Assembly: GCA_017889625.1 (NCBI GenBank)
Contig: JAGGAD010000017.1
Span: 1-64,000, forward strand
Length of the DNA: 64,000 nucleotides
Source: Bacillota bacterium
GTDB lineage: Bacteria; Bacillota; Negativicutes; Sporomusales; CTSoil-080
Direction of reading: 5' to 3'
How positions within the stretch are numbered: the stretch's first letter is position 1; every line of letters begins with the position of its first letter. The notes under the pieces are model-generated. The model ran no database searches, was not told where the DNA came from, and saw only the letters and a program-made list of their open reading frames with translations. The position numbers and the translations under genes are program-made. Below are positions 1 to 64,000 of the stretch, in pieces.

Positions 1-77
<77 letters not shown>

Positions 78-149
78 ATAATTTATTTGTTATTTTTTAA
101 ACAACATTTATTATACCATTGTCATAATAACTAGTCAATAGTTATATTA

Positions 150-226
150 TGGTCGGAGCGGCAGGATTCGAACCTGCGACCCCCTGGTCCCAAGCCAGGT
201 GCTCTACCAAGCTGAGCCACGCCCCG
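150..226 (-). tRNA. tRNA-Pro (anticodon TGG), copy 1
   Basis: Minus-strand cloverleaf with acceptor CGGGGCG pairing with CGCTCCG, anticodon loop CTTGGGA (TGG, proline), T-loop GGTTCGAATCC and an encoded CCA. A second, nearly identical copy lies at 696-772. The two differ in the D arm (GAGC here, GAGT there), which changes one D-stem pair from G-C to G-U. Confidence 0.97.
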
Positions 227-238
227 TTGAATGGTGTA

Positions 239-457
239 TTATACAAAAAGCAATAGTTGATCCTGACTCGGATCTAGTTTGGCCGGATTAATTCGTTTTA
301 GCTGTTCAACTGTAATCCAGCGATCACAGGCACGACAATAAACACTAGCTGACTCATAGGCCCAGGCCAAGTCATGATCACATTTCGGACAGATAAACTG
401 AATCATCAGTTTTCTGGCTGGTGCTTCAGCGATTTCTTTTTCTTGGCGTTCTACCAC
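239..457 (-). CDS. small zinc-ribbon protein
   Basis: This 72-residue protein has two CxxC pairs (CPKC near residue 23 and CRAC near residue 41) spaced as in a zinc ribbon, so it probably binds one structural zinc ion. The GTG start is chosen because AAGGAG lies about 10 bases upstream; an internal ATG just before the ribbon is the alternative start. It sits between tRNA genes on the same strand and may be co-transcribed with them. No enzymatic motif is visible, and the function is unknown. Confidence 0.6.
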   Translation of the reverse strand: MVERQEKEIAEAPARKLMIQFICPKCDHDLAWAYESASVYCRACDRWITVEQLKRINPAKLDPSQDQLLLFV

Positions 458-606
458 TTAACTGCAGCTCCTTGTCTGTAAACCCTTTGATCTACCACTC
501 TACCATTTGAACGGCAGGGAGCAATACTTTTTCTAATGCTCAACCAAGTTTAAACACTAAAACGCAAGCCAGCTCACACAGGAACCGCCTTGCGGCTTTT
601 AAAATT

Positions 607-680
607 TGGAGCGGGTGATGGGAATCGAACCCACGCAGCCAGCTTGGAAGGCTGGAACTCTACCGTTGAGCTACACCCGC
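607..680 (-). tRNA. tRNA-Gly (anticodon TCC)
   Basis: Minus-strand cloverleaf with acceptor GCGGGTG pairing with the CACCCGC end, D arm AGCTCAACGGTAGAG, anticodon loop CTTCCAA (TCC, glycine), T arm GGGTTCGATTCCC and an encoded CCA. It lies 15 bases downstream of the second tRNA-Pro, so the two are probably processed from one transcript. Confidence 0.97.
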
Positions 681-695
681 ATATTAAGTTTTCGA

Positions 696-772
696 TGGTC
701 GGAGCGGCAGGATTCGAACCTGCGACCCCCTGGTCCCAAGCCAGGTACTCTACCAAACTGAGCCACGCCCCG
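696..772 (-). tRNA. tRNA-Pro (anticodon TGG), copy 2
   Basis: Same structure as the gene at 150-226: acceptor CGGGGCG/CGCTCCG, anticodon loop CTTGGGA, T arm GGTTCGAATCC, encoded CCA. It is the promoter-proximal tRNA of the minus-strand cluster. The few differences from the other copy are confined to the D arm. Confidence 0.97.
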
Positions 773-919
773 TCAATCACAAGATATATTATACTATATC
801 TTTTTGTGCTATGTCAACAACTTATTTTACATAACATTTTGTTTTGTATTTCAGCCATTGTCAGCGACAACGTTAATAGAATATCATTTATAGATAGCAA
901 TGTCAAGATTTTTTTAAAA

Positions 920-959
920 AACTAACCAAGCGCCGTGGTTAAACGCGCTTTGGTTAGTT
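920..959. terminator. bidirectional rho-independent terminator
   Basis: The arms ACTAACCAAGCGC and GCGCTTTGGTTAGT form a long stem, with T/A tracts on both sides. On the minus strand it lies just past the stop of the fumarase beta gene and ends that operon; on the plus strand it also has a T run. Confidence 0.85.
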
Positions 960-969
960 TTTTTGTTGA

Positions 970-1545
970 TTATAAGTTATTATCAGCCGGCAGACGGCAG
1001 TATTGCTTTTGTCCTTCAAGGTAAAAGTTATTGCCTGTACTGTCTATGACTACAATCGCCGGGAAGTTTTCGACGGTCATTCGGGCTAAGGCTTCGGCCC
1101 CTAAATCGGCGTAGGCTACTACTTCATAGCTTTTTACGGTTGCGGCAATAAGCGCCGCCGCACCGCCGGTGGCAGCAAAGTAAACGGCTTGATGTTTTTT
1201 CATGGCAGCGATTACTTCAGGCGAGCGATAGCCTTTGCCAATCATCCCCAGCAAGCCCTGGTCCAACATCTGCGGGGTGTATGAGTCCATTCGTCCGCTG
1301 GTGGTCGGTCCGGCTGAGCCGATAGGCTGGCCCGGTTTTGCCGGACTTGGGCCGACATAGTAGACTATTTGGTTATGAAAGTCAACGGGCAGGGTTTCGC
1401 CTTTAGCCAAGGCTTCGGTCATTCTTTTATGGGCGGCATCCCGTGAGGTATATACGGTGCCGGTAATAAGTACAAGGTCACCCGCTTTAAGAGCACGGGC
1501 TTGTTCCAAGGTAAACGGCGTTGTTATTTTGATTGGTGCGGCCAT
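970..1545 (-). CDS. class I fumarate hydratase, beta subunit
   Basis: This 191-residue protein is the beta part of the two-subunit, iron-sulfur fumarase/tartrate dehydratase family (fumarate + water to malate, cytoplasmic). Visible features are the N-terminal TPFTLEQARALKAGD swivel-domain start, a VYYVGPSPAKPGQPIGSAGPTT substrate-binding stretch, and SGRMDSYTPQML, all typical of this subunit. The length matches the family. It follows the alpha subunit by 13 bases, so the two are translated from one message and form one enzyme. The terminator at 920-959 closes the unit. Confidence 0.93.
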   Translation of the reverse strand: MAAPIKITTPFTLEQARALKAGDLVLITGTVYTSRDAAHKRMTEALAKGETLPVDFHNQIVYYVGPSPAKPGQPIGSAGPTTSGRMDSYTPQMLDQGLLGMIGKGYRSPEVIAAMKKHQAVYFAATGGAAALIAATVKSYEVVAYADLGAEALARMTVENFPAIVVIDSTGNNFYLEGQKQYCRLPADNNL

Positions 1546-1558
1546 GTTAGCAGCCCCC

Positions 1559-2401
1559 TTATATTAGTGTTTCGGCATGACGGGTAGCGTGGCAGTTTAC
1601 ATTAATCGCCACCGGCAAGCCGGCAATATGCGTGGGATAGTATTCAATGTTAACGGCCAGGGCGGTTGTGGTGCCGCCTAAGCCTTGCGGCCCGACGCCG
1701 GTTAGGTTTACCAGGGTTAGTAGTTCTTCTTCGAGTTTAGCGTAGTCCGGGTTGGCATTATGGCGATCTATCGGCCTTAGCAACGCTTTTTTTGCTAATA
1801 GCGCGGCTTTTTCCATTGTGCCGCCGATACCCATACCGACGATAATCGGCGGACAGGGATTAGCTCCGGCCGCCAAGACTGTGTCCAGGATAAATTTCTT
1901 TACTCCGGCAACGCCGTCTGATGGTTTGAGCATTTTTACCGCACTCATATTTTCACTGCCAAAGCCTTTCGGGGCCAGGGTTATTTTAAGTTTATCGCCA
2001 GGGACAATTTCGGTATGGATAATAGCCGGGGTATTATTGCCGGTGTTTTTTCTATTGAATAGGGGCTCAGCGACTACGGATTTCCGGAGATAGCCTTCAC
2101 TGTAGCCGGTTGCTACCCCATTGTTTATCGCAGTTTGTAAGTCACCGTCTATGTGTACTTCTTGGCCAAGTTCGAGAAAAATAACGGCCATTCCAGTGTC
2201 TTGGCAAATGGGCACGTCGTTTTGGGCGGCAATAGCCGCATTTTCAATTAGTTGATTGATTATTTCCTGGCCAAGGGGTGATTGTTCCTGGTTATGCATG
2301 TGGGTCAAGGCCGTTTTAACATCTTCCGGCAGATAGTAGTTGGCTTTTATTGCTAATTCGGCAACGGCTTTGGTTACCATTTGGGCTGTAATTACCCGCA
2401 T
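1559..2401 (-). CDS. class I fumarate hydratase, alpha subunit
   Basis: The alpha subunit (about 280 residues) carries the [4Fe-4S] cluster of the anaerobic fumarase/tartrate dehydratase family. Cysteines are seen in VPICQDTGMAV, GANPCPPIIVGMGIGG and near VNCHATRH, as expected for cluster ligands. The ATG at 2401 is preferred over an upstream in-frame TTG because AGGAGGG lies 8 bases before it. That ribosome site overlaps the TAG stop of the malic enzyme gene, which suggests translational coupling. Malic enzyme and fumarase together connect pyruvate, malate and fumarate. Confidence 0.93.
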   Translation of the reverse strand: MRVITAQMVTKAVAELAIKANYYLPEDVKTALTHMHNQEQSPLGQEIINQLIENAAIAAQNDVPICQDTGMAVIFLELGQEVHIDGDLQTAINNGVATGYSEGYLRKSVVAEPLFNRKNTGNNTPAIIHTEIVPGDKLKITLAPKGFGSENMSAVKMLKPSDGVAGVKKFILDTVLAAGANPCPPIIVGMGIGGTMEKAALLAKKALLRPIDRHNANPDYAKLEEELLTLVNLTGVGPQGLGGTTTALAVNIEYYPTHIAGLPVAINVNCHATRHAETLI

Positions 2402-2414
2402 TTTTTCCACCCTC

Positions 2415-3644
2415 CTATCGACCAAGTTTTATTCTAGCGGCGGCGTTAGCCCTGACGGTTTCCGGATCAATTTTTATTCTGGCTACGCCGCTGTCCATCG
2501 CGGCCTTGGCTACTGCAGCCGCTACTGCCGGAGCGACTCTTGGATCGAAAGCGTCAGGCACTACATAGTCTTCCCGAAGTTCATGGTCTTGAATAAGTCC
2601 CGCAATCGCGTGGGCTGCGGCTAATTTCATGGTTTCGTTGATTTGCCGGGCCCGAACGTCGATGGCCCCGCGAAAGACTCCCGGAAATACCATTACGTTA
2701 TTAACTTGGTTAGGCGAGTCTGAGCGCCCAGTGCCAGCTACTCTGGCTCCTGCGGCCTTAGCAACGTCATACATAACTTCTGGAACGGGATTTGCCATGG
2801 CTAACACTACGGCATCGCTGTTCATATTACTGATTATGTCAGTGGTAAATACCGCTGGCGCAGAAACGCCCAGCAGTACATCTGCGCCTTTGGCTATTTC
2901 GCTCAGTTTTCCTTGAAGTTTTTCTTTGTTGGTAACTTCGGCCAGTTCAGCCTGCACCTGGTTCAGGCCAGGTCTCCCGGCACATAACGCTCCTTTTGAA
3001 TCAAGCAGAATTACATTTTGCGCGCCGGCATGAACCAGGAGTTTAGCGATAGCCGTTCCGGCGGCTCCAGCTCCATTAACTACTATTTTAACTGCGGACA
3101 GAGATTTTTTAACTAGGCGCAAGGCCCCAATGGTGGCGGCTACCGCGGCAATGGCGGTACCATGCTGGTCGTCATGGAATACCGGGATATCCATTATTTC
3201 TTTGAGCCGATTTTCAATTTCGTAGCATTTAGGTGAGGAAAAATCTTCGAGGTTTATCCCGGCAAAGCTAGGTTGCAGCAATTTGACGGTTTCGATAATT
3301 TTGTCAGGGTCTTTGGTGTCCAGGCAAATCGGCACCGCGTCAACGTCACCAAAAGTTTTAAACAAGACTGATTTGCCTTCCATTACGGGCATAGCCGCTT
3401 CTGGCCCGATGTCGCCAAGGCCAAGAACCCTGGTCCCATCGCTTACTACTGCGACCATGTTACCCCGACAGGTATATTCAAAAGATAAATCTTTATTTTT
3501 AGCAATTTGCAAACAAGGTTCTGCTACTCCCGGAGTATAGGCTAAGCTTAGGTCTTTACGGTTTGTTAGTGGCACTTTACTTGCCACTTCTAGTTTACCT
3601 TGGTGTAATTTATGCAATTTTATCGCTTCTTCTTGGATACTCAC
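2415..3644 (-). CDS. NAD(P)-dependent malic enzyme (malate dehydrogenase, decarboxylating)
   Basis: This 409-residue protein matches the short bacterial malic enzymes, which interconvert malate and pyruvate plus CO2. It shows SLAYTPGVAEPC at the N terminus, the VLGLGDIGPEAAMPVMEGK motif, FHDDQHGTAIA, and a Rossmann motif (VVNGAGAAGTAIA) for the nicotinamide cofactor. The start is GTG with AAGGAGATG ahead of it. It is first in a malic enzyme-fumarase operon, supporting reductive conversion of C4 acids. The transport and regulatory context is not visible. Confidence 0.93.
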   Translation of the reverse strand: MSIQEEAIKLHKLHQGKLEVASKVPLTNRKDLSLAYTPGVAEPCLQIAKNKDLSFEYTCRGNMVAVVSDGTRVLGLGDIGPEAAMPVMEGKSVLFKTFGDVDAVPICLDTKDPDKIIETVKLLQPSFAGINLEDFSSPKCYEIENRLKEIMDIPVFHDDQHGTAIAAVAATIGALRLVKKSLSAVKIVVNGAGAAGTAIAKLLVHAGAQNVILLDSKGALCAGRPGLNQVQAELAEVTNKEKLQGKLSEIAKGADVLLGVSAPAVFTTDIISNMNSDAVVLAMANPVPEVMYDVAKAAGARVAGTGRSDSPNQVNNVMVFPGVFRGAIDVRARQINETMKLAAAHAIAGLIQDHELREDYVVPDAFDPRVAPAVAAAVAKAAMDSGVARIKIDPETVRANAAARIKLGR

Positions 3645-3746
3645 TAATTACATCTCCTTATTTTTCTGGCCTGAGACCCGATTCGATTTTATTCTATATA
3701 GCCCAATTATAACCAATGTTTCGTTCTAGGACAACCTTATAGTAAA

Positions 3747-3774
3747 CAAGGCTGACGCGCTCGCGCCAGCCTTG
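3747..3774 (-). terminator. hairpin terminator after PFOR gene
   Basis: CAAGGCTG and CAGCCTTG pair with a GC-rich inner stem, 27 bases past the PFOR stop. The T tract on the minus strand is weak (TTTACTATA), but position and stem strength fit a transcription end. Confidence 0.6.
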
Positions 3775-3800
3775 CTGCTTTTTAGTTTTTTTCGCAACTA

Positions 3801-7352
<3,552 letters not shown>

Positions 7353-7363
7353 TTATATACATT

Positions 7364-7393
7364 CGTCGTAGACCGGGTTACCGACCTACGACG
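7364..7393 (-). promoter_or_regulatory. perfect-stem hairpin in PFOR leader
   Basis: CGTCGTAG and CTACGACG form the outer stem and CGG/CCG an inner stem about 50-80 bases ahead of the PFOR start, so the hairpin would be part of the PFOR 5' leader. A T run follows it on the plus strand only. A TATAAT-like -10 lies at 7437-7442 on the minus strand, upstream of the hairpin. It may be an operator, an mRNA-stabilising hairpin or an attenuator; the sequence cannot tell which. Confidence 0.45.
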
Positions 7394-7492
7394 ATGTTTT
7401 TTTCAATTTGAAAAATTTTCATACACTTCAAGTAGTATTATATAGTATAGCATATTTCCAGACGAAGAAAAAGCTGGAAATTAAAATTTTCC

Positions 7493-7969
7493 TTATATTT
7501 CTAGCTGGAGTGCTTCAAAGATATTTTTATCATTCAGCGACAATATCCCACAGCTGGATTTAGAGCCGCCCCGCGGCAAGGCCGGGCTGCCAGGATTAAA
7601 TAGCAGAATACTATCCTGCCAGGTTATATCCGGTACATGGGAGTGTCCGTAGATTACGGCATCGACTTCATATTGTCTGGCCCACTGCGCCAGTTCTTTT
7701 ATGCGGCTTTTCGCCTGATAATTATCGCCATGGGTCAGCCATATTTTTTTGTCCCCGATTTGAATAAATTCGTCAGGTTTTGCGGTTCCATAGGCATCAC
7801 AGTTACCAGCGACGGCAATTACCTTTGTTCCGGTAACATCAGCCAGATATTTGCCATCCCGGCAGTTATCGCCAGCATGCAGCCATAGTTCTACTTTCCC
7901 GGCTGCTTTGACCGCTTTTAATATTGCCTTAGTATTCCCATGAGTATCACTAATAACTCCTATCCTCAT
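7493..7969 (-). CDS. YfcE/MJ0936-family metallophosphoesterase
   Basis: This 158-residue protein has the calcineurin-like metal-binding signature: [27 protein letters not shown] and YGHSHVP supply the Asp, His and Asn ligands of a two-metal centre. Relatives hydrolyse phosphodiesters, but the natural substrate is uncertain. The gene overlaps the end of rdgB by 20 bases and has GAGGT 6 bases ahead of its ATG. It is the last member of the rph-rdgB-yfcE string. Confidence 0.9.
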   Translation of the reverse strand: MRIGVISDTHGNTKAILKAVKAAGKVELWLHAGDNCRDGKYLADVTGTKVIAVAGNCDAYGTAKPDEFIQIGDKKIWLTHGDNYQAKSRIKELAQWARQYEVDAVIYGHSHVPDITWQDSILLFNPGSPALPRGGSKSSCGILSLNDKNIFEALQLEI

Positions 7970-8564
7970 TATAGTACCTCATTAACTTCGGCCCGATATT
8001 CTGTACCGCCTGGCCTCGGTGACTAAGCGCATTTTTTTCTTCCGGGGCTATTTCAGCTAATGTTTTACCTAGCTTCGTAATATAGAAGATCGGATCATAG
8101 CCAAAACCGCCATGCCCCTTGGCTTCTGTTAAAATAACACCTTCGCATACGCCTTCAGCGGTTAACAATGTGCCGTCAGGATCAATATAGGCCAATACAC
8201 AACGAAATCGAGCTGTTCTTTTATTAGGTTCAATCCCAACCAAATTTGCTAAGAGTTTTTTATTGCATTCGGCATCAGTCGCCCCCATTCCGGCGTAGCG
8301 TGCCGAATATACCCCCGGGGCTCCGTCCAGCGCGTCGACTTCCAGCCCCGAATCATCAGCGAGACAAGCCTTCCCGGTACAAAGCGCATAGTGCGTGGCT
8401 TTTAGCACTGCATTAGCGAGGAAGGTTTCACCGGTTTCTTCCGCTTCCGGCAATTTCTCGCCAAGTTCAGTTAAAGAAATAAGCTTAACCGGCAAATTAG
8501 CTAAAGCCATTGCCAATTCTTTAACTTTGCCTTGATTGGTAGTCGCTACAATAATTTCTCTCAT
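7950..8564 (-). CDS. rdgB: XTP/dITP diphosphatase (RdgB/HAM1)
   Basis: A HAM1-family nucleotide pyrophosphatase of about 204 residues that removes deaminated purine nucleotides (XTP, ITP) from the pool. Visible signatures are [14 protein letters not shown] at the N terminus, [25 protein letters not shown], and the C-terminal [11 protein letters not shown] plus ALSHRGQA. The ATG at 8564 overlaps the rph stop as ATGA, so coupling to rph is likely. An in-frame GTG at 8585 with GGGAG upstream is a possible longer start. Confidence 0.93.
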
Positions 8565-9301
8565 CCTTCGCGTCCCACTCGCCACGACATTGCTCCCAGG
8601 ATTTCTTTTTGATATTCAATTATTTCATTAATTCCTTGTTCCCCGGTTGTTAACAGCGAGGTTAGTTCTTGTTTTGTAAACGGGCGTTTTTCTCCCGTGC
8701 CTTGGACTTCTACCATTGCCCCATTGCCAGTCATTACAAGATTAAGGTCAACCATGGCCCGGCTGTCTTCTTCATAGCAGATATCTAACAGTACTTCATT
8801 ATCTACTACGCCGACACTCACCGCGGCTAAGAAGTCTGTCACCGGAAAGCGTTTGCCTTCGGTGTATAAGGTATTAACAGCATCAAATAAGGCAATATAG
8901 GCTCCGGTTATTGCCGCGGTGCGGGTTCCGCCGTCAGCCTGAATAACATCACAATCAATCCAAATTGTTCTTTCGCCCAATGCCGACAAGTTAGTGACGC
9001 TTCTAAGGGCCCGGCCAATCAACCGCTGGATTTCATGTGTCCGTCCGGTAATTTTGCCTTTAGCCGCTTCACGCATATTACGGGTTTTGGTAGAGCGTGG
9101 CAATAGCGAATATTCAGCGGTAATCCACCCGGAACCGCTGCCCTTCATAAACGGTGGTACTTTTTCTTCCACGGTAGCAACACACAGCACTTTAGTATCA
9201 CCGAATTCTACTAATACTGATCCTTCAGCATGTTTTAAATAATTGCGGGTTATCTTTACCGGTCTAAGTTCATTCGCTTGTCGTCCATCTACGCGCGTCA
9301 T
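8561..9301 (-). CDS. rph: ribonuclease PH
   Basis: This 246-residue phosphorolytic 3' exoribonuclease trims tRNA 3' ends. It shows [13 protein letters not shown], the [14 protein letters not shown] strand, [26 protein letters not shown], and the conserved [21 protein letters not shown] block. The length is that of the family. GGAGG precedes the ATG. The gene leads the rph-rdgB-yfcE group, a common arrangement. Confidence 0.96.
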
Positions 9302-9328
9302 ATAAAATTTTCCTCCTCGTGACTCTGG

Positions 9329-10651
9329 TCAGAGCCGCTCTACAAAATCATTTTCTTTATCTTGAATTATATAGTGTTGAAACTGTCCTTGTGTTTTTGC
9401 CAAAAGTGCAGCATCTTTAGCTTGCTGCCGACAAGCGGCACAAGGTTCTCTAGGAATAATGGCGGCAAAGATCGACTTATAGTCGCCTTGGTAATCGCCA
9501 TTAGACTGACTTTCGACTGTTATAAAACCATGGCACTTGGTACACACGCGCACCCGTTCTAGTTGTTGTTCACTAATGGAACTATCATCATAGTATATGT
9601 GCCGCTGGCGCTGCCAGTAGTCCCCCGCCTTGGTACAGGCCTGGCGGCTTAGTGAAAAGCGATTTTGCCACAACCCCATTTGCTGGCGAACAAGTTTTTC
9701 AATATAAGCGGTATTCCGGGCAATGCTCTTGGGAGCCCGGGCAATATCCGGCTCAACAACCCGACGATAATCTAATCCAGCCATCGCTAATATGATGCCG
9801 GTGTTTACATACGGCAAGGCATCTTCGATAGAGTAACCGCCTTCAAGGACTGCAATATCGGCTTTTAGCTTATCTGCCAATCTAGCATACCCCTGAGCCG
9901 TAACTGCCATGCCAGCTAGGGGATCACTGTAATGATTATCCTGCCCAGCAGAGTTAATAATTAGGTCCGGGGCAAAGTCTGCGAGGATCGGCAATACTAG
10001 GTTATCAAGGATATAATGCATTCCTTCATCGGTTGTGCCCGGCGGCAACGGCAGGTTTATGGTAGTGCCAAAAGCCCGCGGACCTCCCGCCTCATCGGTA
10101 AAGCCAGTGCCTGGGTAAAGGGTTCGTCCATCCTGATGAAAGGAAATAAATAGCGTATCCGGATCATGGTAGAAAATATCTTGGGTTCCATCACCATGAT
10201 GAACGTCGGTGTCGACAATAGCCACCCGGCCAATGCCCCGCTGCCGCCGCAAATATTCTATCATAATCGCTTCAATATTTATCGTGCAAAAGCCCCGCGT
10301 ACCATGCACTACCCGCATGGCATGATGGCCCGGTGGTCTGACTAAGGCAAAGGCTCGCTCAACGTCGCCGCTTACCACCGCCTCAGCGGCGGTGATAGCA
10401 CCGCCGGCGGATACTAAATGGGCATCGGTAATTAATGAAGCGATATCCGGCACCCCAATATGAACTCGTTCGGCATCAGCGATTTTCGCGAGTCGCGGCT
10501 TATATTCTTTAATACCGGGTATGTCCAGGAGGCCTTCTTCAACAAGCTGATCCCGTGTATATAAAAGCCGTTCTTCCCGTTCCGGATGGGTCGGGCTAAT
10601 TGCCCAGTCAAACGCCGGGAAGAACACTAACCCCAAGGGTTTTGCTTGCAT
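9329..10651 (-). CDS. histone-deacetylase-family amidohydrolase with C-terminal CxxC extension
   Basis: Residues 1-300 are a class II-type HDAC/acetoin-utilisation fold that hydrolyses an acetyl-amide on an unknown substrate. Zinc and catalytic motifs are visible: RPPGHHAM, DTDVHHGDGTQD, SAGQDNHYSDPL and LEGGY. Residues 330-440 are an extension holding CTKCHG and CAACRQ, which look like a four-cysteine zinc ribbon. The ATG overlaps the hydantoinase stop as TAATG, so the two genes are translationally coupled. The tail is unusual for this family and might bind nucleic acid or a protein partner (inference). Confidence 0.85.
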   Translation of the reverse strand: MQAKPLGLVFFPAFDWAISPTHPEREERLLYTRDQLVEEGLLDIPGIKEYKPRLAKIADAERVHIGVPDIASLITDAHLVSAGGAITAAEAVVSGDVERAFALVRPPGHHAMRVVHGTRGFCTINIEAIMIEYLRRQRGIGRVAIVDTDVHHGDGTQDIFYHDPDTLFISFHQDGRTLYPGTGFTDEAGGPRAFGTTINLPLPPGTTDEGMHYILDNLVLPILADFAPDLIINSAGQDNHYSDPLAGMAVTAQGYARLADKLKADIAVLEGGYSIEDALPYVNTGIILAMAGLDYRRVVEPDIARAPKSIARNTAYIEKLVRQQMGLWQNRFSLSRQACTKAGDYWQRQRHIYYDDSSISEQQLERVRVCTKCHGFITVESQSNGDYQGDYKSIFAAIIPREPCAACRQQAKDAALLAKTQGQFQHYIIQDKENDFVERL

Positions 10652-12315
10652 TATTCCCCCTCCTCAATCGCCACATCGGTAAATACGCCAGGTTTTATTT
10701 GCTGTTGGCAAGTTATTATCTTGCCAACAGTTTGAAAGCCCCGCACTAAATTGAACTCTTCTGCGTATACTGTTTCCATTTTTCCCACACCGATACCAGC
10801 CTGCGCGGCTCGCTCTGCCAAATATTTTTTTGCAAGTATCTCCGCATCATTAAGAGATACGCGCTTATTTTCTAGTTTATCTTGAAGGCCTAATTCGGCT
10901 ACTGTAAAATACCGTTCTTCGGTATCGGCCCTAAAGGTTACCGCCAGCGTTGGCTTAGCTACCGCCGCCCCAACTGCATTGGCTACCGTCGCGCCTTTCG
11001 GCACCTTAACCTTTACGCCTAACTGCGCCGCAACCAGCGGGGCTATTCCAGCGGCTGCACCGCCAACTCCTACCACTAGGTTAGGCTGAATAGTGTTACT
11101 GGAAATTATATCGGCTACCCGCTCAACCGGCTCAGCCGCTTTCGCCGCCAGCATATCGCCAATAGCTGTGGTAATTTTTCCAGCCGCCACTTGCAATACT
11201 TCTTTAGCGATCAGTTTGACATCTTGTTCGCCCTCAGCCAATTGTGCCATCGCCGCCACCGCCTTAGCGTGATCACCAAAGGAAGCTATCCCGGCAACGA
11301 TCATCGCATCTGACACGGTTGGCTTCGGCCCGCCAACGGCCATCGGCGGACCTTCTCGACTTGGTCCGACCGCCAACACACCGCCCTGACGCCGGACAAG
11401 GCTATCGCCGCCAATTCCTACTGAGCTCAGCCAGAAGGAACGTACCGCGGTGGGATAACCATTTATTACGGCCCCGCGTTCAGCAAACAGCGGCACGCCA
11501 TCCCGCCATAGGGCAATGTCGGTAGTTGTACCGCCAATATCCAGGGAAACCGCTTCCCCCTCCGGTGCCGCCAAGGCCATGATTCCCAATACGCTTGCCG
11601 CAGGCCCGGTAAATATCGCCTCAACCGGATAATTTCGCGCTGTATCTAGTGGCAGTGTCCCGCCATCAGCTTTGAGAACGTACACCGGAGCAGTTATGCC
11701 CCGTACAGTTAGGGCCTGGTTAACCGCCGTAGCAAATATCCCAAACTGCCGCCAAACCGCAGAATTATAATAGGCGGAATTAGTCCGCCGCCAAAAATTT
11801 AGCGAACCGGATATTTCCGACCCGATAGTTATATAAGCCGGAGCGACGTATTGTCTAATCATCGCCGCAACCGCTTGTTCGATCGCCGGATTACGCACGG
11901 CAAATTTTCCGACCACAGCAAAGTTCGCAATTTTCTCGGCCTTACGGCATACGACTTTAATTTCACTTTCGTCTGGCCGGGCTACTTCACGCCCCCGGTG
12001 ATCAACATAGCCACTTATTATATATGGTTCCTGGGGTACCATTTTGGCAATGTCCAACCCCGGACCCGGCATTAATACTAAAGCAACTTTATCAGTTTTT
12101 CCTTCTACAACGGTGTTGGTAACAATCGTGGTCGAAAGTGCCACCCGTTGAATTTGGCTGGTGTCGATACCGCTTAACACCAGGTCTAAGGCCGCCAACA
12201 TTCCCTCCATGAGGTCGCCGTGAGTGGTGGCATACTTTGCTTGTGCTAAAATTTTGGCATTACTTATTACAACCGCGTCAGTAAAGGTCCCACCAACATC
12301 AATGCCCAGCAACAT
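10651..12315 (-). CDS. hydantoinase/oxoprolinase family protein
   Basis: About 554 residues with the ASKHA ATPase fold of hydantoinase A: LLGIDVGGTFTDAVV at the start, LSTTIVTNTVVEGK, EAIFTGPAASVLG, SLDIGGTTTDIAL and VGVGGAAAGIAP. Family members use ATP to open hydantoin or 5-oxoproline rings; the substrate here is unknown. It is shorter than typical HyuA proteins and no HyuB partner is nearby. The ATG at 12315 follows GGGGG by 7 bases and is preferred over an upstream in-frame ATG. Coupled to the HDAC-like gene. Confidence 0.85.
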   Translation of the reverse strand: MLLGIDVGGTFTDAVVISNAKILAQAKYATTHGDLMEGMLAALDLVLSGIDTSQIQRVALSTTIVTNTVVEGKTDKVALVLMPGPGLDIAKMVPQEPYIISGYVDHRGREVARPDESEIKVVCRKAEKIANFAVVGKFAVRNPAIEQAVAAMIRQYVAPAYITIGSEISGSLNFWRRTNSAYYNSAVWRQFGIFATAVNQALTVRGITAPVYVLKADGGTLPLDTARNYPVEAIFTGPAASVLGIMALAAPEGEAVSLDIGGTTTDIALWRDGVPLFAERGAVINGYPTAVRSFWLSSVGIGGDSLVRRQGGVLAVGPSREGPPMAVGGPKPTVSDAMIVAGIASFGDHAKAVAAMAQLAEGEQDVKLIAKEVLQVAAGKITTAIGDMLAAKAAEPVERVADIISSNTIQPNLVVGVGGAAAGIAPLVAAQLGVKVKVPKGATVANAVGAAVAKPTLAVTFRADTEERYFTVAELGLQDKLENKRVSLNDAEILAKKYLAERAAQAGIGVGKMETVYAEEFNLVRGFQTVGKIITCQQQIKPGVFTDVAIEEGE

Positions 12316-12365
12316 CGTATTCCCCCGCTTTCTCATTTTGGCCAGCTCCGATTTACCAAAAAATA

Positions 12366-12397
12366 GAGAGGATAGTCCAATGTTAGTCTACCCTCTC
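12366..12397 (-). terminator. rho-independent terminator after the CofE-like gene
   Basis: On the minus strand GAGAGGGTAG pairs with CTATCCTCTC and is followed by TATTTTTT. It lies between the CofE-like gene and the hydantoinase gene, separating the two transcription units. Confidence 0.8.
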
Positions 12398-12407
12398 CGT
12401 TAAGCCA

Positions 12408-13067
12408 CTAAGCAGTAGCTTGTGCTGCAACTTTAGCATAATTTTTTATAATAACTATTGGTGTTCGTTGGCTGGCATTGCCGAAGGGATTATCAATCAA
12501 AATACGCGCTAATTTTTCCGGCTGCATTCCCTTGGAGACCCCAAGTACAGCTGCCCGCTTAAGGTCATTGACATCGGCTACCGCAGCCCCGTAGCAGCCA
12601 AGTCGCTGTTTAATGGCTTCCGCTACATCATTGGGTTTATGCGGACCATAGACAATGCATTTATCAAATGGCGGCATGGTCCCGGTCACATCATCAATCA
12701 GTGCCGCTTGCTCACCAGCCAATTCATAAAATACCCCGTTACGGCCAACAAACTTAGCTAAAAGTCCCATCAGCATAGCAAAGGTCATCCGCCATTCGCC
12801 TTCAACCGCCATCGCCGACTGCATGCCATAGGCGCTAGACAAACTTCCTTTTTGCGGCACAAACCGGCACAGGAGTTTTGCCAAAAAGCCCGGTTTCAGT
12901 TCTTCCGGGGTAACAAGCCGGCCCTGGGTAATAGCTACCACGCTTTCCGCCACTGACACTACGTCGTCCGGCCCAATCATATCTTTAGCATACTTTTCAA
13001 TGGTATCGACAATATCATCCTTGGGTGTCAGTATTCTTGTCTTAACCGGTATAAGTTCCAGTTCCAT
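12408..13067 (-). CDS. CofE-like (F420-0:gamma-glutamyl ligase family) protein
   Basis: This 219-residue protein resembles the ligase that adds glutamate to coenzyme F420-0. The DDVVSVAESVVAITQGR segment near residues 35-55 and the acidic IDDVTG stretch fit the family. Negativicutes are not known F420 makers and no other F420 genes are in the window, so the real substrate is uncertain. AGGAGG stands 7 bases before the ATG and overlaps the end of the upstream gene. Confidence 0.75.
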   Translation of the reverse strand: MELELIPVKTRILTPKDDIVDTIEKYAKDMIGPDDVVSVAESVVAITQGRLVTPEELKPGFLAKLLCRFVPQKGSLSSAYGMQSAMAVEGEWRMTFAMLMGLLAKFVGRNGVFYELAGEQAALIDDVTGTMPPFDKCIVYGPHKPNDVAEAIKQRLGCYGAAVADVNDLKRAAVLGVSKGMQPEKLARILIDNPFGNASQRTPIVIIKNYAKVAAQATA

Positions 13068-13079
13068 TTATTTATCCTC

Positions 13080-13616
13080 CTATGCTTTAGCAGTACTAGA
13101 ATTTAGTGACTTAATAAGTTCATCCGCCGTAACGGTCATCCGATTTTTGGTAATATATAATTCACCGCGGCCCACGACTTGATAGACAATGTCTACCGTG
13201 TAATCAACCATATCCGCCATAGCCGCCCGGATATCGCCGTTTTTAGCAGTAAATTTCATCGTAACGTCGACTGTTTCACCAGTGTTTAAGGGAACAATCA
13301 ACGCTTCAAAATAACCGTCGGTACGAGGCCGGGCTTCAGTTGCCAGCCATGATGACAATTCGACGGCATCAAATTGTTCCTGCGGCAAAAGGTGTCTAGT
13401 ATAGCAATCCATAATTGTCCCATCTTGATTTCCCTTGTTAACGAAAGGAACTTTGCAATTAAACACCGCCGTATTAGCATTAATATTAGTCAGGGTAAAC
13501 TCGGTACGTTGTTCTACTAAAAATTCAACTTCGACATCTCCTTGCCGGGCAACATACAGCCAGATAGCCACAGCAATCACAATAATAAGTACTATAAGAT
13601 ATACCAACCAATCCAT
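13080..13616 (-). CDS. membrane-anchored protein of unknown function
   Basis: A 178-residue protein with one N-terminal transmembrane helix (about residues 3-23, WLVYLIVLIIVIAVAIWLY) followed by a beta-rich soluble region of some 150 residues. No catalytic motif is recognised. It starts at ATG after GGAGG and is 13 bases from the CofE-like gene downstream, so the two are probably co-expressed. MurI lies just upstream. Confidence 0.75.
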   Translation of the reverse strand: MDWLVYLIVLIIVIAVAIWLYVARQGDVEVEFLVEQRTEFTLTNINANTAVFNCKVPFVNKGNQDGTIMDCYTRHLLPQEQFDAVELSSWLATEARPRTDGYFEALIVPLNTGETVDVTMKFTAKNGDIRAAMADMVDYTVDIVYQVVGRGELYITKNRMTVTADELIKSLNSSTAKA

Positions 13617-13649
13617 ATATAACCGCCTCCATCTTTTAACTAGAATACG

Positions 13650-14459
13650 TCATATAATGGCGTATTCCTCTAGCTCTGCCTTAATAAACTCGCTTTTACA
13701 GCCACGAATAATATTTTGGGAAAGGTCTCTGGCCATAACGGAATCGCCTGAAAACCCAATTTTTATCGAACCTTCACCGGTACTTGCCAAAAGGTCACGT
13801 TTGTTTAGTTCACGATAAGCAGCCCGCGCCGTCTCTCCCGCCGGGTTAACCAACGTCACGGTTTTACCCATAATCTGCTGAATCAACGGACTAATTAATG
13901 GGTAATGCGTGCAGCCCAGAATAAGCGCATCTACCTTAGCCTTAACTAGCGGTATTAAGTATTCTTTAGCCGCCGCTTCAAGAACCGAGCCACTTAAAAT
14001 GCCCTGCTCAATTAGTGGCACGAAATCGGGACAAGCCTGCGGATAAAACCGGGCCGCGTCATCAAGTTCTTTAAGCATCTTGCCATGTTTGCCGCTGGCA
14101 ACAGCAGCCTGAGTGGCAATAACTCCAATATTTTTTGTTTTAGTAGCCTCAAGGGCCGTCCTTACTCCAGTGGTCATCCCCACAAGGGGATATGAATACA
14201 TACTCCGGGCAGCTTCTAACCCCAGTGCCGTCATCGTATTACAGGCAACCACCGCCATCTTTACCTCTTGTTTAGCAAAAAACCGTAAAAATTGATTCAT
14301 AAAGTCAATAATTTGAGCTGGCGGCCTTGAACCATAAGGTGCTCTAGCCGTGTCGCCAAAATAAATGATCTTTTCATGCGGCATTAGCGCAGCAAGTTCT
14401 TTTACAACCGTCAAACCGCCGATACCTGAATCAAAGACACCGATTGCCGCACTCTTCAT
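13650..14459 (-). CDS. murI: glutamate racemase
   Basis: This 269-residue enzyme makes D-glutamate for peptidoglycan. Both catalytic cysteines are visible, in VVACNTMTA and LILGCTHYPLI, together with IGVFDSGIGGLTV and YFGDTARAPYGSRP. The length is normal for the family. GGGGG precedes the ATG by 6 bases. It is read from the same strand as its neighbours and ends 33 bases before the unknown membrane-anchored gene. Confidence 0.96.
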   Translation of the reverse strand: MKSAAIGVFDSGIGGLTVVKELAALMPHEKIIYFGDTARAPYGSRPPAQIIDFMNQFLRFFAKQEVKMAVVACNTMTALGLEAARSMYSYPLVGMTTGVRTALEATKTKNIGVIATQAAVASGKHGKMLKELDDAARFYPQACPDFVPLIEQGILSGSVLEAAAKEYLIPLVKAKVDALILGCTHYPLISPLIQQIMGKTVTLVNPAGETARAAYRELNKRDLLASTGEGSIKIGFSGDSVMARDLSQNIIRGCKSEFIKAELEEYAII

Positions 14460-14574
14460 GGCGCACCCCCTTTTTAATTATTCTCTCTTAGCGCCATCTA
14501 TTCTATGCCAATCATCCCTGAGCATATCATGCCTGCCGCTGCTATTGTTATTACTTTCCATAACAGGATTGTTC

Positions 14575-15003
14575 TTATTCATCAGCTGGGCCGATTTGTT
14601 CTTTTAATAAAGCGGCTTGCAATAAATCAAAATATTGCGCCGGTAACCTTACTATTTTACCATTAACGTCGGAAAATGCATTTTTGGTACTCCCGGTTGC
14701 CAGAAGGGTTCCATCTTCCGGGCGCACAACTCGGTAGTTAAATATCATTTTCACTTTGCTTAAATCCACCAGGGTTGTTTCAATTGTAATATTGTCATCA
14801 AACTTCGCCGAAGCGCGATACTTACAACTGACATCACTTATCGGAAACACTATTCCTGCTGCCAACAAATCAGTTATCAGAACTCCAGCCTGGCGCATGT
14901 ATTCCACTCGTCCCATTTCAAACCAGCAAAAATAGTTGGAGTGATGCACCACGCCCATCAAATCAGTTTCTACAAATCTTACTCGATTCTTTACCGGAAC
15001 CAT
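14575..15003 (-). CDS. YbgC/4HBT-family acyl-CoA thioesterase
   Basis: A hot-dog fold protein of 142 residues. The signature ETDLMGVVHHSNYFCWFEMGR contains the catalytic aspartate-equivalent region and matches the YbgC group, which hydrolyses short acyl-CoA thioesters. GAGGGG lies 7 bases ahead of ATG. A good promoter (TTGACA, 17-base spacer, TACTGA) sits at 15032-15060, so this gene probably begins a transcript running into murI. Confidence 0.88.
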   Translation of the reverse strand: MVPVKNRVRFVETDLMGVVHHSNYFCWFEMGRVEYMRQAGVLITDLLAAGIVFPISDVSCKYRASAKFDDNITIETTLVDLSKVKMIFNYRVVRPEDGTLLATGSTKNAFSDVNGKIVRLPAQYFDLLQAALLKEQIGPADE

Positions 15004-15031
15004 ATTATGTCCCCTCTTCCTCTATGTAATC

Positions 15032-15060
15032 TCAGTAATCCGGGCTGCTTCATTTGTCAA
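15032..15060 (-). promoter_or_regulatory. sigma-A-type promoter for the thioesterase gene
   Basis: On the minus strand TTGACA (15055-15060) and TACTGA (15032-15037) are separated by exactly 17 bases, 30-60 bases before the thioesterase start. Confidence 0.65.
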
Positions 15061-15266
15061 TATTCTTTCCCGCCGACCCACCATTTGACCCCGCCTATAA
15101 TTAAAAAGACCAGGCTTCCGCCAAGTCTGAGTAGCAACCGGAAACCATAGTTTAATGTCGACTTATCCGATAAAGATGTCCAAGCCCGCGCTAAATCATC
15201 TATTATTGTACTTTCTATTTCCTTATTTGTAAAGGCAAACCAAGCTATTGAAAGGGCCTCAAAATA
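15057..15266 (-). pseudogene. open frame of 69 codons without a standard start
   Basis: On the minus strand a frame stays open for 69 codons and ends at TGA inside the -35 box of the thioesterase promoter. The predicted C terminus is protein-like: a basic amphipathic stretch (LDDLARAW-like) followed by LRLGGSLVFLIIGGVKWW and GGKEY, which could be a membrane helix. No ATG, GTG or TTG occurs in frame. It is either a decayed gene remnant, a gene using an ATA/ATT start, or chance. The family is not recognised. Confidence 0.3.
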
Positions 15267-15530
15267 TTAACTATCAAAATAGCTATCCCCTCACCAATGG
15301 CTAAGGGATAGCTATACAAAACCTTACATTATTGTATGTATATAATCGACCGGCATAATACAGAAAGGTTGGGTGAACTGTACTATGCCGATCGTTAGCT
15401 TTTATAGGTAAATTGTACCAAGCTATTTTGACAATTACGTTGCAAATTTGTTACTAAACTGTAACAATTTCACAACGAATTTTCAGATCTAATATTTACC
15501 CTGCCTTGGTGCATGTTTTCCGGTTAGGCA
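15267..15530. other. gene-free stretch with three hairpins
   Basis: No gene is supported here. Inverted repeats are seen at 15280-15314 (ATAGCTATCCC/GGGATAGCTAT), 15351-15390 (CGGCATA..TACAG/CTGTA..TATGCCG) and 15448-15467 (TTGTTAC/GTAACAA). The last is the best candidate for the 3' end of the histidine kinase transcript. Confidence 0.5.
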
Positions 15531-16697
15531 TCAAACCATTGGTTTCGCTGCTGGCCCAGCCGGCAGCAGTACATTAAAGATACTGCCCACCCCCACTATA
15601 CTTTCGACATTCACTTGACCGCCGTGGTTTTCAACTAGTTGCTTGACAATAGCAAGCCCAATGCCGGATCCACCGCTTTTCCGGTCCCGGGATTTATCGC
15701 CCCGGTAAAAATGATCGAAAACATACGGTAAATCGTCGGGGGGAATTCCCGGACCGTTGTCTTCAATCGCCACCTTCAGCCATTGATGTCCACGATTCCC
15801 AACCATAGCCGTGGTTACCTGCACCCGGCCTTGACACAAAGAATAGCGGATGGCATTTATCAGGATATTATCGAACACCTGGCTCATCCGGTCAGCATCC
15901 ACTACCACTTCCGGCAGATTATCCGCCAGGGTGCAGCTCACCTTAATTTGTTTTTCATCGGCCAGGGATTTCAACTTCATCAAGCTCCGGGTAATGAGTT
16001 GATTCATGTCGGTGGGCAGTTTTTCCAAGGCCAATTGGCGAACTTCCGCCAATGATAAATCCCGCAAATCTTTAATCAGACGATTTAATCGCACCGCCTC
16101 TTCATGCAGTGAACTCAGTTGGTCTGGGCTTGGTTCAATCACACCATCGATCATCCCTTCCAGATTCCCCTGGATAACGGCCAACGGTGTCCGCAGTTCG
16201 TGGGCGATATTGGCCAGCAGTTGCCGCCTGAGCTTCGTGTTGGTTGCCAAGGTCTGCGACATTCGATTGAAGATCACGGCCAAATGACCGATCTCATCCC
16301 TGGTTTCTACTAAGACCGTTTGCCCCAAATTGCCTTTCTCAATTTGTTCGGCGGCGCGGCTTAAATTACGAAGCGGAACTGTAATGCTACGGGCCAGAGC
16401 ATAGCTGGCCGCCAATCCGGCTGCCAAAATGCCTAGTCCTACCCAGATAAGCGATTGATGAACCGATGCGAGGAATGTATGTTCCAGGGGGCCCATCATG
16501 ATGGTCATCAGCGGTTGACCACCCGCTTGCCCCATCAGATCGCCTTGACTCATCTCCATATGCTGCACTACCAGGTATTCTTTGAACAGTTCAGTCATCT
16601 GCGTATTCGCCAAATAAATCAGAACAAACACGGTTATGGCCACCGCCAAAAAGGTAAATCCGGTAATCCGATAGATAATGCTATTGATTTTATTCAT
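15531..16697 (-). CDS. sensor histidine kinase with Met-rich extracytoplasmic loop
   Basis: About 388 residues. Two membrane helices (about 11-30 and 80-100) flank a 50-residue loop holding seven methionines and histidines in 35 residues (M34, H46, M47, M49, M55, M64, M67, M68, H73), unlike a generic sensor. A HAMP region follows, then the H box (IAHELRTPL), the N box (VFDNILINAIRYS) and G boxes (EDNGPGIPPDD, GSGIGLAIVKQL). The ATG at 16697 overlaps the regulator stop by 8 bases. The loop composition suggests Cu(I) or Ag(I) sensing (inference). Confidence 0.92.
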   Translation of the reverse strand: MNKINSIIYRITGFTFLAVAITVFVLIYLANTQMTELFKEYLVVQHMEMSQGDLMGQAGGQPLMTIMMGPLEHTFLASVHQSLIWVGLGILAAGLAASYALARSITVPLRNLSRAAEQIEKGNLGQTVLVETRDEIGHLAVIFNRMSQTLATNTKLRRQLLANIAHELRTPLAVIQGNLEGMIDGVIEPSPDQLSSLHEEAVRLNRLIKDLRDLSLAEVRQLALEKLPTDMNQLITRSLMKLKSLADEKQIKVSCTLADNLPEVVVDADRMSQVFDNILINAIRYSLCQGRVQVTTAMVGNRGHQWLKVAIEDNGPGIPPDDLPYVFDHFYRGDKSRDRKSGGSGIGLAIVKQLVENHGGQVNVESIVGVGSIFNVLLPAGPAAKPMV

Positions 16698-17385
16698 CGC
16701 CACCACCGGCAAATTTATAGCCAATCCCATATACGGTTAGAATATATCGAGGTTCTTTTGAATTGTTTTCTAGTTTGCGGCGCAAATTCTTTATATGAGC
16801 GTCAATGGTTCGCTCATACCCATCAAATGCATAGCCCTGGGTTAGTTCTACAATCTGCAGCCGACTAAATACTTTGCCCGCATTAGTTGCCAAAACTTCT
16901 AACAGTTTAAATTCGGTGGGCGTGAGCTCCACCAGCTGACTACCGTTCATTACCTGGTGACATTCAAGATCAATCGTCAGCCCGCCCACCTTAATCGGCT
17001 CGTTCATTACGACTTCCTTATGGGCGCGGCGTAAAATAACTTTAGCCCTAGCAACTACTTCCTTAGGGCTAAATGGCTTGGTCACGTAGTCATCCGCTCC
17101 GATTTCAAGACCTACCAGCCGATCGCTTTCTTCGTCCCTGGCAGTTAACATGATAATCGGTATATCGTTATCCCGGCGGACTTTTCGGCATACGTCCCAC
17201 CCATCAAGTCCAGGCAGCATTAAGTCCAGAATCATGATATCCGGTTTTTTTTCACGCACGGCTTGTAATGCATCTAAGCCGTCATTGACCATATAGGTAA
17301 TAAATCCCGCTTTATCAAAATAGGTCTTGAGCAATTGAGTCAGTTTGGCATCATCATCAACAATCAGTACTGAATATTGGGCCAT
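16690..17385 (-). CDS. OmpR-family response regulator
   Basis: Receiver domain at residues 1-120 with the acidic pocket (IVDDD), phospho-acceptor Asp in DIMILDLMLPGLDGW, and the conserved Thr/Lys (MLTA, DDYVTKPF). The C-terminal winged helix (residues 135-230) has ELTPTEFKLLEVL and RTIDAHIKNLRRKLE typical of OmpR/PhoB DNA binding. GGAGGAG lies before ATG. It is coupled to the histidine kinase. The 11-bp-phased repeats at 18131-18169 are the likely target. Confidence 0.95.
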   Translation of the reverse strand: MAQYSVLIVDDDAKLTQLLKTYFDKAGFITYMVNDGLDALQAVREKKPDIMILDLMLPGLDGWDVCRKVRRDNDIPIIMLTARDEESDRLVGLEIGADDYVTKPFSPKEVVARAKVILRRAHKEVVMNEPIKVGGLTIDLECHQVMNGSQLVELTPTEFKLLEVLATNAGKVFSRLQIVELTQGYAFDGYERTIDAHIKNLRRKLENNSKEPRYILTVYGIGYKFAGGGDE

Positions 17386-17486
17386 AACCTACTCCTCCTC
17401 TCACACAGTTTTTTTATTAATAATTCGTCGGTGGTAAAGCCCACTCCTCTGCTGGAAAATTTCGTAAGACAATTGGTGGTTATAGT

Positions 17487-17536
17487 AAGTAGGCGAAGGT
17501 GCGTTTCCTTCTGGAAGCGCCACCTTCGCCTACTTG
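17487..17536 (-). terminator. strong hairpin between Met/His-tail gene and response regulator
   Basis: A GC-rich stem (AAGTAGGCGAAGGTG with CACCTTCGCCTACTT) begins directly after the stop of the gene at 17538. There is no clear T run on the minus strand, so it may only partly stop or stabilise the transcript before the two-component genes. Confidence 0.6.
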
Positions 17537-17537
17537 T

Positions 17538-18077
17538 TTACTGGTGTTCCATATGTTCCATATTTTGCATATTACCCATGTTTTCCATATGCTGCATATG
17601 CTCGCCACCGCCATTGGAGTTCCACCCCATAAGCGTTGGATCAACCATACCAAAAACCATCGCTACGTGATTCACAACAAGAAAGACGATCAAGATAATA
17701 AAATGAAGCTTCATTTTCTGATTATCTGTTTTACGCTTGCCGATTAATCCAAGTTCCAGTAAGGCAATGCCAACCAGCGGAATAACACCGCTGAGGTAGG
17801 CTCCCACGGCGAGGATATCAGCAGTACCACGCCACTGAATATGGGGAACAACCGTTGTAATTAAATTCAGGAAGACAGCTAAAAAATAGAAACCTAGCAC
17901 AATCCCCAGCCACTTATTCCAGATTCTCCAGCCACCCGCATTGGAACCACGAAGAAATACCGTGAAAAACTCTGTTGCAACTAGTGTTTCTGCTAATACC
18001 ACCGGAATAACCATGTAAATAATAAGATTCCATGGTTGGTTGAGAGATAATAATTCCATGTAATGTGTCATTATCAT
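17538..18077 (-). CDS. multi-spanning membrane protein with Met/His-rich C-terminal tail
   Basis: About 179 residues with four or five predicted membrane helices (segments near LIIYMVIPVVLAETL, WLGIVLGFYFLAVFLNLI, VIPLVGIALLELGLI, LHFIILIVFLVV). The last 20 residues are almost only His, Met, Asn, Glu and Gln (HMQHMENMGN and similar), a likely soft-metal-binding tail. The start is uncertain: ATG at 18077, GTG at 18092 or ATG at 18071. It lies upstream of a two-component system with a Met-rich sensor and has four phased repeats in its promoter. Metal transport or buffering is inferred, not shown. Confidence 0.75.
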   Translation of the reverse strand: MIMTHYMELLSLNQPWNLIIYMVIPVVLAETLVATEFFTVFLRGSNAGGWRIWNKWLGIVLGFYFLAVFLNLITTVVPHIQWRGTADILAVGAYLSGVIPLVGIALLELGLIGKRKTDNQKMKLHFIILIVFLVVNHVAMVFGMVDPTLMGWNSNGGGEHMQHMENMGNMQNMEHMEHQ

Positions 18078-18115
18078 AACGCTTCGCACCATCCTTCATT
18101 TGATTTATAGACATT

Positions 18116-18121
18116 ATTATA
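18116..18121 (-). promoter_or_regulatory. -10 box of the Met/His-tail gene
   Basis: TATAAT on the minus strand. No good -35 lies 17 bases upstream; the phased repeats occupy that place, as at activator-dependent promoters. Confidence 0.55.
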
Positions 18122-18130
18122 GACATCAAC

Positions 18131-18169
18131 TATGAAGAACTTGTGAAAAAGCTATGAAGAACTGATGAG
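18131..18169 (-). promoter_or_regulatory. four 11-bp-phased direct repeats (response-regulator operator)
   Basis: On the plus strand the hexamers TATGAA (18131), TGTGAA (18142), TATGAA (18153) and GATGAG (18164) recur with an exact 11-bp period, embedded in a 12-bp repeat CTATGAAGAACT at 22-bp spacing. Tandem direct repeats on one helix face are how OmpR/PhoB-type regulators bind. They cover the -35 position of the downstream promoter. Confidence 0.65.
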
Positions 18170-18185
18170 TTTTGCAATTCGTTAA

Positions 18186-19598
18186 CTAGTAATTATTTGC
18201 TACTTTCACAATCTGATCCCAGGTTCGTTTGTAGGAACTTGATTCGCTGGTGAGGGTAAGTTCTTTTTCTGCACGAGTGACCGCCGTATAAAGCCAGCGG
18301 GGATTATTTCTGAAAGCATCTTGGTGAACGAAGACTTTTTCCCATTGACCACCTTGGCTTTTGTGAGCGGTGATGACGTATCCATAGGTGGCGATGGATA
18401 CGTCTTTGGATAGTTCGTACCGGCTGGTGTTGATGTTTCTATCACACCAAGCTAGGGGAAAGTGTTTATCAACATCAATGAATTGTCCATGATAGACGGA
18501 TGGTTTTTCGGTGGCTGGCAAAAGAAGAATTTTATATTTTCCATTTGTAAGCAAACAACCTTCAACAGAAACGAGGGCTTTTTGAGCATTATCTCTGATC
18601 GGAAGACTTTTTGCTGTAATGATGGCAACCTGATCAAGCGTTAGTTTATCGCCGTTGACAAAGTATGTACCATTGCCGATAAAAATAATTTTATCGCCAT
18701 TTTGGGGCTGACTCGTTATATTTTCACCAAACTTAACTTGACGGGCGGTTCGGTTGAGAACGAGTCTTGCTTTGTTCGTGCCGATGATAAAGATACTATT
18801 TTCGTTATTAATGACTGACTGTAGGAAGGCTCTAGCGGTAGCTTGTTTTCCCAATATATTGACTTCACCACGGGACTCATTGGGAATGATGATGTGTTTG
18901 AAGTTCCTGAGGCAGGTTGCGTAGAGAAGGATTTCACTGTCAGATCCTTGACGTTTCACTTCGGTGAGTTCGAAATTTTTGTGATTTAGGATCTCCGGAT
19001 CGTCACCAACTGGTTCAAGTTGAAAGTTGTCACCGAAGAAGATCACTTTTGCCTTGACTAGCTTGATTTCATGGATGAGGTCAGTGTAAACGGTTTTGCT
19101 AATCATCGAAGCTTCATCGACAAAAATCACATGATGATGTTTAAAGGTAACACTTGGTATCCACTCGCCGGTGTCGGGGTCGGGAGAACCGTATAGTATT
19201 GAGTGAAGGGTTTTAAACGCGACTTTTATGTCACCGAATTTTTCTTTTAAGACCTTAACGGCTTGGTTGGTGGGAGCTGTGATGATACATTCTTTATTGA
19301 TAGCTTGTACATAATTTACAAGGTTTTCCGCTATCGTAGTTTTGCCGGTACCGGCATAGCCGGAAAGAATATAGACAGATTCTTTCCGTTCAGACAAAAA
19401 AGCGGCTATTTCTTTCAGGGCTGCTTCCTGCTGAGTTGTGTAAGTAATAGGGTTTTTACGAAGGGTTAGAATATCAGGTTTTTGGTTGGATAATTCAACG
19501 GGATTGTTTTCTTGCCCGGCTTGTTCCACTGTTTTTCTAATTGCTTCTGGGGTAGCGCTTTTAAATTGCTGTATGTTGGTGTGCCTCCTTTCATTCAC
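18186..19598 (-). CDS. RecD/Dda-like ATP-dependent DNA helicase
   Basis: A 470-residue superfamily 1 helicase. Walker A is GYAGTGKTT (about residue 80), Walker B VIFVDEASMIS (about 155), with C-terminal motifs VITAHKSQGGQWEKV and WLYTAVTRAEKEL. It is much smaller than RecD2 and closer to phage Dda-type 5'-3' helicases. The start is GTG with GAGG 5 bases ahead. It stands alone with no phage genes beside it, and a role in stalled-fork processing or mobile DNA cannot be decided here. Confidence 0.88.
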   Translation of the reverse strand: MNERRHTNIQQFKSATPEAIRKTVEQAGQENNPVELSNQKPDILTLRKNPITYTTQQEAALKEIAAFLSERKESVYILSGYAGTGKTTIAENLVNYVQAINKECIITAPTNQAVKVLKEKFGDIKVAFKTLHSILYGSPDPDTGEWIPSVTFKHHHVIFVDEASMISKTVYTDLIHEIKLVKAKVIFFGDNFQLEPVGDDPEILNHKNFELTEVKRQGSDSEILLYATCLRNFKHIIIPNESRGEVNILGKQATARAFLQSVINNENSIFIIGTNKARLVLNRTARQVKFGENITSQPQNGDKIIFIGNGTYFVNGDKLTLDQVAIITAKSLPIRDNAQKALVSVEGCLLTNGKYKILLLPATEKPSVYHGQFIDVDKHFPLAWCDRNINTSRYELSKDVSIATYGYVITAHKSQGGQWEKVFVHQDAFRNNPRWLYTAVTRAEKELTLTSESSSYKRTWDQIVKVANNY

Positions 19599-19700
19599 AT
19601 ATTCCTCGCCAACATATTATTAGAACCAATATATTAGTATTGAAAAATAATGTCAATGGCAATAACCTCGCCTGGCACAGCAAAAGCCTTGCTAGAAAAA

Positions 19701-19742
19701 CTAAAGACCAGGTTTATCTGGTCAGATAAACCTGGTCTTTAG
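19701..19742 (-). terminator. perfect 20-bp-stem terminator after MFS gene
   Basis: CTAAAGACCAGGTTTATCTG and its exact complement are separated by two bases; TTTTTC follows on the minus strand. It ends the MFS transporter message. Confidence 0.9.
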
Positions 19743-19754
19743 TCATTTTGAGAA

Positions 19755-21008
19755 TCAACCTTGCTTAGTAGCAAAAACCTTGGGCGCGTTTAGACCGAAC
19801 GCAAGAATGCAGCCAATAATCGCAACGAAAACGATAATGTTGATTGGCATTTGGTACATTCCGGTCATATGCAGCGCCGTAGCCCCAGCTGAAACTCCCA
19901 CCGTTCCTGCGAACATGTTAATCCCCTGGGCCAGTCCGCCCAATCTGCCGGTAACATTTTCCGGGTAATTTTTGGCAATAAAGGCATTAGACACTGGCAT
20001 AAGCACTGACAAGAACAACCCAGCCAAAACCAGGTCACCTAAAAGCACTGATCCACCAGCAGTTACAGCCTCAAACTTAATCGCAAAAATAAATACTGCA
20101 AAAGCGATAAAGGCAATGACCAGCACTGGCTTGGAACGGCCACCAAACACTTTTTCTACAACGAAGCCACTCAAGATCGCGCCAATCATGGCAGCAATCT
20201 GAACTATTGACATGTAACTACCGGCTGTCACTGGCCCCATTCCCAGCCCTACCGGCGGAGCAATAGCGATGTAGCTAGGTACAATATCATTAAACCCTTG
20301 GTAAATCCAACTAGCGAAAATTACACAACCAACTACCATCCACGTGGCAGGCTGCTTAATCGCCAACTTAAAGGCACTCTCGGAGCCAGCCGCCGGTATT
20401 TCGCGGGCTTCCAGCTGTGGCGCCTTAGGACCAAAGCCCGCGATGATCGTAAGGATCAAAGCAATAATGCCAACAAAGCTTAGACACGCCAGCGTCATTG
20501 CCCAATTTCCCGTAGCCTCAAAGATTACCGGCGAAATCATGAAACTGAACGCTATTCCCAATCCCATTGCCACGCCTTGAACCCCGGTAACAAGCCCGCG
20601 TTCATGATTCGGGAACCACTCTGCCGCAATTCGGACTGAGGAGCCCATGATGGGACCACCCCCGATAGCTTGGATAGATCTGAGCACGCCTAAGCCCAAG
20701 ATGGTATCACCAAAAAACGGCATCAATACCGAACCAATAATCATTAATAGCAGGCAGGTACCCCATACCTTTACAATGCCAAACCGGTCAAGTAACCACC
20801 CACCGGCAATACAAGCAATAGCACCAAAAAAATTAAATGTTCCCATTGTAGCACCAACAACTTCGCCCAGTGAGGCTCCTAAGGTGTTAGCGATCGGACC
20901 GATTAACGTAGTCGGCGCAATCAGAGAAACTGCGTTTGTCGCAGTCGCTAAACAGAGTGCGATGAACATATACCAGCGAAACTTCGGGTACACTACTTTA
21001 TCACTCAT
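19755..21008 (-). CDS. MFS transporter
   Basis: This 417-residue protein has about 12 hydrophobic helices and an MFS loop between helices 2 and 3 (GGWLLDRFGIVKVWG). The region RIAAEWFPNHERGLVTGVQG is the second typical signature. It resembles organic-acid carriers of the family, but the substrate cannot be read from the sequence. AGGAG lies ahead of the ATG. Transcribed alone, with a strong terminator. A structured region of unknown role precedes it. Confidence 0.88.
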   Translation of the reverse strand: MSDKVVYPKFRWYMFIALCLATATNAVSLIAPTTLIGPIANTLGASLGEVVGATMGTFNFFGAIACIAGGWLLDRFGIVKVWGTCLLLMIIGSVLMPFFGDTILGLGVLRSIQAIGGGPIMGSSVRIAAEWFPNHERGLVTGVQGVAMGLGIAFSFMISPVIFEATGNWAMTLACLSFVGIIALILTIIAGFGPKAPQLEAREIPAAGSESAFKLAIKQPATWMVVGCVIFASWIYQGFNDIVPSYIAIAPPVGLGMGPVTAGSYMSIVQIAAMIGAILSGFVVEKVFGGRSKPVLVIAFIAFAVFIFAIKFEAVTAGGSVLLGDLVLAGLFLSVLMPVSNAFIAKNYPENVTGRLGGLAQGINMFAGTVGVSAGATALHMTGMYQMPINIIVFVAIIGCILAFGLNAPKVFATKQG

Positions 21009-21049
21009 TATTTTCTCTCCTATTTGTTTATAGTACTAAGATCGATTTA

Positions 21050-21242
21050 GATTTTCATGTATGCATTATTATTCCAAATTAATTTAGTTCTAATCGAAAA
21101 GGCTCTTAGCAACCAGACCCTGACTTCCTGAAAAGACAGCTAGGCTCTCCACTTAAGTTAACTGATTAATTTCGGGGATGGCGCCAGGCCACGAACGGCC
21201 TGACGACCATCGCTCCTTGAAAAAATTTATCGGCAGCTAGGT
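21050..21242 (-). other. structured intergenic region between porin and MFS genes
   Basis: A stem of GTCAGGCC/GGCCTGGC flanked by GATGG/CCATC lies at about 21177-21212 and may end the porin message, although no T run follows. Further toward the MFS gene, AGAGCC occurs twice (near 21095 and 21138), flanking GC-richer sequence of possible leader type. It matches no riboswitch class I can recognise. Confidence 0.4.
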
Positions 21243-22556
21243 TTATTTGAAGAAAAAGTCAAACTGAGCCCGGAAGAAGTTGTCCTTTTCCCCGGCGTAA
21301 GCCGTGCCACCACTTGGCTCAAGACCAGTAGTTGTAGTATCGATATATTTCTGAATATCATACCATACCGTCAATAAAGTACTGTTCCACGGTGTATAAT
21401 GGAAGCCGACGCGGACCCCCTTCATATCAGGATAGTAGCGCAGATCATTGTACATGATTGAACTGCTTTCCAAGTTATGATAGGCAACATATACATCATA
21501 AGTATTGGCAACGAAAGGAATCGCGTTCTTGTATTTCAACTGGGCGTAATAGCCTTTATTGGCATCGTCGTAGCTGCTTTTGATATAGGCAGCTTCAAAA
21601 GACAGATTCTTGCCAAGCTTGGTATCAAAACCACCTTCAAAGTAGTTATAGTAATTATCATCACCGCTATAAGCAACTGCAGGTGCCAAGCCAATACCAC
21701 TTTGGTTGCGCTGGTAGGATAGTCTTACATTAGTAACAGGGCTAACCGCAGCAACTACATCAGCTGCTTTATAGTTCATGCTGGCGTAGGTGCCCTGCGG
21801 CACATAGTTGGTATCCTGACCTGCAACCAGGGTGGTTTTGATTTTGTTGCCAAAGGTTACCTGGGCTCCACTGACTTCCAGATAATCACCGTGAGTAATG
21901 CCATAGGCTGGAATATAAGTAAAGCGGCCCAATTTGGTGCTCAGTCCGTCAAATTTGCCGTCGGCATACGCCTGCAGACCAAAATGCTGCCAATCAGCAC
22001 TACCATTCGGAGTTTTGCCATTACCATTATTGTTCCACTGCTCAGCGGTTGGGCTGTACATCCGGTGCAATTCGTTTTGGGTTACCAGGGTAAAGTTGTC
22101 ATTAATCTTAAAGAAGGTATCGAATACAATAACAGCACTTCGATCCGTAACGCCCGATTGTTTCATGTGATCAAAGCGATTACCAAAAATACCGAAATAG
22201 TGGAAGTTATTCGCATTGTTTTCAAGGTTTGCTACCCTTACTCCCAACGCCTGTAACTCATCAGCAAATTCCTTACTAAGTTTGTTGATCAAGGCTTTTT
22301 GTTCGGGATCGGCCTTATCAGCTTTAGTCATAGCGTTAGCAACAATTTGCGCCATTTCGTATCTGGTAATAGTTTTATTTCCCTCGAAGGTACCATTGCT
22401 GTAACCATCGATAATCCCGGCCTTAGCTAGCTTGGTTACTGCACTATAGGCCCAATGGCTTGTTGGAACATCACTAAAGGAATTTGTGGCCGCGGATGCC
22501 ACACCGGCAAAACAAAATATTACAATCATAAGTACGGCAATTAAACTTTTCTTCAT
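21243..22556 (-). CDS. SLH-domain outer-membrane porin
   Basis: About 437 residues. A signal peptide (MKKSLIAVLMIVIFCFAGVASA) is followed by one SLH domain (residues 25-80, FSDVPTSHWAYSAVTKLAKAGI and ITRYEMAQIV), a short coiled segment (LSKEFADELQALGVRVANLEN) and a C-terminal beta-barrel rich in aromatic alternating strands ending in FFRAQFDFFFK. In Negativicutes such proteins span the outer membrane and hold it to the peptidoglycan through the SLH domain. The ATG at 22556 follows GAGGTGG; the long frame upstream of it is not coding. Confidence 0.93.
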   Translation of the reverse strand: MKKSLIAVLMIVIFCFAGVASAATNSFSDVPTSHWAYSAVTKLAKAGIIDGYSNGTFEGNKTITRYEMAQIVANAMTKADKADPEQKALINKLSKEFADELQALGVRVANLENNANNFHYFGIFGNRFDHMKQSGVTDRSAVIVFDTFFKINDNFTLVTQNELHRMYSPTAEQWNNNGNGKTPNGSADWQHFGLQAYADGKFDGLSTKLGRFTYIPAYGITHGDYLEVSGAQVTFGNKIKTTLVAGQDTNYVPQGTYASMNYKAADVVAAVSPVTNVRLSYQRNQSGIGLAPAVAYSGDDNYYNYFEGGFDTKLGKNLSFEAAYIKSSYDDANKGYYAQLKYKNAIPFVANTYDVYVAYHNLESSSIMYNDLRYYPDMKGVRVGFHYTPWNSTLLTVWYDIQKYIDTTTTGLEPSGGTAYAGEKDNFFRAQFDFFFK

Positions 22557-23150
22557 ACTTTCCCACCTCATTAACAAATCTTTTTCAACCATAGTAGTCC
22601 ATTCTAAGGATTGGATAACCCCACCGCTTCCAGTCATAGTTAAACAAAAAGAAAAGTTTCCATGTTTCCTTCACTTTTAGTTTCGAATCTGCTGGACGCT
22701 TTGATTCTACCTCGGCTCTTGTTTGTCTTGTGTAGCGTTGTCAGCTCCTTTCATGCGCTTAGCAAGCGCTAGGTTTAATAAATCTATCCTATTAAAGAGA
22801 TAGCGACATAATTTAGCGTAGCGTTAGTCCAGTAAAACTATGTAAGTATTTAGAACTATTGGAATATTTAGCTGTTAGATAACCTCAACTTAGTAAAATT
22901 ACAAATTTTCTAATTAATACATTGTTGACAAAATATTAATAATTTAGATTTGTAACGACAATATGTATAAATTCAAACTATTCCTTTTATTTTCATATTA
23001 TCTCACTACTAATGTCATGTCAATTATTACAATAATAACAATAAATTATAAATAATATGTCGAATTTGATTTTATAGGACAATATGAAATAATATAATTA
23101 TTTTATTTCATTAGTTGTTTTATATTTTTTTCTTAGCCAACATTAAAATA
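22557..23150. other. AT-rich intergenic region upstream of porin
   Basis: No gene is supported in about 590 bases. A short hairpin GCGCTT/AAGCGC lies at 22755-22769, probably in the porin leader. From about 22850 to 23150 the sequence is very AT-rich with no recognised motif; it marks the edge of the AT-rich accessory block. Confidence 0.5.
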
Positions 23151-23188
23151 AACTGCCTAGGGCAACATTATCGTTAACCTAGGCAGTT
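23151..23188 (-). terminator. terminator after Crp/Fnr-like gene
   Basis: AACTGCCTAGG pairs with CCTAGGCAGTT around a 16-base loop, and TTTATTTT follows on the minus strand, directly after the regulator stop codon. Confidence 0.8.
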
Positions 23189-23189
23189 C

Positions 23190-23864
23190 TTAAATATCAA
23201 ACTTAATTTTACTATCATTTATCATATTAAATTCTCTTACATGCACTGAAAGTTTTAACAACTCTTCTTTATCGATAATAATAATTGAATTTTTTTCTTT
23301 TTTTATAAACCTTTTCTTTATTAGCTTATTAATTACATTATACAAACCTTTCCTACTTATTGGAAAGATGTTGCTTAAATCATGGATACTTTTAAACTTA
23401 AATATGTCACTTCCAGAGTTTTTCAATAAGTAAAAAGCAAATATTTCTTCCAGACTAAACAGATTTTTCATCATTAGCTTTTTATACATGTAATACATTC
23501 TATTACTGGTTTTATATAAGAATACTTTCAGAAATTCAGGATTTTTTTGTAATTTATCAAAAATATCTTTATTTATTTTTAATAACACAACATTAGTTAT
23601 TGCTTTGATATCACAACATAGATTTTGTTCATACATATAACTAAATTTACCAACAAATTCATTTTCAGAAAGTTCATCAACTAGAAAACTCTTGCCATAC
23701 TCCGTGACACATTCAACTCTAACATTGCCTGCTAGAACAAAAAAAATTTCGTTAAAATTTTCATCAGAACGCGTTATATATTGTCCTTTTTTATAATTTA
23801 CAATGGATATTTCATTCAAATATTCCTTTATATAATCATATATGTATATGTTATTAAGCTCCAT
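23190..23864 (-). CDS. Crp/Fnr-family transcription regulator
   Basis: A 224-residue protein with an N-terminal cyclic-nucleotide-binding-like beta roll (ITRSDENFNEIFFVLAGNVRV, about residues 30-50) and a C-terminal helix-turn-helix (about 165-190, IHDLSNIFPISRKGLYNVINKL). No Cys cluster of the Fnr type is seen. Base composition is far more AT-rich than nearly all the window, hinting at transfer. It lies directly downstream of hpdA with a terminator between, so it may regulate the hpd operon (inference). Confidence 0.85.
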   Translation of the reverse strand: MELNNIYIYDYIKEYLNEISIVNYKKGQYITRSDENFNEIFFVLAGNVRVECVTEYGKSFLVDELSENEFVGKFSYMYEQNLCCDIKAITNVVLLKINKDIFDKLQKNPEFLKVFLYKTSNRMYYMYKKLMMKNLFSLEEIFAFYLLKNSGSDIFKFKSIHDLSNIFPISRKGLYNVINKLIKKRFIKKEKNSIIIIDKEELLKLSVHVREFNMINDSKIKFDI

Positions 23865-23906
23865 ACTTCTTAGTCCTTTTTAATATTTTGTATAGTTATA
23901 TTATAA

Positions 23907-23943
23907 AGGAAAGAAATGGTAATTAATATACCATTTCTTTCCT
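23907..23943 (-). terminator. terminator after hpdA
   Basis: AGGAAAGAAATGGTA pairs perfectly with TACCATTTCTTTCCT, followed by TTTATAAT on the minus strand. It closes the hpdBCA operon before the regulator gene. Confidence 0.8.
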
Positions 23944-23958
23944 AATTTAATTTAGCCC

Positions 23959-24897
23959 TTAGAACGCAGTATTGTCACCAATATAGCAAACTATATCATT
24001 ATCTAAATACAATTTTTGAAGATGTTCCATTTTTTCCTCACTCACATCGCCATGCTTATTGTATTCATAATCTTTTCCTAACTGATCCCACTTAGTCGAT
24101 CCCAGCCGATGAAATTTCAAAAGATTTATTTCATACAATGAGTTTTTGGTCATGAATTCGATTAATTTATATGCATTTTCATCACTGTCGTTATAGCCAG
24201 CGATAGTGGGCTGTCTTAGAACAAGCCGTCCCTGCCAACCGGACTTTTTAAGGGCCTCAATATTGGAAAGTATTAACTCATTATCGACGCCGGTCCCTTG
24301 TTTATGTTTTTCTTTGTCCATGTTCTTCACGTCAACGAAGGCAAAGTCAATGTATTTCATTATTTTTAAAAACACGTCTTGTTTTGCATAGCCACTAGTT
24401 TCAATTGCTTTATGAATATGACGTTCATGGCATTTTTTCAAGACCTCAACAAAAAATTCATGCTGGATTAATGGATCTCCACCAGAGAATGTTACTCCAC
24501 CCTCGGAACCCCAGTTATTGAAATCCCGTCTCAGGATTGCCACAAGTTCATCCACCGTATATTCTTTGACGCACTGTTTTAGGGCATTATTAGGGCAAAT
24601 ATTAACACAATCAAAGGTTTCACATTCCCGGCAAACATTCCAATTAATCATAGGCTCGCCATTATCAGCAAATTTTATTGAGCCATGCGGACATACATTT
24701 CTGCATGCCCGACAGCCCTTTTCCCATTTACATACTTTATCAGCAAACATAATATGTTTTTTGTTAATCCAGCTTTCTGGGTTTGCACACCATTTGCACT
24801 GCAAGGGACAGCCTACAAAAAATACATTCGTTCTGCAGCCAGGTCCATCATGCACGGAAAAACTCTGGATATCAAATATTAAACCTTTTTGGTTCAT
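23959..24897 (-). CDS. hpdA: 4-hydroxyphenylacetate decarboxylase activating enzyme (radical SAM)
   Basis: A 312-residue glycyl-radical-enzyme activase. The radical-SAM cluster motif is CPLQCKWC (about residues 30-37), preceded by SVHDGPGCRTNVFF. A ferredoxin-like insert holds two further cysteine sets (CRACRNVCPHG and CRECETFDCVNICP), as in activases with extra [4Fe-4S] clusters. VTFSGGDPL is the SAM-binding GGD/E motif. It would install the glycyl radical on HpdB. It is the third gene of the hpdB-hpdC-hpdA order known from Clostridioides difficile. The ribosome site is weak, 12 bases after hpdC. Confidence 0.92.
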   Translation of the reverse strand: MNQKGLIFDIQSFSVHDGPGCRTNVFFVGCPLQCKWCANPESWINKKHIMFADKVCKWEKGCRACRNVCPHGSIKFADNGEPMINWNVCRECETFDCVNICPNNALKQCVKEYTVDELVAILRRDFNNWGSEGGVTFSGGDPLIQHEFFVEVLKKCHERHIHKAIETSGYAKQDVFLKIMKYIDFAFVDVKNMDKEKHKQGTGVDNELILSNIEALKKSGWQGRLVLRQPTIAGYNDSDENAYKLIEFMTKNSLYEINLLKFHRLGSTKWDQLGKDYEYNKHGDVSEEKMEHLQKLYLDNDIVCYIGDNTAF

Positions 24898-24909
24898 AAT
24901 ATTACCCGA

Positions 24910-25167
24910 TTACGCTTTATAGCCAGAGCATGCGGAAGCACCACATGTAGCGTAGGCCCAGTTTTCTTTTTCCAATCCCGTACATGTCCCCATTCCGTAT
25001 TTATCGGGGTTTATGAATTTTGTGCAATTTCCACATTTTTCAGCTTGTATGAAATTAGGGCAAGCCTGACTTCCTTCCCCATCAATAGGTGCCAAACTCT
25101 TGCTTAATGCACACATTCCCTTTTCACAATCTAAATTTATATAGTTTTTACAATCATAATGTCTCAT
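24910..25167 (-). CDS. hpdC: 4-hydroxyphenylacetate decarboxylase small subunit
   Basis: The ATG at 25167 has GGAGGT 7 bases upstream and gives an 85-residue protein, the length of known HpdC. Ligands recalled from the clostridial enzyme structure, His3, Cys6, Cys19, Cys36 for one [4Fe-4S] cluster and Cys45, Cys48, Cys62, Cys80 for the other, all fall at exactly those positions here. The small subunit distinguishes 4-hydroxyphenylacetate decarboxylase from other arylacetate decarboxylases. The longer upstream frame overlaps hpdB and is not needed. Confidence 0.93.
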   Translation of the reverse strand: MRHYDCKNYINLDCEKGMCALSKSLAPIDGEGSQACPNFIQAEKCGNCTKFINPDKYGMGTCTGLEKENWAYATCGASACSGYKA

Positions 25168-25195
25168 CACGATTACCTCCATTGACTGTTTTTTA

Positions 25196-27892
25196 TTAAG
25201 CCTCATCGTATTCAGTTCTATAAATGACTTCATCTTGGATTGGTTTGCCGATTTCACACCAGTATTGAGTAAATCCAGCTACCCTAACCATAAGATCCCG
25301 GTACTTCTCTGGTGTAGCTTGAGCACTCCGTAATGTTTTAGTATCAACAACATTAAATTGAACATGAAATCCGCCTTTTCTCATGTATGCCCGTACCACA
25401 TCAAGAAGTTTTCTTGTTCCATTGAGCCCTTTTACGGCGGTCGGATGAAGTTTCAAATTCAACTGTGAGTTCTGCTCCATTGAGTGATCATAAACGGTTG
25501 CCGATTCAAATATAGCATAAATACCATTTTTATCTGTTCCTGCCGCTGCCGATACTGAACCATCCGAATAAGTTGTGCCGGCCAGTCGTCCATCAGCTGT
25601 AGCCAGAGTTACAAAGCCTTGCGGACCATGGGTTGATACCGAAATCTGGCACATATATAAAGGTTTGCCATAGTACGACTTAAATTTATGCAGCATGTCA
25701 TACATATAATATTGGTACTCTTTTAAAATACTATCTGCATACATGTCAGCGTTACCATATTTCGGCGCATTTACGCAGGCCGCAAAAATTTCCTCGTATT
25801 TAGGGCTATTTTCCGTGCTCTCTCTGAAATCAGGTGAGAAGACGCCTGTTTCATACGCAGTCTTAAATCCGAAGTTATTAATCATTGCATCGGTCATTTC
25901 TTCAATTGCAAACTTCTTATCATCATAGACATTTTTCTTAATAGAAACTACATCATTGACAAATGTGATCGTACCACAGGATTCGAAGTTGATAGTTGAA
26001 TTATATCTTGATCCCATTGCACCAATATCTTGGCCTTTTGCAAAGCAGTCAGGTTTAAGCAACGAGTTAACAACCGGCATGTTCTTTTTTCGCCAAAGAT
26101 CCATCTGAATATTGTTAACTCGATTAAGAACATCTGTAGTAAGTTCTATATACTTTTTCCATTGATCCATCATTGTTTCATAAGAATCCAGCTTCCTATT
26201 GTGAGCTGGATATACTTGTTTTCCGGTTCTCTTATCTAAACCGTTTGTTAAAACAAGTTCAAGAACTTTAGGCAACGCAACGAAATGAACCCCCGTACCA
26301 CAGGTAGGTGATGCCCCACCAGGAATCATGTTTACTTTTCCATTATAGTGAAGCGGCAAGAAGCATCCTGGGGCAGATTCAAGACATCCGCCAAGGCACC
26401 ACGCTCTTGCATCAACAATATCCATGCCTTCCGGTCCGTAATTTCTTAACATAAAGTTCATACCGGTTTGATTGTTCATCCACGCAGGATAACCAAGGCC
26501 CAATTTCGTGCAGGAAGCGGCCTTCATAAGAAAGTCTTCCGGGGTCTTTTCATCATATAACACACTCAGGGTAGGCTGAGGAGTTTGGTTTCTCATCCCG
26601 GCTTCAATGATTAAATATTCCAAAGGAGTAACTGCGGTAAGACCATCATAATTCTGTCCCCCTAATGAAAGATTGTTAAAGGTATTACCGGAAAGAACGC
26701 CACCAGATACACCAGCCGAGGCAAAACATTCAATACAAGTAATTTTGATTCTGTATAGTTCAAGAATTTCAATTACTTCTTCGTCAGTCATGGCACCATC
26801 TTTAATATCCTTCTCGTAGTATGGCTGTAATACTTGCCCAAGTCTACCAATTGAAAGACCAGACTGAGGATCTTCATTAACAACCCCTAAATGACAGCAG
26901 AGAGTCATCTGGATTGCTTCCCAGAAGCTTGCCGGTTTTTTATGGGCAATATTCCCCATGACCGCTTCAATTTTTTTATAGTTAGCTTTTAAGGCTGGAT
27001 CGGCCTCAATTGAAGCCAAATATTGAGCTCGTTTTGAATAGTTTTCACACCAAGCACTTAACCCTTTGGTAATTTCTTTCATTGCTACATAGTAATAGCC
27101 TCTACTAATACCAAGGATACCATCATCACCGGCTTCACCCATGACTTCAGCAATTTTTTCATCACATAATTCGATGATTCTATCAAAGCCATACTCCAAC
27201 GGCATATAATAGTTAATTACTTCACGGCCCTGAGGGATTGCCCAAGAATCAAACATCGCAATAACCGCATTCATAATACTTTGTTCCTGATCATAACCAG
27301 GTGTCAACTTCGCATACTTATCACTTAAGTCTTCAATTGAAATTCCATCCCAAGGCTTCGATGTTTTAACTAAAACCGGTATTTCTTCTTTTCTCATCCC
27401 AAATTTTTTAGCAAGAGAAATAACATTTCCATAGCTTTCCGTAACGTTACCGCCGCCAGCGCCAACCACGCTGACTGCATCGGCTTCACTCTCGGCCGGA
27501 GCATCCACTTCATTCATTAAAGCTTCGGCCTGGGCATTAAAGAAACTGGCACAAACCCAAGGGAACGGGAATGCCCCTCTAACATTTTTTGTCTTGTTCA
27601 TAACAAGTTTCTCATAAGGTAAAATTGTCGGCGTCATGTGTGCTAAGCAAGATGCCATCGCTTTAGCTCTTCTTACTATGGTTACATCACCATCATTTTC
27701 CCACCAAGTCCTATTGTACCAATATGGCGCTTCCATATCTGCAGTAACTTTTAAATTGTAATAAATATCCATGAGCCTTTTAGAACTTTCTTTTGCTTCT
27801 GGAATTTTATAATCCTGAGAATCAACAACTTTCGCCATGTCAATGCCACGTTTTTTTAAGATTGTCTGTAGTTTTTTTTCATTAGAATTCAT
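25196..27892 (-). CDS. hpdB: 4-hydroxyphenylacetate decarboxylase large (glycyl radical) subunit
   Basis: About 898 residues. Catalytic cysteine and glutamate are in GGCLESAPGC near residue 500; a second glutamate is in NSTINFESCGT. The C-terminal glycyl-radical loop is VRVAGFTQYWCEIGKP. The enzyme decarboxylates 4-hydroxyphenylacetate to p-cresol, the last step of tyrosine fermentation in some anaerobes. Overall similarity to the clostridial enzyme as I recall it is high. The ATG at 27892 follows AGGAGGT, with the rest of the open frame upstream being leader. First gene of the operon. Confidence 0.93.
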   Translation of the reverse strand: MNSNEKKLQTILKKRGIDMAKVVDSQDYKIPEAKESSKRLMDIYYNLKVTADMEAPYWYNRTWWENDGDVTIVRRAKAMASCLAHMTPTILPYEKLVMNKTKNVRGAFPFPWVCASFFNAQAEALMNEVDAPAESEADAVSVVGAGGGNVTESYGNVISLAKKFGMRKEEIPVLVKTSKPWDGISIEDLSDKYAKLTPGYDQEQSIMNAVIAMFDSWAIPQGREVINYYMPLEYGFDRIIELCDEKIAEVMGEAGDDGILGISRGYYYVAMKEITKGLSAWCENYSKRAQYLASIEADPALKANYKKIEAVMGNIAHKKPASFWEAIQMTLCCHLGVVNEDPQSGLSIGRLGQVLQPYYEKDIKDGAMTDEEVIEILELYRIKITCIECFASAGVSGGVLSGNTFNNLSLGGQNYDGLTAVTPLEYLIIEAGMRNQTPQPTLSVLYDEKTPEDFLMKAASCTKLGLGYPAWMNNQTGMNFMLRNYGPEGMDIVDARAWCLGGCLESAPGCFLPLHYNGKVNMIPGGASPTCGTGVHFVALPKVLELVLTNGLDKRTGKQVYPAHNRKLDSYETMMDQWKKYIELTTDVLNRVNNIQMDLWRKKNMPVVNSLLKPDCFAKGQDIGAMGSRYNSTINFESCGTITFVNDVVSIKKNVYDDKKFAIEEMTDAMINNFGFKTAYETGVFSPDFRESTENSPKYEEIFAACVNAPKYGNADMYADSILKEYQYYMYDMLHKFKSYYGKPLYMCQISVSTHGPQGFVTLATADGRLAGTTYSDGSVSAAAGTDKNGIYAIFESATVYDHSMEQNSQLNLKLHPTAVKGLNGTRKLLDVVRAYMRKGGFHVQFNVVDTKTLRSAQATPEKYRDLMVRVAGFTQYWCEIGKPIQDEVIYRTEYDEA

Positions 27893-27993
27893 TGAACTAC
27901 CTCCTAATATATTAATGTTAAATAAACCAGAATATAAACTATTCACGTCTTCCCCACGGTTTAAGCTACAGTCGGAATATCGCGGACCTTTCT

Positions 27994-28046
27994 GTTTACT
28001 CTATTACAATTCAACGAAAAACGGCAGTGTAAAGTACACACTTTTA
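27994..28046 (-). promoter_or_regulatory. conserved element upstream of hpdB (copy A)
   Basis: A stretch reading TTTACTCTATTACAATT, then AACGAAAAACG, CAGTGTAA and CACTTTT on the plus strand recurs with only a few changes at 29511-29562. It lies 100-150 bases upstream of hpdB and holds TTACA and TGTAA as an inverted pair. Probably promoter plus operator. Confidence 0.55.
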
Positions 28047-28135
28047 CCATCTTATTTAACTTGTTGCATTTCTTAACCCACCACGAAGACTTACAGCCGA
28101 ACTTCTTTCATCCATTAGCAGAACGTCATAATAGC

Positions 28136-28783
28136 TTATTTCAACGCCGGCAATGGCGTAAACGATATCAGCCACTTAAAGAAAAAGCCATAGAATCTAA
28201 TAAGATATCCGACAATCAACGCTGAAACAATTGTTCCCACACCCAATCCATTGATGGTACCAAACGCAGTCAGCGAGATTACTGCGGCAATCAAAAACAA
28301 ACTAGCATCAAATATAACTTTTATAATTCCAAATTCTTTTCTTATTTTAATGGCAATCGCTTTCACAATGCCCTCCCCTGGATTTACAAGCACATTGGCC
28401 GCGACTTCAAAATATATACCTAACGCCAATACGACACAGCCAAGTAATAACACCAATATCTTATCCCCATAATAATCCGGATTTAAAAATCTAAACAAGT
28501 ACATCCCCACATCAATAAAAATGCCAAAAAACGGGCCGACAAACACTTGCAGCATTTGCTCCTTGGGAAATTCTTTTCTTAATATCAGCATTTGCATAAT
28601 AATGAACAACAGACTTAATAAAATAGTAAATTCACCAATAGTAATAGGGAATATCAAGGAAAGCTCATAAGGAACGCTCGAGATTGGCGAAGTTCCTAAG
28701 TTTGATTTAGTAATTAGACTGATTCCCAAGCCCATAAAAAATAACCCTAACATAAATAGAAATACTCTCAACATCATTTTCAT
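28136..28783 (-). CDS. YczE/YitT-type integral membrane protein
   Basis: About 215 residues with six predicted membrane helices. The N-terminal FFMGLGISLITKSNLGTSPISSVPYEL segment and NPGEGIVKAIAIKI loop are characteristic of the YczE/YyaS group (DUF6198-like). Its function is not established; some relatives are assumed to be transporters. ATG at 28783 is favoured because AAGGAG lies 12 bases before it. It follows the small membrane gene and is separated from hpdB by 243 bases. The shared promoter element suggests a link with the hpd operon. Confidence 0.8.
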   Translation of the reverse strand: MKMMLRVFLFMLGLFFMGLGISLITKSNLGTSPISSVPYELSLIFPITIGEFTILLSLLFIIMQMLILRKEFPKEQMLQVFVGPFFGIFIDVGMYLFRFLNPDYYGDKILVLLLGCVVLALGIYFEVAANVLVNPGEGIVKAIAIKIRKEFGIIKVIFDASLFLIAAVISLTAFGTINGLGVGTIVSALIVGYLIRFYGFFFKWLISFTPLPALK

Positions 28784-28876
28784 TTGATAGCAGAACTCCT
28801 TATCTACAGAATCTAGAATTAGCATAAATAATTTAGTTTAATCTGTTCTTGATCTTTAAATCATGGTTCGAAAATT

Positions 28877-29086
28877 TTACAAATTCATTGCATTACAAGC
28901 CAATAATCCCACCAGGATAACCGTAGCCATAACTAATGAATATACTGTTCGTTTCCTCTTTGAGCTACTAATCTGCCGAAAAGGTTCTTTATTATTATTT
29001 TCGTCTAATGAAGGTGATGAAAATAAATAACTTATTACAGCAATTAGTAGCCAAAGAACAGGAGCGTTAATAACAGAAATTTGCAT
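28877..29086 (-). CDS. small membrane protein
   Basis: With ATG at 29086 (GAAGGG 8 bases upstream) the product has 69 residues: a helix at about 8-25 (APVLWLLIAVISYLF), a polar basic middle (SSSKRKRTV) and a second helix at about 48-66. No family is recognised. It lies upstream of the YczE-type gene on the same strand, so the two may form one membrane complex or be merely co-transcribed. Confidence 0.6.
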   Translation of the reverse strand: MQISVINAPVLWLLIAVISYLFSSPSLDENNNKEPFRQISSSKRKRTVYSLVMATVILVGLLACNAMNL

Positions 29087-29224
29087 AACTATTTCCCTTC
29101 TTAGATGATCCTTAACAAGCGTATTACTAGTCCTCTTCCCCTCAGTTGTAGACAATACTTATGAAAAAGTATGTCTTTCCGTCTTCGTCCCTCCTTCAAC
29201 TCATTAATTTAAGATTTATAAATA

Positions 29225-29400
29225 ATTAGCATGCTAACTATTTTAATAAAAATCATTGCTTTCTTCTGTTTAAAAAAGCAACACTACCGCCAAAATGAAC
29301 AATACTCATTTTGCGAAAATATGCCTTTTACTCTTCATTCCTGCTTTAAGACTAGCAAAATATTTAGTATGCTAATTATTTTAATAAAATTTGCTTATGT
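29225..29400 (-). repeat. two direct repeats with a TTAGCATGCTAA palindrome
   Basis: GCATGCTAACTATTTTAAT at about 29230 and GTATGCTAATTATTTTAAT at about 29367 are near-identical and continue with AAAA plus TTGC. The first copy carries the perfect palindrome TTAGCATGCTAA, close to a SlyA/MarR-type operator. Both lie in the long leader of the small membrane gene. A further inverted repeat (CCAAAATGA/TCATTTTG) sits between them. Confidence 0.5.
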
Positions 29401-29807
29401 ATTTTCAAATTCTCGAGATAATTAGTATTCTTCGATGATGACCATGCTGTCGAAGAACGGCATCATTGCGCTGGTACTATGTGCTCAAACTATTTATTTC
29501 TGGCCTCTATATTTACTCTATTACAATTTAACGAAAAACGACAGTGTAATGTACCCACTTTTTGCATCTTTTTATATTTTTTTAACCGACAAGAAAGGTT
29601 TAGCGCAAACTTTGGTGCCGGTTCGTGTGTGGCCAATACTTTAACTTATCCCATCATATATAAGAGGCAGAAACCGACAAAATTATAGTACAAAAAAATT
29701 TATAGTTTCATTTAAAACAAGCTCTTTTTCATTAAATTTTCATAAATTAATGGTACAATATGAACGTTCACAGCTCCTACAAATTCCGGTAACCTTTTAT
29801 ACTTTCT
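29401..29807. other. gene-free stretch around element copy B
   Basis: Apart from the conserved element, only a hairpin (TTCTTCGA/TCGAAGAA, 29428-29456) is seen. Open frames on the plus strand here are AT-rich shadows that share residues with a frame over copy A only because the DNA element is duplicated. Confidence 0.5.
29511..29562 (-). promoter_or_regulatory. conserved element upstream of membrane-protein pair (copy B)
   Basis: Second copy of the element at 27994-28046, about 90 percent alike by eye. Here the inverted pair is six bases (ATTACA and TGTAAT, 19 bases apart). The nearest downstream minus-strand gene is the small membrane protein at 29086. Confidence 0.5.
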
Positions 29808-29843
29808 ATAGCCAAAGCCAGGGTAATCCCTGGCTTTGGCTAT
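29808..29843. terminator. strong hairpin terminator
   Basis: ATAGCCAAAGCCAGGG and CCCTGGCTTTGGCTAT pair perfectly around TAAT; TTTTT follows on the plus strand, and a weak TATAG on the minus strand. It lies 60 bases past the stop of the CocE-like gene and probably ends it. Confidence 0.75.
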
Positions 29844-29904
29844 TTTTCATTATAAAGATTTTTTCAAAGACTTATTATTGAGCTGTTTGGGGTGCCGGCT
29901 TACC

Positions 29905-31749
29905 TTACTTCTTCGGAACTTCCGGTACCAATAAATAACTATCGTAGATGCCACCGGTGTAAAAAATATGCTTGCCTTTATTGCGGGTTGGCGGCGATTG
30001 TACCAAATCAGCAATATTCGCCACCTGCTCGGCCTGGCCGCCAAGCGTCTGGATTGGCGGTTTTGCTTTAGGATCAAAAGTAAAGCAGGTTGTCGGCACT
30101 TCAATTTTAGCCTTACCGAATGGAATCCGCTCATCAGACGGTTTGTAAGCGCCCACCGTCAACCTAAGTGACTCACCTTTATGATAGATCATTCCCATCG
30201 GCCATATACCAATCTCAACCGGAACGATTTCCCCCGCGTTCAGTTTGAGCTCCCGAACCGCTTTGAGGTACGGCTCCGCTTCGGTAGACTTTTCTTCATC
30301 AAGTTCCCGGTGAGAAACCCTCAGCTGCCCAGTGGCGGCAACCGCTAATCCGGTATGGGGATCGACTAGCGGCTGTTTCTCTACATCGAGTTTTTCTACC
30401 GTTACGGCAAGCTCCATATCGTCCGCACCTTGAGCCTGAACCCACAAATGCAATTTCATATAACCAGTAAGTTCGGTATCCTTATCAAAGGTCACTAGAT
30501 AGGTCTTTTTATTTTGGACGGCATTGACGTCATATTCATTGGTTTCGATCTTGGCTGCGGGCGTAAGCGACAAGGTATGGGTCCCAGCCTGCAAATATAG
30601 TTTTTTATAAATCGTCCGGGCTAACGGAAATTCGCTTTCCACCCGGTTCACAGTATCCTTGCCGCCCGGATCAAGTACCGACAGCCGTACCCGCGGCGTG
30701 GCCTCCCAATCATTATCTTCGCCTTTAAGATAACGATCAAAGAATTTTGTCAAGTCGGCAACATTTTCTTTTTGATAATAATCTGGCCATTCGTTGCTAT
30801 TATGAACCCGGAGCCACTTCTTGGGCGATGAAATCTGCCGGTAACCGGCAAAGGTGCCGTGGGTGTGGGCCGGATTGGTGTAGCTGGCCACAACATACGC
30901 CGGTATGGTAATCTGTTCCAGTTTGGCCCGTTTATCTTCCCAGTAAGTATTCATTAATTGATATTCCACAATCATCCGCGGCTGATTTTCTACTAACCCG
31001 TTACTGGCAAATGTCGCAAAAATCATTTCCGGAAACTCCGGACAGGGAATGCCGCCCCGGTTGCCGCTGTCGCGAAAATGGTCGGAGAATCCCTCCCAAG
31101 GAGCAATTGCCGTTAGATGTGGTGGCTGCGCGGCGGCGATAAACCACTGCGAAACTGTCAGCCAAGAATTTCCTGACATCCCCACGTTTCCATTCGACCA
31201 CACCTGAGCCGCCACCCACTCGATAACGTCATAGCCGTCCTCACTGTCTTGGGTTCCCCAATAGTGGATGTTTCCTGCCGAGCTATAGGCCCCCCGGTTA
31301 TCGGGATTAACAATAGCATAACCTTGATTAACCCAATATGCCGGATCAGGCCCTTCAAACCGTTCCAACTGTGAAGTCGCGGCCAGCGGAATGCCTACCC
31401 GTCCGGGAATATCATCCAGCCACTGTCCGCCGTATTCTTTGCCGTAAGGGCTCCAGGTCATAATAACCGGATACTTTCCCGCTCCAACCGGGCGAAATAT
31501 ATCGGCGTAAATGATCGTCCCATCCCGAAGCGGGATGGCGGCATCGCGTTCAAGCATAATATCGCAAGGCAGCGGCAAAGCCCCCTCCCGTCTAACACTG
31601 CCCGCCTTTAACATTATTTTCTCCGGTTTAAAGCCTGTATACCGCACTCGCGGCGCATCCAACGGCAACACTTGGCGATAATAAACCGGAAACGTCGTCC
31701 CATCATACATTTTTGTCGCAATTACCTTTTGTTCACAAGTTTTACTCAT
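29905..31749 (-). CDS. CocE/NonD-family hydrolase (X-Pro dipeptidyl-peptidase S15 fold)
   Basis: This 614-residue alpha/beta hydrolase has an N-terminal catalytic domain with the nucleophile in GMSGNSWL, the Asp-region VNPDNRGAYSSAG and W-S-P-Y-G-K near residue 105, and a C-terminal jelly-roll domain (from about residue 400) as in cocaine esterase and glutaryl acylases. It hydrolyses ester or amide bonds; the substrate is unknown. No signal peptide, so cytoplasmic. GAGGG precedes ATG. The nitroreductase upstream is on the same strand 110 bases away. Confidence 0.9.
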   Translation of the reverse strand: MSKTCEQKVIATKMYDGTTFPVYYRQVLPLDAPRVRYTGFKPEKIMLKAGSVRREGALPLPCDIMLERDAAIPLRDGTIIYADIFRPVGAGKYPVIMTWSPYGKEYGGQWLDDIPGRVGIPLAATSQLERFEGPDPAYWVNQGYAIVNPDNRGAYSSAGNIHYWGTQDSEDGYDVIEWVAAQVWSNGNVGMSGNSWLTVSQWFIAAAQPPHLTAIAPWEGFSDHFRDSGNRGGIPCPEFPEMIFATFASNGLVENQPRMIVEYQLMNTYWEDKRAKLEQITIPAYVVASYTNPAHTHGTFAGYRQISSPKKWLRVHNSNEWPDYYQKENVADLTKFFDRYLKGEDNDWEATPRVRLSVLDPGGKDTVNRVESEFPLARTIYKKLYLQAGTHTLSLTPAAKIETNEYDVNAVQNKKTYLVTFDKDTELTGYMKLHLWVQAQGADDMELAVTVEKLDVEKQPLVDPHTGLAVAATGQLRVSHRELDEEKSTEAEPYLKAVRELKLNAGEIVPVEIGIWPMGMIYHKGESLRLTVGAYKPSDERIPFGKAKIEVPTTCFTFDPKAKPPIQTLGGQAEQVANIADLVQSPPTRNKGKHIFYTGGIYDSYLLVPEVPKK

Positions 31750-31858
31750 ATCGTCTCACCCTCAATAACAAATTTGTTTTGTCAATTCCAGCTAACTTTG
31801 GCTGCTATTAGCAAAAAATGTATAACTCGCTTGCCCTTTAGAACAACACCGTATATGC

Positions 31859-32428
31859 CTAATTTAAAATGATATCTTCCAGACGACGTTTGGGTACGTG
31901 GTGGATTTGGTTATCATCGCGCCAATATTTAATATCTCCCGCCAGCGGTATTTCTTCAATGACAATCTGCTCTTTCGGCTTGCCGATAGCAATAGCGAGC
32001 AAGATTTCCTGGTGGTCCGGGATATTTAGCACTTCTTTTAATTTTGATCTTTGAATACTGCCAAACATGCAGCCGCCAAGGCCCATTTCAACCGCCCCCA
32101 ACAGAATGGTTTGCGCCGCAATCCCACAGTCAAACGGGCTGCTCATTTTATATTCTTCGTCTTGAACAATTACAATGTAGGCGGCTGGACGCTCCCCGGC
32201 CACCGGGCCTGGCCACGCTTTGAAATATCCGGCCCAGGCCAGTGTCGGAAAGACCTGGCTATTAAGTTCTGGTTCACAGGCCAGATAATACTTCAACGCC
32301 TGCCAGTTTGCTCCCGAAGGTGTCAGGCGGGCATAATCAATTAATTTTAGCAAGTCCTGCCTGGCTATCTTCTCATGTTCATAAAACCGGCGATAGCTTC
32401 GATTTTTCTTAACTATGTCATGAAACAT
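31859..32428 (-). CDS. nitroreductase-family flavoprotein
   Basis: About 189 residues. KKNRSYRRFYE at the N terminus, LTPSGANWQALKYY and GIAAQTILLGAVEMGLGGCMFGS are the FMN-binding segments of the nitroreductase family, and the C-terminal LAIAIGKPKEQ is typical. It would transfer electrons from NAD(P)H to an unknown acceptor. The ATG at 32428 with AGGAG 10 bases upstream is preferred over the longer frame. Confidence 0.9.
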   Translation of the reverse strand: MFHDIVKKNRSYRRFYEHEKIARQDLLKLIDYARLTPSGANWQALKYYLACEPELNSQVFPTLAWAGYFKAWPGPVAGERPAAYIVIVQDEEYKMSSPFDCGIAAQTILLGAVEMGLGGCMFGSIQRSKLKEVLNIPDHQEILLAIAIGKPKEQIVIEEIPLAGDIKYWRDDNQIHHVPKRRLEDIILN

Positions 32429-32834
32429 CTTATCAGCGCTCCTTTTTTCCCCAGACTGATTTGTTTTATATTTTGTCATTACCGCAGTAGAAATTTGGTA
32501 TGTAATGGTGATGATTCTTATACGCTAGTCAAGATTATTATATCATTTTCCCTAATAGTTCCTATTATTATCTTTACTATTTGATTTGTTGTTCACTTCC
32601 CGTGAGCAGTTAGTAAAATCAATCGTTTGCTTCCCAGCTTTAGGCTAAATTTTATTTTTTCTTATTGTTTTTTATAAACTTTTTTGAAAATTTAAAAGGT
32701 TTTAATTTTTTCCCACCGAATGAATTTTATGGTAGTTATAAAATTTTCTAATTAGGAAGGGTGAGTCTTAAATTTTAAAAAAATAAAAATAATAGAAAAA
32801 TCAATGTTAAATTTTCGAAAAGGAAGGGATTATT
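32429..32834. other. AT-rich divergent promoter region
   Basis: About 400 bases between the minus-strand nitroreductase gene and the plus-strand secreted-protein genes. It must hold both promoters, but AT-richness prevents choosing among many TATAAT-like sites. No gene or hairpin of note. Confidence 0.5.
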
Positions 32835-33443
32835 TTGAAAAAAACACTAACGATTGCATTTTTCCTTATTTTAATGATGTTAGGACAATCCATTGCATTA
32901 GCAAATATTTTTGATCCGGAACCCGACCAACCCGCTAAACCCGAAGATCCTCGTCCAATTGTCGCTTTATTGTTTGTAAATAACGCCAAGACCACTTATG
33001 ACAATGATTTAACCGATAAAATCATGACTAACTTTGACAATTTGTTAAAATCCAAATATATCGTAGTTCCGGGTACCAAATACGTAGAGCTTTTAAGCAA
33101 ACAAGGAATTGTTGACATTACAACCGCCGAACGTACAGATATTGTCGATGCTTTTAGAGGTGAAAATGTTGACTACGTCCTATATTGCGAACTTCAACCT
33201 TTCGTTAGAAAAGAAAAAATTACTTTCTTCACGCAAGGCATTAATATGACCGCCATAATTCCAATTAAAATTATTAGTCTTAAAAGCGGCAAATACTTAT
33301 ACAACGGCAAATTTACCGAATTCGCATCTGACTCCACTATGATTGGCAGCGTAGGCAATAAATCGGTTTCTCTTAAAGCCCTTGATAAAACTATTGAACA
33401 AATGAATTCCATTATAGCTGCTCGTTTACCTGAAACCAAATAA
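32835..33443 (+). CDS. secreted protein of unknown family, paralogue 1
   Basis: A 202-residue protein with a signal peptide (hydrophobic residues 5-23, ending SIALA) and no lipobox. The start is TTG with AGGAAGGGA 5 bases upstream. The mature part shares with its neighbour the order (V/I)DY, LQPF, RKEK, a phenylalanine-rich strand, then MTA and a GKYLYNGKF/GKCLFSKTF strand. No known family is recognised. Expected in the periplasm of a diderm cell. Confidence 0.8.
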   Translation: MKKTLTIAFFLILMMLGQSIALANIFDPEPDQPAKPEDPRPIVALLFVNNAKTTYDNDLTDKIMTNFDNLLKSKYIVVPGTKYVELLSKQGIVDITTAERTDIVDAFRGENVDYVLYCELQPFVRKEKITFFTQGINMTAIIPIKIISLKSGKYLYNGKFTEFASDSTMIGSVGNKSVSLKALDKTIEQMNSIIAARLPETK

Positions 33444-33464
33444 TTGGAAAGAGTTGAACGTTCA

Positions 33465-34100
33465 ATGCGTTTTGTACTTTTACTATTACTGCTAATAGTA
33501 ATTGCGGCCTTTCTGCCGCAATTCGGTTTTGCTCAAGAAAGACAGAAAGCCAGCATTGCTATTGTTTATAATAACAATAGTAACTCCGCTTTTAACTCCG
33601 CAATAGATGAGCATGTGATGAACTTCTTTCACAAAAAAGTAGACGGGATATATAACTTAGTCTCCGGCGACAACTACAAGAAAAACTTGTTTAATAACGG
33701 CACGTTTCCTTCACCTAGTGTCATTGTTGATGCTGTCCAAAACGACAATATCGACTACATCATCTATCTCCAACTTCAGCCATTTCAGCGCAAGGAAAAG
33801 GTCGCCATTTTCCGCTATGGCAAAGACATGACGGTTACGGCCATTCTTAATATATACAACGGGAATACCGGAAAATGCTTATTCAGCAAAACCTTTTCGG
33901 CCAACGCCGCCGATGACAAATCACAAGTTTTCCTTGAGGATAGTATAACTTCCTGGATAACCATTCGGAGCAAGAATCTTGGTTTGGAATCAGTTGATAA
34001 AGTCTTATACCAAGCTGGTGAATATATCTCCGTTAATTTACCACTTGATCCTTTACCCCATAAGGCAATTAAACAAGCTCCAGTTGAATCAAATATCTGA
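33465..34100 (+). CDS. secreted protein of unknown family, paralogue 2
   Basis: About 211 residues with a signal peptide (MRFVLLLLLLIVIAAFLPQFGFA). ATG at 33465 is chosen because it starts the signal sequence directly; an in-frame TTG at 33444, which abuts the stop of paralogue 1, is less likely. The core contains IDYIIYLQLQPFQRKEK and FRYGKDMT, matching the first gene. The two are adjacent, so a tandem duplication and a joint periplasmic role are likely. Function unknown. Confidence 0.78.
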   Translation: MRFVLLLLLLIVIAAFLPQFGFAQERQKASIAIVYNNNSNSAFNSAIDEHVMNFFHKKVDGIYNLVSGDNYKKNLFNNGTFPSPSVIVDAVQNDNIDYIIYLQLQPFQRKEKVAIFRYGKDMTVTAILNIYNGNTGKCLFSKTFSANAADDKSQVFLEDSITSWITIRSKNLGLESVDKVLYQAGEYISVNLPLDPLPHKAIKQAPVESNI

Positions 34101-34103
34101 CCT

Positions 34104-34131
34104 CACCCCAGCCTAAAAGAAGGGCTGGGGG
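34104..34131 (+). terminator. terminator after the secreted paralogues
   Basis: CCCCAGCC pairs with GGCTGGGG around a 9-base loop, followed by TTATTGTTTT on the plus strand. Confidence 0.85.
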
Positions 34132-34197
34132 TTATTGTTTTGGCTTATTGCCTTTACAGTATACCACCCGTCCTTGAGCGTAAAATGAAAGAAGTTA

Positions 34198-34242
34198 CAA
34201 AGGCACAGGAAGTGGGAAAGTCCCGTTTTTCCTGTGCCTTTG
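34198..34242 (-). terminator. terminator after TolC gene
   Basis: AAAGGCACAGGAA and TTCCTGTGCCTTT form a 13-base stem between the convergent transcripts, about 40 bases past the TolC stop; it may act in both directions. Confidence 0.75.
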
Positions 34243-34279
34243 TGATTATGAGGTTTTTAACATTATTCCGGTTTATAAG

Positions 34280-35578
34280 TCAATCTTTTATTTCAGCAGT
34301 TTTCCCAATAGCTTTTTCCAGTTCGGCTTTACTTACATTATAGTCATAAAGCGACTGAATATAATTGCTTCTAGCTAGTGTAAAAGCCACCTGGGCGTCC
34401 ATTACGTCTAGGTTAGTACCCAGATTAACGCCATAACGAGCTTGAGCCAGGGAGAAATCTTCTTTGGCTTTAGCAACAGCCGCCTTAGTTGCTAATATAT
34501 TACTTTCGGCCCGCTGCATATCAAGGTAGGCATTTTGGACACTAAGTTCTACAATATTATGTATATTGTTAGCTTGATGCCTGGTCTGATCCAACAGGTT
34601 TTCCGCGGATTTTACGCCTGACTTTGTTATATTTCCGTCAAACACATTTATATTCGCCGTCACCCCAACCATCCATTGTTTAGTGTCAAACCGATCAATT
34701 TTAGTATCATATGTTCCATATAAAGCATTAAAAGACACATTTAATTTTTTATTGGCTTCAGCGGTTTTAATACTAAGTTCCGCTTGTTTAACTGCTTTTT
34801 GCGACGCTAATTCATCCGGCCGGTGCGTAAAAGCATAGGCCATACAAGCGTCTAGCTTGTAATCATTTGGTTCATACGTCAGACTATCCTTAATTCCCGT
34901 ATTGTTTTGGATAGGCAGCCCTATTACTTGATTAAAAGCCGAGACGGCCTTTTTAGTGTTATTTTCTGCTGTTATCAAAGCTTGCTTGGCATTAGCCAGT
35001 TCTACTTCCGACCGCAGCATATCCGCTTTGGTCGCTGTACCTACTGCGTACTGGGTTTCTACATTTTTTAAGTGCTCAGCAAGCTGTTTTACCGCTTCTT
35101 CCCTAACCATCTGAAAGCTTTGACAGGCTAAAATATCGTAGTAATCTTTCGTGGTTTGGAATTTTATATCTTGCTTAGTATTTTCTAAGTCGAGCTCACT
35201 AATTTGTGTGCCCAGTTCCGCTTTTTTAATTGTACTTTCAATCCGGCCACCGGTATAAATGGGCATCGCTGCCGATACCGAGTTCATAAAATATTTTGTG
35301 GGCAGATCATATAGGTAAAAAACATTCCAGTACTTGCCACCAACTTCCGAAGATGTATGCGACAAATTCACCGACATATTTTTTTCGCCTTTGGCTTTAG
35401 CAAAATTCCATTTTGCGGCTTCTACACCACTGGCAGCCGCTTGGATTTGCTCATTATTGTTTAGCGCAAGGTTAATACTTTCGTCTAATGTCAATGTATC
35501 CTCGGCAAAGGCCGGGAATGCTACTGTCATAAAAGAAAGCAGCATAAACGCAGTAAGGTAGGTTTTCTTTTTTTTCAT
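34280..35578 (-). CDS. TolC-family outer-membrane efflux protein
   Basis: About 432 residues with a signal peptide (MKKKKTYLTAFMLLSFMTVAFPAFA) and two repeats of the outer-membrane efflux domain, rich in long amphipathic helices (LNNNEQIQAAASGVEAAKW and ARYGVNLGTNLDVMDAQVAF). It forms the outer-membrane channel of a tripartite pump. The ATG at 35578 follows GGAGG. It is last in an operon behind an ABC-2 permease and an HlyD adaptor, all minus strand. Confidence 0.92.
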   Translation of the reverse strand: MKKKKTYLTAFMLLSFMTVAFPAFAEDTLTLDESINLALNNNEQIQAAASGVEAAKWNFAKAKGEKNMSVNLSHTSSEVGGKYWNVFYLYDLPTKYFMNSVSAAMPIYTGGRIESTIKKAELGTQISELDLENTKQDIKFQTTKDYYDILACQSFQMVREEAVKQLAEHLKNVETQYAVGTATKADMLRSEVELANAKQALITAENNTKKAVSAFNQVIGLPIQNNTGIKDSLTYEPNDYKLDACMAYAFTHRPDELASQKAVKQAELSIKTAEANKKLNVSFNALYGTYDTKIDRFDTKQWMVGVTANINVFDGNITKSGVKSAENLLDQTRHQANNIHNIVELSVQNAYLDMQRAESNILATKAAVAKAKEDFSLAQARYGVNLGTNLDVMDAQVAFTLARSNYIQSLYDYNVSKAELEKAIGKTAEIKD

Positions 35579-35635
35579 AAATTCCTCCAGGTTATATCCT
35601 TCTATATTATCCAAAATTATACATCGAGCGAAACA

Positions 35636-36784
35636 TCAAGCATTCTGCAGCAGTTTCCTGCGTTCGCGATAAAAGAACAGACAAACAAGCCCCGCTAGAA
35701 TTCCCGTGTATATGACTAAACCACCAAATTCCTGGCCGACATCCATAAAAGAAGCCCCGCGCAAAATAATATCTCTGGTGAAATGGTACATCCAAGTAAG
35801 CGGAAATACATGGCTTATAATTTTTATCCATTCCGGCAGAAGTGCAACCGGCTCAGTATATCCGCCAAGAATAAACCCGCCTGGCAAAAATAAAATCATT
35901 TTGCTGATAGCCACCCCCGGATTGGCAGCTCCCCAGCCAAAGAGTATACATATAAAGCTGAGCGAAAGTACATACAGTACAACCGCAAATAGGAAGGTAA
36001 AAACATTTCCGATAAACATTAGATCACCTACTACCCGCAATATCCCCAGGCCAACAAAAAGGCCAGTTAAAAGGCAACCGCAGTAAGGCAATGCTCTAGC
36101 CATAAGCGCAAACGGATTCCCCGCCAGCAGCTGATCTTCCCATTTATGTACAAGCCGCAATCGAGCTATCATGCCAATAAAGGCAAATACAAAAAACATT
36201 GAAGAAAAGAAGAACAAAAAACCTATTATCATGGTATTACTCGAAGAGCCATTCGGATTAAACAGCAGCCGCTCATTAATTGAAATATTTCCGATAACCG
36301 CTGCCGTCTGCTCTGAGTTTAAACCTTGTGACGCAATCTCAGGAGCAGCAATAATATTATTTTCGATAGCGACAATTGTATTTAGCGCCCCTTTAACATC
36401 ACCGGTTTGCGCACTGCTTGTATTGTCATAAAAAACCCCGATGCTATTCTCTGATTTATCATAACGCTTCTTTTCAAAGCCATTCGGAATATACACAACC
36501 CCAAGATACTTATCTTGATATAACAGTGTTTTCGGATCTGTAGGCACATTGATTATAGCTTCAACTTTAATATAGGGCGATGCATTCATTTTTCCGATAA
36601 ACTCGTGGCTAAATTTTGAGTTATCTAAATCAATAACCGCAATTTTACCATCTTTAATATAATTATTCGAAAGTATTACGGAAAACAGCAGCGTAACAAC
36701 AATGGCAATCATTAATGATACTTTATGATACGGCATGCCTTGGCCAGAGAAGAAATACGTGAGCTCATCTTTTAAGAATCGCAT
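35636..36784 (-). CDS. ABC-2-type transporter permease (YhhJ/YhiI-like efflux)
   Basis: This 382-residue protein has one N-terminal helix (about 25-40), a large extracytoplasmic domain (40-190) and five or six C-terminal helices, the layout of ABC-2 permeases that export drugs or polymers. No ATP-binding subunit is encoded beside it, so the ATPase must be elsewhere. GAGGTG precedes ATG. It overlaps the end of the HlyD gene by 20 bases. Confidence 0.85.
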   Translation of the reverse strand: MRFLKDELTYFFSGQGMPYHKVSLMIAIVVTLLFSVILSNNYIKDGKIAVIDLDNSKFSHEFIGKMNASPYIKVEAIINVPTDPKTLLYQDKYLGVVYIPNGFEKKRYDKSENSIGVFYDNTSSAQTGDVKGALNTIVAIENNIIAAPEIASQGLNSEQTAAVIGNISINERLLFNPNGSSSNTMIIGFLFFFSSMFFVFAFIGMIARLRLVHKWEDQLLAGNPFALMARALPYCGCLLTGLFVGLGILRVVGDLMFIGNVFTFLFAVVLYVLSLSFICILFGWGAANPGVAISKMILFLPGGFILGGYTEPVALLPEWIKIISHVFPLTWMYHFTRDIILRGASFMDVGQEFGGLVIYTGILAGLVCLFFYRERRKLLQNA

Positions 36785-37901
36785 CTTTTTTCACCTCAAT
36801 TGTCATTCCCGGCAGTAAATCTTCGCTTGGCTCTACATAGATCCGAATTTGAAATGCAGCAAGATCAGCTTGTCCTTTTTCGCGACTCATTTTTAAATCG
36901 GCAAATCCAGGTGCAGCGGTAATAAAACGAATAGTCCCTTTTACCTCCTTAGTATTTGCTACAACCCCGCCAACAATTTGATTTCCCACTTGCAGTTTTG
37001 AAGCAACAAGTTCGTCTACATAGATATCATAATATTGCCTTTTAGTTTCAAGCAGAATAACCGGCGAATTCGGAGCTACCATTTCGCCTTCCCTAGCAAT
37101 AATCTGAAGCACTTTACCATCTTCCGGCGCCCTTAGCGTCAAGCGATCTTTTTTAACCTGTAATTCCTTAAGTTGCACCAACAAATTCTGTTTTTGCTGC
37201 ATAAGGTCCTGAACACTATACTGATTGTTGGCGATTGTTTGACGCTGCTGGTCAATTTCCGGAAGATAAACATTGCTGGCATCACCACTGGCTAAAACCT
37301 GACTTTTCGCCCCAGCATTGCTGCCCGCAAGCATTTTATCAAGGAGGCTTTGCTGCTGACTTACGTTAGCACTGGCCACATCAAGTGCGGCTTGAGCACT
37401 ATCGAGTTCTGACGGAGATACGGCACCGGAATCAGCTAACGCCTTTTTACGATTATAGTTTAGCTGCTGATTATCATAGGTAGCTTTAGCCGCATCAAGT
37501 GCAGCTTTTTGCTGTTCAATTTGCCGATAGGTTTTCTCCTCAGCTGTTGAGGTTTTAGCATAATCGATAGCAATACTACCACTCATTTGACCTATCTTAG
37601 CATCCATTTGGTTAATTTGGGTCTGTAGACGTTGTATTGACAAATCCACGTCGGTACTATCAAGCACCATCAGGATATCACCTTTTTTTACTTCTTGGGA
37701 TTCCTGAACCTGTTTAGTAACTAACCGCCCTCCTACATTTTCAAAGGCAAGCTTCACTTGTTCCGCTGTCAAAATCCCTTCTTTTTTCTCAATGGCCAGT
37801 GCCACCGCATCGTGACCTCTTAAAACCAGTAGCATCCCACCAATAAAAAGCAAGACAAAAAATATAAGGCCCACAACTATTGTTTTCTTTTTTAGATCCA
37901 T
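36765..37901 (-). CDS. HlyD-family membrane fusion protein
   Basis: A 378-residue periplasmic adaptor: one N-terminal anchor (IVVGLIFFVLLFIGGMLLVL), a lipoyl-like half motif (GRLVTKQVQESQEVKKGDILMVLD), a long coiled coil with Q/A-rich heptads (about 85-240), the second lipoyl half (LRAPEDGKVLQIIAREGEMV), and a beta-barrel domain. It bridges the inner permease to TolC. GGAGTC lies before ATG. It is first in the hlyD-permease-tolC operon. Confidence 0.92.
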   Translation of the reverse strand: MDLKKKTIVVGLIFFVLLFIGGMLLVLRGHDAVALAIEKKEGILTAEQVKLAFENVGGRLVTKQVQESQEVKKGDILMVLDSTDVDLSIQRLQTQINQMDAKIGQMSGSIAIDYAKTSTAEEKTYRQIEQQKAALDAAKATYDNQQLNYNRKKALADSGAVSPSELDSAQAALDVASANVSQQQSLLDKMLAGSNAGAKSQVLASGDASNVYLPEIDQQRQTIANNQYSVQDLMQQKQNLLVQLKELQVKKDRLTLRAPEDGKVLQIIAREGEMVAPNSPVILLETKRQYYDIYVDELVASKLQVGNQIVGGVVANTKEVKGTIRFITAAPGFADLKMSREKGQADLAAFQIRIYVEPSEDLLPGMTIEVKKDAILKR

Positions 37902-37931
37902 ATTCAGACTCCTATCAAATAAGTTTTTAAG

Positions 37932-38078
37932 CTAATCTAACTTTATTTTTTTCAATAACTGCGCTTCTTTACGATTGGACTTATCCATTAATCTGGCTGT
38001 GTAAGATATGTTCTGATAATATTTCTTACATAAATTTCTTACCATCCCCAGCGAGAGCAACAACTTTTTCTTGATCAC
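37932..38078 (-). CDS. possible small basic ORF upstream of hlyD
   Basis: A GTG-started frame of 48 codons lies directly upstream of hlyD, with AAGGATG about 13 bases ahead. The product is lysine-rich (begins MIKKKLLLSLG, ends LLKKIKLD). It could be a leader peptide or a chance open frame; no family is recognised. Apart from this, the 320 bases between hlyD and the next gene hold only a terminator. Confidence 0.25.
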   Translation of the reverse strand: MIKKKLLLSLGMVRNLCKKYYQNISYTARLMDKSNRKEAQLLKKIKLD

Positions 38079-38160
38079 CGCTGCATCATCATCCTTTTTT
38101 CACTGGCGTCGATTATTAAGCTAGACTAACCTTAATCCCGCTATCTCCAGATACAACTAA

Positions 38161-38198
38161 GGCTTTAGTCATCCTGAATCTTCAGGCTGACTAAAGCC
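38161..38198 (-). terminator. terminator after secreted protein gene
   Basis: GGCTTTAGTC and GACTAAAGCC pair, with an inner CCTGAA/TTCAGG stem, 24 bases past the stop at 38222. Confidence 0.75.
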
Positions 38199-38221
38199 CC
38201 TACAATGCGGATAATTTTAAG

Positions 38222-38665
38222 CTATAGAAAACGAGGTTCCTTACTAAGCAGCTGCTTCGTTTTTTCTATATCTTGTTTGAAATTTTCTGGGGCAATGTTT
38301 AAGGTTTTTGCTACATCGTCCCATTTATTAGTGTTTTTCTTCATTTCAAGTACCTTAGTAATATCACCAACAGCTTGATTTATTTGGTCGTTTTTCTCAC
38401 TTTCCAAAACCGCGGCTGGTTTTACTGGTTCGGTATTTTCCGCCAAATAGCCAGCGGTAATCACATCACCCAAACTATAGCCTTGATCTAATAGATAATA
38501 TACAACACTCTTAGGAATCGAAATGGTTTGGCCTACTGTGCCGATATAAGCATCTGCCTCAGTACACCACTCACTGTAGTTGCCGCTAGCATGACTCACC
38601 GCCGGCACACCACCATTAATTAATAACATCAATGCGAAAATAGCTACAATAATTTTTTCTTTCAT
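38222..38665 (-). CDS. secreted protein of unknown function
   Basis: About 147 residues with a signal peptide (IIVAIFALMLLINGG, cleaved near SHA-SG). A lone cysteine lies at about 33 in SEWCTEAD. The rest is mostly helical, including IPKSVVYYLLDQGYSLGDVITAGYLAE, which looks like a small helical fold. The ATG at 38665 has AGGAG 10 bases upstream. It faces the RHH-TPR gene across four operator-like repeats, so it is a likely target of that regulator. Confidence 0.75.
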   Translation of the reverse strand: MKEKIIVAIFALMLLINGGVPAVSHASGNYSEWCTEADAYIGTVGQTISIPKSVVYYLLDQGYSLGDVITAGYLAENTEPVKPAAVLESEKNDQINQAVGDITKVLEMKKNTNKWDDVAKTLNIAPENFKQDIEKTKQLLSKEPRFL

Positions 38666-38700
38666 AATAAACATACTCCTTTGTATTGTCCTTGTTATAA

Positions 38701-38774
38701 TGTATTACATTTTATCTCTCTATGTATTACATTATAACTTATTGTATTACATTTTTCAAGTACTATATTACATT
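38701..38774. repeat. four phased TGTATTACATT repeats (operator array)
   Basis: TGTATTACATT starts at 38701, 38723 and 38743, and the variant TATATTACATT at 38764. Spacings of 22, 20 and 21 bp put all copies on one helix face. Each contains the palindrome TGTATTACA. The array lies 35-110 bases upstream of the secreted gene and about 110 bases upstream of the RHH-TPR gene. Confidence 0.75.
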
Positions 38775-38846
38775 TTTATTTTTATTAACAGTTTTACTGT
38801 ATCAGCTGTAATAATCTTTAATAATTTTTCAATATTTTGTTTACTA

Positions 38847-38864
38847 TATATTAAATTTAATATA
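38847..38864. promoter_or_regulatory. 18-bp perfect palindrome
   Basis: TATATTAAATTTAATATA is a perfect palindrome 20 bases before the start of the RHH-TPR gene; AT-richness makes chance possible. Confidence 0.35.
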
Positions 38865-38884
38865 TTCTTTATTTATAAAGGAAG

Positions 38885-39775
38885 GTGTTTATAATAGCTA
38901 AGCAAACCAATGTCACTGATGAGAAAACCACAGTTAGCGCCAGGGTTAATGCTACTGCAATTAATATTTTTAAACAAAAGGAAGTCCCTATTTCCGATGT
39001 AATCGAGGCGGGAATTATTTATTTTTTAAGTTTAGCCGACGACGACAAAGTCGCATACTTATTGAAAAACAACTCAGAGGTATTTGATAATGAGGACTTT
39101 AAAATCCCCAATACTTCGTGGCCCGAATGTATTAGGGCTGCCTTAGACTTAGATGAGTCCGCCTCAATAAAGGATGAGGTGCGAGGCTTTAAAGCAGCAG
39201 CAAAATGGTCTTCAGATAAGGGTGCATCTAGGCTTGCCCAGTTAAGCTTAAGAAAACTAAGTACTACAGAAATTATTAACAAAGCGGATTTTCTCAGCCA
39301 AAACGGGCAATTGCAAGAAGCACTAGCATATTATGATTACGCCATGGGTGTACTAAAAAAAGCCAATAAAACTAGGGAAATGGCTAGAATTAGCATGGCT
39401 GTCGGCGATGCCTATTGTTCTATTGGTAATTTTTCATTAGCCCTAGCTGCTTATGATGGTGCTGAAGCTAGTTTTACCAGCAGCGGCAAGCATGTCAGTG
39501 ATACCGCAGAATTAACCTTAGCCCGCGGTATCTGCTTCCAAAAATGGGGAAAATATAAAGAAGCCGTCAGATACTTTGACGCCGCCCGCGAATTGTTTGT
39601 TCAACTCGGGAATACTGATAAACTTAATCAGACCATTACCAGAATGGCAATATGTATTGAATACTGCGATCCGGAATACTCTGTATCTTTTTTTGATAAT
39701 GTTATTAATTATTTTGTTACAATGCAACAACAGCGCAAGGACAAAATGGCTAATTATAATAGCAACTCAAATTAA
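38885..39775 (+). CDS. ribbon-helix-helix/TPR fusion protein, probable regulator
   Basis: A 296-residue protein. Residues 14-52 fit an Arc/MetJ ribbon-helix-helix: a strand (TTVSARVN), helix 1 (ATAINIFKQKEV), a turn and helix 2 (PISDVIEAGIIYFLSL). From about residue 135 to 290 come four or so TPR-like helix pairs (LQEALAYYDYAMGVL, FSLALAAYDGAEASF, YKEAVRYFDAARELF). The start is GTG with AAAGGA just upstream. The pairing of an RHH DNA-binding head with a TPR sensor or partner-binding body is unusual. The phased repeats upstream are its probable sites. Confidence 0.8.
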   Translation: MFIIAKQTNVTDEKTTVSARVNATAINIFKQKEVPISDVIEAGIIYFLSLADDDKVAYLLKNNSEVFDNEDFKIPNTSWPECIRAALDLDESASIKDEVRGFKAAAKWSSDKGASRLAQLSLRKLSTTEIINKADFLSQNGQLQEALAYYDYAMGVLKKANKTREMARISMAVGDAYCSIGNFSLALAAYDGAEASFTSSGKHVSDTAELTLARGICFQKWGKYKEAVRYFDAARELFVQLGNTDKLNQTITRMAICIEYCDPEYSVSFFDNVINYFVTMQQQRKDKMANYNSNSN

Positions 39776-39853
39776 TTTATCCTATTGCTTTTAACCTGCA
39801 TTCTCCATTTACAGCAAAGCAATAAGGCCTAAAACAATTAATCAGCGCAATAC

Positions 39854-39900
39854 AAAAAAGGGCCAAAATCCTCGCACTTTCTAGGATTTGGACCCTTTTT
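39854..39900. terminator. bidirectional terminator
   Basis: AAAAAGGGCC and AAATCCT pair with AGGATTT and GGACCCTTTTT. It lies between the convergent RHH-TPR and 68-residue genes, with T runs both ways. Confidence 0.85.
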
Positions 39901-39931
39901 ATCTTGCTTTTGATATCCAGTCATACTATTC

Positions 39932-40126
39932 TTATATTTCCTTTCCCTTGTAGAGAGTACGATATATTTCAACTTTTTTCCCTTGACTTTGATATTTAAC
40001 TACTTCTGCCGGAAATTCGGCCTCTTTCGTGTATTTATATTTACCATTCAATAAATATAAATATATAACTCCTTCCGTTTTTTGCGATAATTCAAAGGCT
40101 TCTTTGTAAATTTTGGTTTTGGTCAT
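39932..40126 (-). CDS. small hypothetical protein
   Basis: With ATG at 40126 (AGGAG 11 bases upstream) the product is 64 residues, cytoplasmic and lysine-rich, with short strands (VIYLYLLNGKYKY, KKVEIYRTLYKG). No family is recognised. Two TGTATTA motifs lie upstream at 40173 and 40194, 21 bp apart, like the array at 38701, so it may belong to the same regulon. Confidence 0.6.
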   Translation of the reverse strand: MTKTKIYKEAFELSQKTEGVIYLYLLNGKYKYTKEAEFPAEVVKYQSQGKKVEIYRTLYKGKEI

Positions 40127-40300
40127 AGTTACTAACACTCCTAGTAATTAAATAATTACCATTTTCCTCTTTTGTATTATAATAAGTGATATTTGTATTA
40201 AATGCAATTGTATTTTTATAATAATTTTGCCTCACCTTTTATTTTATAATTAGCAATTATTTAATATAAATCACCAGCAATACCATAATCGGCATAAAAA

Positions 40301-40352
40301 AATATTGGAAGGTCTTCCTCATTGTTAAGGGTGAGGAGGGCCTTCCAATATT
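40301..40352 (-). terminator. terminator after rubredoxin gene
   Basis: AATATTGGAAGG and CCTTCCAATATT pair, with an inner CTTCCTCA/TGAGGAGG stem, 19 bases past the rubredoxin stop. Confidence 0.8.
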
Positions 40353-40370
40353 TTATACATTTTTTGTTGG

Positions 40371-40529
40371 TTACTGTTTTTCAAATTGGTCTTTACCAAC
40401 GCCGCAAGTCGGACAAACCCAATCCTCTGGCAGACTATCAAAGGTTGTTCCAGGCGCAATCCCGTTATCGGGATCTCCTACTGCTTCGTCATACTCATAA
40501 CCGCAAATGGTACATACATATTTAGCCAT
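40371..40529 (-). CDS. rubredoxin
   Basis: A 52-residue protein with the two iron-binding loops [10 protein letters not shown] and CPTCGVGKD, and the conserved [10 protein letters not shown] and LPEDWVCP segments. It is a small one-electron carrier, here a likely donor to rubrerythrin, desulfoferrodoxin or the peroxidase system encoded nearby. ATG is preceded by GGGAG 11 bases away. It lies downstream of ohrR on the same strand. Confidence 0.95.
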
Positions 40530-40636
40530 TGTGCAACACACTCCCAGTTGTTTTTATATTTTATTTTAGGTATATTTTACCATTAATATTCCAAAATTTC
40601 TATTATTATTTTATTTTTTTTACTAATTAATTGTTT

Positions 40637-41080
40637 TTATCTCTTGGTGACAGATAGCCTCGTCAATAATTCTTTCAATTTATTTCGCAACAGCGTAGCT
40701 TCTTCCATTGTTAAGTGCGATGCACAAAAAACCTTTTCTGGTATTTCATAAGCAGCTTTCTTTAGTTCTCGGCCTTTATCGGTAAGCCTTATGCGAAGGT
40801 TTCGTTCATCGTCTTTGCTACGCTCTCGAAATAATATTCCCGCAGCCTCCATTTTTTTGAGCAACGGGGTTAAGGTGCCTGAATTTAGCAAGAGTCTTTC
40901 GCCTAATTCCTTTAAGGTAACGTCATCCTTTTCCCAGAGAACCAACAGCGTAATATATTGCGTATAAGTCAGTCCTAGGGTATCCAATATTGGTCTATAT
41001 AAACCTGTAATCTCCTTCGCACAGGCATAGACAGCAAAGCATAACTGATTATCTAATTTAAGCAGACTATCTTTATCCAT
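40637..41080 (-). CDS. ohrR: OhrR-type MarR-family peroxide sensor/repressor
   Basis: A 147-residue winged-helix repressor. LDNQLCFAVYACAKEI near the N terminus holds the reactive cysteine (Cys14) that senses organic hydroperoxides in OhrR, and LGLTYTQYITLLVLWE plus the wing region (SKDDERNLRIRLTDKG) are typical. Its canonical binding site, TACAATTAAATTGTA, occurs at the trxB promoter 2 kb upstream. Its own upstream region holds a degenerate version (ATCAAATTAAATGAT at about 41130-41146). The ribosome site is weak. Confidence 0.92.
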   Translation of the reverse strand: MDKDSLLKLDNQLCFAVYACAKEITGLYRPILDTLGLTYTQYITLLVLWEKDDVTLKELGERLLLNSGTLTPLLKKMEAAGILFRERSKDDERNLRIRLTDKGRELKKAAYEIPEKVFCASHLTMEEATLLRNKLKELLTRLSVTKR

Positions 41081-41188
41081 AATAATTACTCATTTCATCA
41101 TTTGATTTAATTCGTGCTTTTTATTTTATCAAATTAAATGATGATATACCATAGCTAGTCTACCCAATAAGTGCGCGCTACTTACTAT

Positions 41189-41737
41189 TTATCCTAGCAA
41201 TTTTTCAATATCAGCCTTCATCGCCAGCGGCGTGGTTGTCGGTTCATAGCGGCCTACAACTTTTCCATTACGATCGATCAAAAATTTTGTGAAATTCCAT
41301 TTAATCGAATCACCCAATAAGTAATCGGGAAAATTATTTTCCAAAGCCTCTTGTAACCCCTTCCCAATCGGGTGGTTTAGATCAAACCCTTGAAAAGGGA
41401 TCTGACTTGTTAAATACGCAAATAGGGGATTAGCGTTTTCGCCACGTACATCAGACTTAGCAAACAAGGGGAAGGTTACACCGTAATTCAGCTGACAAAA
41501 ACTACGCACTTCATCATTACTGCCTGGTTCCTGCTCCGCAAATTGATTGCTGGGAAACCCGAGAATCTCCAGCCCTTGATCAGTATATTGGTCATACAAC
41601 GCTTGCAGTTCCTGGTATTGCGGCGTAAACCCGCACTTGCTGGCCGTATTGGCAATAAGGAGCACCTTTCCTTTAAAATCTCCCAACGAAACGTCCTTGC
41701 CATCAATCATTTTTACTGTAAAATCATAAACACTCAT
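41189..41737 (-). CDS. glutathione-peroxidase-family thiol peroxidase
   Basis: A 182-residue GPx-fold protein. The peroxidatic residue is a normal cysteine in NTASKCGFTPQY (about residue 35), with Gln in FPSNQF and Trp/Asn in IKWNFTKF completing the catalytic tetrad. It is a non-seleno GPx, a group generally reduced by thioredoxin-like proteins. AGGAGG precedes ATG. It follows the trxB-glutaredoxin pair by about 50 bases, and those two may be its reducing system. Confidence 0.93.
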   Translation of the reverse strand: MSVYDFTVKMIDGKDVSLGDFKGKVLLIANTASKCGFTPQYQELQALYDQYTDQGLEILGFPSNQFAEQEPGSNDEVRSFCQLNYGVTFPLFAKSDVRGENANPLFAYLTSQIPFQGFDLNHPIGKGLQEALENNFPDYLLGDSIKWNFTKFLIDRNGKVVGRYEPTTTPLAMKADIEKLLG

Positions 41738-41786
41738 TTTTATAGCCTCCTAGTATTTTAATATTAGCCAATCTAATATATACATA

Positions 41787-42023
41787 TCATTTTTTTAAAA
41801 TTGCTAACTGCTCATCAATTTTTTCCCGGTCAAAACCAGTAATAACCTGATCATTAATCTTTAGTACTGGAATATTGAGCTGATTAGTCAGCGCCAAAAG
41901 TTCACTGCGCCCGGCTAAATCCGTCTCCACATTTATCTCGGTAAATTCTGCCTGCTTCAGTTTTAAATAATCCTTGGTCTTTTTGCACCACGGACAATCC
42001 GTTGAAGTATACACTGTAATCAT
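41787..42023 (-). CDS. glutaredoxin/NrdH-like thiol-disulfide protein
   Basis: A 78-residue thioredoxin-fold protein with a CPWC active site (residues 10-13), the cis-proline in NIPVLKI and a C-terminal TGFDREKIDEQL. NrdH-like proteins accept electrons from thioredoxin reductase rather than glutathione. The ATG overlaps the reductase stop by 4 bases, so both are made together and probably form one electron chain. Confidence 0.92.
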   Translation of the reverse strand: MITVYTSTDCPWCKKTKDYLKLKQAEFTEINVETDLAGRSELLALTNQLNIPVLKINDQVITGFDREKIDEQLAILKK

Positions 42024-42979
42024 TTCTCAGCCCCCATTTTTTCACTTTCTTTTTGACGCAAAATATATTTTTCAGCCAATAGGGCTGCCACCGTGCCGTC
42101 AGCAGCCGCAGTAGTCAATTGACGAATCGGCTTCGTTCTTACATCACCAGCCGCGTATACGCCAGCAATATTTGTTTCACAAGTTTCTCCAGCCTCAATG
42201 TAACCAGCTAAATCGGTTTTAATAGAAGTTTTAAACAACTCCGTCCGCGGCGAGGAACCAATATTGACAAAAACTCCGTCAAGTTCCAGTACCCTGGTCT
42301 GATGATCAACTATACTTTGAATATCCACGGACTCAACAACAGACTCACCATTAATCTTAGTAATCACCGAATTAAGTAAAATTTCAACATTAGCATACCC
42401 CGCAAGCTTCTCCTGTCGCAGCGTTTCCGCCGTCAACTTGGCGGAACGATTAATAAGATAGATCTTTTTTGCATATTTAGTTAAAAACTCAACTGCGCCA
42501 ACCGCGGCATTTCCGCCGCCAACAACTGCGATCGTTTTCCCTTCATATAAGGGACCATCACACAATTCGCAGTAATGAACCCCATTACCACGAAACTTTT
42601 GTTCTTCCGCCGCCGGAAGTTCTCGCCGTTTGGCCCCAGAAGCGATGATAACAGCACGAGGCCGATAAATGGCTGTTTCCGTTTCAACAATTTTTTCGTT
42701 GTCTGTTAAAGTAACAGCAACCACTTTATCAAATTCATCAACAACCGCCCCAGCCTGCATTGCTTGCTGCTCTAGATTATCGATCAACTCACTGCCTTTA
42801 ATCTTGTTAAAGCCCGGAAAGTTTTCAACTATATAAGCATTTTTAATCTGCCCGCCAACAAGTTCATCTTCCAAAATCAAGGTATTCAATTTCATCCGAG
42901 AACCATACAAACCAGCTGTCAACCCGGCAACACCAGCCCCAACGATAAATAAGTCAACTTTTTTTTCCGTTTTTCCCAT
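42020..42979 (-). CDS. atypical thioredoxin-reductase-like flavoprotein
   Basis: A 319-residue FAD protein with GAGVAGLTAGLYGSR (FAD) and the C-terminal GVYAAGDVR. The redox site is YCELCDG, CELC rather than the usual CATC. The second nucleotide site reads VVGGGNAAVGAVEF and LINRSAKLTAE, lacking the HRRxxxR arginines that fix NADPH. NADH or ferredoxin as donor is possible (inference). It opens an operon with the CPWC protein and GPx, under a promoter overlapped by an OhrR box. Confidence 0.88.
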   Translation of the reverse strand: MGKTEKKVDLFIVGAGVAGLTAGLYGSRMKLNTLILEDELVGGQIKNAYIVENFPGFNKIKGSELIDNLEQQAMQAGAVVDEFDKVVAVTLTDNEKIVETETAIYRPRAVIIASGAKRRELPAAEEQKFRGNGVHYCELCDGPLYEGKTIAVVGGGNAAVGAVEFLTKYAKKIYLINRSAKLTAETLRQEKLAGYANVEILLNSVITKINGESVVESVDIQSIVDHQTRVLELDGVFVNIGSSPRTELFKTSIKTDLAGYIEAGETCETNIAGVYAAGDVRTKPIRQLTTAAADGTVAALLAEKYILRQKESEKMGAEK

Positions 42980-43005
42980 AGTTGATACCTCGCTTTACTG
43001 CTTCC

Positions 43006-43054
43006 AGCCAATATAGATTGTGTACAATTAAATTGTACACAATCTATATTGGCT
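43006..43054. promoter_or_regulatory. 49-bp perfect inverted repeat containing an OhrR box
   Basis: Two 24-base arms pair exactly around one central A. The middle (43023-43037) is TACAATTAAATTGTA, the consensus OhrR site known from Bacillus. The repeat covers the spacer and -10 of the trxB promoter, ideal for repression. Confidence 0.85.
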
Positions 43055-43060
43055 AGTCAA
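43032..43060 (-). promoter_or_regulatory. trxB-operon promoter
   Basis: On the minus strand TTGACT (43055-43060), a 17-base spacer and TACAAT (43032-43037). The -10 lies inside the OhrR box. Confidence 0.8.
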
Positions 43061-43122
43061 CCCCTATTTTATGTTTTTACCTAGAAGCAAAGTAAAAAAC
43101 CGCCAATTTCGGCACTAAAAAA

Positions 43123-43153
43123 AACAATCCTCCCATATATCGAGAGGATTGTT
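43123..43153 (-). terminator. terminator after rubrerythrin gene
   Basis: AACAATCCTC pairs with GAGGATTGTT, and eight T residues follow on the minus strand. Confidence 0.92.
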
Positions 43154-43174
43154 ACCTTAGCATTATCTGTATCA

Positions 43175-43711
43175 TTAATAATTAGCAGACCTAATTTCGA
43201 AATAAGCTTGGGGATGATCACAAACCGGACATGTTTTCGGAGCTTCAGTGCCGTAATGAATATGGCCACAGTTTGCACAAATCCAGCATTGTTTTTCTTC
43301 GCGCTTAAAAACACTGCCATCTTTTATGTTTTCAAGGAGTTTTTGATATCTTGCTTCATGTTCTTTTTCAATGGCCCCTACTGCTTCAAACAGGTAGGCA
43401 ACTTTGGTAAAGCCCTCTTCTTGGGCGGTTTTAGCAAAACCGGCGTACATATCCGTCCATTCGTAATGCTCCCCTGCTGCAGCATCTACTAGATTGGCAG
43501 CAGTATCAGGCATCCCGTCATGTAAGAGTTTAAACCAAAGTTTCGCATGTTCTTTTTCATTACCTGCTGTTTCTTCAAAAAGATCCGCGATCTGGTTTAA
43601 TCCTTCATTACGGGCTTTGGACGCATAGAAAGTATATTTATTTCTTGCTTGAGATTCTCCGGAAAATGCGGCTAAAAGGTTTGCTTCGGTTTTAGATCCT
43701 TTTAAATTCAT
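43175..43711 (-). CDS. rubrerythrin
   Basis: A 178-residue peroxide reductase. The four-helix diiron domain shows [31 protein letters not shown] and [15 protein letters not shown] with the Glu/His ligands; the C-terminal rubredoxin-like domain has CWICANCGH and CPVCDHPQ. It reduces hydrogen peroxide to water in the cytoplasm, with rubredoxin as a usual donor. AGGAGG lies before ATG, and the gene follows desulfoferrodoxin by 18 bases. Confidence 0.96.
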
Positions 43712-43729
43712 CGTTCAATCTCCTCCTAA

Positions 43730-44107
43730 TTAGATGGTAGTTTTCCAAAGACCGTGAAGATTGCAATAAGCATAGATTTCGGCCTTTTCTCTAGCTGCAA
43801 AAGTTGCTTCAGGTTTATCTGACGGCGAAAGCGAAATACGCTGGGTACTTGCACCATCAGCAACAGCAATCCATTCAATGTAATGGGCTTCGGTCATCGG
43901 ATGTTCGACACTACCAACGCGAACAAATAATTTTCCATCTTTGCATTCAGCAACAGGAACATGCTTTTCAACAGCGGCATCGGTGGTATTAGCCTCTAGT
44001 TTTTCCATAGGTTTACCACAGCAGACTAATTGACCCCCGCCGGTTTTAATCTGCTCTACAATATTCCCACAAATACTGCAGCGATAAAACTTAATGTCTC
44101 CACTCAT
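43730..44107 (-). CDS. desulfoferrodoxin (2Fe superoxide reductase)
   Basis: A 125-residue protein with an N-terminal desulforedoxin domain (CSICG and VCCGKP) and the catalytic neelaredoxin-like domain with VEKHVPV, GSVEHPMTEAHYIEWI and the C-terminal CNLHGLW cysteine/histidine pair. It reduces superoxide to hydrogen peroxide, which the next gene product, rubrerythrin, would remove. A good promoter and PerR-like box lie upstream at 44179-44207. Confidence 0.96.
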   Translation of the reverse strand: MSGDIKFYRCSICGNIVEQIKTGGGQLVCCGKPMEKLEANTTDAAVEKHVPVAECKDGKLFVRVGSVEHPMTEAHYIEWIAVADGASTQRISLSPSDKPEATFAAREKAEIYAYCNLHGLWKTTI

Positions 44108-44168
44108 TTCACAAACCCCACTCTCATCTTTTATTTATTAGTCATAACTAGTAACTTTTAATATTTTT

Positions 44169-44207
44169 TACAATTAATATTGTATATCTTTGGATAATAA
44201 TTGTCAA
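44169..44207 (-). promoter_or_regulatory. dfx promoter with PerR-like box and palindrome
   Basis: On the minus strand TTGACA (44202-44207), 17 bases, TACAAT (44179-44184). GGATAATAATTGTCA (44192-44206) matches 11 of 15 positions of the PerR box TTATAATAATTATAA. TACAAT/ATTGTA arms (44169-44184) surround the -10. It may serve the etf promoter as well, since etfB is divergent. Confidence 0.6.
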
Positions 44208-44275
44208 ATGTTTAAATATATTTTTATCCCCTTATCTGACATACTAACTTAAAAGCAAAGTTAGGAGGCTGGAAA

Positions 44276-44944
44276 ATGCATATTACCGTATGTATAAAGC
44301 AGGTTCCCGCTATATCAGAAATTGAAATTAACAAGGAAACTAATAATTTAGTTCGGGTCGGTGCCCCCTCAATGATTAATCCCGCTGATAAAAATGCCGT
44401 GGAGGAAGCCTTAACACTGAAGCAAGCCTATGGCGGAACCGTAACTGTCATTACCATGGGACGTATGGAAGCGACCGAAATTTTACGGGATTGCATTTCT
44501 ATCGGAGCCGATAAAGGCTATATTATCAACGATGACACTATTGCCGGTTCTGATACTTTAGCCACCGGTTATGTATTAGCAGAGACTATTAAAAAACTCG
44601 GCGGTGCCGATGTCGTCTTATGCGGCAAGCAGGCCTACGACGGCTATACCGGCCAGGTTGGACCAGCTATTGCCGAACGGTTGGGATTTGTCCAATTAAC
44701 TAATGTCCAAAAATTAGACCTTACCGATGATATTGTAACAGTTGAACGGCTTAATAATAGTGGGCTTGAAACTATTCAAGCAAAGCTACCGGTTCTGTGT
44801 ACCGTTATCGAGAACTGCAATACTCCTCGTAATCCAACCGTCAAAGCAAGAATGGCTGCTAAAAAAGCGGAGTTTGAAGTTTTAACGACTAAAAATTTGG
44901 GGCTTGATTTGGCACGATCGGCTAGGAGGAATGATAATGAATAA
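44276..44944 (+). CDS. etfB: electron transfer flavoprotein, beta subunit
   Basis: A 222-residue EtfB: ITVCIKQVP at the start, INPADKNAVEEAL, GADKGYIINDD, and the signature GKQAYDGYTGQVGPAIAERL. It carries AMP or FAD at the subunit interface. It is slightly short compared with usual EtfB (about 250-260). AGGAGG lies before ATG. No acyl-CoA dehydrogenase or other oxidoreductase partner is nearby, so the electron donor is unknown. Confidence 0.93.
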   Translation: MHITVCIKQVPAISEIEINKETNNLVRVGAPSMINPADKNAVEEALTLKQAYGGTVTVITMGRMEATEILRDCISIGADKGYIINDDTIAGSDTLATGYVLAETIKKLGGADVVLCGKQAYDGYTGQVGPAIAERLGFVQLTNVQKLDLTDDIVTVERLNNSGLETIQAKLPVLCTVIENCNTPRNPTVKARMAAKKAEFEVLTTKNLGLDLARSARRNDNE

Positions 44945-45941
44945 GAATATCTGGGTTTTCATGGAAACATTTACAAATAAATCCAAAACGGTTAGCTTGG
45001 AACTTCTTGGCAAGGGCCGTGAACTGGCTGATTCTCGTCAGGAAAAATTAGTGGCGGTTGTGATCGGCCAAGAAGTTGAGTCAGCGGCTAACGAGGCCAT
45101 ATTATATGGCGCGGATCAGGTATTGACGGTGTCAGGTGCTGACTATGAAAATTATTCGACCGATGGTTATACATATGCGATGGAACAACTGGTCAAAAGC
45201 TATAATCCTTTGGTGGTTCTGATTGGTGCAACTCCCAACGGACGTGATTTGGGCGGTCGTTTATCTACCCGTCTTAATGTCGGTCTGGTGGCCGAAGCAA
45301 TAGATTGTTATTTTGCCGCAGACAGCGATGAGGTTCAATGGATTCGCCCAGCCTTTAGCGGTAAGCTTTTTTCAAAGATCATAAACAAGAGCCGTCCTCA
45401 GTTGGCTACTATCGGCAGTAACATCTTTAGAGGCAATCAGCCTGATAAAAGCCGTACCGGCGATGTGATTGCCGAGAAAATTGTTACGCCTGCCACTTTA
45501 ATTCGAACTGTTTTGCTTAATTTTACATCGGTCTTTGCCGGAGCAGATAAAGTATTGACTCTTGATAATGCCGAGATCGTTGTATCAGCCGGTCGCGGGA
45601 TCGGTGATGCCGAAAAATTGGCCTTGATTAAAGATTTTGCTGATTCCATCGGGGCTGCTATGGGAGTTTCAAAACCATTGGTAGATGCCGGCTGGGTCCC
45701 CAGTGAACTCCAAGTCGGCGTAACCGGTAAAAAGGTAGCGGCGAAGCTTTATATTGCCTGTGGTATCTCCGGCGCGCTGCAACATACCCTGGGAATGAAG
45801 GATTCCGAGCTGATCATCGCAATTAACAATAATCCAGAAGCACCTATTTTTAAAATAGCGCATTATGGTATTGTAGGCGACCTCTTTAAGGTAATTCCGG
45901 TCTTGAAGGAAGAGTTTGCAAAACTTCCCCGCATTGTTTAA
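44937..45941 (+). CDS. etfA: electron transfer flavoprotein, alpha subunit
   Basis: About 334 residues. The FAD-binding C-terminal domain has VVSAGRGIGDAEKL, SKPLVDAGWVPSELQVGVTGKKV, YIACGISGALQHTLGM, IAINNNPEAPIF and HYGIVGDLFKVIPVL. The N-terminal part is the adenine-nucleotide-like fold. No ferredoxin domain is fused. ATG at 44937 overlaps the end of etfB by 8 bases and has AGGAGG 7 bases upstream; the longer frame start is not used. Confidence 0.94.
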   Translation: MNKNIWVFMETFTNKSKTVSLELLGKGRELADSRQEKLVAVVIGQEVESAANEAILYGADQVLTVSGADYENYSTDGYTYAMEQLVKSYNPLVVLIGATPNGRDLGGRLSTRLNVGLVAEAIDCYFAADSDEVQWIRPAFSGKLFSKIINKSRPQLATIGSNIFRGNQPDKSRTGDVIAEKIVTPATLIRTVLLNFTSVFAGADKVLTLDNAEIVVSAGRGIGDAEKLALIKDFADSIGAAMGVSKPLVDAGWVPSELQVGVTGKKVAAKLYIACGISGALQHTLGMKDSELIIAINNNPEAPIFKIAHYGIVGDLFKVIPVLKEEFAKLPRIV

Positions 45942-46001
45942 CCAATAATTTTACAAACGGCTTTTAAAATTTAGTGTCTGACTATTTCAAAGACCTAACT
46001 T

Positions 46002-46253
46002 CTATTTTATTACCAGCAAGAGAATCTTAATAATCCCAAGTATTCCAATGAAAGCTATCCCCATAATGATAACAAATATGTTCCCTTTTTGAGCTTGATT
46101 ATTGTTGGTTAGATATTGATTATAAAGAAGCACTCCAGAAATTACGGCAAATAAAAACGCAGTGGCATTAGAATAACTTACTAATATATAACAGCCGATA
46201 ACAAATAGCACTTGCATTATTCTATTGAGAATAGTTTTATCCAAACTGACCAT
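46002..46253 (-). CDS. small membrane protein
   Basis: With ATG at 46253 (GGAGG 5 bases upstream) the product is 83 residues with two or three predicted helices (VLFVIGCYILVSY, AFLFAVISGVLLY, IFVIIMGIAFIGILGIIKILLLVI) and a short polar loop. No family is recognised. It is preceded by a hairpin that ends the arginine-deiminase-like gene. Confidence 0.6.
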   Translation of the reverse strand: MVSLDKTILNRIMQVLFVIGCYILVSYSNATAFLFAVISGVLLYNQYLTNNNQAQKGNIFVIIMGIAFIGILGIIKILLLVIK

Positions 46254-46272
46254 AATCTCCTCCGTTACAAAT

Positions 46273-46305
46273 AAAGACACAGCAGAGTCATTGTGCTGTG
46301 TCTTT
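46273..46305 (-). terminator. hairpin after arginine-deiminase-like gene
   Basis: AAAGACACAGCA pairs perfectly with TGCTGTGTCTTT; ATTT follows on the minus strand. It lies about 140 bases beyond the stop at 46446. Confidence 0.7.
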
Positions 46306-46445
46306 GGCTTCAAGATATATTATTCATTATATAATTTCTACCGAGTTTAAGATTTTCCTGCAAGTAGTTAAAATATCCTGAGAACGTCAATCCATCATTA
46401 TAAACTTGGTCAATGATACTGCTGAAGTTAGACCGCGATAATATT

Positions 46446-47372
46446 TTATTGCCGAAATATTTGCAGGGTAAGACACCTTAGGCTACCACCCCCTGCTAAT
46501 ATTGCATTAGGGTGAAATTCTATTATTTCAACCCCTTTACCATAAAGGACTTTTTTGGTCTGGGCAGACAATGCGATGTCATAGTGAAAAATAACATTTT
46601 GTTTTAACGGCACGAAGGAGCAGGCCCAGTTTTTTTGTTCTTGGTCACTGACGTCAATAATCTCGATTTCTCTTGATGCCATGAAGCTTTTAAAGTCAAT
46701 AGGCTCGCTTCGCTGGTTCGTGATATGAAATACCGAAAGGAAAGCTGGCAAGAATGCCAAGGCTAGGTTTTTATTTACCTGGCCGTATATCATGTCGGCA
46801 TGCATGAACCGGCGGGCTTTGGGAGCTTCAACATAAATGACTTCATCAAATAGGGTAAGCACTTTGGGGATTAAGTTTTCGATAGACTGGCGATGATGTC
46901 GTTCGGTACAAACAATTAGTATAATTTCTGGTGAAAGCAGTAAACACCCTTCAAAATGGTCGATTGACGAAAACTCGTGAAACAAAGGTATCTCTAGTCT
47001 GGTCAGCGCTTCCTTTACTACAATTTCTTCGCCTTGCCGTCCGCCTCCCATCTGAGAAAGAATAGCTCCTTTCCTAGTGATTACTGCTATATCATGTAGA
47101 TATGCAAGGCTTGGCAGCGTATCCATAAAACTTTTATGGTATTGTACATAGTCACTCAATTCTAAGACTTCGATGTTGTGAGATTGTAACAATTTCTTAT
47201 AAGCTGCATGCTCCGCCAAATATTTGCCGACATCAGGAATTGAGTCGAATAAATAATATCCTGTGGTAATGTTGTTCATCTGTTTTATAGATTCGCGCGG
47301 ACTATGCAACATGACTGTTCTAAGACAGCCCCAGCGTTCTGTGCCATAGTGCTGGATGGACTGCACTTGCAT
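46446..47372 (-). CDS. arginine-deiminase/amidinotransferase-superfamily protein
   Basis: A 308-residue GME-fold protein. It has the N-terminal LRTVMLHSP strand, LFDSIPDVGKYLAEH typical of arginine deiminases, a His-Asp pair in FMHADMIYG and the catalytic cysteine in GGGSLRCLTLQI. The usual substrate-binding EGGD is FEGCLL here, so activity on free arginine is doubtful. AGGTGG lies before ATG. Cytoplasmic; no arginine-pathway genes adjoin it. Confidence 0.75.
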   Translation of the reverse strand: MQVQSIQHYGTERWGCLRTVMLHSPRESIKQMNNITTGYYLFDSIPDVGKYLAEHAAYKKLLQSHNIEVLELSDYVQYHKSFMDTLPSLAYLHDIAVITRKGAILSQMGGGRQGEEIVVKEALTRLEIPLFHEFSSIDHFEGCLLLSPEIILIVCTERHHRQSIENLIPKVLTLFDEVIYVEAPKARRFMHADMIYGQVNKNLALAFLPAFLSVFHITNQRSEPIDFKSFMASREIEIIDVSDQEQKNWACSFVPLKQNVIFHYDIALSAQTKKVLYGKGVEIIEFHPNAILAGGGSLRCLTLQIFRQ

Positions 47373-47450
47373 ATTGGGTCACCACCTTTAGCGAGCGATG
47401 CGGCTAATATAACCATAAAGAGAAGTAGTTATTCTTTTGCAATTGAATCG

Positions 47451-47487
47451 TAAAATAGACCAGCCACAATCAGGCCGGTCTATTTTA
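47451..47487. terminator. bidirectional-type hairpin between divergent genes
   Basis: TAAAATAGACCAGCC pairs with GGCCGGTCTATTTTA. It lies upstream of both divergent genes, so it is not clearly a terminator of either; it may insulate or belong to the minus-strand leader. Confidence 0.5.
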
Positions 47488-47656
47488 TGTCATCTCATTT
47501 TTCATCACTATTTTAATGTAACAAAGACCTTTACATCAGCGTCATGAATCCGGGAGATCAATCTTTTTTTCCTTAGATTATCATAAAAAGAGGATTATTC
47601 CATTTTTTTGTCGAAAACTCAATTGTTCTAATTGTCGAATTATGAGACGATTGACA

Positions 47657-47662
47657 TATAAT
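47657..47662 (+). promoter_or_regulatory. -10 box for the riboswitch transcript
   Basis: TATAAT 8 bases before the aptamer start; TTGTCG at 47632-47637 is a poor -35 with a long 19-base spacer. Confidence 0.5.
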
Positions 47663-47668
47663 TTATAT

Positions 47669-47742
47669 TTGGCAAACCTAGTGAAAGCTAGGGACGCAAA
47701 GCTATGGATCTACAGTTATATTTATATGACCAGGATTGCCAG
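47669..47742 (+). ncRNA. c-di-GMP-I riboswitch (GEMM) aptamer
   Basis: Conserved elements appear in order: GGCAAACC, a CTAG-GTGAAAG-type hairpin with a GAAA tetraloop, GGGACGCAAAGC, a TATGG tetraloop receptor, a second variable stem and the closing GGATTGCC. This is the GEMM layout for cyclic di-GMP binding. It lies about 80 bases before a gene that makes and breaks c-di-GMP. Confidence 0.88.
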
Positions 47743-47760
47743 GCCGCGGTTTTCGAAGAA

Positions 47761-47800
47761 TGCTATGGGCTATGGTATATTACTGCCCATAGCATTTTGG
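47761..47800 (+). terminator. riboswitch expression platform (terminator hairpin)
   Basis: ATGCTATGGGC pairs with GCCCATAGCAT, followed by TTTT. The 3' arm (CCATAGC) could instead pair with GCTATGG of the aptamer at 47701-47707, giving a candidate antiterminator. Confidence 0.6.
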
Positions 47801-47823
47801 GCGTTCAAAGGAGGAAATGTCTT

Positions 47824-49374
47824 ATGAATTTGGGGTTTGATGACTCTCCAACGATAAAAGTTACTATTATGAATTTTTCTTTGTATATTGGTGGTCTTAG
47901 TATTTATGGGATTTATTTTTTTACTGACCTTCCATCTGGCGTCTGCCAAATTGCTATCAGCCTAATGTTGTTTTTGCTGCTTTGCGCCTTTCCAAAACGG
48001 CAAACTCGGCTGGCCTATATTTTTGTCATCCCCGCCTTTATTATCCATCACGGACTGCTTTTCGTCATGCAATCAATGCCAGCCATCAATTGGGAACATT
48101 TTACTACTATTATCTTTTTTTCGGGAGTATTGTACGCGCCAGTTCTACCTGGTATTTTCCTTCCAATTATTGCGGCTGCCTCTCTATCTTTTTACTTTTT
48201 AATAAATCAAACTGAATCGTTTATTGCGGTGACGGTGGGAAAAATGCTTGGCACTATTCTGCTAGCTGTGCTCATGGCTAGGTACGCCCGCGCCATAAGA
48301 AGTATAACAATGGAACGCGACCAATTTTATCATACCAGTATTATCGATTCGCTTACCGGACTATATAGCTTCAGCCACATTGTAGAGGTTGGACAGCAAT
48401 TGCTTAGTGCTGGAAAGGAGCTCATCGTAATCTTTTTTGATCTTGATAATTTCAAAAATATTAACGATACCTATGGGCATCTGGTCGGCAATCAAGTGCT
48501 GCATCAATTCGCCCAAAATTTGAGCGAGGTGGCTGGCGAAAACACAGTATCCGGCAGGATGGGGGGCGATGAACTCGTCTTGCTGTTAATAAAAGAGACT
48601 AAAATGCAAAAATCGGTTAATGAAATATTAGAAGAACTAAGCAATAAAAGCTATATACCCGACCCCAAGCTGATACCAATATACCTTTCCTTTTCATATG
48701 GTATTGCTGAGTCAGAAGTAACTGCTACCTCAAATATTGAAGAACTCCTGAGTTTAGCTGATAAGGCCATATATTGTAATAAGTTTTCCCAACCTACCAG
48801 CTTTTACAACTGTACTAACGAAATTGGCATCACCGGACGTTTCCGGGAACTATTTAAAGTATTGTCGCAAAAAGACATGTATACCTATGTGCATTCCTTG
48901 AATGTTGCACAATACAGCACTTTACTGGCAAAAAAAATTGGTCTAAATTCTGCCGATGTGGAAAATTTACGTTTGGCAGGATATCTGCATGACATTGGTA
49001 AATTGGTGGTTCCCAATGAAATATTGCGAAAACCTAGTCGGCTGGACGATGACGAGTATAAGACAATAAAATACCATGTTAAAGATGGAATAAATCTGTT
49101 ACAAGCAACGGACATCAATGACATTGTTCTTAACGCCATCGCCTACCATCATGAACACTATGACGGCAGGGGTTATCCCTACGGCTACTCCGGAACAAAT
49201 ATTCCTCTCGCCGGTCGGATTTTGGCAATCGCCGACACTTATTCGGCAATGACGGTAAAAAGATTATATCGGCACCAAAGCACTCAGGAAGAAGCTTTGC
49301 ATGAACTGACTCTAAATAAAGGAAGCCAATTTGATCCGGAACTTGTCGACCAATTCGTGGCTCTTTTTCGCTAG
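47824..49374 (+). CDS. membrane GGDEF/HD-GYP protein (c-di-GMP turnover)
   Basis: About 516 residues. Residues 15-150 hold five or six membrane helices. The GGDEF domain (about 165-320) has FFDLDNFKNINDTYGH and RMGGDEL, a functional GGDEF variant; no RxxD inhibitory site precedes it. The HD-GYP domain (about 350-510) has LHDIGKLVVP and HHEHYDGRGYP with the metal ligands. It may both make and hydrolyse c-di-GMP. ATG at 47824 follows GGAGG by 9 bases; the open frame extends upstream into the riboswitch and is not translated there. Confidence 0.93.
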   Translation: MNLGFDDSPTIKVTIMNFSLYIGGLSIYGIYFFTDLPSGVCQIAISLMLFLLLCAFPKRQTRLAYIFVIPAFIIHHGLLFVMQSMPAINWEHFTTIIFFSGVLYAPVLPGIFLPIIAAASLSFYFLINQTESFIAVTVGKMLGTILLAVLMARYARAIRSITMERDQFYHTSIIDSLTGLYSFSHIVEVGQQLLSAGKELIVIFFDLDNFKNINDTYGHLVGNQVLHQFAQNLSEVAGENTVSGRMGGDELVLLLIKETKMQKSVNEILEELSNKSYIPDPKLIPIYLSFSYGIAESEVTATSNIEELLSLADKAIYCNKFSQPTSFYNCTNEIGITGRFRELFKVLSQKDMYTYVHSLNVAQYSTLLAKKIGLNSADVENLRLAGYLHDIGKLVVPNEILRKPSRLDDDEYKTIKYHVKDGINLLQATDINDIVLNAIAYHHEHYDGRGYPYGYSGTNIPLAGRILAIADTYSAMTVKRLYRHQSTQEEALHELTLNKGSQFDPELVDQFVALFR

Positions 49375-49407
49375 ATAAACCTAATGGAGGGGTTAGCGAG
49401 AAAAAGG

Positions 49408-49457
49408 CGTTATAAAAAGAACTCATCACAATTTAGTGATGAGTTCTTTTTATAACG
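49408..49457. terminator. 22-bp-stem terminator
   Basis: CGTTATAAAAAGAACTCATCAC pairs exactly with its complement around AATTTA. It lies just past the GGDEF/HD-GYP stop. Confidence 0.85.
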
Positions 49458-49496
49458 TCAACCTCTCAACGATAATCTTCCCTTATTAAAAAAGAT

Positions 49497-49515
49497 GCCT
49501 TACATTTGGTAAGGC
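49497..49515 (-). terminator. terminator of the amino-acid ABC operon
   Basis: On the minus strand GCCTTAC pairs with GTAAGGC, then ATCTTTTTT. Confidence 0.8.
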
Positions 49516-49665
49516 GAAACGAAAAAAAGTTTAACTCTGACATTGTTATTGTATAACTTTATTTGTACAGAAATGTTACGAAAGTGTGAAAAATTTGTGA
49601 CATAATGAAAGCAGGAGTCCCCCACCATGGTCGCCAAGCAACAATCATTTTCTCCTTGGATTTGT

Positions 49666-50424
49666 CTATATAACTCTTTGTAAAAATGCTTTTGTCCGGG
49701 ACTGAGAAGGCGAGCCAAACACAGTTTCCGGGTCCCCCTGCTCGACAATTTCGCCATTATCCATAAAGATTACACGATTGGCAACTTCTCTGGCAAAAGC
49801 CATTTCGTGAGTAACAACAATCATGGTCATATGTTCTTCGGCCAGTTTGCGCATAGTCTTCAGAACTTCACCGGTGAGTTCTGGATCCAGGGCTGAAGTA
49901 GGTTCGTCAAACAACATAATATCCGGATTCATGGCCAGCGCCCGGGCAATAGCTACTCGTTGCTTTTGCCCCCCTGACAGCCGTGAGGGGTAAACATCCC
50001 GTTTTTCGGCTAATCCTACTTTGTGCAGTAGTTCTTCGGCTTGCGGCACAAATTCTTCCCGTTTAACGCCTTTGACGGTAAGCGGGGCTTCAATAAGATT
50101 TTCTAATACTGTGAAATGGGGGAATAGGTTAAACTGCTGAAATACCATCCCCATTCGGCGGCAAATTCGCCTGGCCTCAGCTTCGGTCGCATAGCGCACC
50201 TGACCGTCAGGCCCACTGTCCGCCAAAATATCTCCTTGGATTTCGAGAGTACCCTGGTCAATAGTTTCCAAACGGTTTAAGCAACGCAAGAAAGTACTCT
50301 TGCCGGAGCCGGAAGGACCGATAATGGCAATGACCTCGCCTTGATTAACTTGCAGCGAGATGCCTTTTAATACTTCCAAATTATTAAACTTTTTATGAAT
50401 ATTGATAGCTTTAATCATGTTCAT
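49666..50424 (-). CDS. polar amino-acid ABC transporter ATP-binding protein
   Basis: A 252-residue GlnQ/HisP-type ATPase with Walker [11 protein letters not shown]-loop [11 protein letters not shown], signature [15 protein letters not shown], Walker [17 protein letters not shown] and the H-loop VTHEM. It drives import with the membrane and binding proteins encoded just upstream (gaps of about 11 bases). ATG follows a weak GGGG site. Confidence 0.95.
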
Positions 50425-50435
50425 AGCTTATACCC

Positions 50436-51089
50436 CTACTCATCATATACAGCATACCTTTGTTCAAGTTTCTGGAACATCCAGGTAAGCACCAGTGTCA
50501 TAATCAGGTAAAACACAGCAGCCACAATAAACGGCGTGGTATCAAAATCACGTTGCACAATTGCCCGCGTGGTCCTAAGCAAATCGTTCATGGCCAAAAC
50601 ATAGATGAGCGAGGTATCTTTGACCAGAGTAATGGTTTCATTGCTTACCGGCGGCAGTACTCGTTTGATAACCTGCGGCAGCACAATGCGCTGCATAGTC
50701 TGCCGATACGTCATTCCCAGAACCTTAGCTCCTTCATACTGCCCACGGTCAATGGACTGAATCCCGGCCCGGAATATTTCAGCAAAATACGCTGCATAAT
50801 TCAGCACAAAGGCCACCATAGCAGCCGAAAAGTCTGGCAGCCGTACGCCAATGTATGGCACAAATGGCAACCCGAAATAGATGAATAATAACTGCAGCAT
50901 TAAAGGGGTTCCCCGAAATAGCCAGATGTACACCCCGACCGCACTGCTAAGGGCCTTGAATCTCGAGATGCGTGCCAAGGCCAACAGCAGCCCAAGCGGT
51001 AAGGCCAAAATGATAGTTGAGAAAAACATTTGCAGTGTTACTACCGTACCTTCCAGCAACGGCGGTAATATGCTCAGTATATATTCCAT
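50436..51089 (-). CDS. polar amino-acid ABC transporter permease
   Basis: A 217-residue HisMQ-type permease with four or five helices and the cytoplasmic EAA loop (EGAKVLGMTYRQTMQRIVLPQVIKRVLPP) that docks to the ATPase. LFRGTPLMLQLLFIYFG is typical of the family. Only one permease gene is present, so it likely works as a homodimer. GGAAG lies before ATG. Confidence 0.95.
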   Translation of the reverse strand: MEYILSILPPLLEGTVVTLQMFFSTIILALPLGLLLALARISRFKALSSAVGVYIWLFRGTPLMLQLLFIYFGLPFVPYIGVRLPDFSAAMVAFVLNYAAYFAEIFRAGIQSIDRGQYEGAKVLGMTYRQTMQRIVLPQVIKRVLPPVSNETITLVKDTSLIYVLAMNDLLRTTRAIVQRDFDTTPFIVAAVFYLIMTLVLTWMFQKLEQRYAVYDE

Positions 51090-51100
51090 TTGTTACTTCC

Positions 51101-51862
51101 TTACTTTACAATGTCTTCGCCAAACCATTGCTGAGAAATTTTTGCCGAGGTTCCGTCTTGCTTCATCTCATCCAACGCTTTTTGCAGTTTAGCTAACAGT
51201 TCTTTGTCGTCTTTGCGCATCCCTACGCCATATTCTTCCGAGCCAAAGTATTCAGTAAGAATAACATATTCACCCGGTTTCTTAGCTATGTAGTAACGGC
51301 CTACGATCTCATCTACAACAACGGCATCCAGACGTCCTGTTTTCAAGTCCATCAAGGCAGCTACATTATCACCAAATTTTTTAAGTTCTTTAAAGGATTT
51401 GGTGGTAGTTTCATCTTTTTCTAGGGCTTCAATACTGCTGCTGCCGTCCTGTACACCAACCACCTTGCCGGCCAGATCAGCTTTGGTCTTGATCGCCGAA
51501 TCGGCAGCTACAACGATAATTTGACGATTTTCCATATACGGATTGGTGAATAAAATATTTTCCTTACGCTTTTCCGTAATTGTAAGTCCATTCCACAGTA
51601 CGTCTACTCGCTTACCGCTAAGTTCGGCTTCTTTACTGTTCCAGTCAATGGGCTTAAATTCGACTTCCATTCCCAATCTCTTAGCGGCTTCTTTAGCCAT
51701 ATCTACATCAAAACCTACAATATTGTTCTTATCATCGCGAAAACCCATAGGCGGAAAATTGTCATCAAGGCCCACCACAATTTTTTTCTGGTTGGTTCCA
51801 CATCCAGCTACCAATACACTTGCCAGCAATACAAGCAACATGACGGTTATTAATTTTTTCAC
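51101..51862 (-). CDS. amino-acid ABC transporter substrate-binding lipoprotein
   Basis: A 253-residue family 3 binding protein with a lipobox (LVAGCG) after the signal helix, VGLDDNFPPMGFRD, GFDVDMAKEAAKRLG and GRLDAVVVDEIVGRYY. It captures a polar amino acid in the periplasm; the ligand is not readable. The start is GTG with GGAGG upstream. A perfect 18-bp palindrome at 51903-51920 lies in its promoter region. Confidence 0.94.
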   Translation of the reverse strand: MKKLITVMLLVLLASVLVAGCGTNQKKIVVGLDDNFPPMGFRDDKNNIVGFDVDMAKEAAKRLGMEVEFKPIDWNSKEAELSGKRVDVLWNGLTITEKRKENILFTNPYMENRQIIVVAADSAIKTKADLAGKVVGVQDGSSSIEALEKDETTTKSFKELKKFGDNVAALMDLKTGRLDAVVVDEIVGRYYIAKKPGEYVILTEYFGSEEYGVGMRKDDKELLAKLQKALDEMKQDGTSAKISQQWFGEDIVK

Positions 51863-51902
51863 GCTTTACGCCTCCACTCTCCCTATAATCTATTTCTATT
51901 TT

Positions 51903-51920
51903 ACTTTAATATATTAAAGT
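51903..51920. promoter_or_regulatory. 18-bp palindrome upstream of the ABC importer
   Basis: ACTTTAATATATTAAAGT is perfectly symmetrical, 41 bases before the binding-protein start; a candidate operator. The rest of 51921-52338 holds no gene: an imperfect hairpin near 52180-52216 and the purB promoter only. Confidence 0.45.
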
Positions 51921-52263
51921 TTGGAAGCGATAAAAAATGTCATTTTGAAAAACGGCTTGACCTCCTTACTATAAATCTTGCATTTACAGCGTCAATCACA
52001 CTATTTTATTCTTTTAGTAAAGACAAATCCGTACGCAGTTACTTACTCCATCGCCAGAAGTCCATTATAATATTTTGTCGGGGATTGCACTAAATTTATG
52101 GTAATGTAGTAATTGAAATAAATCTAATGGGCTGTATGAATAAAGGAAATGTTTCATACTTGCTCAAGGTCTAAACTAAATACAAAGCCAGTAACTATTC
52201 ACTAGGTTGCTGGGTTTCATAAAAATTTACTTTAGAGCGTGGCATTTTAATACTGTAATGTAG

Positions 52264-52269
52264 TATAAT
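52264..52269 (+). promoter_or_regulatory. -10 box of purB
   Basis: TATAAT 70 bases before purB, with TGGCAT as a weak -35 18 bases upstream. No purine riboswitch motif is seen. Confidence 0.5.
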
Positions 52270-52338
52270 ACTAGGCATAGATTTTTGTCGACAGTTTCAT
52301 GGATGCTGTTAATTTTAAAAGAATGTTGAGGAATAAAT

Positions 52339-53697
52339 ATGAGTATTAAATCACTTACACCACTGGAAGGGCGGTATGGAGCCATTACCCAGCCTTTGGG
52401 CAACTATTTTTCGGAATGGGCTTTAATAAAATACCGTATTCATGTCGAAGTGGAGTGGCTCATTGCCATGGCCGGCAATCCTGCTTTTGCTGAAATCCGC
52501 CAATTCACTCCAGACGAAATTGTTTTTTTGCGCAACATTGTCAAAAATTTTGATGAAACGGCCGCGCTAAAGATTAAGGAAATTGAACGCACTACCAATC
52601 ACGATGTAAAGGCGGTAGAATATTTTCTTCGTGAAACCCTAGGAAGCATATCACTGGCTGATGTACTGGAGTTTATCCATTTCTCCTGTACTTCAGAGGA
52701 TATTAACAATCTTTCCTATGCGCTAATGCTTAAGCACGGCATCGAAGATGTTTGGTTACCGGCAGCCGAAACCCTGGTTCAGACCGTTACGGCTATGGCG
52801 AAAGAAGATCAAGCTATCCCGATGCTGGCCCACACCCATGGACAAGCAGCCTCACCGACAACGGTAGGCAAGGAACTGGCCGTGTTTGTCTACCGTTGGA
52901 ACCGCCAGGTAAAACAAATTCGTTCCCAGGAATATCTGGGTAAATTCAACGGTGCCGTCGGCAACTTCAATGCGCACAGTATTGCCTATCCGGAAGTAGA
53001 CTGGGAAACGGTTTCCCGTTCTTTTGTCGAAGGCTTGGGATTGACATACAATCCGCTGACAACTCAGATTGAATCCCATGACTATGTGGCAGAGTCATTC
53101 CATGCTCTTACGCGGTTTAACAATATTCTGTTGGATTTTGACCGTGACATGTGGCTTTATATTTCGCTTGGCTACTTTAAGCAAAAAGCGATTGCTGGTG
53201 AAGTTGGCTCGTCTACCATGCCGCATAAAGTAAATCCGATTGACTTTGAAAACTCAGAGGCAAACCTAGGTATGAGCAACGCCGTGCTTGACCATCTGGC
53301 CAACAAGCTGCCTATCTCCCGTTTGCAACGTGACCTTAGCGACTCTTCGGCGCAACGCAATATTGGCACAGGTATCGCCCATTCACATATTGCCATTACT
53401 TATACTTTAAAAGGTCTTAGAAAAACAGTAGTTAATGAAGAGACCCTTGCCGCCAATCTGAACCATGCTTGGGAAGTTCTGTCCGAAGCAGTACAAACGG
53501 TGATGCGCAAACACGGCCATGCCAATTCCTATGATAAGCTGAAAGCCATTACTCGCGGCAAAGGCATCAGCGAAGAAGACATCAAAGCTTTTATCGAAAG
53601 TGTAGAATTGCCAGCAGCAGACAAAAAACGCCTGTTGGCCTTAACCCCGTCACAGTATGTCGGTGTGGCCGCTTCCTTGATAAAACATATACAGTAA
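52339..53697 (+). CDS. purB: adenylosuccinate lyase
   Basis: A 452-residue fumarase/aspartase-superfamily enzyme that cleaves SAICAR and adenylosuccinate in purine synthesis. The signature loop is GSSTMPHKVNPIDFEN, with the catalytic histidine region AHTHGQAASPTTVGKE and HFSCTSEDINNLSYA. Sequence and length fit the PurB form of E. coli type, which is longer than the common Bacillus form. GAGG lies before ATG. Transcribed alone. Confidence 0.95.
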   Translation: MSIKSLTPLEGRYGAITQPLGNYFSEWALIKYRIHVEVEWLIAMAGNPAFAEIRQFTPDEIVFLRNIVKNFDETAALKIKEIERTTNHDVKAVEYFLRETLGSISLADVLEFIHFSCTSEDINNLSYALMLKHGIEDVWLPAAETLVQTVTAMAKEDQAIPMLAHTHGQAASPTTVGKELAVFVYRWNRQVKQIRSQEYLGKFNGAVGNFNAHSIAYPEVDWETVSRSFVEGLGLTYNPLTTQIESHDYVAESFHALTRFNNILLDFDRDMWLYISLGYFKQKAIAGEVGSSTMPHKVNPIDFENSEANLGMSNAVLDHLANKLPISRLQRDLSDSSAQRNIGTGIAHSHIAITYTLKGLRKTVVNEETLAANLNHAWEVLSEAVQTVMRKHGHANSYDKLKAITRGKGISEEDIKAFIESVELPAADKKRLLALTPSQYVGVAASLIKHIQ

Positions 53698-53722
53698 AGC
53701 AAACTGTTACCGTCGTTTTTTT

Positions 53723-53762
53723 ATAAGAGACAGGTCCTAAAATTAAAGGACCTGTCTCTTAT
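53723..53762 (+). terminator. terminator of purB
   Basis: ATAAGAGACAGGTCCT pairs exactly with AGGACCTGTCTCTTAT about 25 bases after the stop. Confidence 0.85.
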
Positions 53763-53793
53763 TATCATTAAGCCCAGTCGTTATTCAACAATT

Positions 53794-53830
53794 AAACCGT
53801 CTGCGGCAAACAACTAGTCGCAGACGGTTT
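53794..53830 (-). terminator. terminator of the GABA/4-hydroxybutyrate operon
   Basis: AAACCGTCTGCG pairs with CGCAGACGGTTT, 19 bases past the stop at 53849, with AATTGTT following on the minus strand. Confidence 0.75.
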
Positions 53831-53848
53831 AACTTTGTAGCTTATTTA

Positions 53849-54964
53849 CTAATATAATTGGTTATAGATTTCGAAAACCATATCTTTAGTTAGTTCCGTA
53901 TAATTATTAGCCATTAATCGGCCTTGTTTTTTCATTACACTTTCCGTAAAAGAACGAAGTTCTTCTTTACTCACACCATATTCGTGCAGTGGCTTTTTCT
54001 GCAGAATTTGATTGAGTAACTTTTCCAGCTCATCATATACTTGCTCTTGCTTACAATCAAGGATTATTGTTAACAGGCTATTTAATTTTTCGATTTTTCC
54101 CATAGGCTTTAATTTCAGATATGTTTTAAAAACGCCAGTAAATATCACATAATTGGCTTCACCATGCGGCACATGATACACTGCACCCAGCGGATAACTC
54201 ATCGCGTGTACCGCCCCGCACCCGGCATTGCCAAAGGCAATGCCGGCATAGGTACTGGCAATTAAGAAATCATTCAGCAGCGATTTTCTGACTACTTCGC
54301 CCCCCCGCACTACTTTCTGGTAGCCGGAAAGAATCATTTCAATGGCCTGTACCGAAAAGACTTCGCTAATCAGAGAAGCTTTTGGTGACAAATAAGATTC
54401 CATCGCATGGACCAACGCATCAATCGAACTTGTTGCAAAAAATCTAAACGGCAAATCAGCAAGTAGTTCTGGTATCAATACGGCTTTATCGGCAAATAAT
54501 TCTGGCACAGAGAGCCCCATTTTGGTATGACGGGCTTTAATTTCCAAGATCGAGATATTTGTCACTTCACTGCCAGTGCCGCAAGTCGTAGGAAGAATAA
54601 GCAATTCTTTGGCTTTTACAGCCGGTATTACATGATCAAATAAATCTACTACCGGTGAGACCGTCGCTAAAGCAAATAATTTAGCCATATCAATAATTGT
54701 ACCGCCGCCTACAGCCACTACCCTGTTATACTGAATATCTTTAATATCACGGTAGATGGCTTCCACCATTTCATCACTTGGTTCACCTTGGCCATATTTA
54801 CGGATAAAAACTACCTCAGCACCTTTTACCAAGTCCTTGAAATAAGCCGTGTACGTATGCTCGCTGGTAATAATTAAATCACCCGCACCAATCCCCAGCG
54901 TTTCTACAAACTCTCTACAGGTTTCAACTAACACAATATCCGGCACTAAACTAAATTGTTTCAT
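53849..54964 (-). CDS. 4-hydroxybutyrate dehydrogenase (iron-containing alcohol dehydrogenase)
   Basis: This 371-residue protein matches the Clostridium kluyveri 4-hydroxybutyrate dehydrogenase in length and pattern: LAPDVV-like start, KYGQGEPSDEMVEAIYRDI, the NAD site VAVGGGTIIDMAK, PTTCGTGSEVTN, and metal-binding His in SIDALVHAMESY, GCGAVHAMSYPLG and YHVPHGEANY. It reduces succinate semialdehyde to 4-hydroxybutyrate. Encoded 12 bases after the GABA aminotransferase gene, which supplies that aldehyde. AGGAG precedes ATG. Confidence 0.9.
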   Translation of the reverse strand: MKQFSLVPDIVLVETCREFVETLGIGAGDLIITSEHTYTAYFKDLVKGAEVVFIRKYGQGEPSDEMVEAIYRDIKDIQYNRVVAVGGGTIIDMAKLFALATVSPVVDLFDHVIPAVKAKELLILPTTCGTGSEVTNISILEIKARHTKMGLSVPELFADKAVLIPELLADLPFRFFATSSIDALVHAMESYLSPKASLISEVFSVQAIEMILSGYQKVVRGGEVVRKSLLNDFLIASTYAGIAFGNAGCGAVHAMSYPLGAVYHVPHGEANYVIFTGVFKTYLKLKPMGKIEKLNSLLTIILDCKQEQVYDELEKLLNQILQKKPLHEYGVSKEELRSFTESVMKKQGRLMANNYTELTKDMVFEIYNQLY

Positions 54965-54976
54965 CTAAGATTACTC

Positions 54977-56329
54977 CTACATGCAACTTTTAATTGCATT
55001 TTCTAAGATTGTAAGCCCCGCATCGACTTGAGCATCTGTAATGACCAGCGGCGCTAAGAACCGCAGCACATTCTTATAAACACCGGCATTTTCAATAATT
55101 AGGCCATGCTGCGCACAATACTGGACCACTTTGTCCACTAATTCGTCATTGGGCGCTTTGGTGGTCTGGTCTTTTACCAGTTCAAGGCCGATCATGGCGC
55201 CAAGCCCGCGCACATCGCCGATGACAGGATATTTTTTCTTCCAGGATTCATAAGTTGCCGTCACTTTTTTACCAATTTCTTGAGACCGCTCGGCCAGGTG
55301 ATCTCTTTCCATAAGTTCGATAGTTTTAAGCGCCGCGGCACAGGACAAGGCATTGCCGCCAAATGTACCGCCAATAACCCCCGGGGTAACGCCGTCCATA
55401 ATTTCACTGCTGGCAATTACGGCGCTGATCGGCAGCCCTGCCGCGATAGACTTTGCCGCAGCGATAATGTCCGGTTCACAGCCGGCTTCTTGCCAATATT
55501 CCGAGGCAAACATTTTACCGGTCCGGCAAAAGCCGGTTTGGACTTCATCAGCAATCAACAAAATTCCATGCTTATCACAAATTGCCCGCAACGCCTTTAC
55601 CCATTCGATAGGCGCCGGAATAAATCCGCCTTCGCCTTGAAGCGGTTCTAATACCATAGCCGCAATCTGATCGGCCGGCGAACATTCTTCAAATATTTTA
55701 TAAACCGAATTGATACAGAAATCAAGGGCCTGTTTTTCGGTCATACCTTCCGGCTTTCGATAAAGATAAGGGTACTCGGCCCGATAGATGCCATCCGGGA
55801 ATGGTCCCATCCCAATGGCATAGGCTTTCTTGGACGTCATTGCCATAGTAAGCATTGTTCGGCCATGAAAAGCTCCGGAGAATACAATAATATTTGGTCT
55901 CTTAGTATATGACTTGGCAATCTTTACGGCATTTTCATCGGCTTCTGCGCCACTATTTGCCAAGAAAGTTTTTTTCTTGCCCCCTCTTACCGGTACTATA
56001 GCATTTAGTTTTTCCGCCAATTGTACATATCCTTGATGGGTGACAATATTAAACATACCGTGAAAATATTTTTCCGTCTGTTCTTTTACCGCTTCGATGA
56101 TTTCTGGTTGACTGTATCCGATATTTAAAACCCCAACTCCACCTACCCAATCAAGAAAGCAGTTTCCGTCTACGTCCTCCAGCATCGCCCCTTCGCCACG
56201 GGCAATAGCAACCGGATATGCACAACGCACAGCCGAGGAAGTGGCGTCTGCCCGGCGAGTAATCAATTCTTGCGCCTTGGGCCCCGGCAAGGTCTCGGTA
56301 ATAATCTTAGGTAATGCATCTCTTAGCAT
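54977..56329 (-). CDS. gabT: 4-aminobutyrate aminotransferase
   Basis: A 450-residue class III PLP aminotransferase. It shows DWVGGVGVLNIGYSQPEI, GAEADENAVKIAK, FSGAFHGRTMLTMAMTSK, LIADEVQTGFCRTGKMFA and the lysine region AAAKSIAAGLPISAVIA. It converts GABA and 2-oxoglutarate to succinate semialdehyde and glutamate. The sequence resembles GabT more than ornithine aminotransferase. GGGGGA lies before ATG. It precedes the 4-hydroxybutyrate dehydrogenase gene on the same transcript. Confidence 0.9.
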   Translation of the reverse strand: MLRDALPKIITETLPGPKAQELITRRADATSSAVRCAYPVAIARGEGAMLEDVDGNCFLDWVGGVGVLNIGYSQPEIIEAVKEQTEKYFHGMFNIVTHQGYVQLAEKLNAIVPVRGGKKKTFLANSGAEADENAVKIAKSYTKRPNIIVFSGAFHGRTMLTMAMTSKKAYAIGMGPFPDGIYRAEYPYLYRKPEGMTEKQALDFCINSVYKIFEECSPADQIAAMVLEPLQGEGGFIPAPIEWVKALRAICDKHGILLIADEVQTGFCRTGKMFASEYWQEAGCEPDIIAAAKSIAAGLPISAVIASSEIMDGVTPGVIGGTFGGNALSCAAALKTIELMERDHLAERSQEIGKKVTATYESWKKKYPVIGDVRGLGAMIGLELVKDQTTKAPNDELVDKVVQYCAQHGLIIENAGVYKNVLRFLAPLVITDAQVDAGLTILENAIKSCM

Positions 56330-56368
56330 ATCAATTCCCCCATTCGTATATAAAACGGTTATATATAC

Positions 56369-57295
56369 TTAATAAATTTTTAATACCTCTAACATTTTTC
56401 TATCTCGTTCATTAATTTCTTCTAACGCTTCTGTTTCAGTATAATGATAGAATCCCTGGCCAGATTTTACACCGTAACATTTTTTTGCAATCATATCTTC
56501 CAATAAACTATTTTTTTCATTACTGTTGCACAGATCGGGATAAAGATATTTAGCAACATTGTTAAAAACTTCTATCCCACCCAAATCTACAATTTTAAAT
56601 GGCCCCGAACAAGAATAACGAATTCCGTTACCATATTTTAAGGTACGATCAATATCTTCTGGTGTCGCCACACCGTTCTCAACAAGATAACTTGCTTCCC
56701 GTAACAAGGCAAATTGCAGACGATTGGAAATAAACCCTTTTATATCTTTTTTTAGAACAACCGGCTCTTTATTAACACTCTTCAAAACAGCTAGTAACGT
56801 GTCAATAATCGCATTACTTGTGGTTTTACTTCTTACCACTTCAACTAACGGTATGATATGCGGCGGATTTAACCAGTGCGTTCCACAAAACCGTTCTGAA
56901 TGAGTTATATGTTTTCCCAGTTCGTTAATTGAAATCGCTGAAGTATTTGTCGTTACTATTGACTCGGCTGGCAGCACTTCTGACAGCATCTGTAAAAATT
57001 CAATCTTACTCTCTAATACTTCCGGAATTGACTCAATTACTAAGTCAGCATTTTTAAAACAATTACTATCCATTGTGTAAATAATACTGTTTTGTATTTT
57101 TTCCGACTCTTTTGTCGTTACTATCCCATTTTTTATTGCGATATCTTGGCAATCGACTATAATTTTTCTTGCACGTTGAAAGCTTGCTTCTCTCGGCGCA
57201 TATAAAACAGTATGATAGTTAAATTGGGCAAAGGTTTGAGCAATAGAGGCACCCATAAGCCCGGCACCCGCAATGACAACATTTTTAATATCTAT
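56369..57295 (-). CDS. 3-hydroxyacyl-CoA-dehydrogenase-family protein, probable ATA start
   Basis: The family fold is clear: EVLESKIEFLQMLSEVLP, NTSAISINELG, a HWLNPPHIIPLVEV active-site segment and GFISNRLQFALLRE. The Rossmann glycines (IAGAGLMGAS) lie upstream of the first ATG (57256), so the protein must start earlier, but only ATA (57295) and ATT (57301) are available. AGGAG stands 9 bases before ATA. The NPPH-IPLVEV variant resembles gulonate/carnitine dehydrogenases more than hydroxybutyryl-CoA dehydrogenase, so the substrate is open. Length with ATA start is 308 residues, normal. Confidence 0.75.
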   Translation of the reverse strand: MDIKNVVIAGAGLMGASIAQTFAQFNYHTVLYAPREASFQRARKIIVDCQDIAIKNGIVTTKESEKIQNSIIYTMDSNCFKNADLVIESIPEVLESKIEFLQMLSEVLPAESIVTTNTSAISINELGKHITHSERFCGTHWLNPPHIIPLVEVVRSKTTSNAIIDTLLAVLKSVNKEPVVLKKDIKGFISNRLQFALLREASYLVENGVATPEDIDRTLKYGNGIRYSCSGPFKIVDLGGIEVFNNVAKYLYPDLCNSNEKNSLLEDMIAKKCYGVKSGQGFYHYTETEALEEINERDRKMLEVLKIY

Positions 57296-57339
57296 TTTAA
57301 TCTTCTCCTTTCCCCCAAGTTCAAAAACACAGATTGTTA

Positions 57340-58110
57340 TTATACAAGCGCACCCGCTGCTTTTTGCAAATATTTTTGGGCCAACCGTGCAAATTTCCCC
57401 AGATTTTCATTAGTATCTCCGGGATACCCTTGTTGGTACAAGTCAGCAAGCCTGGTGAAATACTCTTTACACGGTCTTAATTCCGCAACTCGCATCAGTT
57501 GGCCTAACTTAAAGGAGTATGCTTCTTTTATTTCACGTACATATGCAAAGTCTTCAAAATTGCCTTCAAACATGGCAAATAGCTCAAAAATAGCTTGTTC
57601 ACAATGCCGGTCATACGCTTCACGAAAATATGTTTCTGCTGTTTTTTTATCTGCTTTTACCCCACCTTTTCCCGATTTATAATATAAACCCAGTTCATAA
57701 ATGGCCTGCGGCTGTTCTTCTTTTGCCTGGTTAAAATACGCCAGCCCTTTTACCTCATCGATTTGTGTTCCAAATCCATAGGTATAGCTCATACCAAGCC
57801 GGTACTTTACCGCTGTTTCGTATCCACCATCATCGTGAGCTAACACGGTTTGAAATAATCGCTCTTCAATTTTACAATCAGACGAAATACCTAAACTATA
57901 CCGCATACAATAAGCCAACTGATATATGGCCGGAATATACTGTTCATCTGCTGCTTTTTTATACCAAGCAACCGCTTCTATATAGTCTTTCAGTGCATAT
58001 TGATATTGCGCATAAGCAAAAAACGCTTTTTTGTCAGTTAGCTGCTTATTTTCCCAATATAAGGTTTCGCTTAACGCCTTCTCGTGTTCAATATCGGTGT
58101 AGGTACTCAT
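57340..58110 (-). CDS. Sel1-repeat protein
   Basis: About 256 residues made of Sel1-like helical repeats: DYIEAVAWYKKAADEQYIPAIYQLAYCMRYSLG, ETAVKYRLGMSYTYGFGT and QAIYELGLYYKSGKGGVKADKKTAETYFREA. Such proteins usually scaffold other proteins. No signal peptide. ATG at 58110 follows AAAGGGG. It sits within the likely operon between the QueG-like and dehydrogenase genes; its relation to GABA metabolism is unknown. Confidence 0.85.
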   Translation of the reverse strand: MSTYTDIEHEKALSETLYWENKQLTDKKAFFAYAQYQYALKDYIEAVAWYKKAADEQYIPAIYQLAYCMRYSLGISSDCKIEERLFQTVLAHDDGGYETAVKYRLGMSYTYGFGTQIDEVKGLAYFNQAKEEQPQAIYELGLYYKSGKGGVKADKKTAETYFREAYDRHCEQAIFELFAMFEGNFEDFAYVREIKEAYSFKLGQLMRVAELRPCKEYFTRLADLYQQGYPGDTNENLGKFARLAQKYLQKAAGALV

Positions 58111-58121
58111 GATATTCCCCT

Positions 58122-58862
58122 TTAACAAAATCCTTTAGCCGCGCAGGGCCCCGAACTGCACATAGCACACCCCTGCTGCAAATCATGAATATTTTTTCCA
58201 TCCAAATAAGCATTACAGCGAAACCTATCAAAAGTAGTTTCCGTCAATGCGCCTGTTGGGCATTTTTCAACACACACTTTACATTTTCCCGTCTTATAAT
58301 AAAGACAATACGAGGTTTCCGGTCTTTGAGTAGGCGGAATATCGGCATCAATAATTATACTGCCCAGCCTTCCGGCGGTCCCACTTGGCGTAATTATAAG
58401 ATGATTTAGACCGAAAGTGCCAATACCGGCAATTACCGCCGAAGCCTTGTGCGACCATTTCGTCGTTAATTCAATAGGATCAAAGTTGCATGTGGGCGGT
58501 TCATGTTCCGCCCTTATTCCTCTATCCTGTAATTTGGCTCTTAGCCGGCACCCAATTCTTTCTAAAAGAGCATTGGTAATGGTATAATTATCCGACCACT
58601 CTTGTACAATTACGTTTTTCCCCTGAATCTTTTGAATGATCGAAAGGGAATACGGTATAAAGTACACAACAACAGTTTTCGCCGTCGGCAGTATCTCATT
58701 AGGATGAAGCTGTTTTGTTTTAAGAATATCGCTAAGTTTAGCATAGAGCGGGTCTTGCGCACTCGCATACCCGATTATAGCTTCACGATACCGGAAGCTT
58801 TCCTTATGCTGCATTACTTCTTCTTGGACAATTGTTTCAATGATGGTTGATAATCCGTCCAC
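58122..58862 (-). CDS. QueG-like [4Fe-4S] protein (COG1600-like)
   Basis: A 246-residue protein related to epoxyqueuosine reductase. It has a ferredoxin-like motif CKVCVEKCPTGAL, more cysteines after it (RCNAYL, GCAMCSSGPC), and an N-terminal domain with the strand VVVYFIPYSL. It lacks the C-terminal HEAT repeats of full QueG and may act as a redox enzyme on another substrate. The start is GTG with AAAGGAGG 6 bases ahead. First gene of a tightly packed minus-strand string. Confidence 0.7.
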   Translation of the reverse strand: MDGLSTIIETIVQEEVMQHKESFRYREAIIGYASAQDPLYAKLSDILKTKQLHPNEILPTAKTVVVYFIPYSLSIIQKIQGKNVIVQEWSDNYTITNALLERIGCRLRAKLQDRGIRAEHEPPTCNFDPIELTTKWSHKASAVIAGIGTFGLNHLIITPSGTAGRLGSIIIDADIPPTQRPETSYCLYYKTGKCKVCVEKCPTGALTETTFDRFRCNAYLDGKNIHDLQQGCAMCSSGPCAAKGFC

Positions 58863-58894
58863 ACCAATCCTCCTTTCTGCCTTAACCGTAAAAA

Positions 58895-60094
58895 CTAGCC
58901 GTTAAACACTTCTAAAGCCTGCACAAAATCGGCAATTAAATCCTCCCCATCTTCAATACCTACGGAAATCCGCATAAGACCATAGGAAATCCCCATTTTT
59001 TTAAGTTCTTCCTGTGGAACATGATGATGCGAAGAATGCAACGGATGGGAAAGAGTAGTTCTAATACCGCCCAAAGTAGGCGCATAGTGCGCTAAGTGCA
59101 ATCTGTCCATAAATTGATTAATTTTTTTCGCATCATTCGGCATTTCAAAACTCAGCATCCCGGTCATACTCTCATTATCTTTAAATAATTTTTCCGCCAA
59201 AACGTGCTGAGGATGACTTTCCAGCGAAGGATGATTTACATGCAGTACGGCCGGGTGGTCATTCAGCACCTTAGCCAGCAAAGCGGCATTTTTCATTTGT
59301 TTTCTGACCCGTAAATCCATCGTATGGATACCCCGATAAACCATCCAGGCACTAAATGGACAGCCGGATGTTCCCGTAAGCATTCTAATTGTATGTATCT
59401 TATTATAAATTTCTTCATCATTTACGGTAATCGATCCTGCCAAGGCATCGCTGTGCCCGTTAATATATTTGGTAAGACTATTAATAACAATATCAGCGCC
59501 CAAGGCGATCGGTTTAATAGCAATCGGAGTAGTAAAAGTATTATCCACCATCAGCAAAGCACCGCAAGAATGAGCCAGTTTTGCCAATTCCCCAATATCC
59601 GCCAGACGGTCAGTAGGATTACTTACAACTTCCGTATAAATCATTTTTGTTTCCGGTCTAATTGCGGCTTGAACCGCCGGCAAATCACCAAAATCTACAT
59701 AATCAACTTTTACACCATATTTTTGCAGCAATAAGTTAATTGCATCAAATGTTTCTCCATAAATATTCGAATTGGCAATAAAATGATCGCCTGGTTCTAA
59801 CAACGAAAAATAGGTTGTAGTAATGGCTCCCATGCCCGATGAAAAAATAAGAGTATGAGTACCTCTTTCCATAAACGAAATGGCTTTTCCTAATGCATTA
59901 CGATTGGGATTACGCGTACGTACATAAGTATAACCTTTTTCATCATATGTATTTTGCACATCTTCCAAATTTCCCATCGTAAAAGCTGTTGTTAAAAAAA
60001 TAGGGAAAGATTCTGGCTTCAGTGAACAACCATTTAAGGTTTCACCTTCATACAACAGTTGAGTTGCTTCACTAAAATTCATTTCCTTTTTCAT
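58895..60094 (-). CDS. Cys/Met-metabolism PLP enzyme (cystathionine/methionine lyase type)
   Basis: A 399-residue gamma-family PLP enzyme. The lysine is in INSLTKYINGHSDALAG; other signatures are YTYVRTRNPNRNALGKAIS, FSSGMGAITTTYF, YTEVVSNPT and MVDNTFTTPIAIKP. It could be methionine gamma-lyase, cystathionine lyase or a synthase; the specific reaction cannot be read. Its promoter carries a 19-base spacer and the divergent-side MerR-type regulator lies just upstream, suggesting that the regulator controls it. Confidence 0.88.
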   Translation of the reverse strand: MKKEMNFSEATQLLYEGETLNGCSLKPESFPIFLTTAFTMGNLEDVQNTYDEKGYTYVRTRNPNRNALGKAISFMERGTHTLIFSSGMGAITTTYFSLLEPGDHFIANSNIYGETFDAINLLLQKYGVKVDYVDFGDLPAVQAAIRPETKMIYTEVVSNPTDRLADIGELAKLAHSCGALLMVDNTFTTPIAIKPIALGADIVINSLTKYINGHSDALAGSITVNDEEIYNKIHTIRMLTGTSGCPFSAWMVYRGIHTMDLRVRKQMKNAALLAKVLNDHPAVLHVNHPSLESHPQHVLAEKLFKDNESMTGMLSFEMPNDAKKINQFMDRLHLAHYAPTLGGIRTTLSHPLHSSHHHVPQEELKKMGISYGLMRISVGIEDGEDLIADFVQALEVFNG

Positions 60095-60140
60095 AAATAC
60101 ATCACCACCATATCAAATTTTAAAGAATAAAGTTACAACA

Positions 60141-60189
60141 ATTGGCTAGCCAATCGGTGTAACTTCATCGTTTCTCAACCTTGGTTGAG
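60141..60189 (-). promoter_or_regulatory. two perfect palindromes in the PLP-lyase leader
   Basis: ATTGGCTAGCCAAT (60141-60154) and CTCAACCTTGGTTGAG (60174-60189) lie between the promoter and the start codon. They could be operators or small mRNA hairpins. Confidence 0.45.
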
Positions 60190-60192
60190 GTC

Positions 60193-60223
60193 ATTGTATA
60201 GTCTATATTTGATACAGAGTCAA
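60193..60223 (-). promoter_or_regulatory. MerR-type promoter of the PLP-lyase gene
   Basis: TTGACT (60218-60223) and TACAAT (60193-60198) on the minus strand are separated by 19 bases, the extended spacer that MerR activators correct. Confidence 0.6.
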
Positions 60224-60256
60224 TCTTTTCTTTACACAACCTGTTACAATATCTTT

Positions 60257-61057
60257 CTATTTTTCTTCAGTAACAAGTATTTGGATTTCATACGGACAAT
60301 TATGATATTCCACTAAATTATCTTCGTATTCATTAGCGATTACATAGGGCGGAGTTTTGTGATTTTTAAAATATTCCGCGATAAATTCTGGATTCCAATT
60401 CTCTGTACGGATTTTCCCCCGGAAGCACAAATATTCACCGGCGGGCAATTCCCAAAACCACTTTGCCTCATCGAAAGGTTTTTCTTTTAAGTAGATAAAA
60501 TATTTATTAGCTACAAACTTTTTCTCTACCAAGCTCGCAAATTCGGCAATATAGCCATATTGTCGACGATATTTTAGATCTTGGCTATTTTTCAGTTTTG
60601 CCAATCTGGTTTCAACACTTTCTACTGTATCACTTTCCAAATAATCAACAAACATCACATATCGTTTATCCAAATGAGACACATATGGAATATTATCAAA
60701 ATGATGCCGCTCTAAGTATTTAAAATAATTAATATACCAATGAATGTCATCATACGTTTCCTGTATCTTTTCCAATTCACCAGCTATTCTCTGTTTCTGA
60801 ATTTCCAGGTAGGCTAACATTTTATCGGTCTTTCCCTCTTCTAAAATTTCAGCAATTTCCGGTAAAGACAGCCCTAGCCTTCTTAAATACTTAATCCGGT
60901 CAATATAATGAAATTGTTTAAAAGAATAGTAGCGATACCCTGTCTCGGGATCAATATACTGTGGTTCCAATAACTTTAAATTAGAATAATTTCTCAATGT
61001 CTGTACGGAAATCCCCATAATTCTTGCTGTATCACCAATCGAATACAAATCATCCAT
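60257..61057 (-). CDS. MerR-family regulator with GyrI-like effector domain
   Basis: A 266-residue BmrR-type regulator. The N-terminal MerR domain has YSIGDTARIMGISVQTLRNYSNLKLLEP and DPETGYRYYSFKQFHYIDRIKYLRRLGLSL; a coiled coil (residues 80-125) follows, then a C-terminal domain rich in aromatic residues (WFWELPAGEYLCFRG, EIQILV) that would bind a small molecule. GGAGG precedes ATG. It is flanked by two promoters with 19-base spacers, consistent with activating the PLP lyase and the peptide importer. Confidence 0.9.
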   Translation of the reverse strand: MDDLYSIGDTARIMGISVQTLRNYSNLKLLEPQYIDPETGYRYYSFKQFHYIDRIKYLRRLGLSLPEIAEILEEGKTDKMLAYLEIQKQRIAGELEKIQETYDDIHWYINYFKYLERHHFDNIPYVSHLDKRYVMFVDYLESDTVESVETRLAKLKNSQDLKYRRQYGYIAEFASLVEKKFVANKYFIYLKEKPFDEAKWFWELPAGEYLCFRGKIRTENWNPEFIAEYFKNHKTPPYVIANEYEDNLVEYHNCPYEIQILVTEEK

Positions 61058-61235
61058 ACAAACAACCTCCCTCTTAGTTGCTGATCTTATCTTTTTATAT
61101 TATCATTGATAAAGAAACACGTTACTGCACTTTCTGCAAAAAGCATCTCCATTATTACATTATACTATGAAGTTTTCTTTGTATATACTCCTCACATCAG
61201 ATACTAACCATAAAATATTGATTCTGAAATAATAA

Positions 61236-61266
61236 TTGACTTTATAGTTATGGTAGAGTTTATAAT
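61236..61266 (+). promoter_or_regulatory. MerR-type promoter of the peptide ABC importer
   Basis: TTGACT (61236-61241) and TATAAT (61261-61266) with a 19-base spacer containing a partial dyad (ACTTTATAG/TAGAGTT). Confidence 0.55.
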
Positions 61267-61296
61267 GATATCAATTCAATACATGACATTATCTTA

Positions 61297-61337
61297 AAAA
61301 CAAAGGGGTTTTTATTAAAAAACACCCCTTTGTTTTT
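61297..61337 (+). terminator. attenuator-like terminator in the importer leader
   Basis: AACAAAGGGGT pairs with ACCCCTTTGTT, followed by a run of T. It lies between the promoter and the binding-protein gene, so it may limit readthrough; the rest of the 61058-61448 region holds no gene. Confidence 0.65.
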
Positions 61338-61448
61338 TTTTAACAGAAAATAGCATTTAACTATTGAAACTAAGGAAAAGGAGGTTACTTTTAAATACTA
61401 CTAAAAAGCTCATAGCTTTCATTTACATTATAAAAGGAGATGTTAATC

Positions 61449-62972
61449 ATGAAAAAGGCTGTCTCATTATTCTTGTGTATAGTACTCTTTGGCGTTTTTC
61501 TTGCTGGCTGTGGAAAAAATGAATCGGCGGTAAGTCAAATTGTAATCGCCAGAAACCTCGACATTACCGATTTAGACCCTACTTCTACTAATGATAATAC
61601 TTCCATTTGGACGTTATCACTATTATTAGAAGGTCTCGTAAAGGCCAGTGATGACGGGAAAAAAATTGAACCAAGTTTAGCCAAAAGTTGGGAGATTAGT
61701 TCTGATGGGCTAACCTATACCTTTCATTTAATACCTAATCTTAAGTTTTCCGATGGTACCCCTGTAAAAGGAGAAGACTGGGTATTTTCCTTTGAACGGG
61801 CTAAAAATACTGCAGAAAAATATTGGAAATTTGCTGCAGAAAACATTACTGAAGTTACGGCCCCTGATGACCAAACACTTGTTGTAAAAATTAAAGAACC
61901 AAATGCATCAACATTATCTTACTTCTCCATGTTTAACATGACAGTTCAATCGAAAGCAGCCTATGAAAAAGCCGGCAGCTATGCAGAAAAAGGTCCAATT
62001 GGAACCGGCCCCTACTATGTAAAAGAATGGGTAAAAGATAACTATCTACTGCTTGAAAAGAATCCCTACTACCATGCACAAGGCGAACCTAAGACAGCGC
62101 AAATTAAGTTCGTGGTTGTTCCAGATGACAATGCCCGAGTGATGCAGTTGCAGTCCGGTGCCGTAGATATTATTACCGATGTTCCTTATAGCAGTATGGC
62201 AACACTGAAGAACGCAAATGATATTCAAACTATGGGAATTCCTTCTACCAGCGATCGTTACTTAGTATTCAATACAACCGATCCGATTTTAGGCAATGCC
62301 AAGGTAAGGCAAGCGCTGCTGTATGCAACCAATAAACAAGATATTGTCAATATGGTGTTAAATGGATACGGCGAGGCAGCCATTTCTTATATGCCGAAGA
62401 ACGGCTTGTTCTGGAACGATCAAATCCAGCCAGCACCCTATGACGTAGAAAAAGCTAAAGCATTACTTAAAGATGCAGGCTATCCTAACGGATTCGAAGT
62501 AGAAATATTGGTTCGTTCCGGTAATGCAGTATTTGAGCAAATTGCTACAATTATAAAAGAACAATGGGCTAAAGCCGGAGTTAAAGTAAATCTGGTTTCG
62601 CTAGACACTGCATCCTTATTAGAAAGACAAAATAATATGAAACACCAGATAGTCATTGGTTCCTGGACGGATGATCTATTAGACCCCTCCCAATTGGGTA
62701 GTTATTTCTGGGATTATAAAGTGTCTAAAAGCTTCTATACAGGCTATCAGAATCAAACCGCTAGTGCAATATTTAAACAGGCTTGCATTGAATTGGATGA
62801 TAATAAGCGGGCCGACATGTATAAAACCCTGCAGAAAATTTTATATGATGACTCTCCGGTAATTAACCTTTATCACTCCGAATTCCCGGTTGCGTTGAAA
62901 AAGAACATCCAGGGCTTCGTGCAAACTCCGCTGGGCGCTTACCGATTCGATAATTTGGTAAAAACTAAATAG
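61449..62972 (+). CDS. oligopeptide/nickel-type ABC substrate-binding lipoprotein
   Basis: About 507 residues, family 5 binding protein. Lipobox FLAGCG; LEPSLAKSWEISSDGLTYTFHL, LKFSDGTPVKGEDWVFSFERA, GTGPYYVKEW and NPYY repeats are typical of DppA/OppA. Ligand unknown. ATG at 61449 has AAAGGAG 9 bases upstream; an in-frame ATG at 61440 abuts that site. It begins the importer transcript controlled by the 19-spacer promoter. Confidence 0.93.
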   Translation: MKKAVSLFLCIVLFGVFLAGCGKNESAVSQIVIARNLDITDLDPTSTNDNTSIWTLSLLLEGLVKASDDGKKIEPSLAKSWEISSDGLTYTFHLIPNLKFSDGTPVKGEDWVFSFERAKNTAEKYWKFAAENITEVTAPDDQTLVVKIKEPNASTLSYFSMFNMTVQSKAAYEKAGSYAEKGPIGTGPYYVKEWVKDNYLLLEKNPYYHAQGEPKTAQIKFVVVPDDNARVMQLQSGAVDIITDVPYSSMATLKNANDIQTMGIPSTSDRYLVFNTTDPILGNAKVRQALLYATNKQDIVNMVLNGYGEAAISYMPKNGLFWNDQIQPAPYDVEKAKALLKDAGYPNGFEVEILVRSGNAVFEQIATIIKEQWAKAGVKVNLVSLDTASLLERQNNMKHQIVIGSWTDDLLDPSQLGSYFWDYKVSKSFYTGYQNQTASAIFKQACIELDDNKRADMYKTLQKILYDDSPVINLYHSEFPVALKKNIQGFVQTPLGAYRFDNLVKTK

Positions 62973-63032
62973 TTACTAATTACTAGCATTTTGATTACAG
63001 ACTATTTCACAGGTTACATTTTTCTTTCCGAT

Positions 63033-63065
63033 TTGAGATCTCCGTTAGAATAACGGAGATCTCAA
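63033..63065 (+). terminator. hairpin between binding protein and permease genes
   Basis: TTGAGATCTCCGTTA pairs exactly with TAACGGAGATCTCAA around GAA. Such hairpins often raise the level of binding-protein mRNA over permease mRNA. Confidence 0.75.
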
Positions 63066-63122
63066 AAAATCTTATTTTTGATCAAAAACACTATACAAGC
63101 CGCAAATAAAGGGGTGTGAATC

Positions 63123-64000
63123 ATGGACTTATTAAGTTATATCCTCAAACGAGTTTTGCAGATAATCCCAGTATTCATTATCGCCACCATATTAATCTTT
63201 TTCTTAATGCGGCTAATTCCGGGAGATCCAGCCTTAGTTATGTTAGGCGAAAAGGCAACTCCAGAATCGTTGGCATTGCTCCGTAGTAAAATGGGGTTAG
63301 ATCAGTCCTATTTTACCCAATTCTATCTCTTTTTTAAAAATTTAATTTGCTTTGATTTAGGCACTTCAATTAAATATAAAGAACCGGTACTCCTTTTATT
63401 AGGTGATAAACTCATGACAACCGTTTGGCTTATTATATCTTCTCTCTTCTTTTCTCTCTTATTCAGTATTATTCCAGGCTATTATTCTGGAATACACAAA
63501 GATAAGCCAGTAGATTATATATTTCGATTATTGTCCTTACTTTCTTTGGCAACACCGGCTTTTTGGATTGGATTAGTTCTACTGACTCTTTTCAGTGTCC
63601 AGGTAAACTGGTTTCCTGTTTCCGGCTGGGGAAATACCTTCGAAGAGCATATTCTTGGACTTATTCTCCCGGGAATTACCCAAGGCATTGGTGTTGCCGC
63701 TGTTCTGATTAGAAATTTACGAAACAACGTCATCGATGTCAAAGATAGCGACTATGTCAATTATGCCCGCAGTAAAGGCTTATCCAATTTTCAAATCGGT
63801 ATTCATCATATTCTGCGCAATGCCCTGATTCCGACAACAACTCTGCTATCTATGAGGATTGCTACAATGCTCAGCGGCAGCATTGTAGTGGAAACGGTCT
63901 TTGGTTTGCCTGGAATAGGTGCTTTACTCGTTAATGGCATTTATGCCCGTGATTATCCGGTTGTTCAAGGCGTAGTGCTGTTATTCGTACTTCTGGTCAT
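63123..64000 (+). CDS. dipeptide/oligopeptide ABC transporter permease (DppB type), truncated by window end
   Basis: The frame runs open to the end of the window (292 codons). It shows the family start YILKRVLQIIPVFIIATILIFFLMRLIPGDPA, several helices and the EAA loop (YARSKGLSNFQIGIHHILRNALIPTTTLLSMRIATM) followed by GSIVVETVFGLPGIGALL. GGGGTG precedes ATG. It is the first permease of the importer whose binding protein is just upstream; a second permease and ATPases are expected beyond the window. Confidence 0.93.
   Translation, partial: MDLLSYILKRVLQIIPVFIIATILIFFLMRLIPGDPALVMLGEKATPESLALLRSKMGLDQSYFTQFYLFFKNLICFDLGTSIKYKEPVLLLLGDKLMTTVWLIISSLFFSLLFSIIPGYYSGIHKDKPVDYIFRLLSLLSLATPAFWIGLVLLTLFSVQVNWFPVSGWGNTFEEHILGLILPGITQGIGVAAVLIRNLRNNVIDVKDSDYVNYARSKGLSNFQIGIHHILRNALIPTTTLLSMRIATMLSGSIVVETVFGLPGIGALLVNGIYARDYPVVQGVVLLFVLLV

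Follow-up and report, generated by a model that had tools for sequence, protein, structure and literature searches.

A gene in the 64,000-nucleotide stretch of Bacillota DNA analysed here (the window) encodes a protein that joins a likely N-terminal ribbon-helix-helix (RHH) domain to C-terminal TPR repeats, and four near-identical palindromic sites stand in phase over the promoter of the divergent secreted-protein gene beside it. The RHH-TPR protein is probably a local repressor acting on this operator array, a reading that we base on the position of the sites and on sequence comparison across the order.

Phased sites over the promoter of a secreted-protein gene

The 11-mer TGTATTACATT occurs in three exact copies starting at 38701, 38723 and 38743, and the near-exact TATATTACATT, with one mismatch, starts at 38764. 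The start-to-start steps are 22, 20 and 21 bp, and the common core of the copies is a 9-bp near-palindrome, TGTA-T-TACA. The initial annotation had pointed to four near-identical 11-mers at these distances, and the observation is confirmed: the phased array is far beyond chance. When the 210-bp intergenic region was dinucleotide-shuffled 20,000 times, at least four sites with up to one mismatch appeared in 12 of the shuffles, and the longest phased chain (steps of 19–23 bp) had two members, against the four observed. Across the whole assembly the exact 11-mer is found six times, three of them within this array, which is also the sole genome-wide occurrence of the close double site TGTATTACA-N8-16-TGTATTACA. 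A looser pattern, TGTAWTACA-N10-14-TRTAWTAYA, searched in 28 genomes of the order, matches only in the window's genome, at this array and on contig C73.

The array had been described as lying between a divergent secreted-protein gene and the RHH-TPR gene; this is borne out, and the sites fall on the secreted gene's own promoter. The secreted gene (38222-38674, minus strand), the presumed target, encodes 150 aa and probably starts at ATG 38665; the N-terminus of its product resembles a signal peptide as judged by eye, and a Pfam search assigns it to no family. Its promoter, TTGAAA-17-TATAAT (38731..38759, minus strand), matches the consensus at 11 of 12 positions and is spanned by the array from approximately -50 to approximately +25. 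Annotated as features without strand, copy 1 (ATGTATTACAT, 38700..38710) lies ~20 bp downstream of the -10 box, copy 2 (ATGTATTACAT, 38722..38732) overlaps the end of that box, copy 3 (TTGTATTACAT, 38742..38752) fills the spacer between the -35 and -10 boxes, and the degenerate copy 4 (CTATATTACAT, 38763..38773) is located just upstream of the -35 box. Since the copies cover the secreted promoter, and the candidate promoter of the regulator has no good site, we take the array to be the operator of the secreted gene.

Conservation of site layout across the order

Near-full-length homologues of the RHH-TPR protein are found only within the order: identity is 68% in G002 (a Bacillota MAG), ~52% in G017, ~45% in Sporomusa silvacetica DSM 10669 (G022) and ~44% in Sporomusa sp. 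KB1 (G027), and homologues from genus g4 are 29–33% identical. Three of these orthologues are accompanied by pairs of WTGTNNNACAW sites exactly 22 bp apart (6071/6093 of locus L037 in G017, 4824/4846 of L038 in G022 and 4868/4890 of L039 in G027; shuffle P <=0.001 each), the site definition having been widened from TGTATTACATT to this form after the comparative sites had been seen. Every pair directly adjoins the -10 box of a promoter that agrees with the consensus at 11 of 12 positions. Counted from the end of the -10 box, the offsets are 0 and +22 in all three genomes, compared with -1 and +21 in the window, where two more sites follow upstream; this register was compared after the sites had already been found. 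The two Sporomusa genomes are close relatives and are therefore counted as one lineage. In ~194 kb of scanned DNA (some loci twice) no further such pair occurs outside these loci, except at the XapX promoter of the window's own genome.

The genes behind these sites differ between lineages. G002 keeps the divergent secreted orthologue next to its RHH-TPR gene (139 aa, 45% identity), with a degenerate array that includes one perfect copy. Both Sporomusa genomes carry an unrelated secreted protein behind the operator promoter (118 aa in G022). In the g4 loci examined, the regulator is followed by a different secreted gene in the same orientation. Genus g4 has no strict operator pair; five upstream regions, aligned and read by eye, have in common a GTNTNACA block and, 21 bp from it, a block resembling TTATTAC, which only hints at a degenerate operator pair.

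The site layout recurs while the neighbouring gene changes, so the operator appears to follow the regulator and not the target. Likewise, because matching pairs adjoin the RHH-TPR gene in three more genomes, the RHH-TPR protein is the likely binder and its neighbour the likely target. The initial annotation had named homologues without repeats upstream as evidence against its reading. Only the remote g4 homologues, at about 30% identity, are of this kind. The proposal that the regulator controls the secreted protein is thus supported by the array on the secreted promoter and by the same register beside orthologues, with the secreted gene as the likely target. Searches of viral contigs, phages and plasmids found no relatives of the regulator (in plasmids, unrelated TPR proteins only), and a mobile-element origin is therefore not supported.

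A candidate small RNA of ~190 nt is found at 5898-6131 (minus strand) of locus L037 in G017, with a TTGACA-17-TATATT promoter that carries the 22-bp operator pair. The predicted transcript contains no convincing ORF, ends in a terminator and folds better than all shuffles (z -3.5). Rfam returned no family above threshold and one sub-threshold chance match for this non-coding stretch, and nothing for positions 33000-45000 of the window.

Domain architecture of the regulator

The fusion of RHH and TPR parts claimed at the outset divides into two halves of unequal standing. The TPR half (residues ~127-260; 39263..39664, plus strand) is certain from Pfam, AlphaFold2 and Foldseek: TPR_12 is matched with E=6e-14 in the RHH-TPR protein and by 11 of 11 homologues, and the AlphaFold2 model has pLDDT of mostly ~90 over this region. 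The RHH half is less firmly placed, with Pfam silent and weak hhalign alignments to CopG and CcdA. This putative domain (residues 13-50 counted from GTG 38885; 38921..39034, plus strand) reads KTTVSARVN, helix A, VPIS and helix B, as delineated by alignments, a domain model and weak hhalign matches. Pfam RHH models give no match in the protein itself, and RHH_3 is reached by a single family member only, at E=0.13.

Structure prediction, which had been suggested as a check for an RHH fold, supports the two helices and leaves the strand unassigned. In the full-length AlphaFold2 model, pLDDT is below 50 over residues 1-76; the N-terminal domain modelled alone reaches pLDDT 79 with helices at 20-28 and 33-46 and no strand assigned, a result that would not be surprising for an RHH protein modelled as a monomer. 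A Foldseek search with this domain lists the RHH protein Reg576 at E=10 beside two unrelated chains, and VIA gives a weak similarity to Reg576 (Z 3.4, rmsd 8.5). Profile comparison with hhalign yields low-probability matches to CopG (P=0.0012), CcdA (P=0.003) and RelB (P=0.016), whose scores are reached by 0/100, 0/100 and 2/100 shuffles, respectively, and the three alignments have similar registers over helix B. Arc, NikR, PutA and ParD do not rise above shuffles; for Mnt one shuffle in 100 reaches the score, but the alignment is out of register. The comparison sequences are presumably those of the named proteins; the CcdA sequence is a 100% match to a plasmid record. The N-terminal profile has chance matches only among PDB sequences. 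Taken as a whole, the N-terminal domain is likely, not proven, to be RHH.

We also considered an HTH reading of the N-terminus and rejected it: there is no HTH match, and the two HTH controls, Cro and 434 cI, are not above shuffles in hhalign.

The N-terminal domain is conserved in a small family in which some members are short proteins without TPR; a search of 398 genomes of the phylum turned up only two further short proteins with the domain. Three proteins of 119-138 aa (L011 1495-1911, L083 631-990 and L084 964-1371) share the domain but carry no TPR, and a hydrophobic stretch is present near their C-terminus. The domain is thus also used elsewhere, perhaps at the membrane. A match to a histidine kinase in G275 was rejected as chance.

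Start and promoter of the regulator gene

The RHH-TPR gene is listed at 38885..39775 (plus strand), where GTG 38885 is the mechanical start of the open reading frame. This codon is doubtful as the true start, because it falls within what looks like the Shine-Dalgarno sequence and, in the orthologue from G017, is not in the reading frame. Alignment makes ATA at 38894 the more likely start: the codon at this position is ATA in the window's genome (G000), G002 and G017, where both Sporomusa genomes have ATG.

A candidate weak promoter, TTTACT-17-TATTCT (38840-38868, plus strand), was recognized by eye below the scan threshold and is conserved in G002. It contains no site with fewer than two mismatches, and the regulator start follows the array at a distance of 130-193 bp. 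The earlier suggestion of an autoregulating switch therefore finds no support in the window. The promoter of the regulator in G017 does have two imperfect sites, and the gene may be autoregulated there.

Further candidate sites in the same genome

Contig C73 (L092 3634-3688; G000:C73 ~45133-45187) has three operator-like sites at steps of 22 bp, the first of them on a TATAAT box. The promoter concerned, TTGACA-17-TATAAT, precedes a gene for a 51-aa XapX/DUF1427 protein (TIGR03510/PF07235) that, within the order, is present in this genome only. The window itself contains a weak phased pair, TGTATTATA and TGTATTAAA, 21 bp apart (40172..40204, no strand; starts 40173/40194), whose first site overlaps a TATAAT box before a 64-aa ORF (39935-40126, minus strand). 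With two sites, scored 7/8, and P ~0.015 in shuffles, this ORF is a possible second local target. If real, the sites on C73 and at 40173/40194 would make up a small regulon. A CcdA family search of the same genome gave nothing above the cut-off.

Proposed mechanism and competing explanations

We propose that the product of the gene at 38885-39775 represses transcription from the cytoplasm and consists of a likely N-terminal RHH domain and a C-terminal TPR domain for sensing or assembly. RHH dimers would bind the palindromic WTGTNNNACAW operators, whose centres are spaced by about two helix turns (20-22 bp) along one face of the DNA, and the TPR part would probably let neighbouring dimers cooperate, or else receive a signal. 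With four operators bound over its promoter, RNA polymerase would be blocked and the secreted gene would stay off until a signal releases the protein. The array itself, its overlap with the promoter, and the return of this spacing and register in the operators next to orthologues are read directly from the sequences; binding by the RHH-TPR protein, repression, cooperativity and the signal are what we infer from them.

The array could instead be bound by another factor that serves the secreted family, such as an OmpR/PhoB-type response regulator acting on direct TGTAAYA repeats, with the RHH-TPR gene as a mere neighbour. Paralogues of the secreted gene (G000 contigs C66, C70 and C100; G001) do have a -10-like box that is preceded by pho-box-like direct repeats of 11 bp (TGTAAYA/TGAAAY), with half-sites oriented as in the window. 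These repeats, however, are non-palindromic and stand upstream of the -10 box, in the position of an activator, whereas the window sites are palindromes 20-22 bp apart over the -10 box and +1. The same palindromic pairs are moreover found beside the RHH-TPR gene in G017, G022 and G027, where the secreted family is not adjacent. We regard this explanation as unlikely.

Somewhat less likely still is binding by the RHH-TPR protein mainly as an activator or architectural protein. Some RHH proteins can activate transcription in addition to repressing it, and copies 3 and 4 of the array occupy the -35/-10 spacer and the region upstream of the -35 box. Yet the controlled promoters are near consensus (11 of 12 positions), so an activator should not be needed, and at all four strict-pair loci there are sites that overlap the -10 box or follow it closely, an occluding position. 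Repression by the RHH-TPR protein is favoured because the sites overlap the -10 box and +1 at such near-consensus promoters.

Least probable of all is peptide quorum sensing in the style of RRNPP systems, in which the processed secreted protein would re-enter the cell and bind the TPR of an RHH (not HTH) regulator. The layout of DNA-binding domain, TPR and adjacent secreted gene agrees with it, and Rap and PlcR appear among the many TPR proteins returned by a fold search with the TPR part, but eukaryotic and designed TPRs rank above these two. What speaks against this reading is that the secreted neighbour is both long (150 aa, and 139 aa in G002, against the propeptide range of 10-100 aa used by RRNPP_Detector; PMC10075063) and exchanged between lineages, for an unrelated protein in Sporomusa and an apparently non-coding transcript in G017.

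Relation to known regulators

By alignment, the N-terminal domain appears to have a short N-terminal strand followed by two helices, as do CopG, Arc, MetJ, omega, Reg576 and CcdA. Stand-alone RHH repressors and RHH antitoxins bind short palindromic operators repeated in register over the promoter, and tandem operators of this kind are present here. The resemblance has limits: the operator step is 20-22 bp, or two turns, compared with about one turn in stand-alone RHH repressors and CcdA; a TPR domain of ~130 residues takes the place of no further domain or a toxin-binding tail; and, unlike in those proteins, the N-terminus is missed by Pfam RHH models. NikR, a nickel-responsive repressor, combines RHH with an ACT domain and binds half-sites about two helix turns apart as one assembly. 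The RHH-TPR protein is similar to it in having a C-terminal sensor domain and a two-turn geometry, but the sensor is TPR instead of an ACT-type nickel-binding domain, the sites form arrays of full palindromes, and no nickel gene was noticed nearby.

The RRNPP regulators (PlcR, NprR, Rgg, PrgX, AimR) resemble the present case in the combination of a DNA-binding domain, a C-terminal TPR sensor and an adjacent secreted gene. No Pfam HTH family is found in the RHH-TPR protein or its homologues, and the adjacent secreted product, of 150 aa in the window, 139 aa in G002 and 118 aa in G022, with none found in G017, is too long for a propeptide of 10-100 aa and is not conserved. The PhoB/OmpR box differs in turn: it consists of direct repeats of 11 bp that precede the -10 box, as opposed to palindromes at 20-22 bp over the -10 box and +1.

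Searches of Pfam, NCBIfam and the literature turned up no RHH-TPR fusion. A tentative extension, to which we give somewhat less than even weight, is that these proteins form a new class among the one-component regulators of Sporomusa-like bacteria: RHH would replace the HTH of TPR-sensor (RRNPP-like) regulators, and regulator and operator would travel together as a module that, with its fixed 0/+22 pair, captures varied targets (secreted proteins, the XapX gene, a small RNA). If the fusion is confirmed, TPR would become one of the few sensor domains that are coupled to RHH, pairs of WTGTNNNACAW spaced by 22 bp and locked to the -10 box would provide a directly testable operator code, and the system would be a natural case of a regulator that retains its operator geometry while the target gene is exchanged.

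Observations on the secreted-protein family and its surroundings

Directly beyond the secreted gene, at 34280-37901 (minus strand), lie genes for an HlyD-type adaptor, an ABC-2 permease and a TolC-like protein. Elsewhere, pho-box-like 11-bp direct repeats (e.g. TGTAATAAAAC-TGAAATGTTAA-TGTAAC) precede a -10-like box ~55-100 bp upstream of secreted-family genes at L028, L029, L030 and L034, and the family may be phosphate-regulated. Two paralogues, L031 (G000:C60:73981-74358, minus strand) and L035 (G026:C202:11127-11507), have an apparent ATT/ATA start after a good GGAGG; the start context is ACATTATAAAAAAG in these two and ATGAAAAAG in other members of the family, and it is possible that rare start codons are used in this clade.
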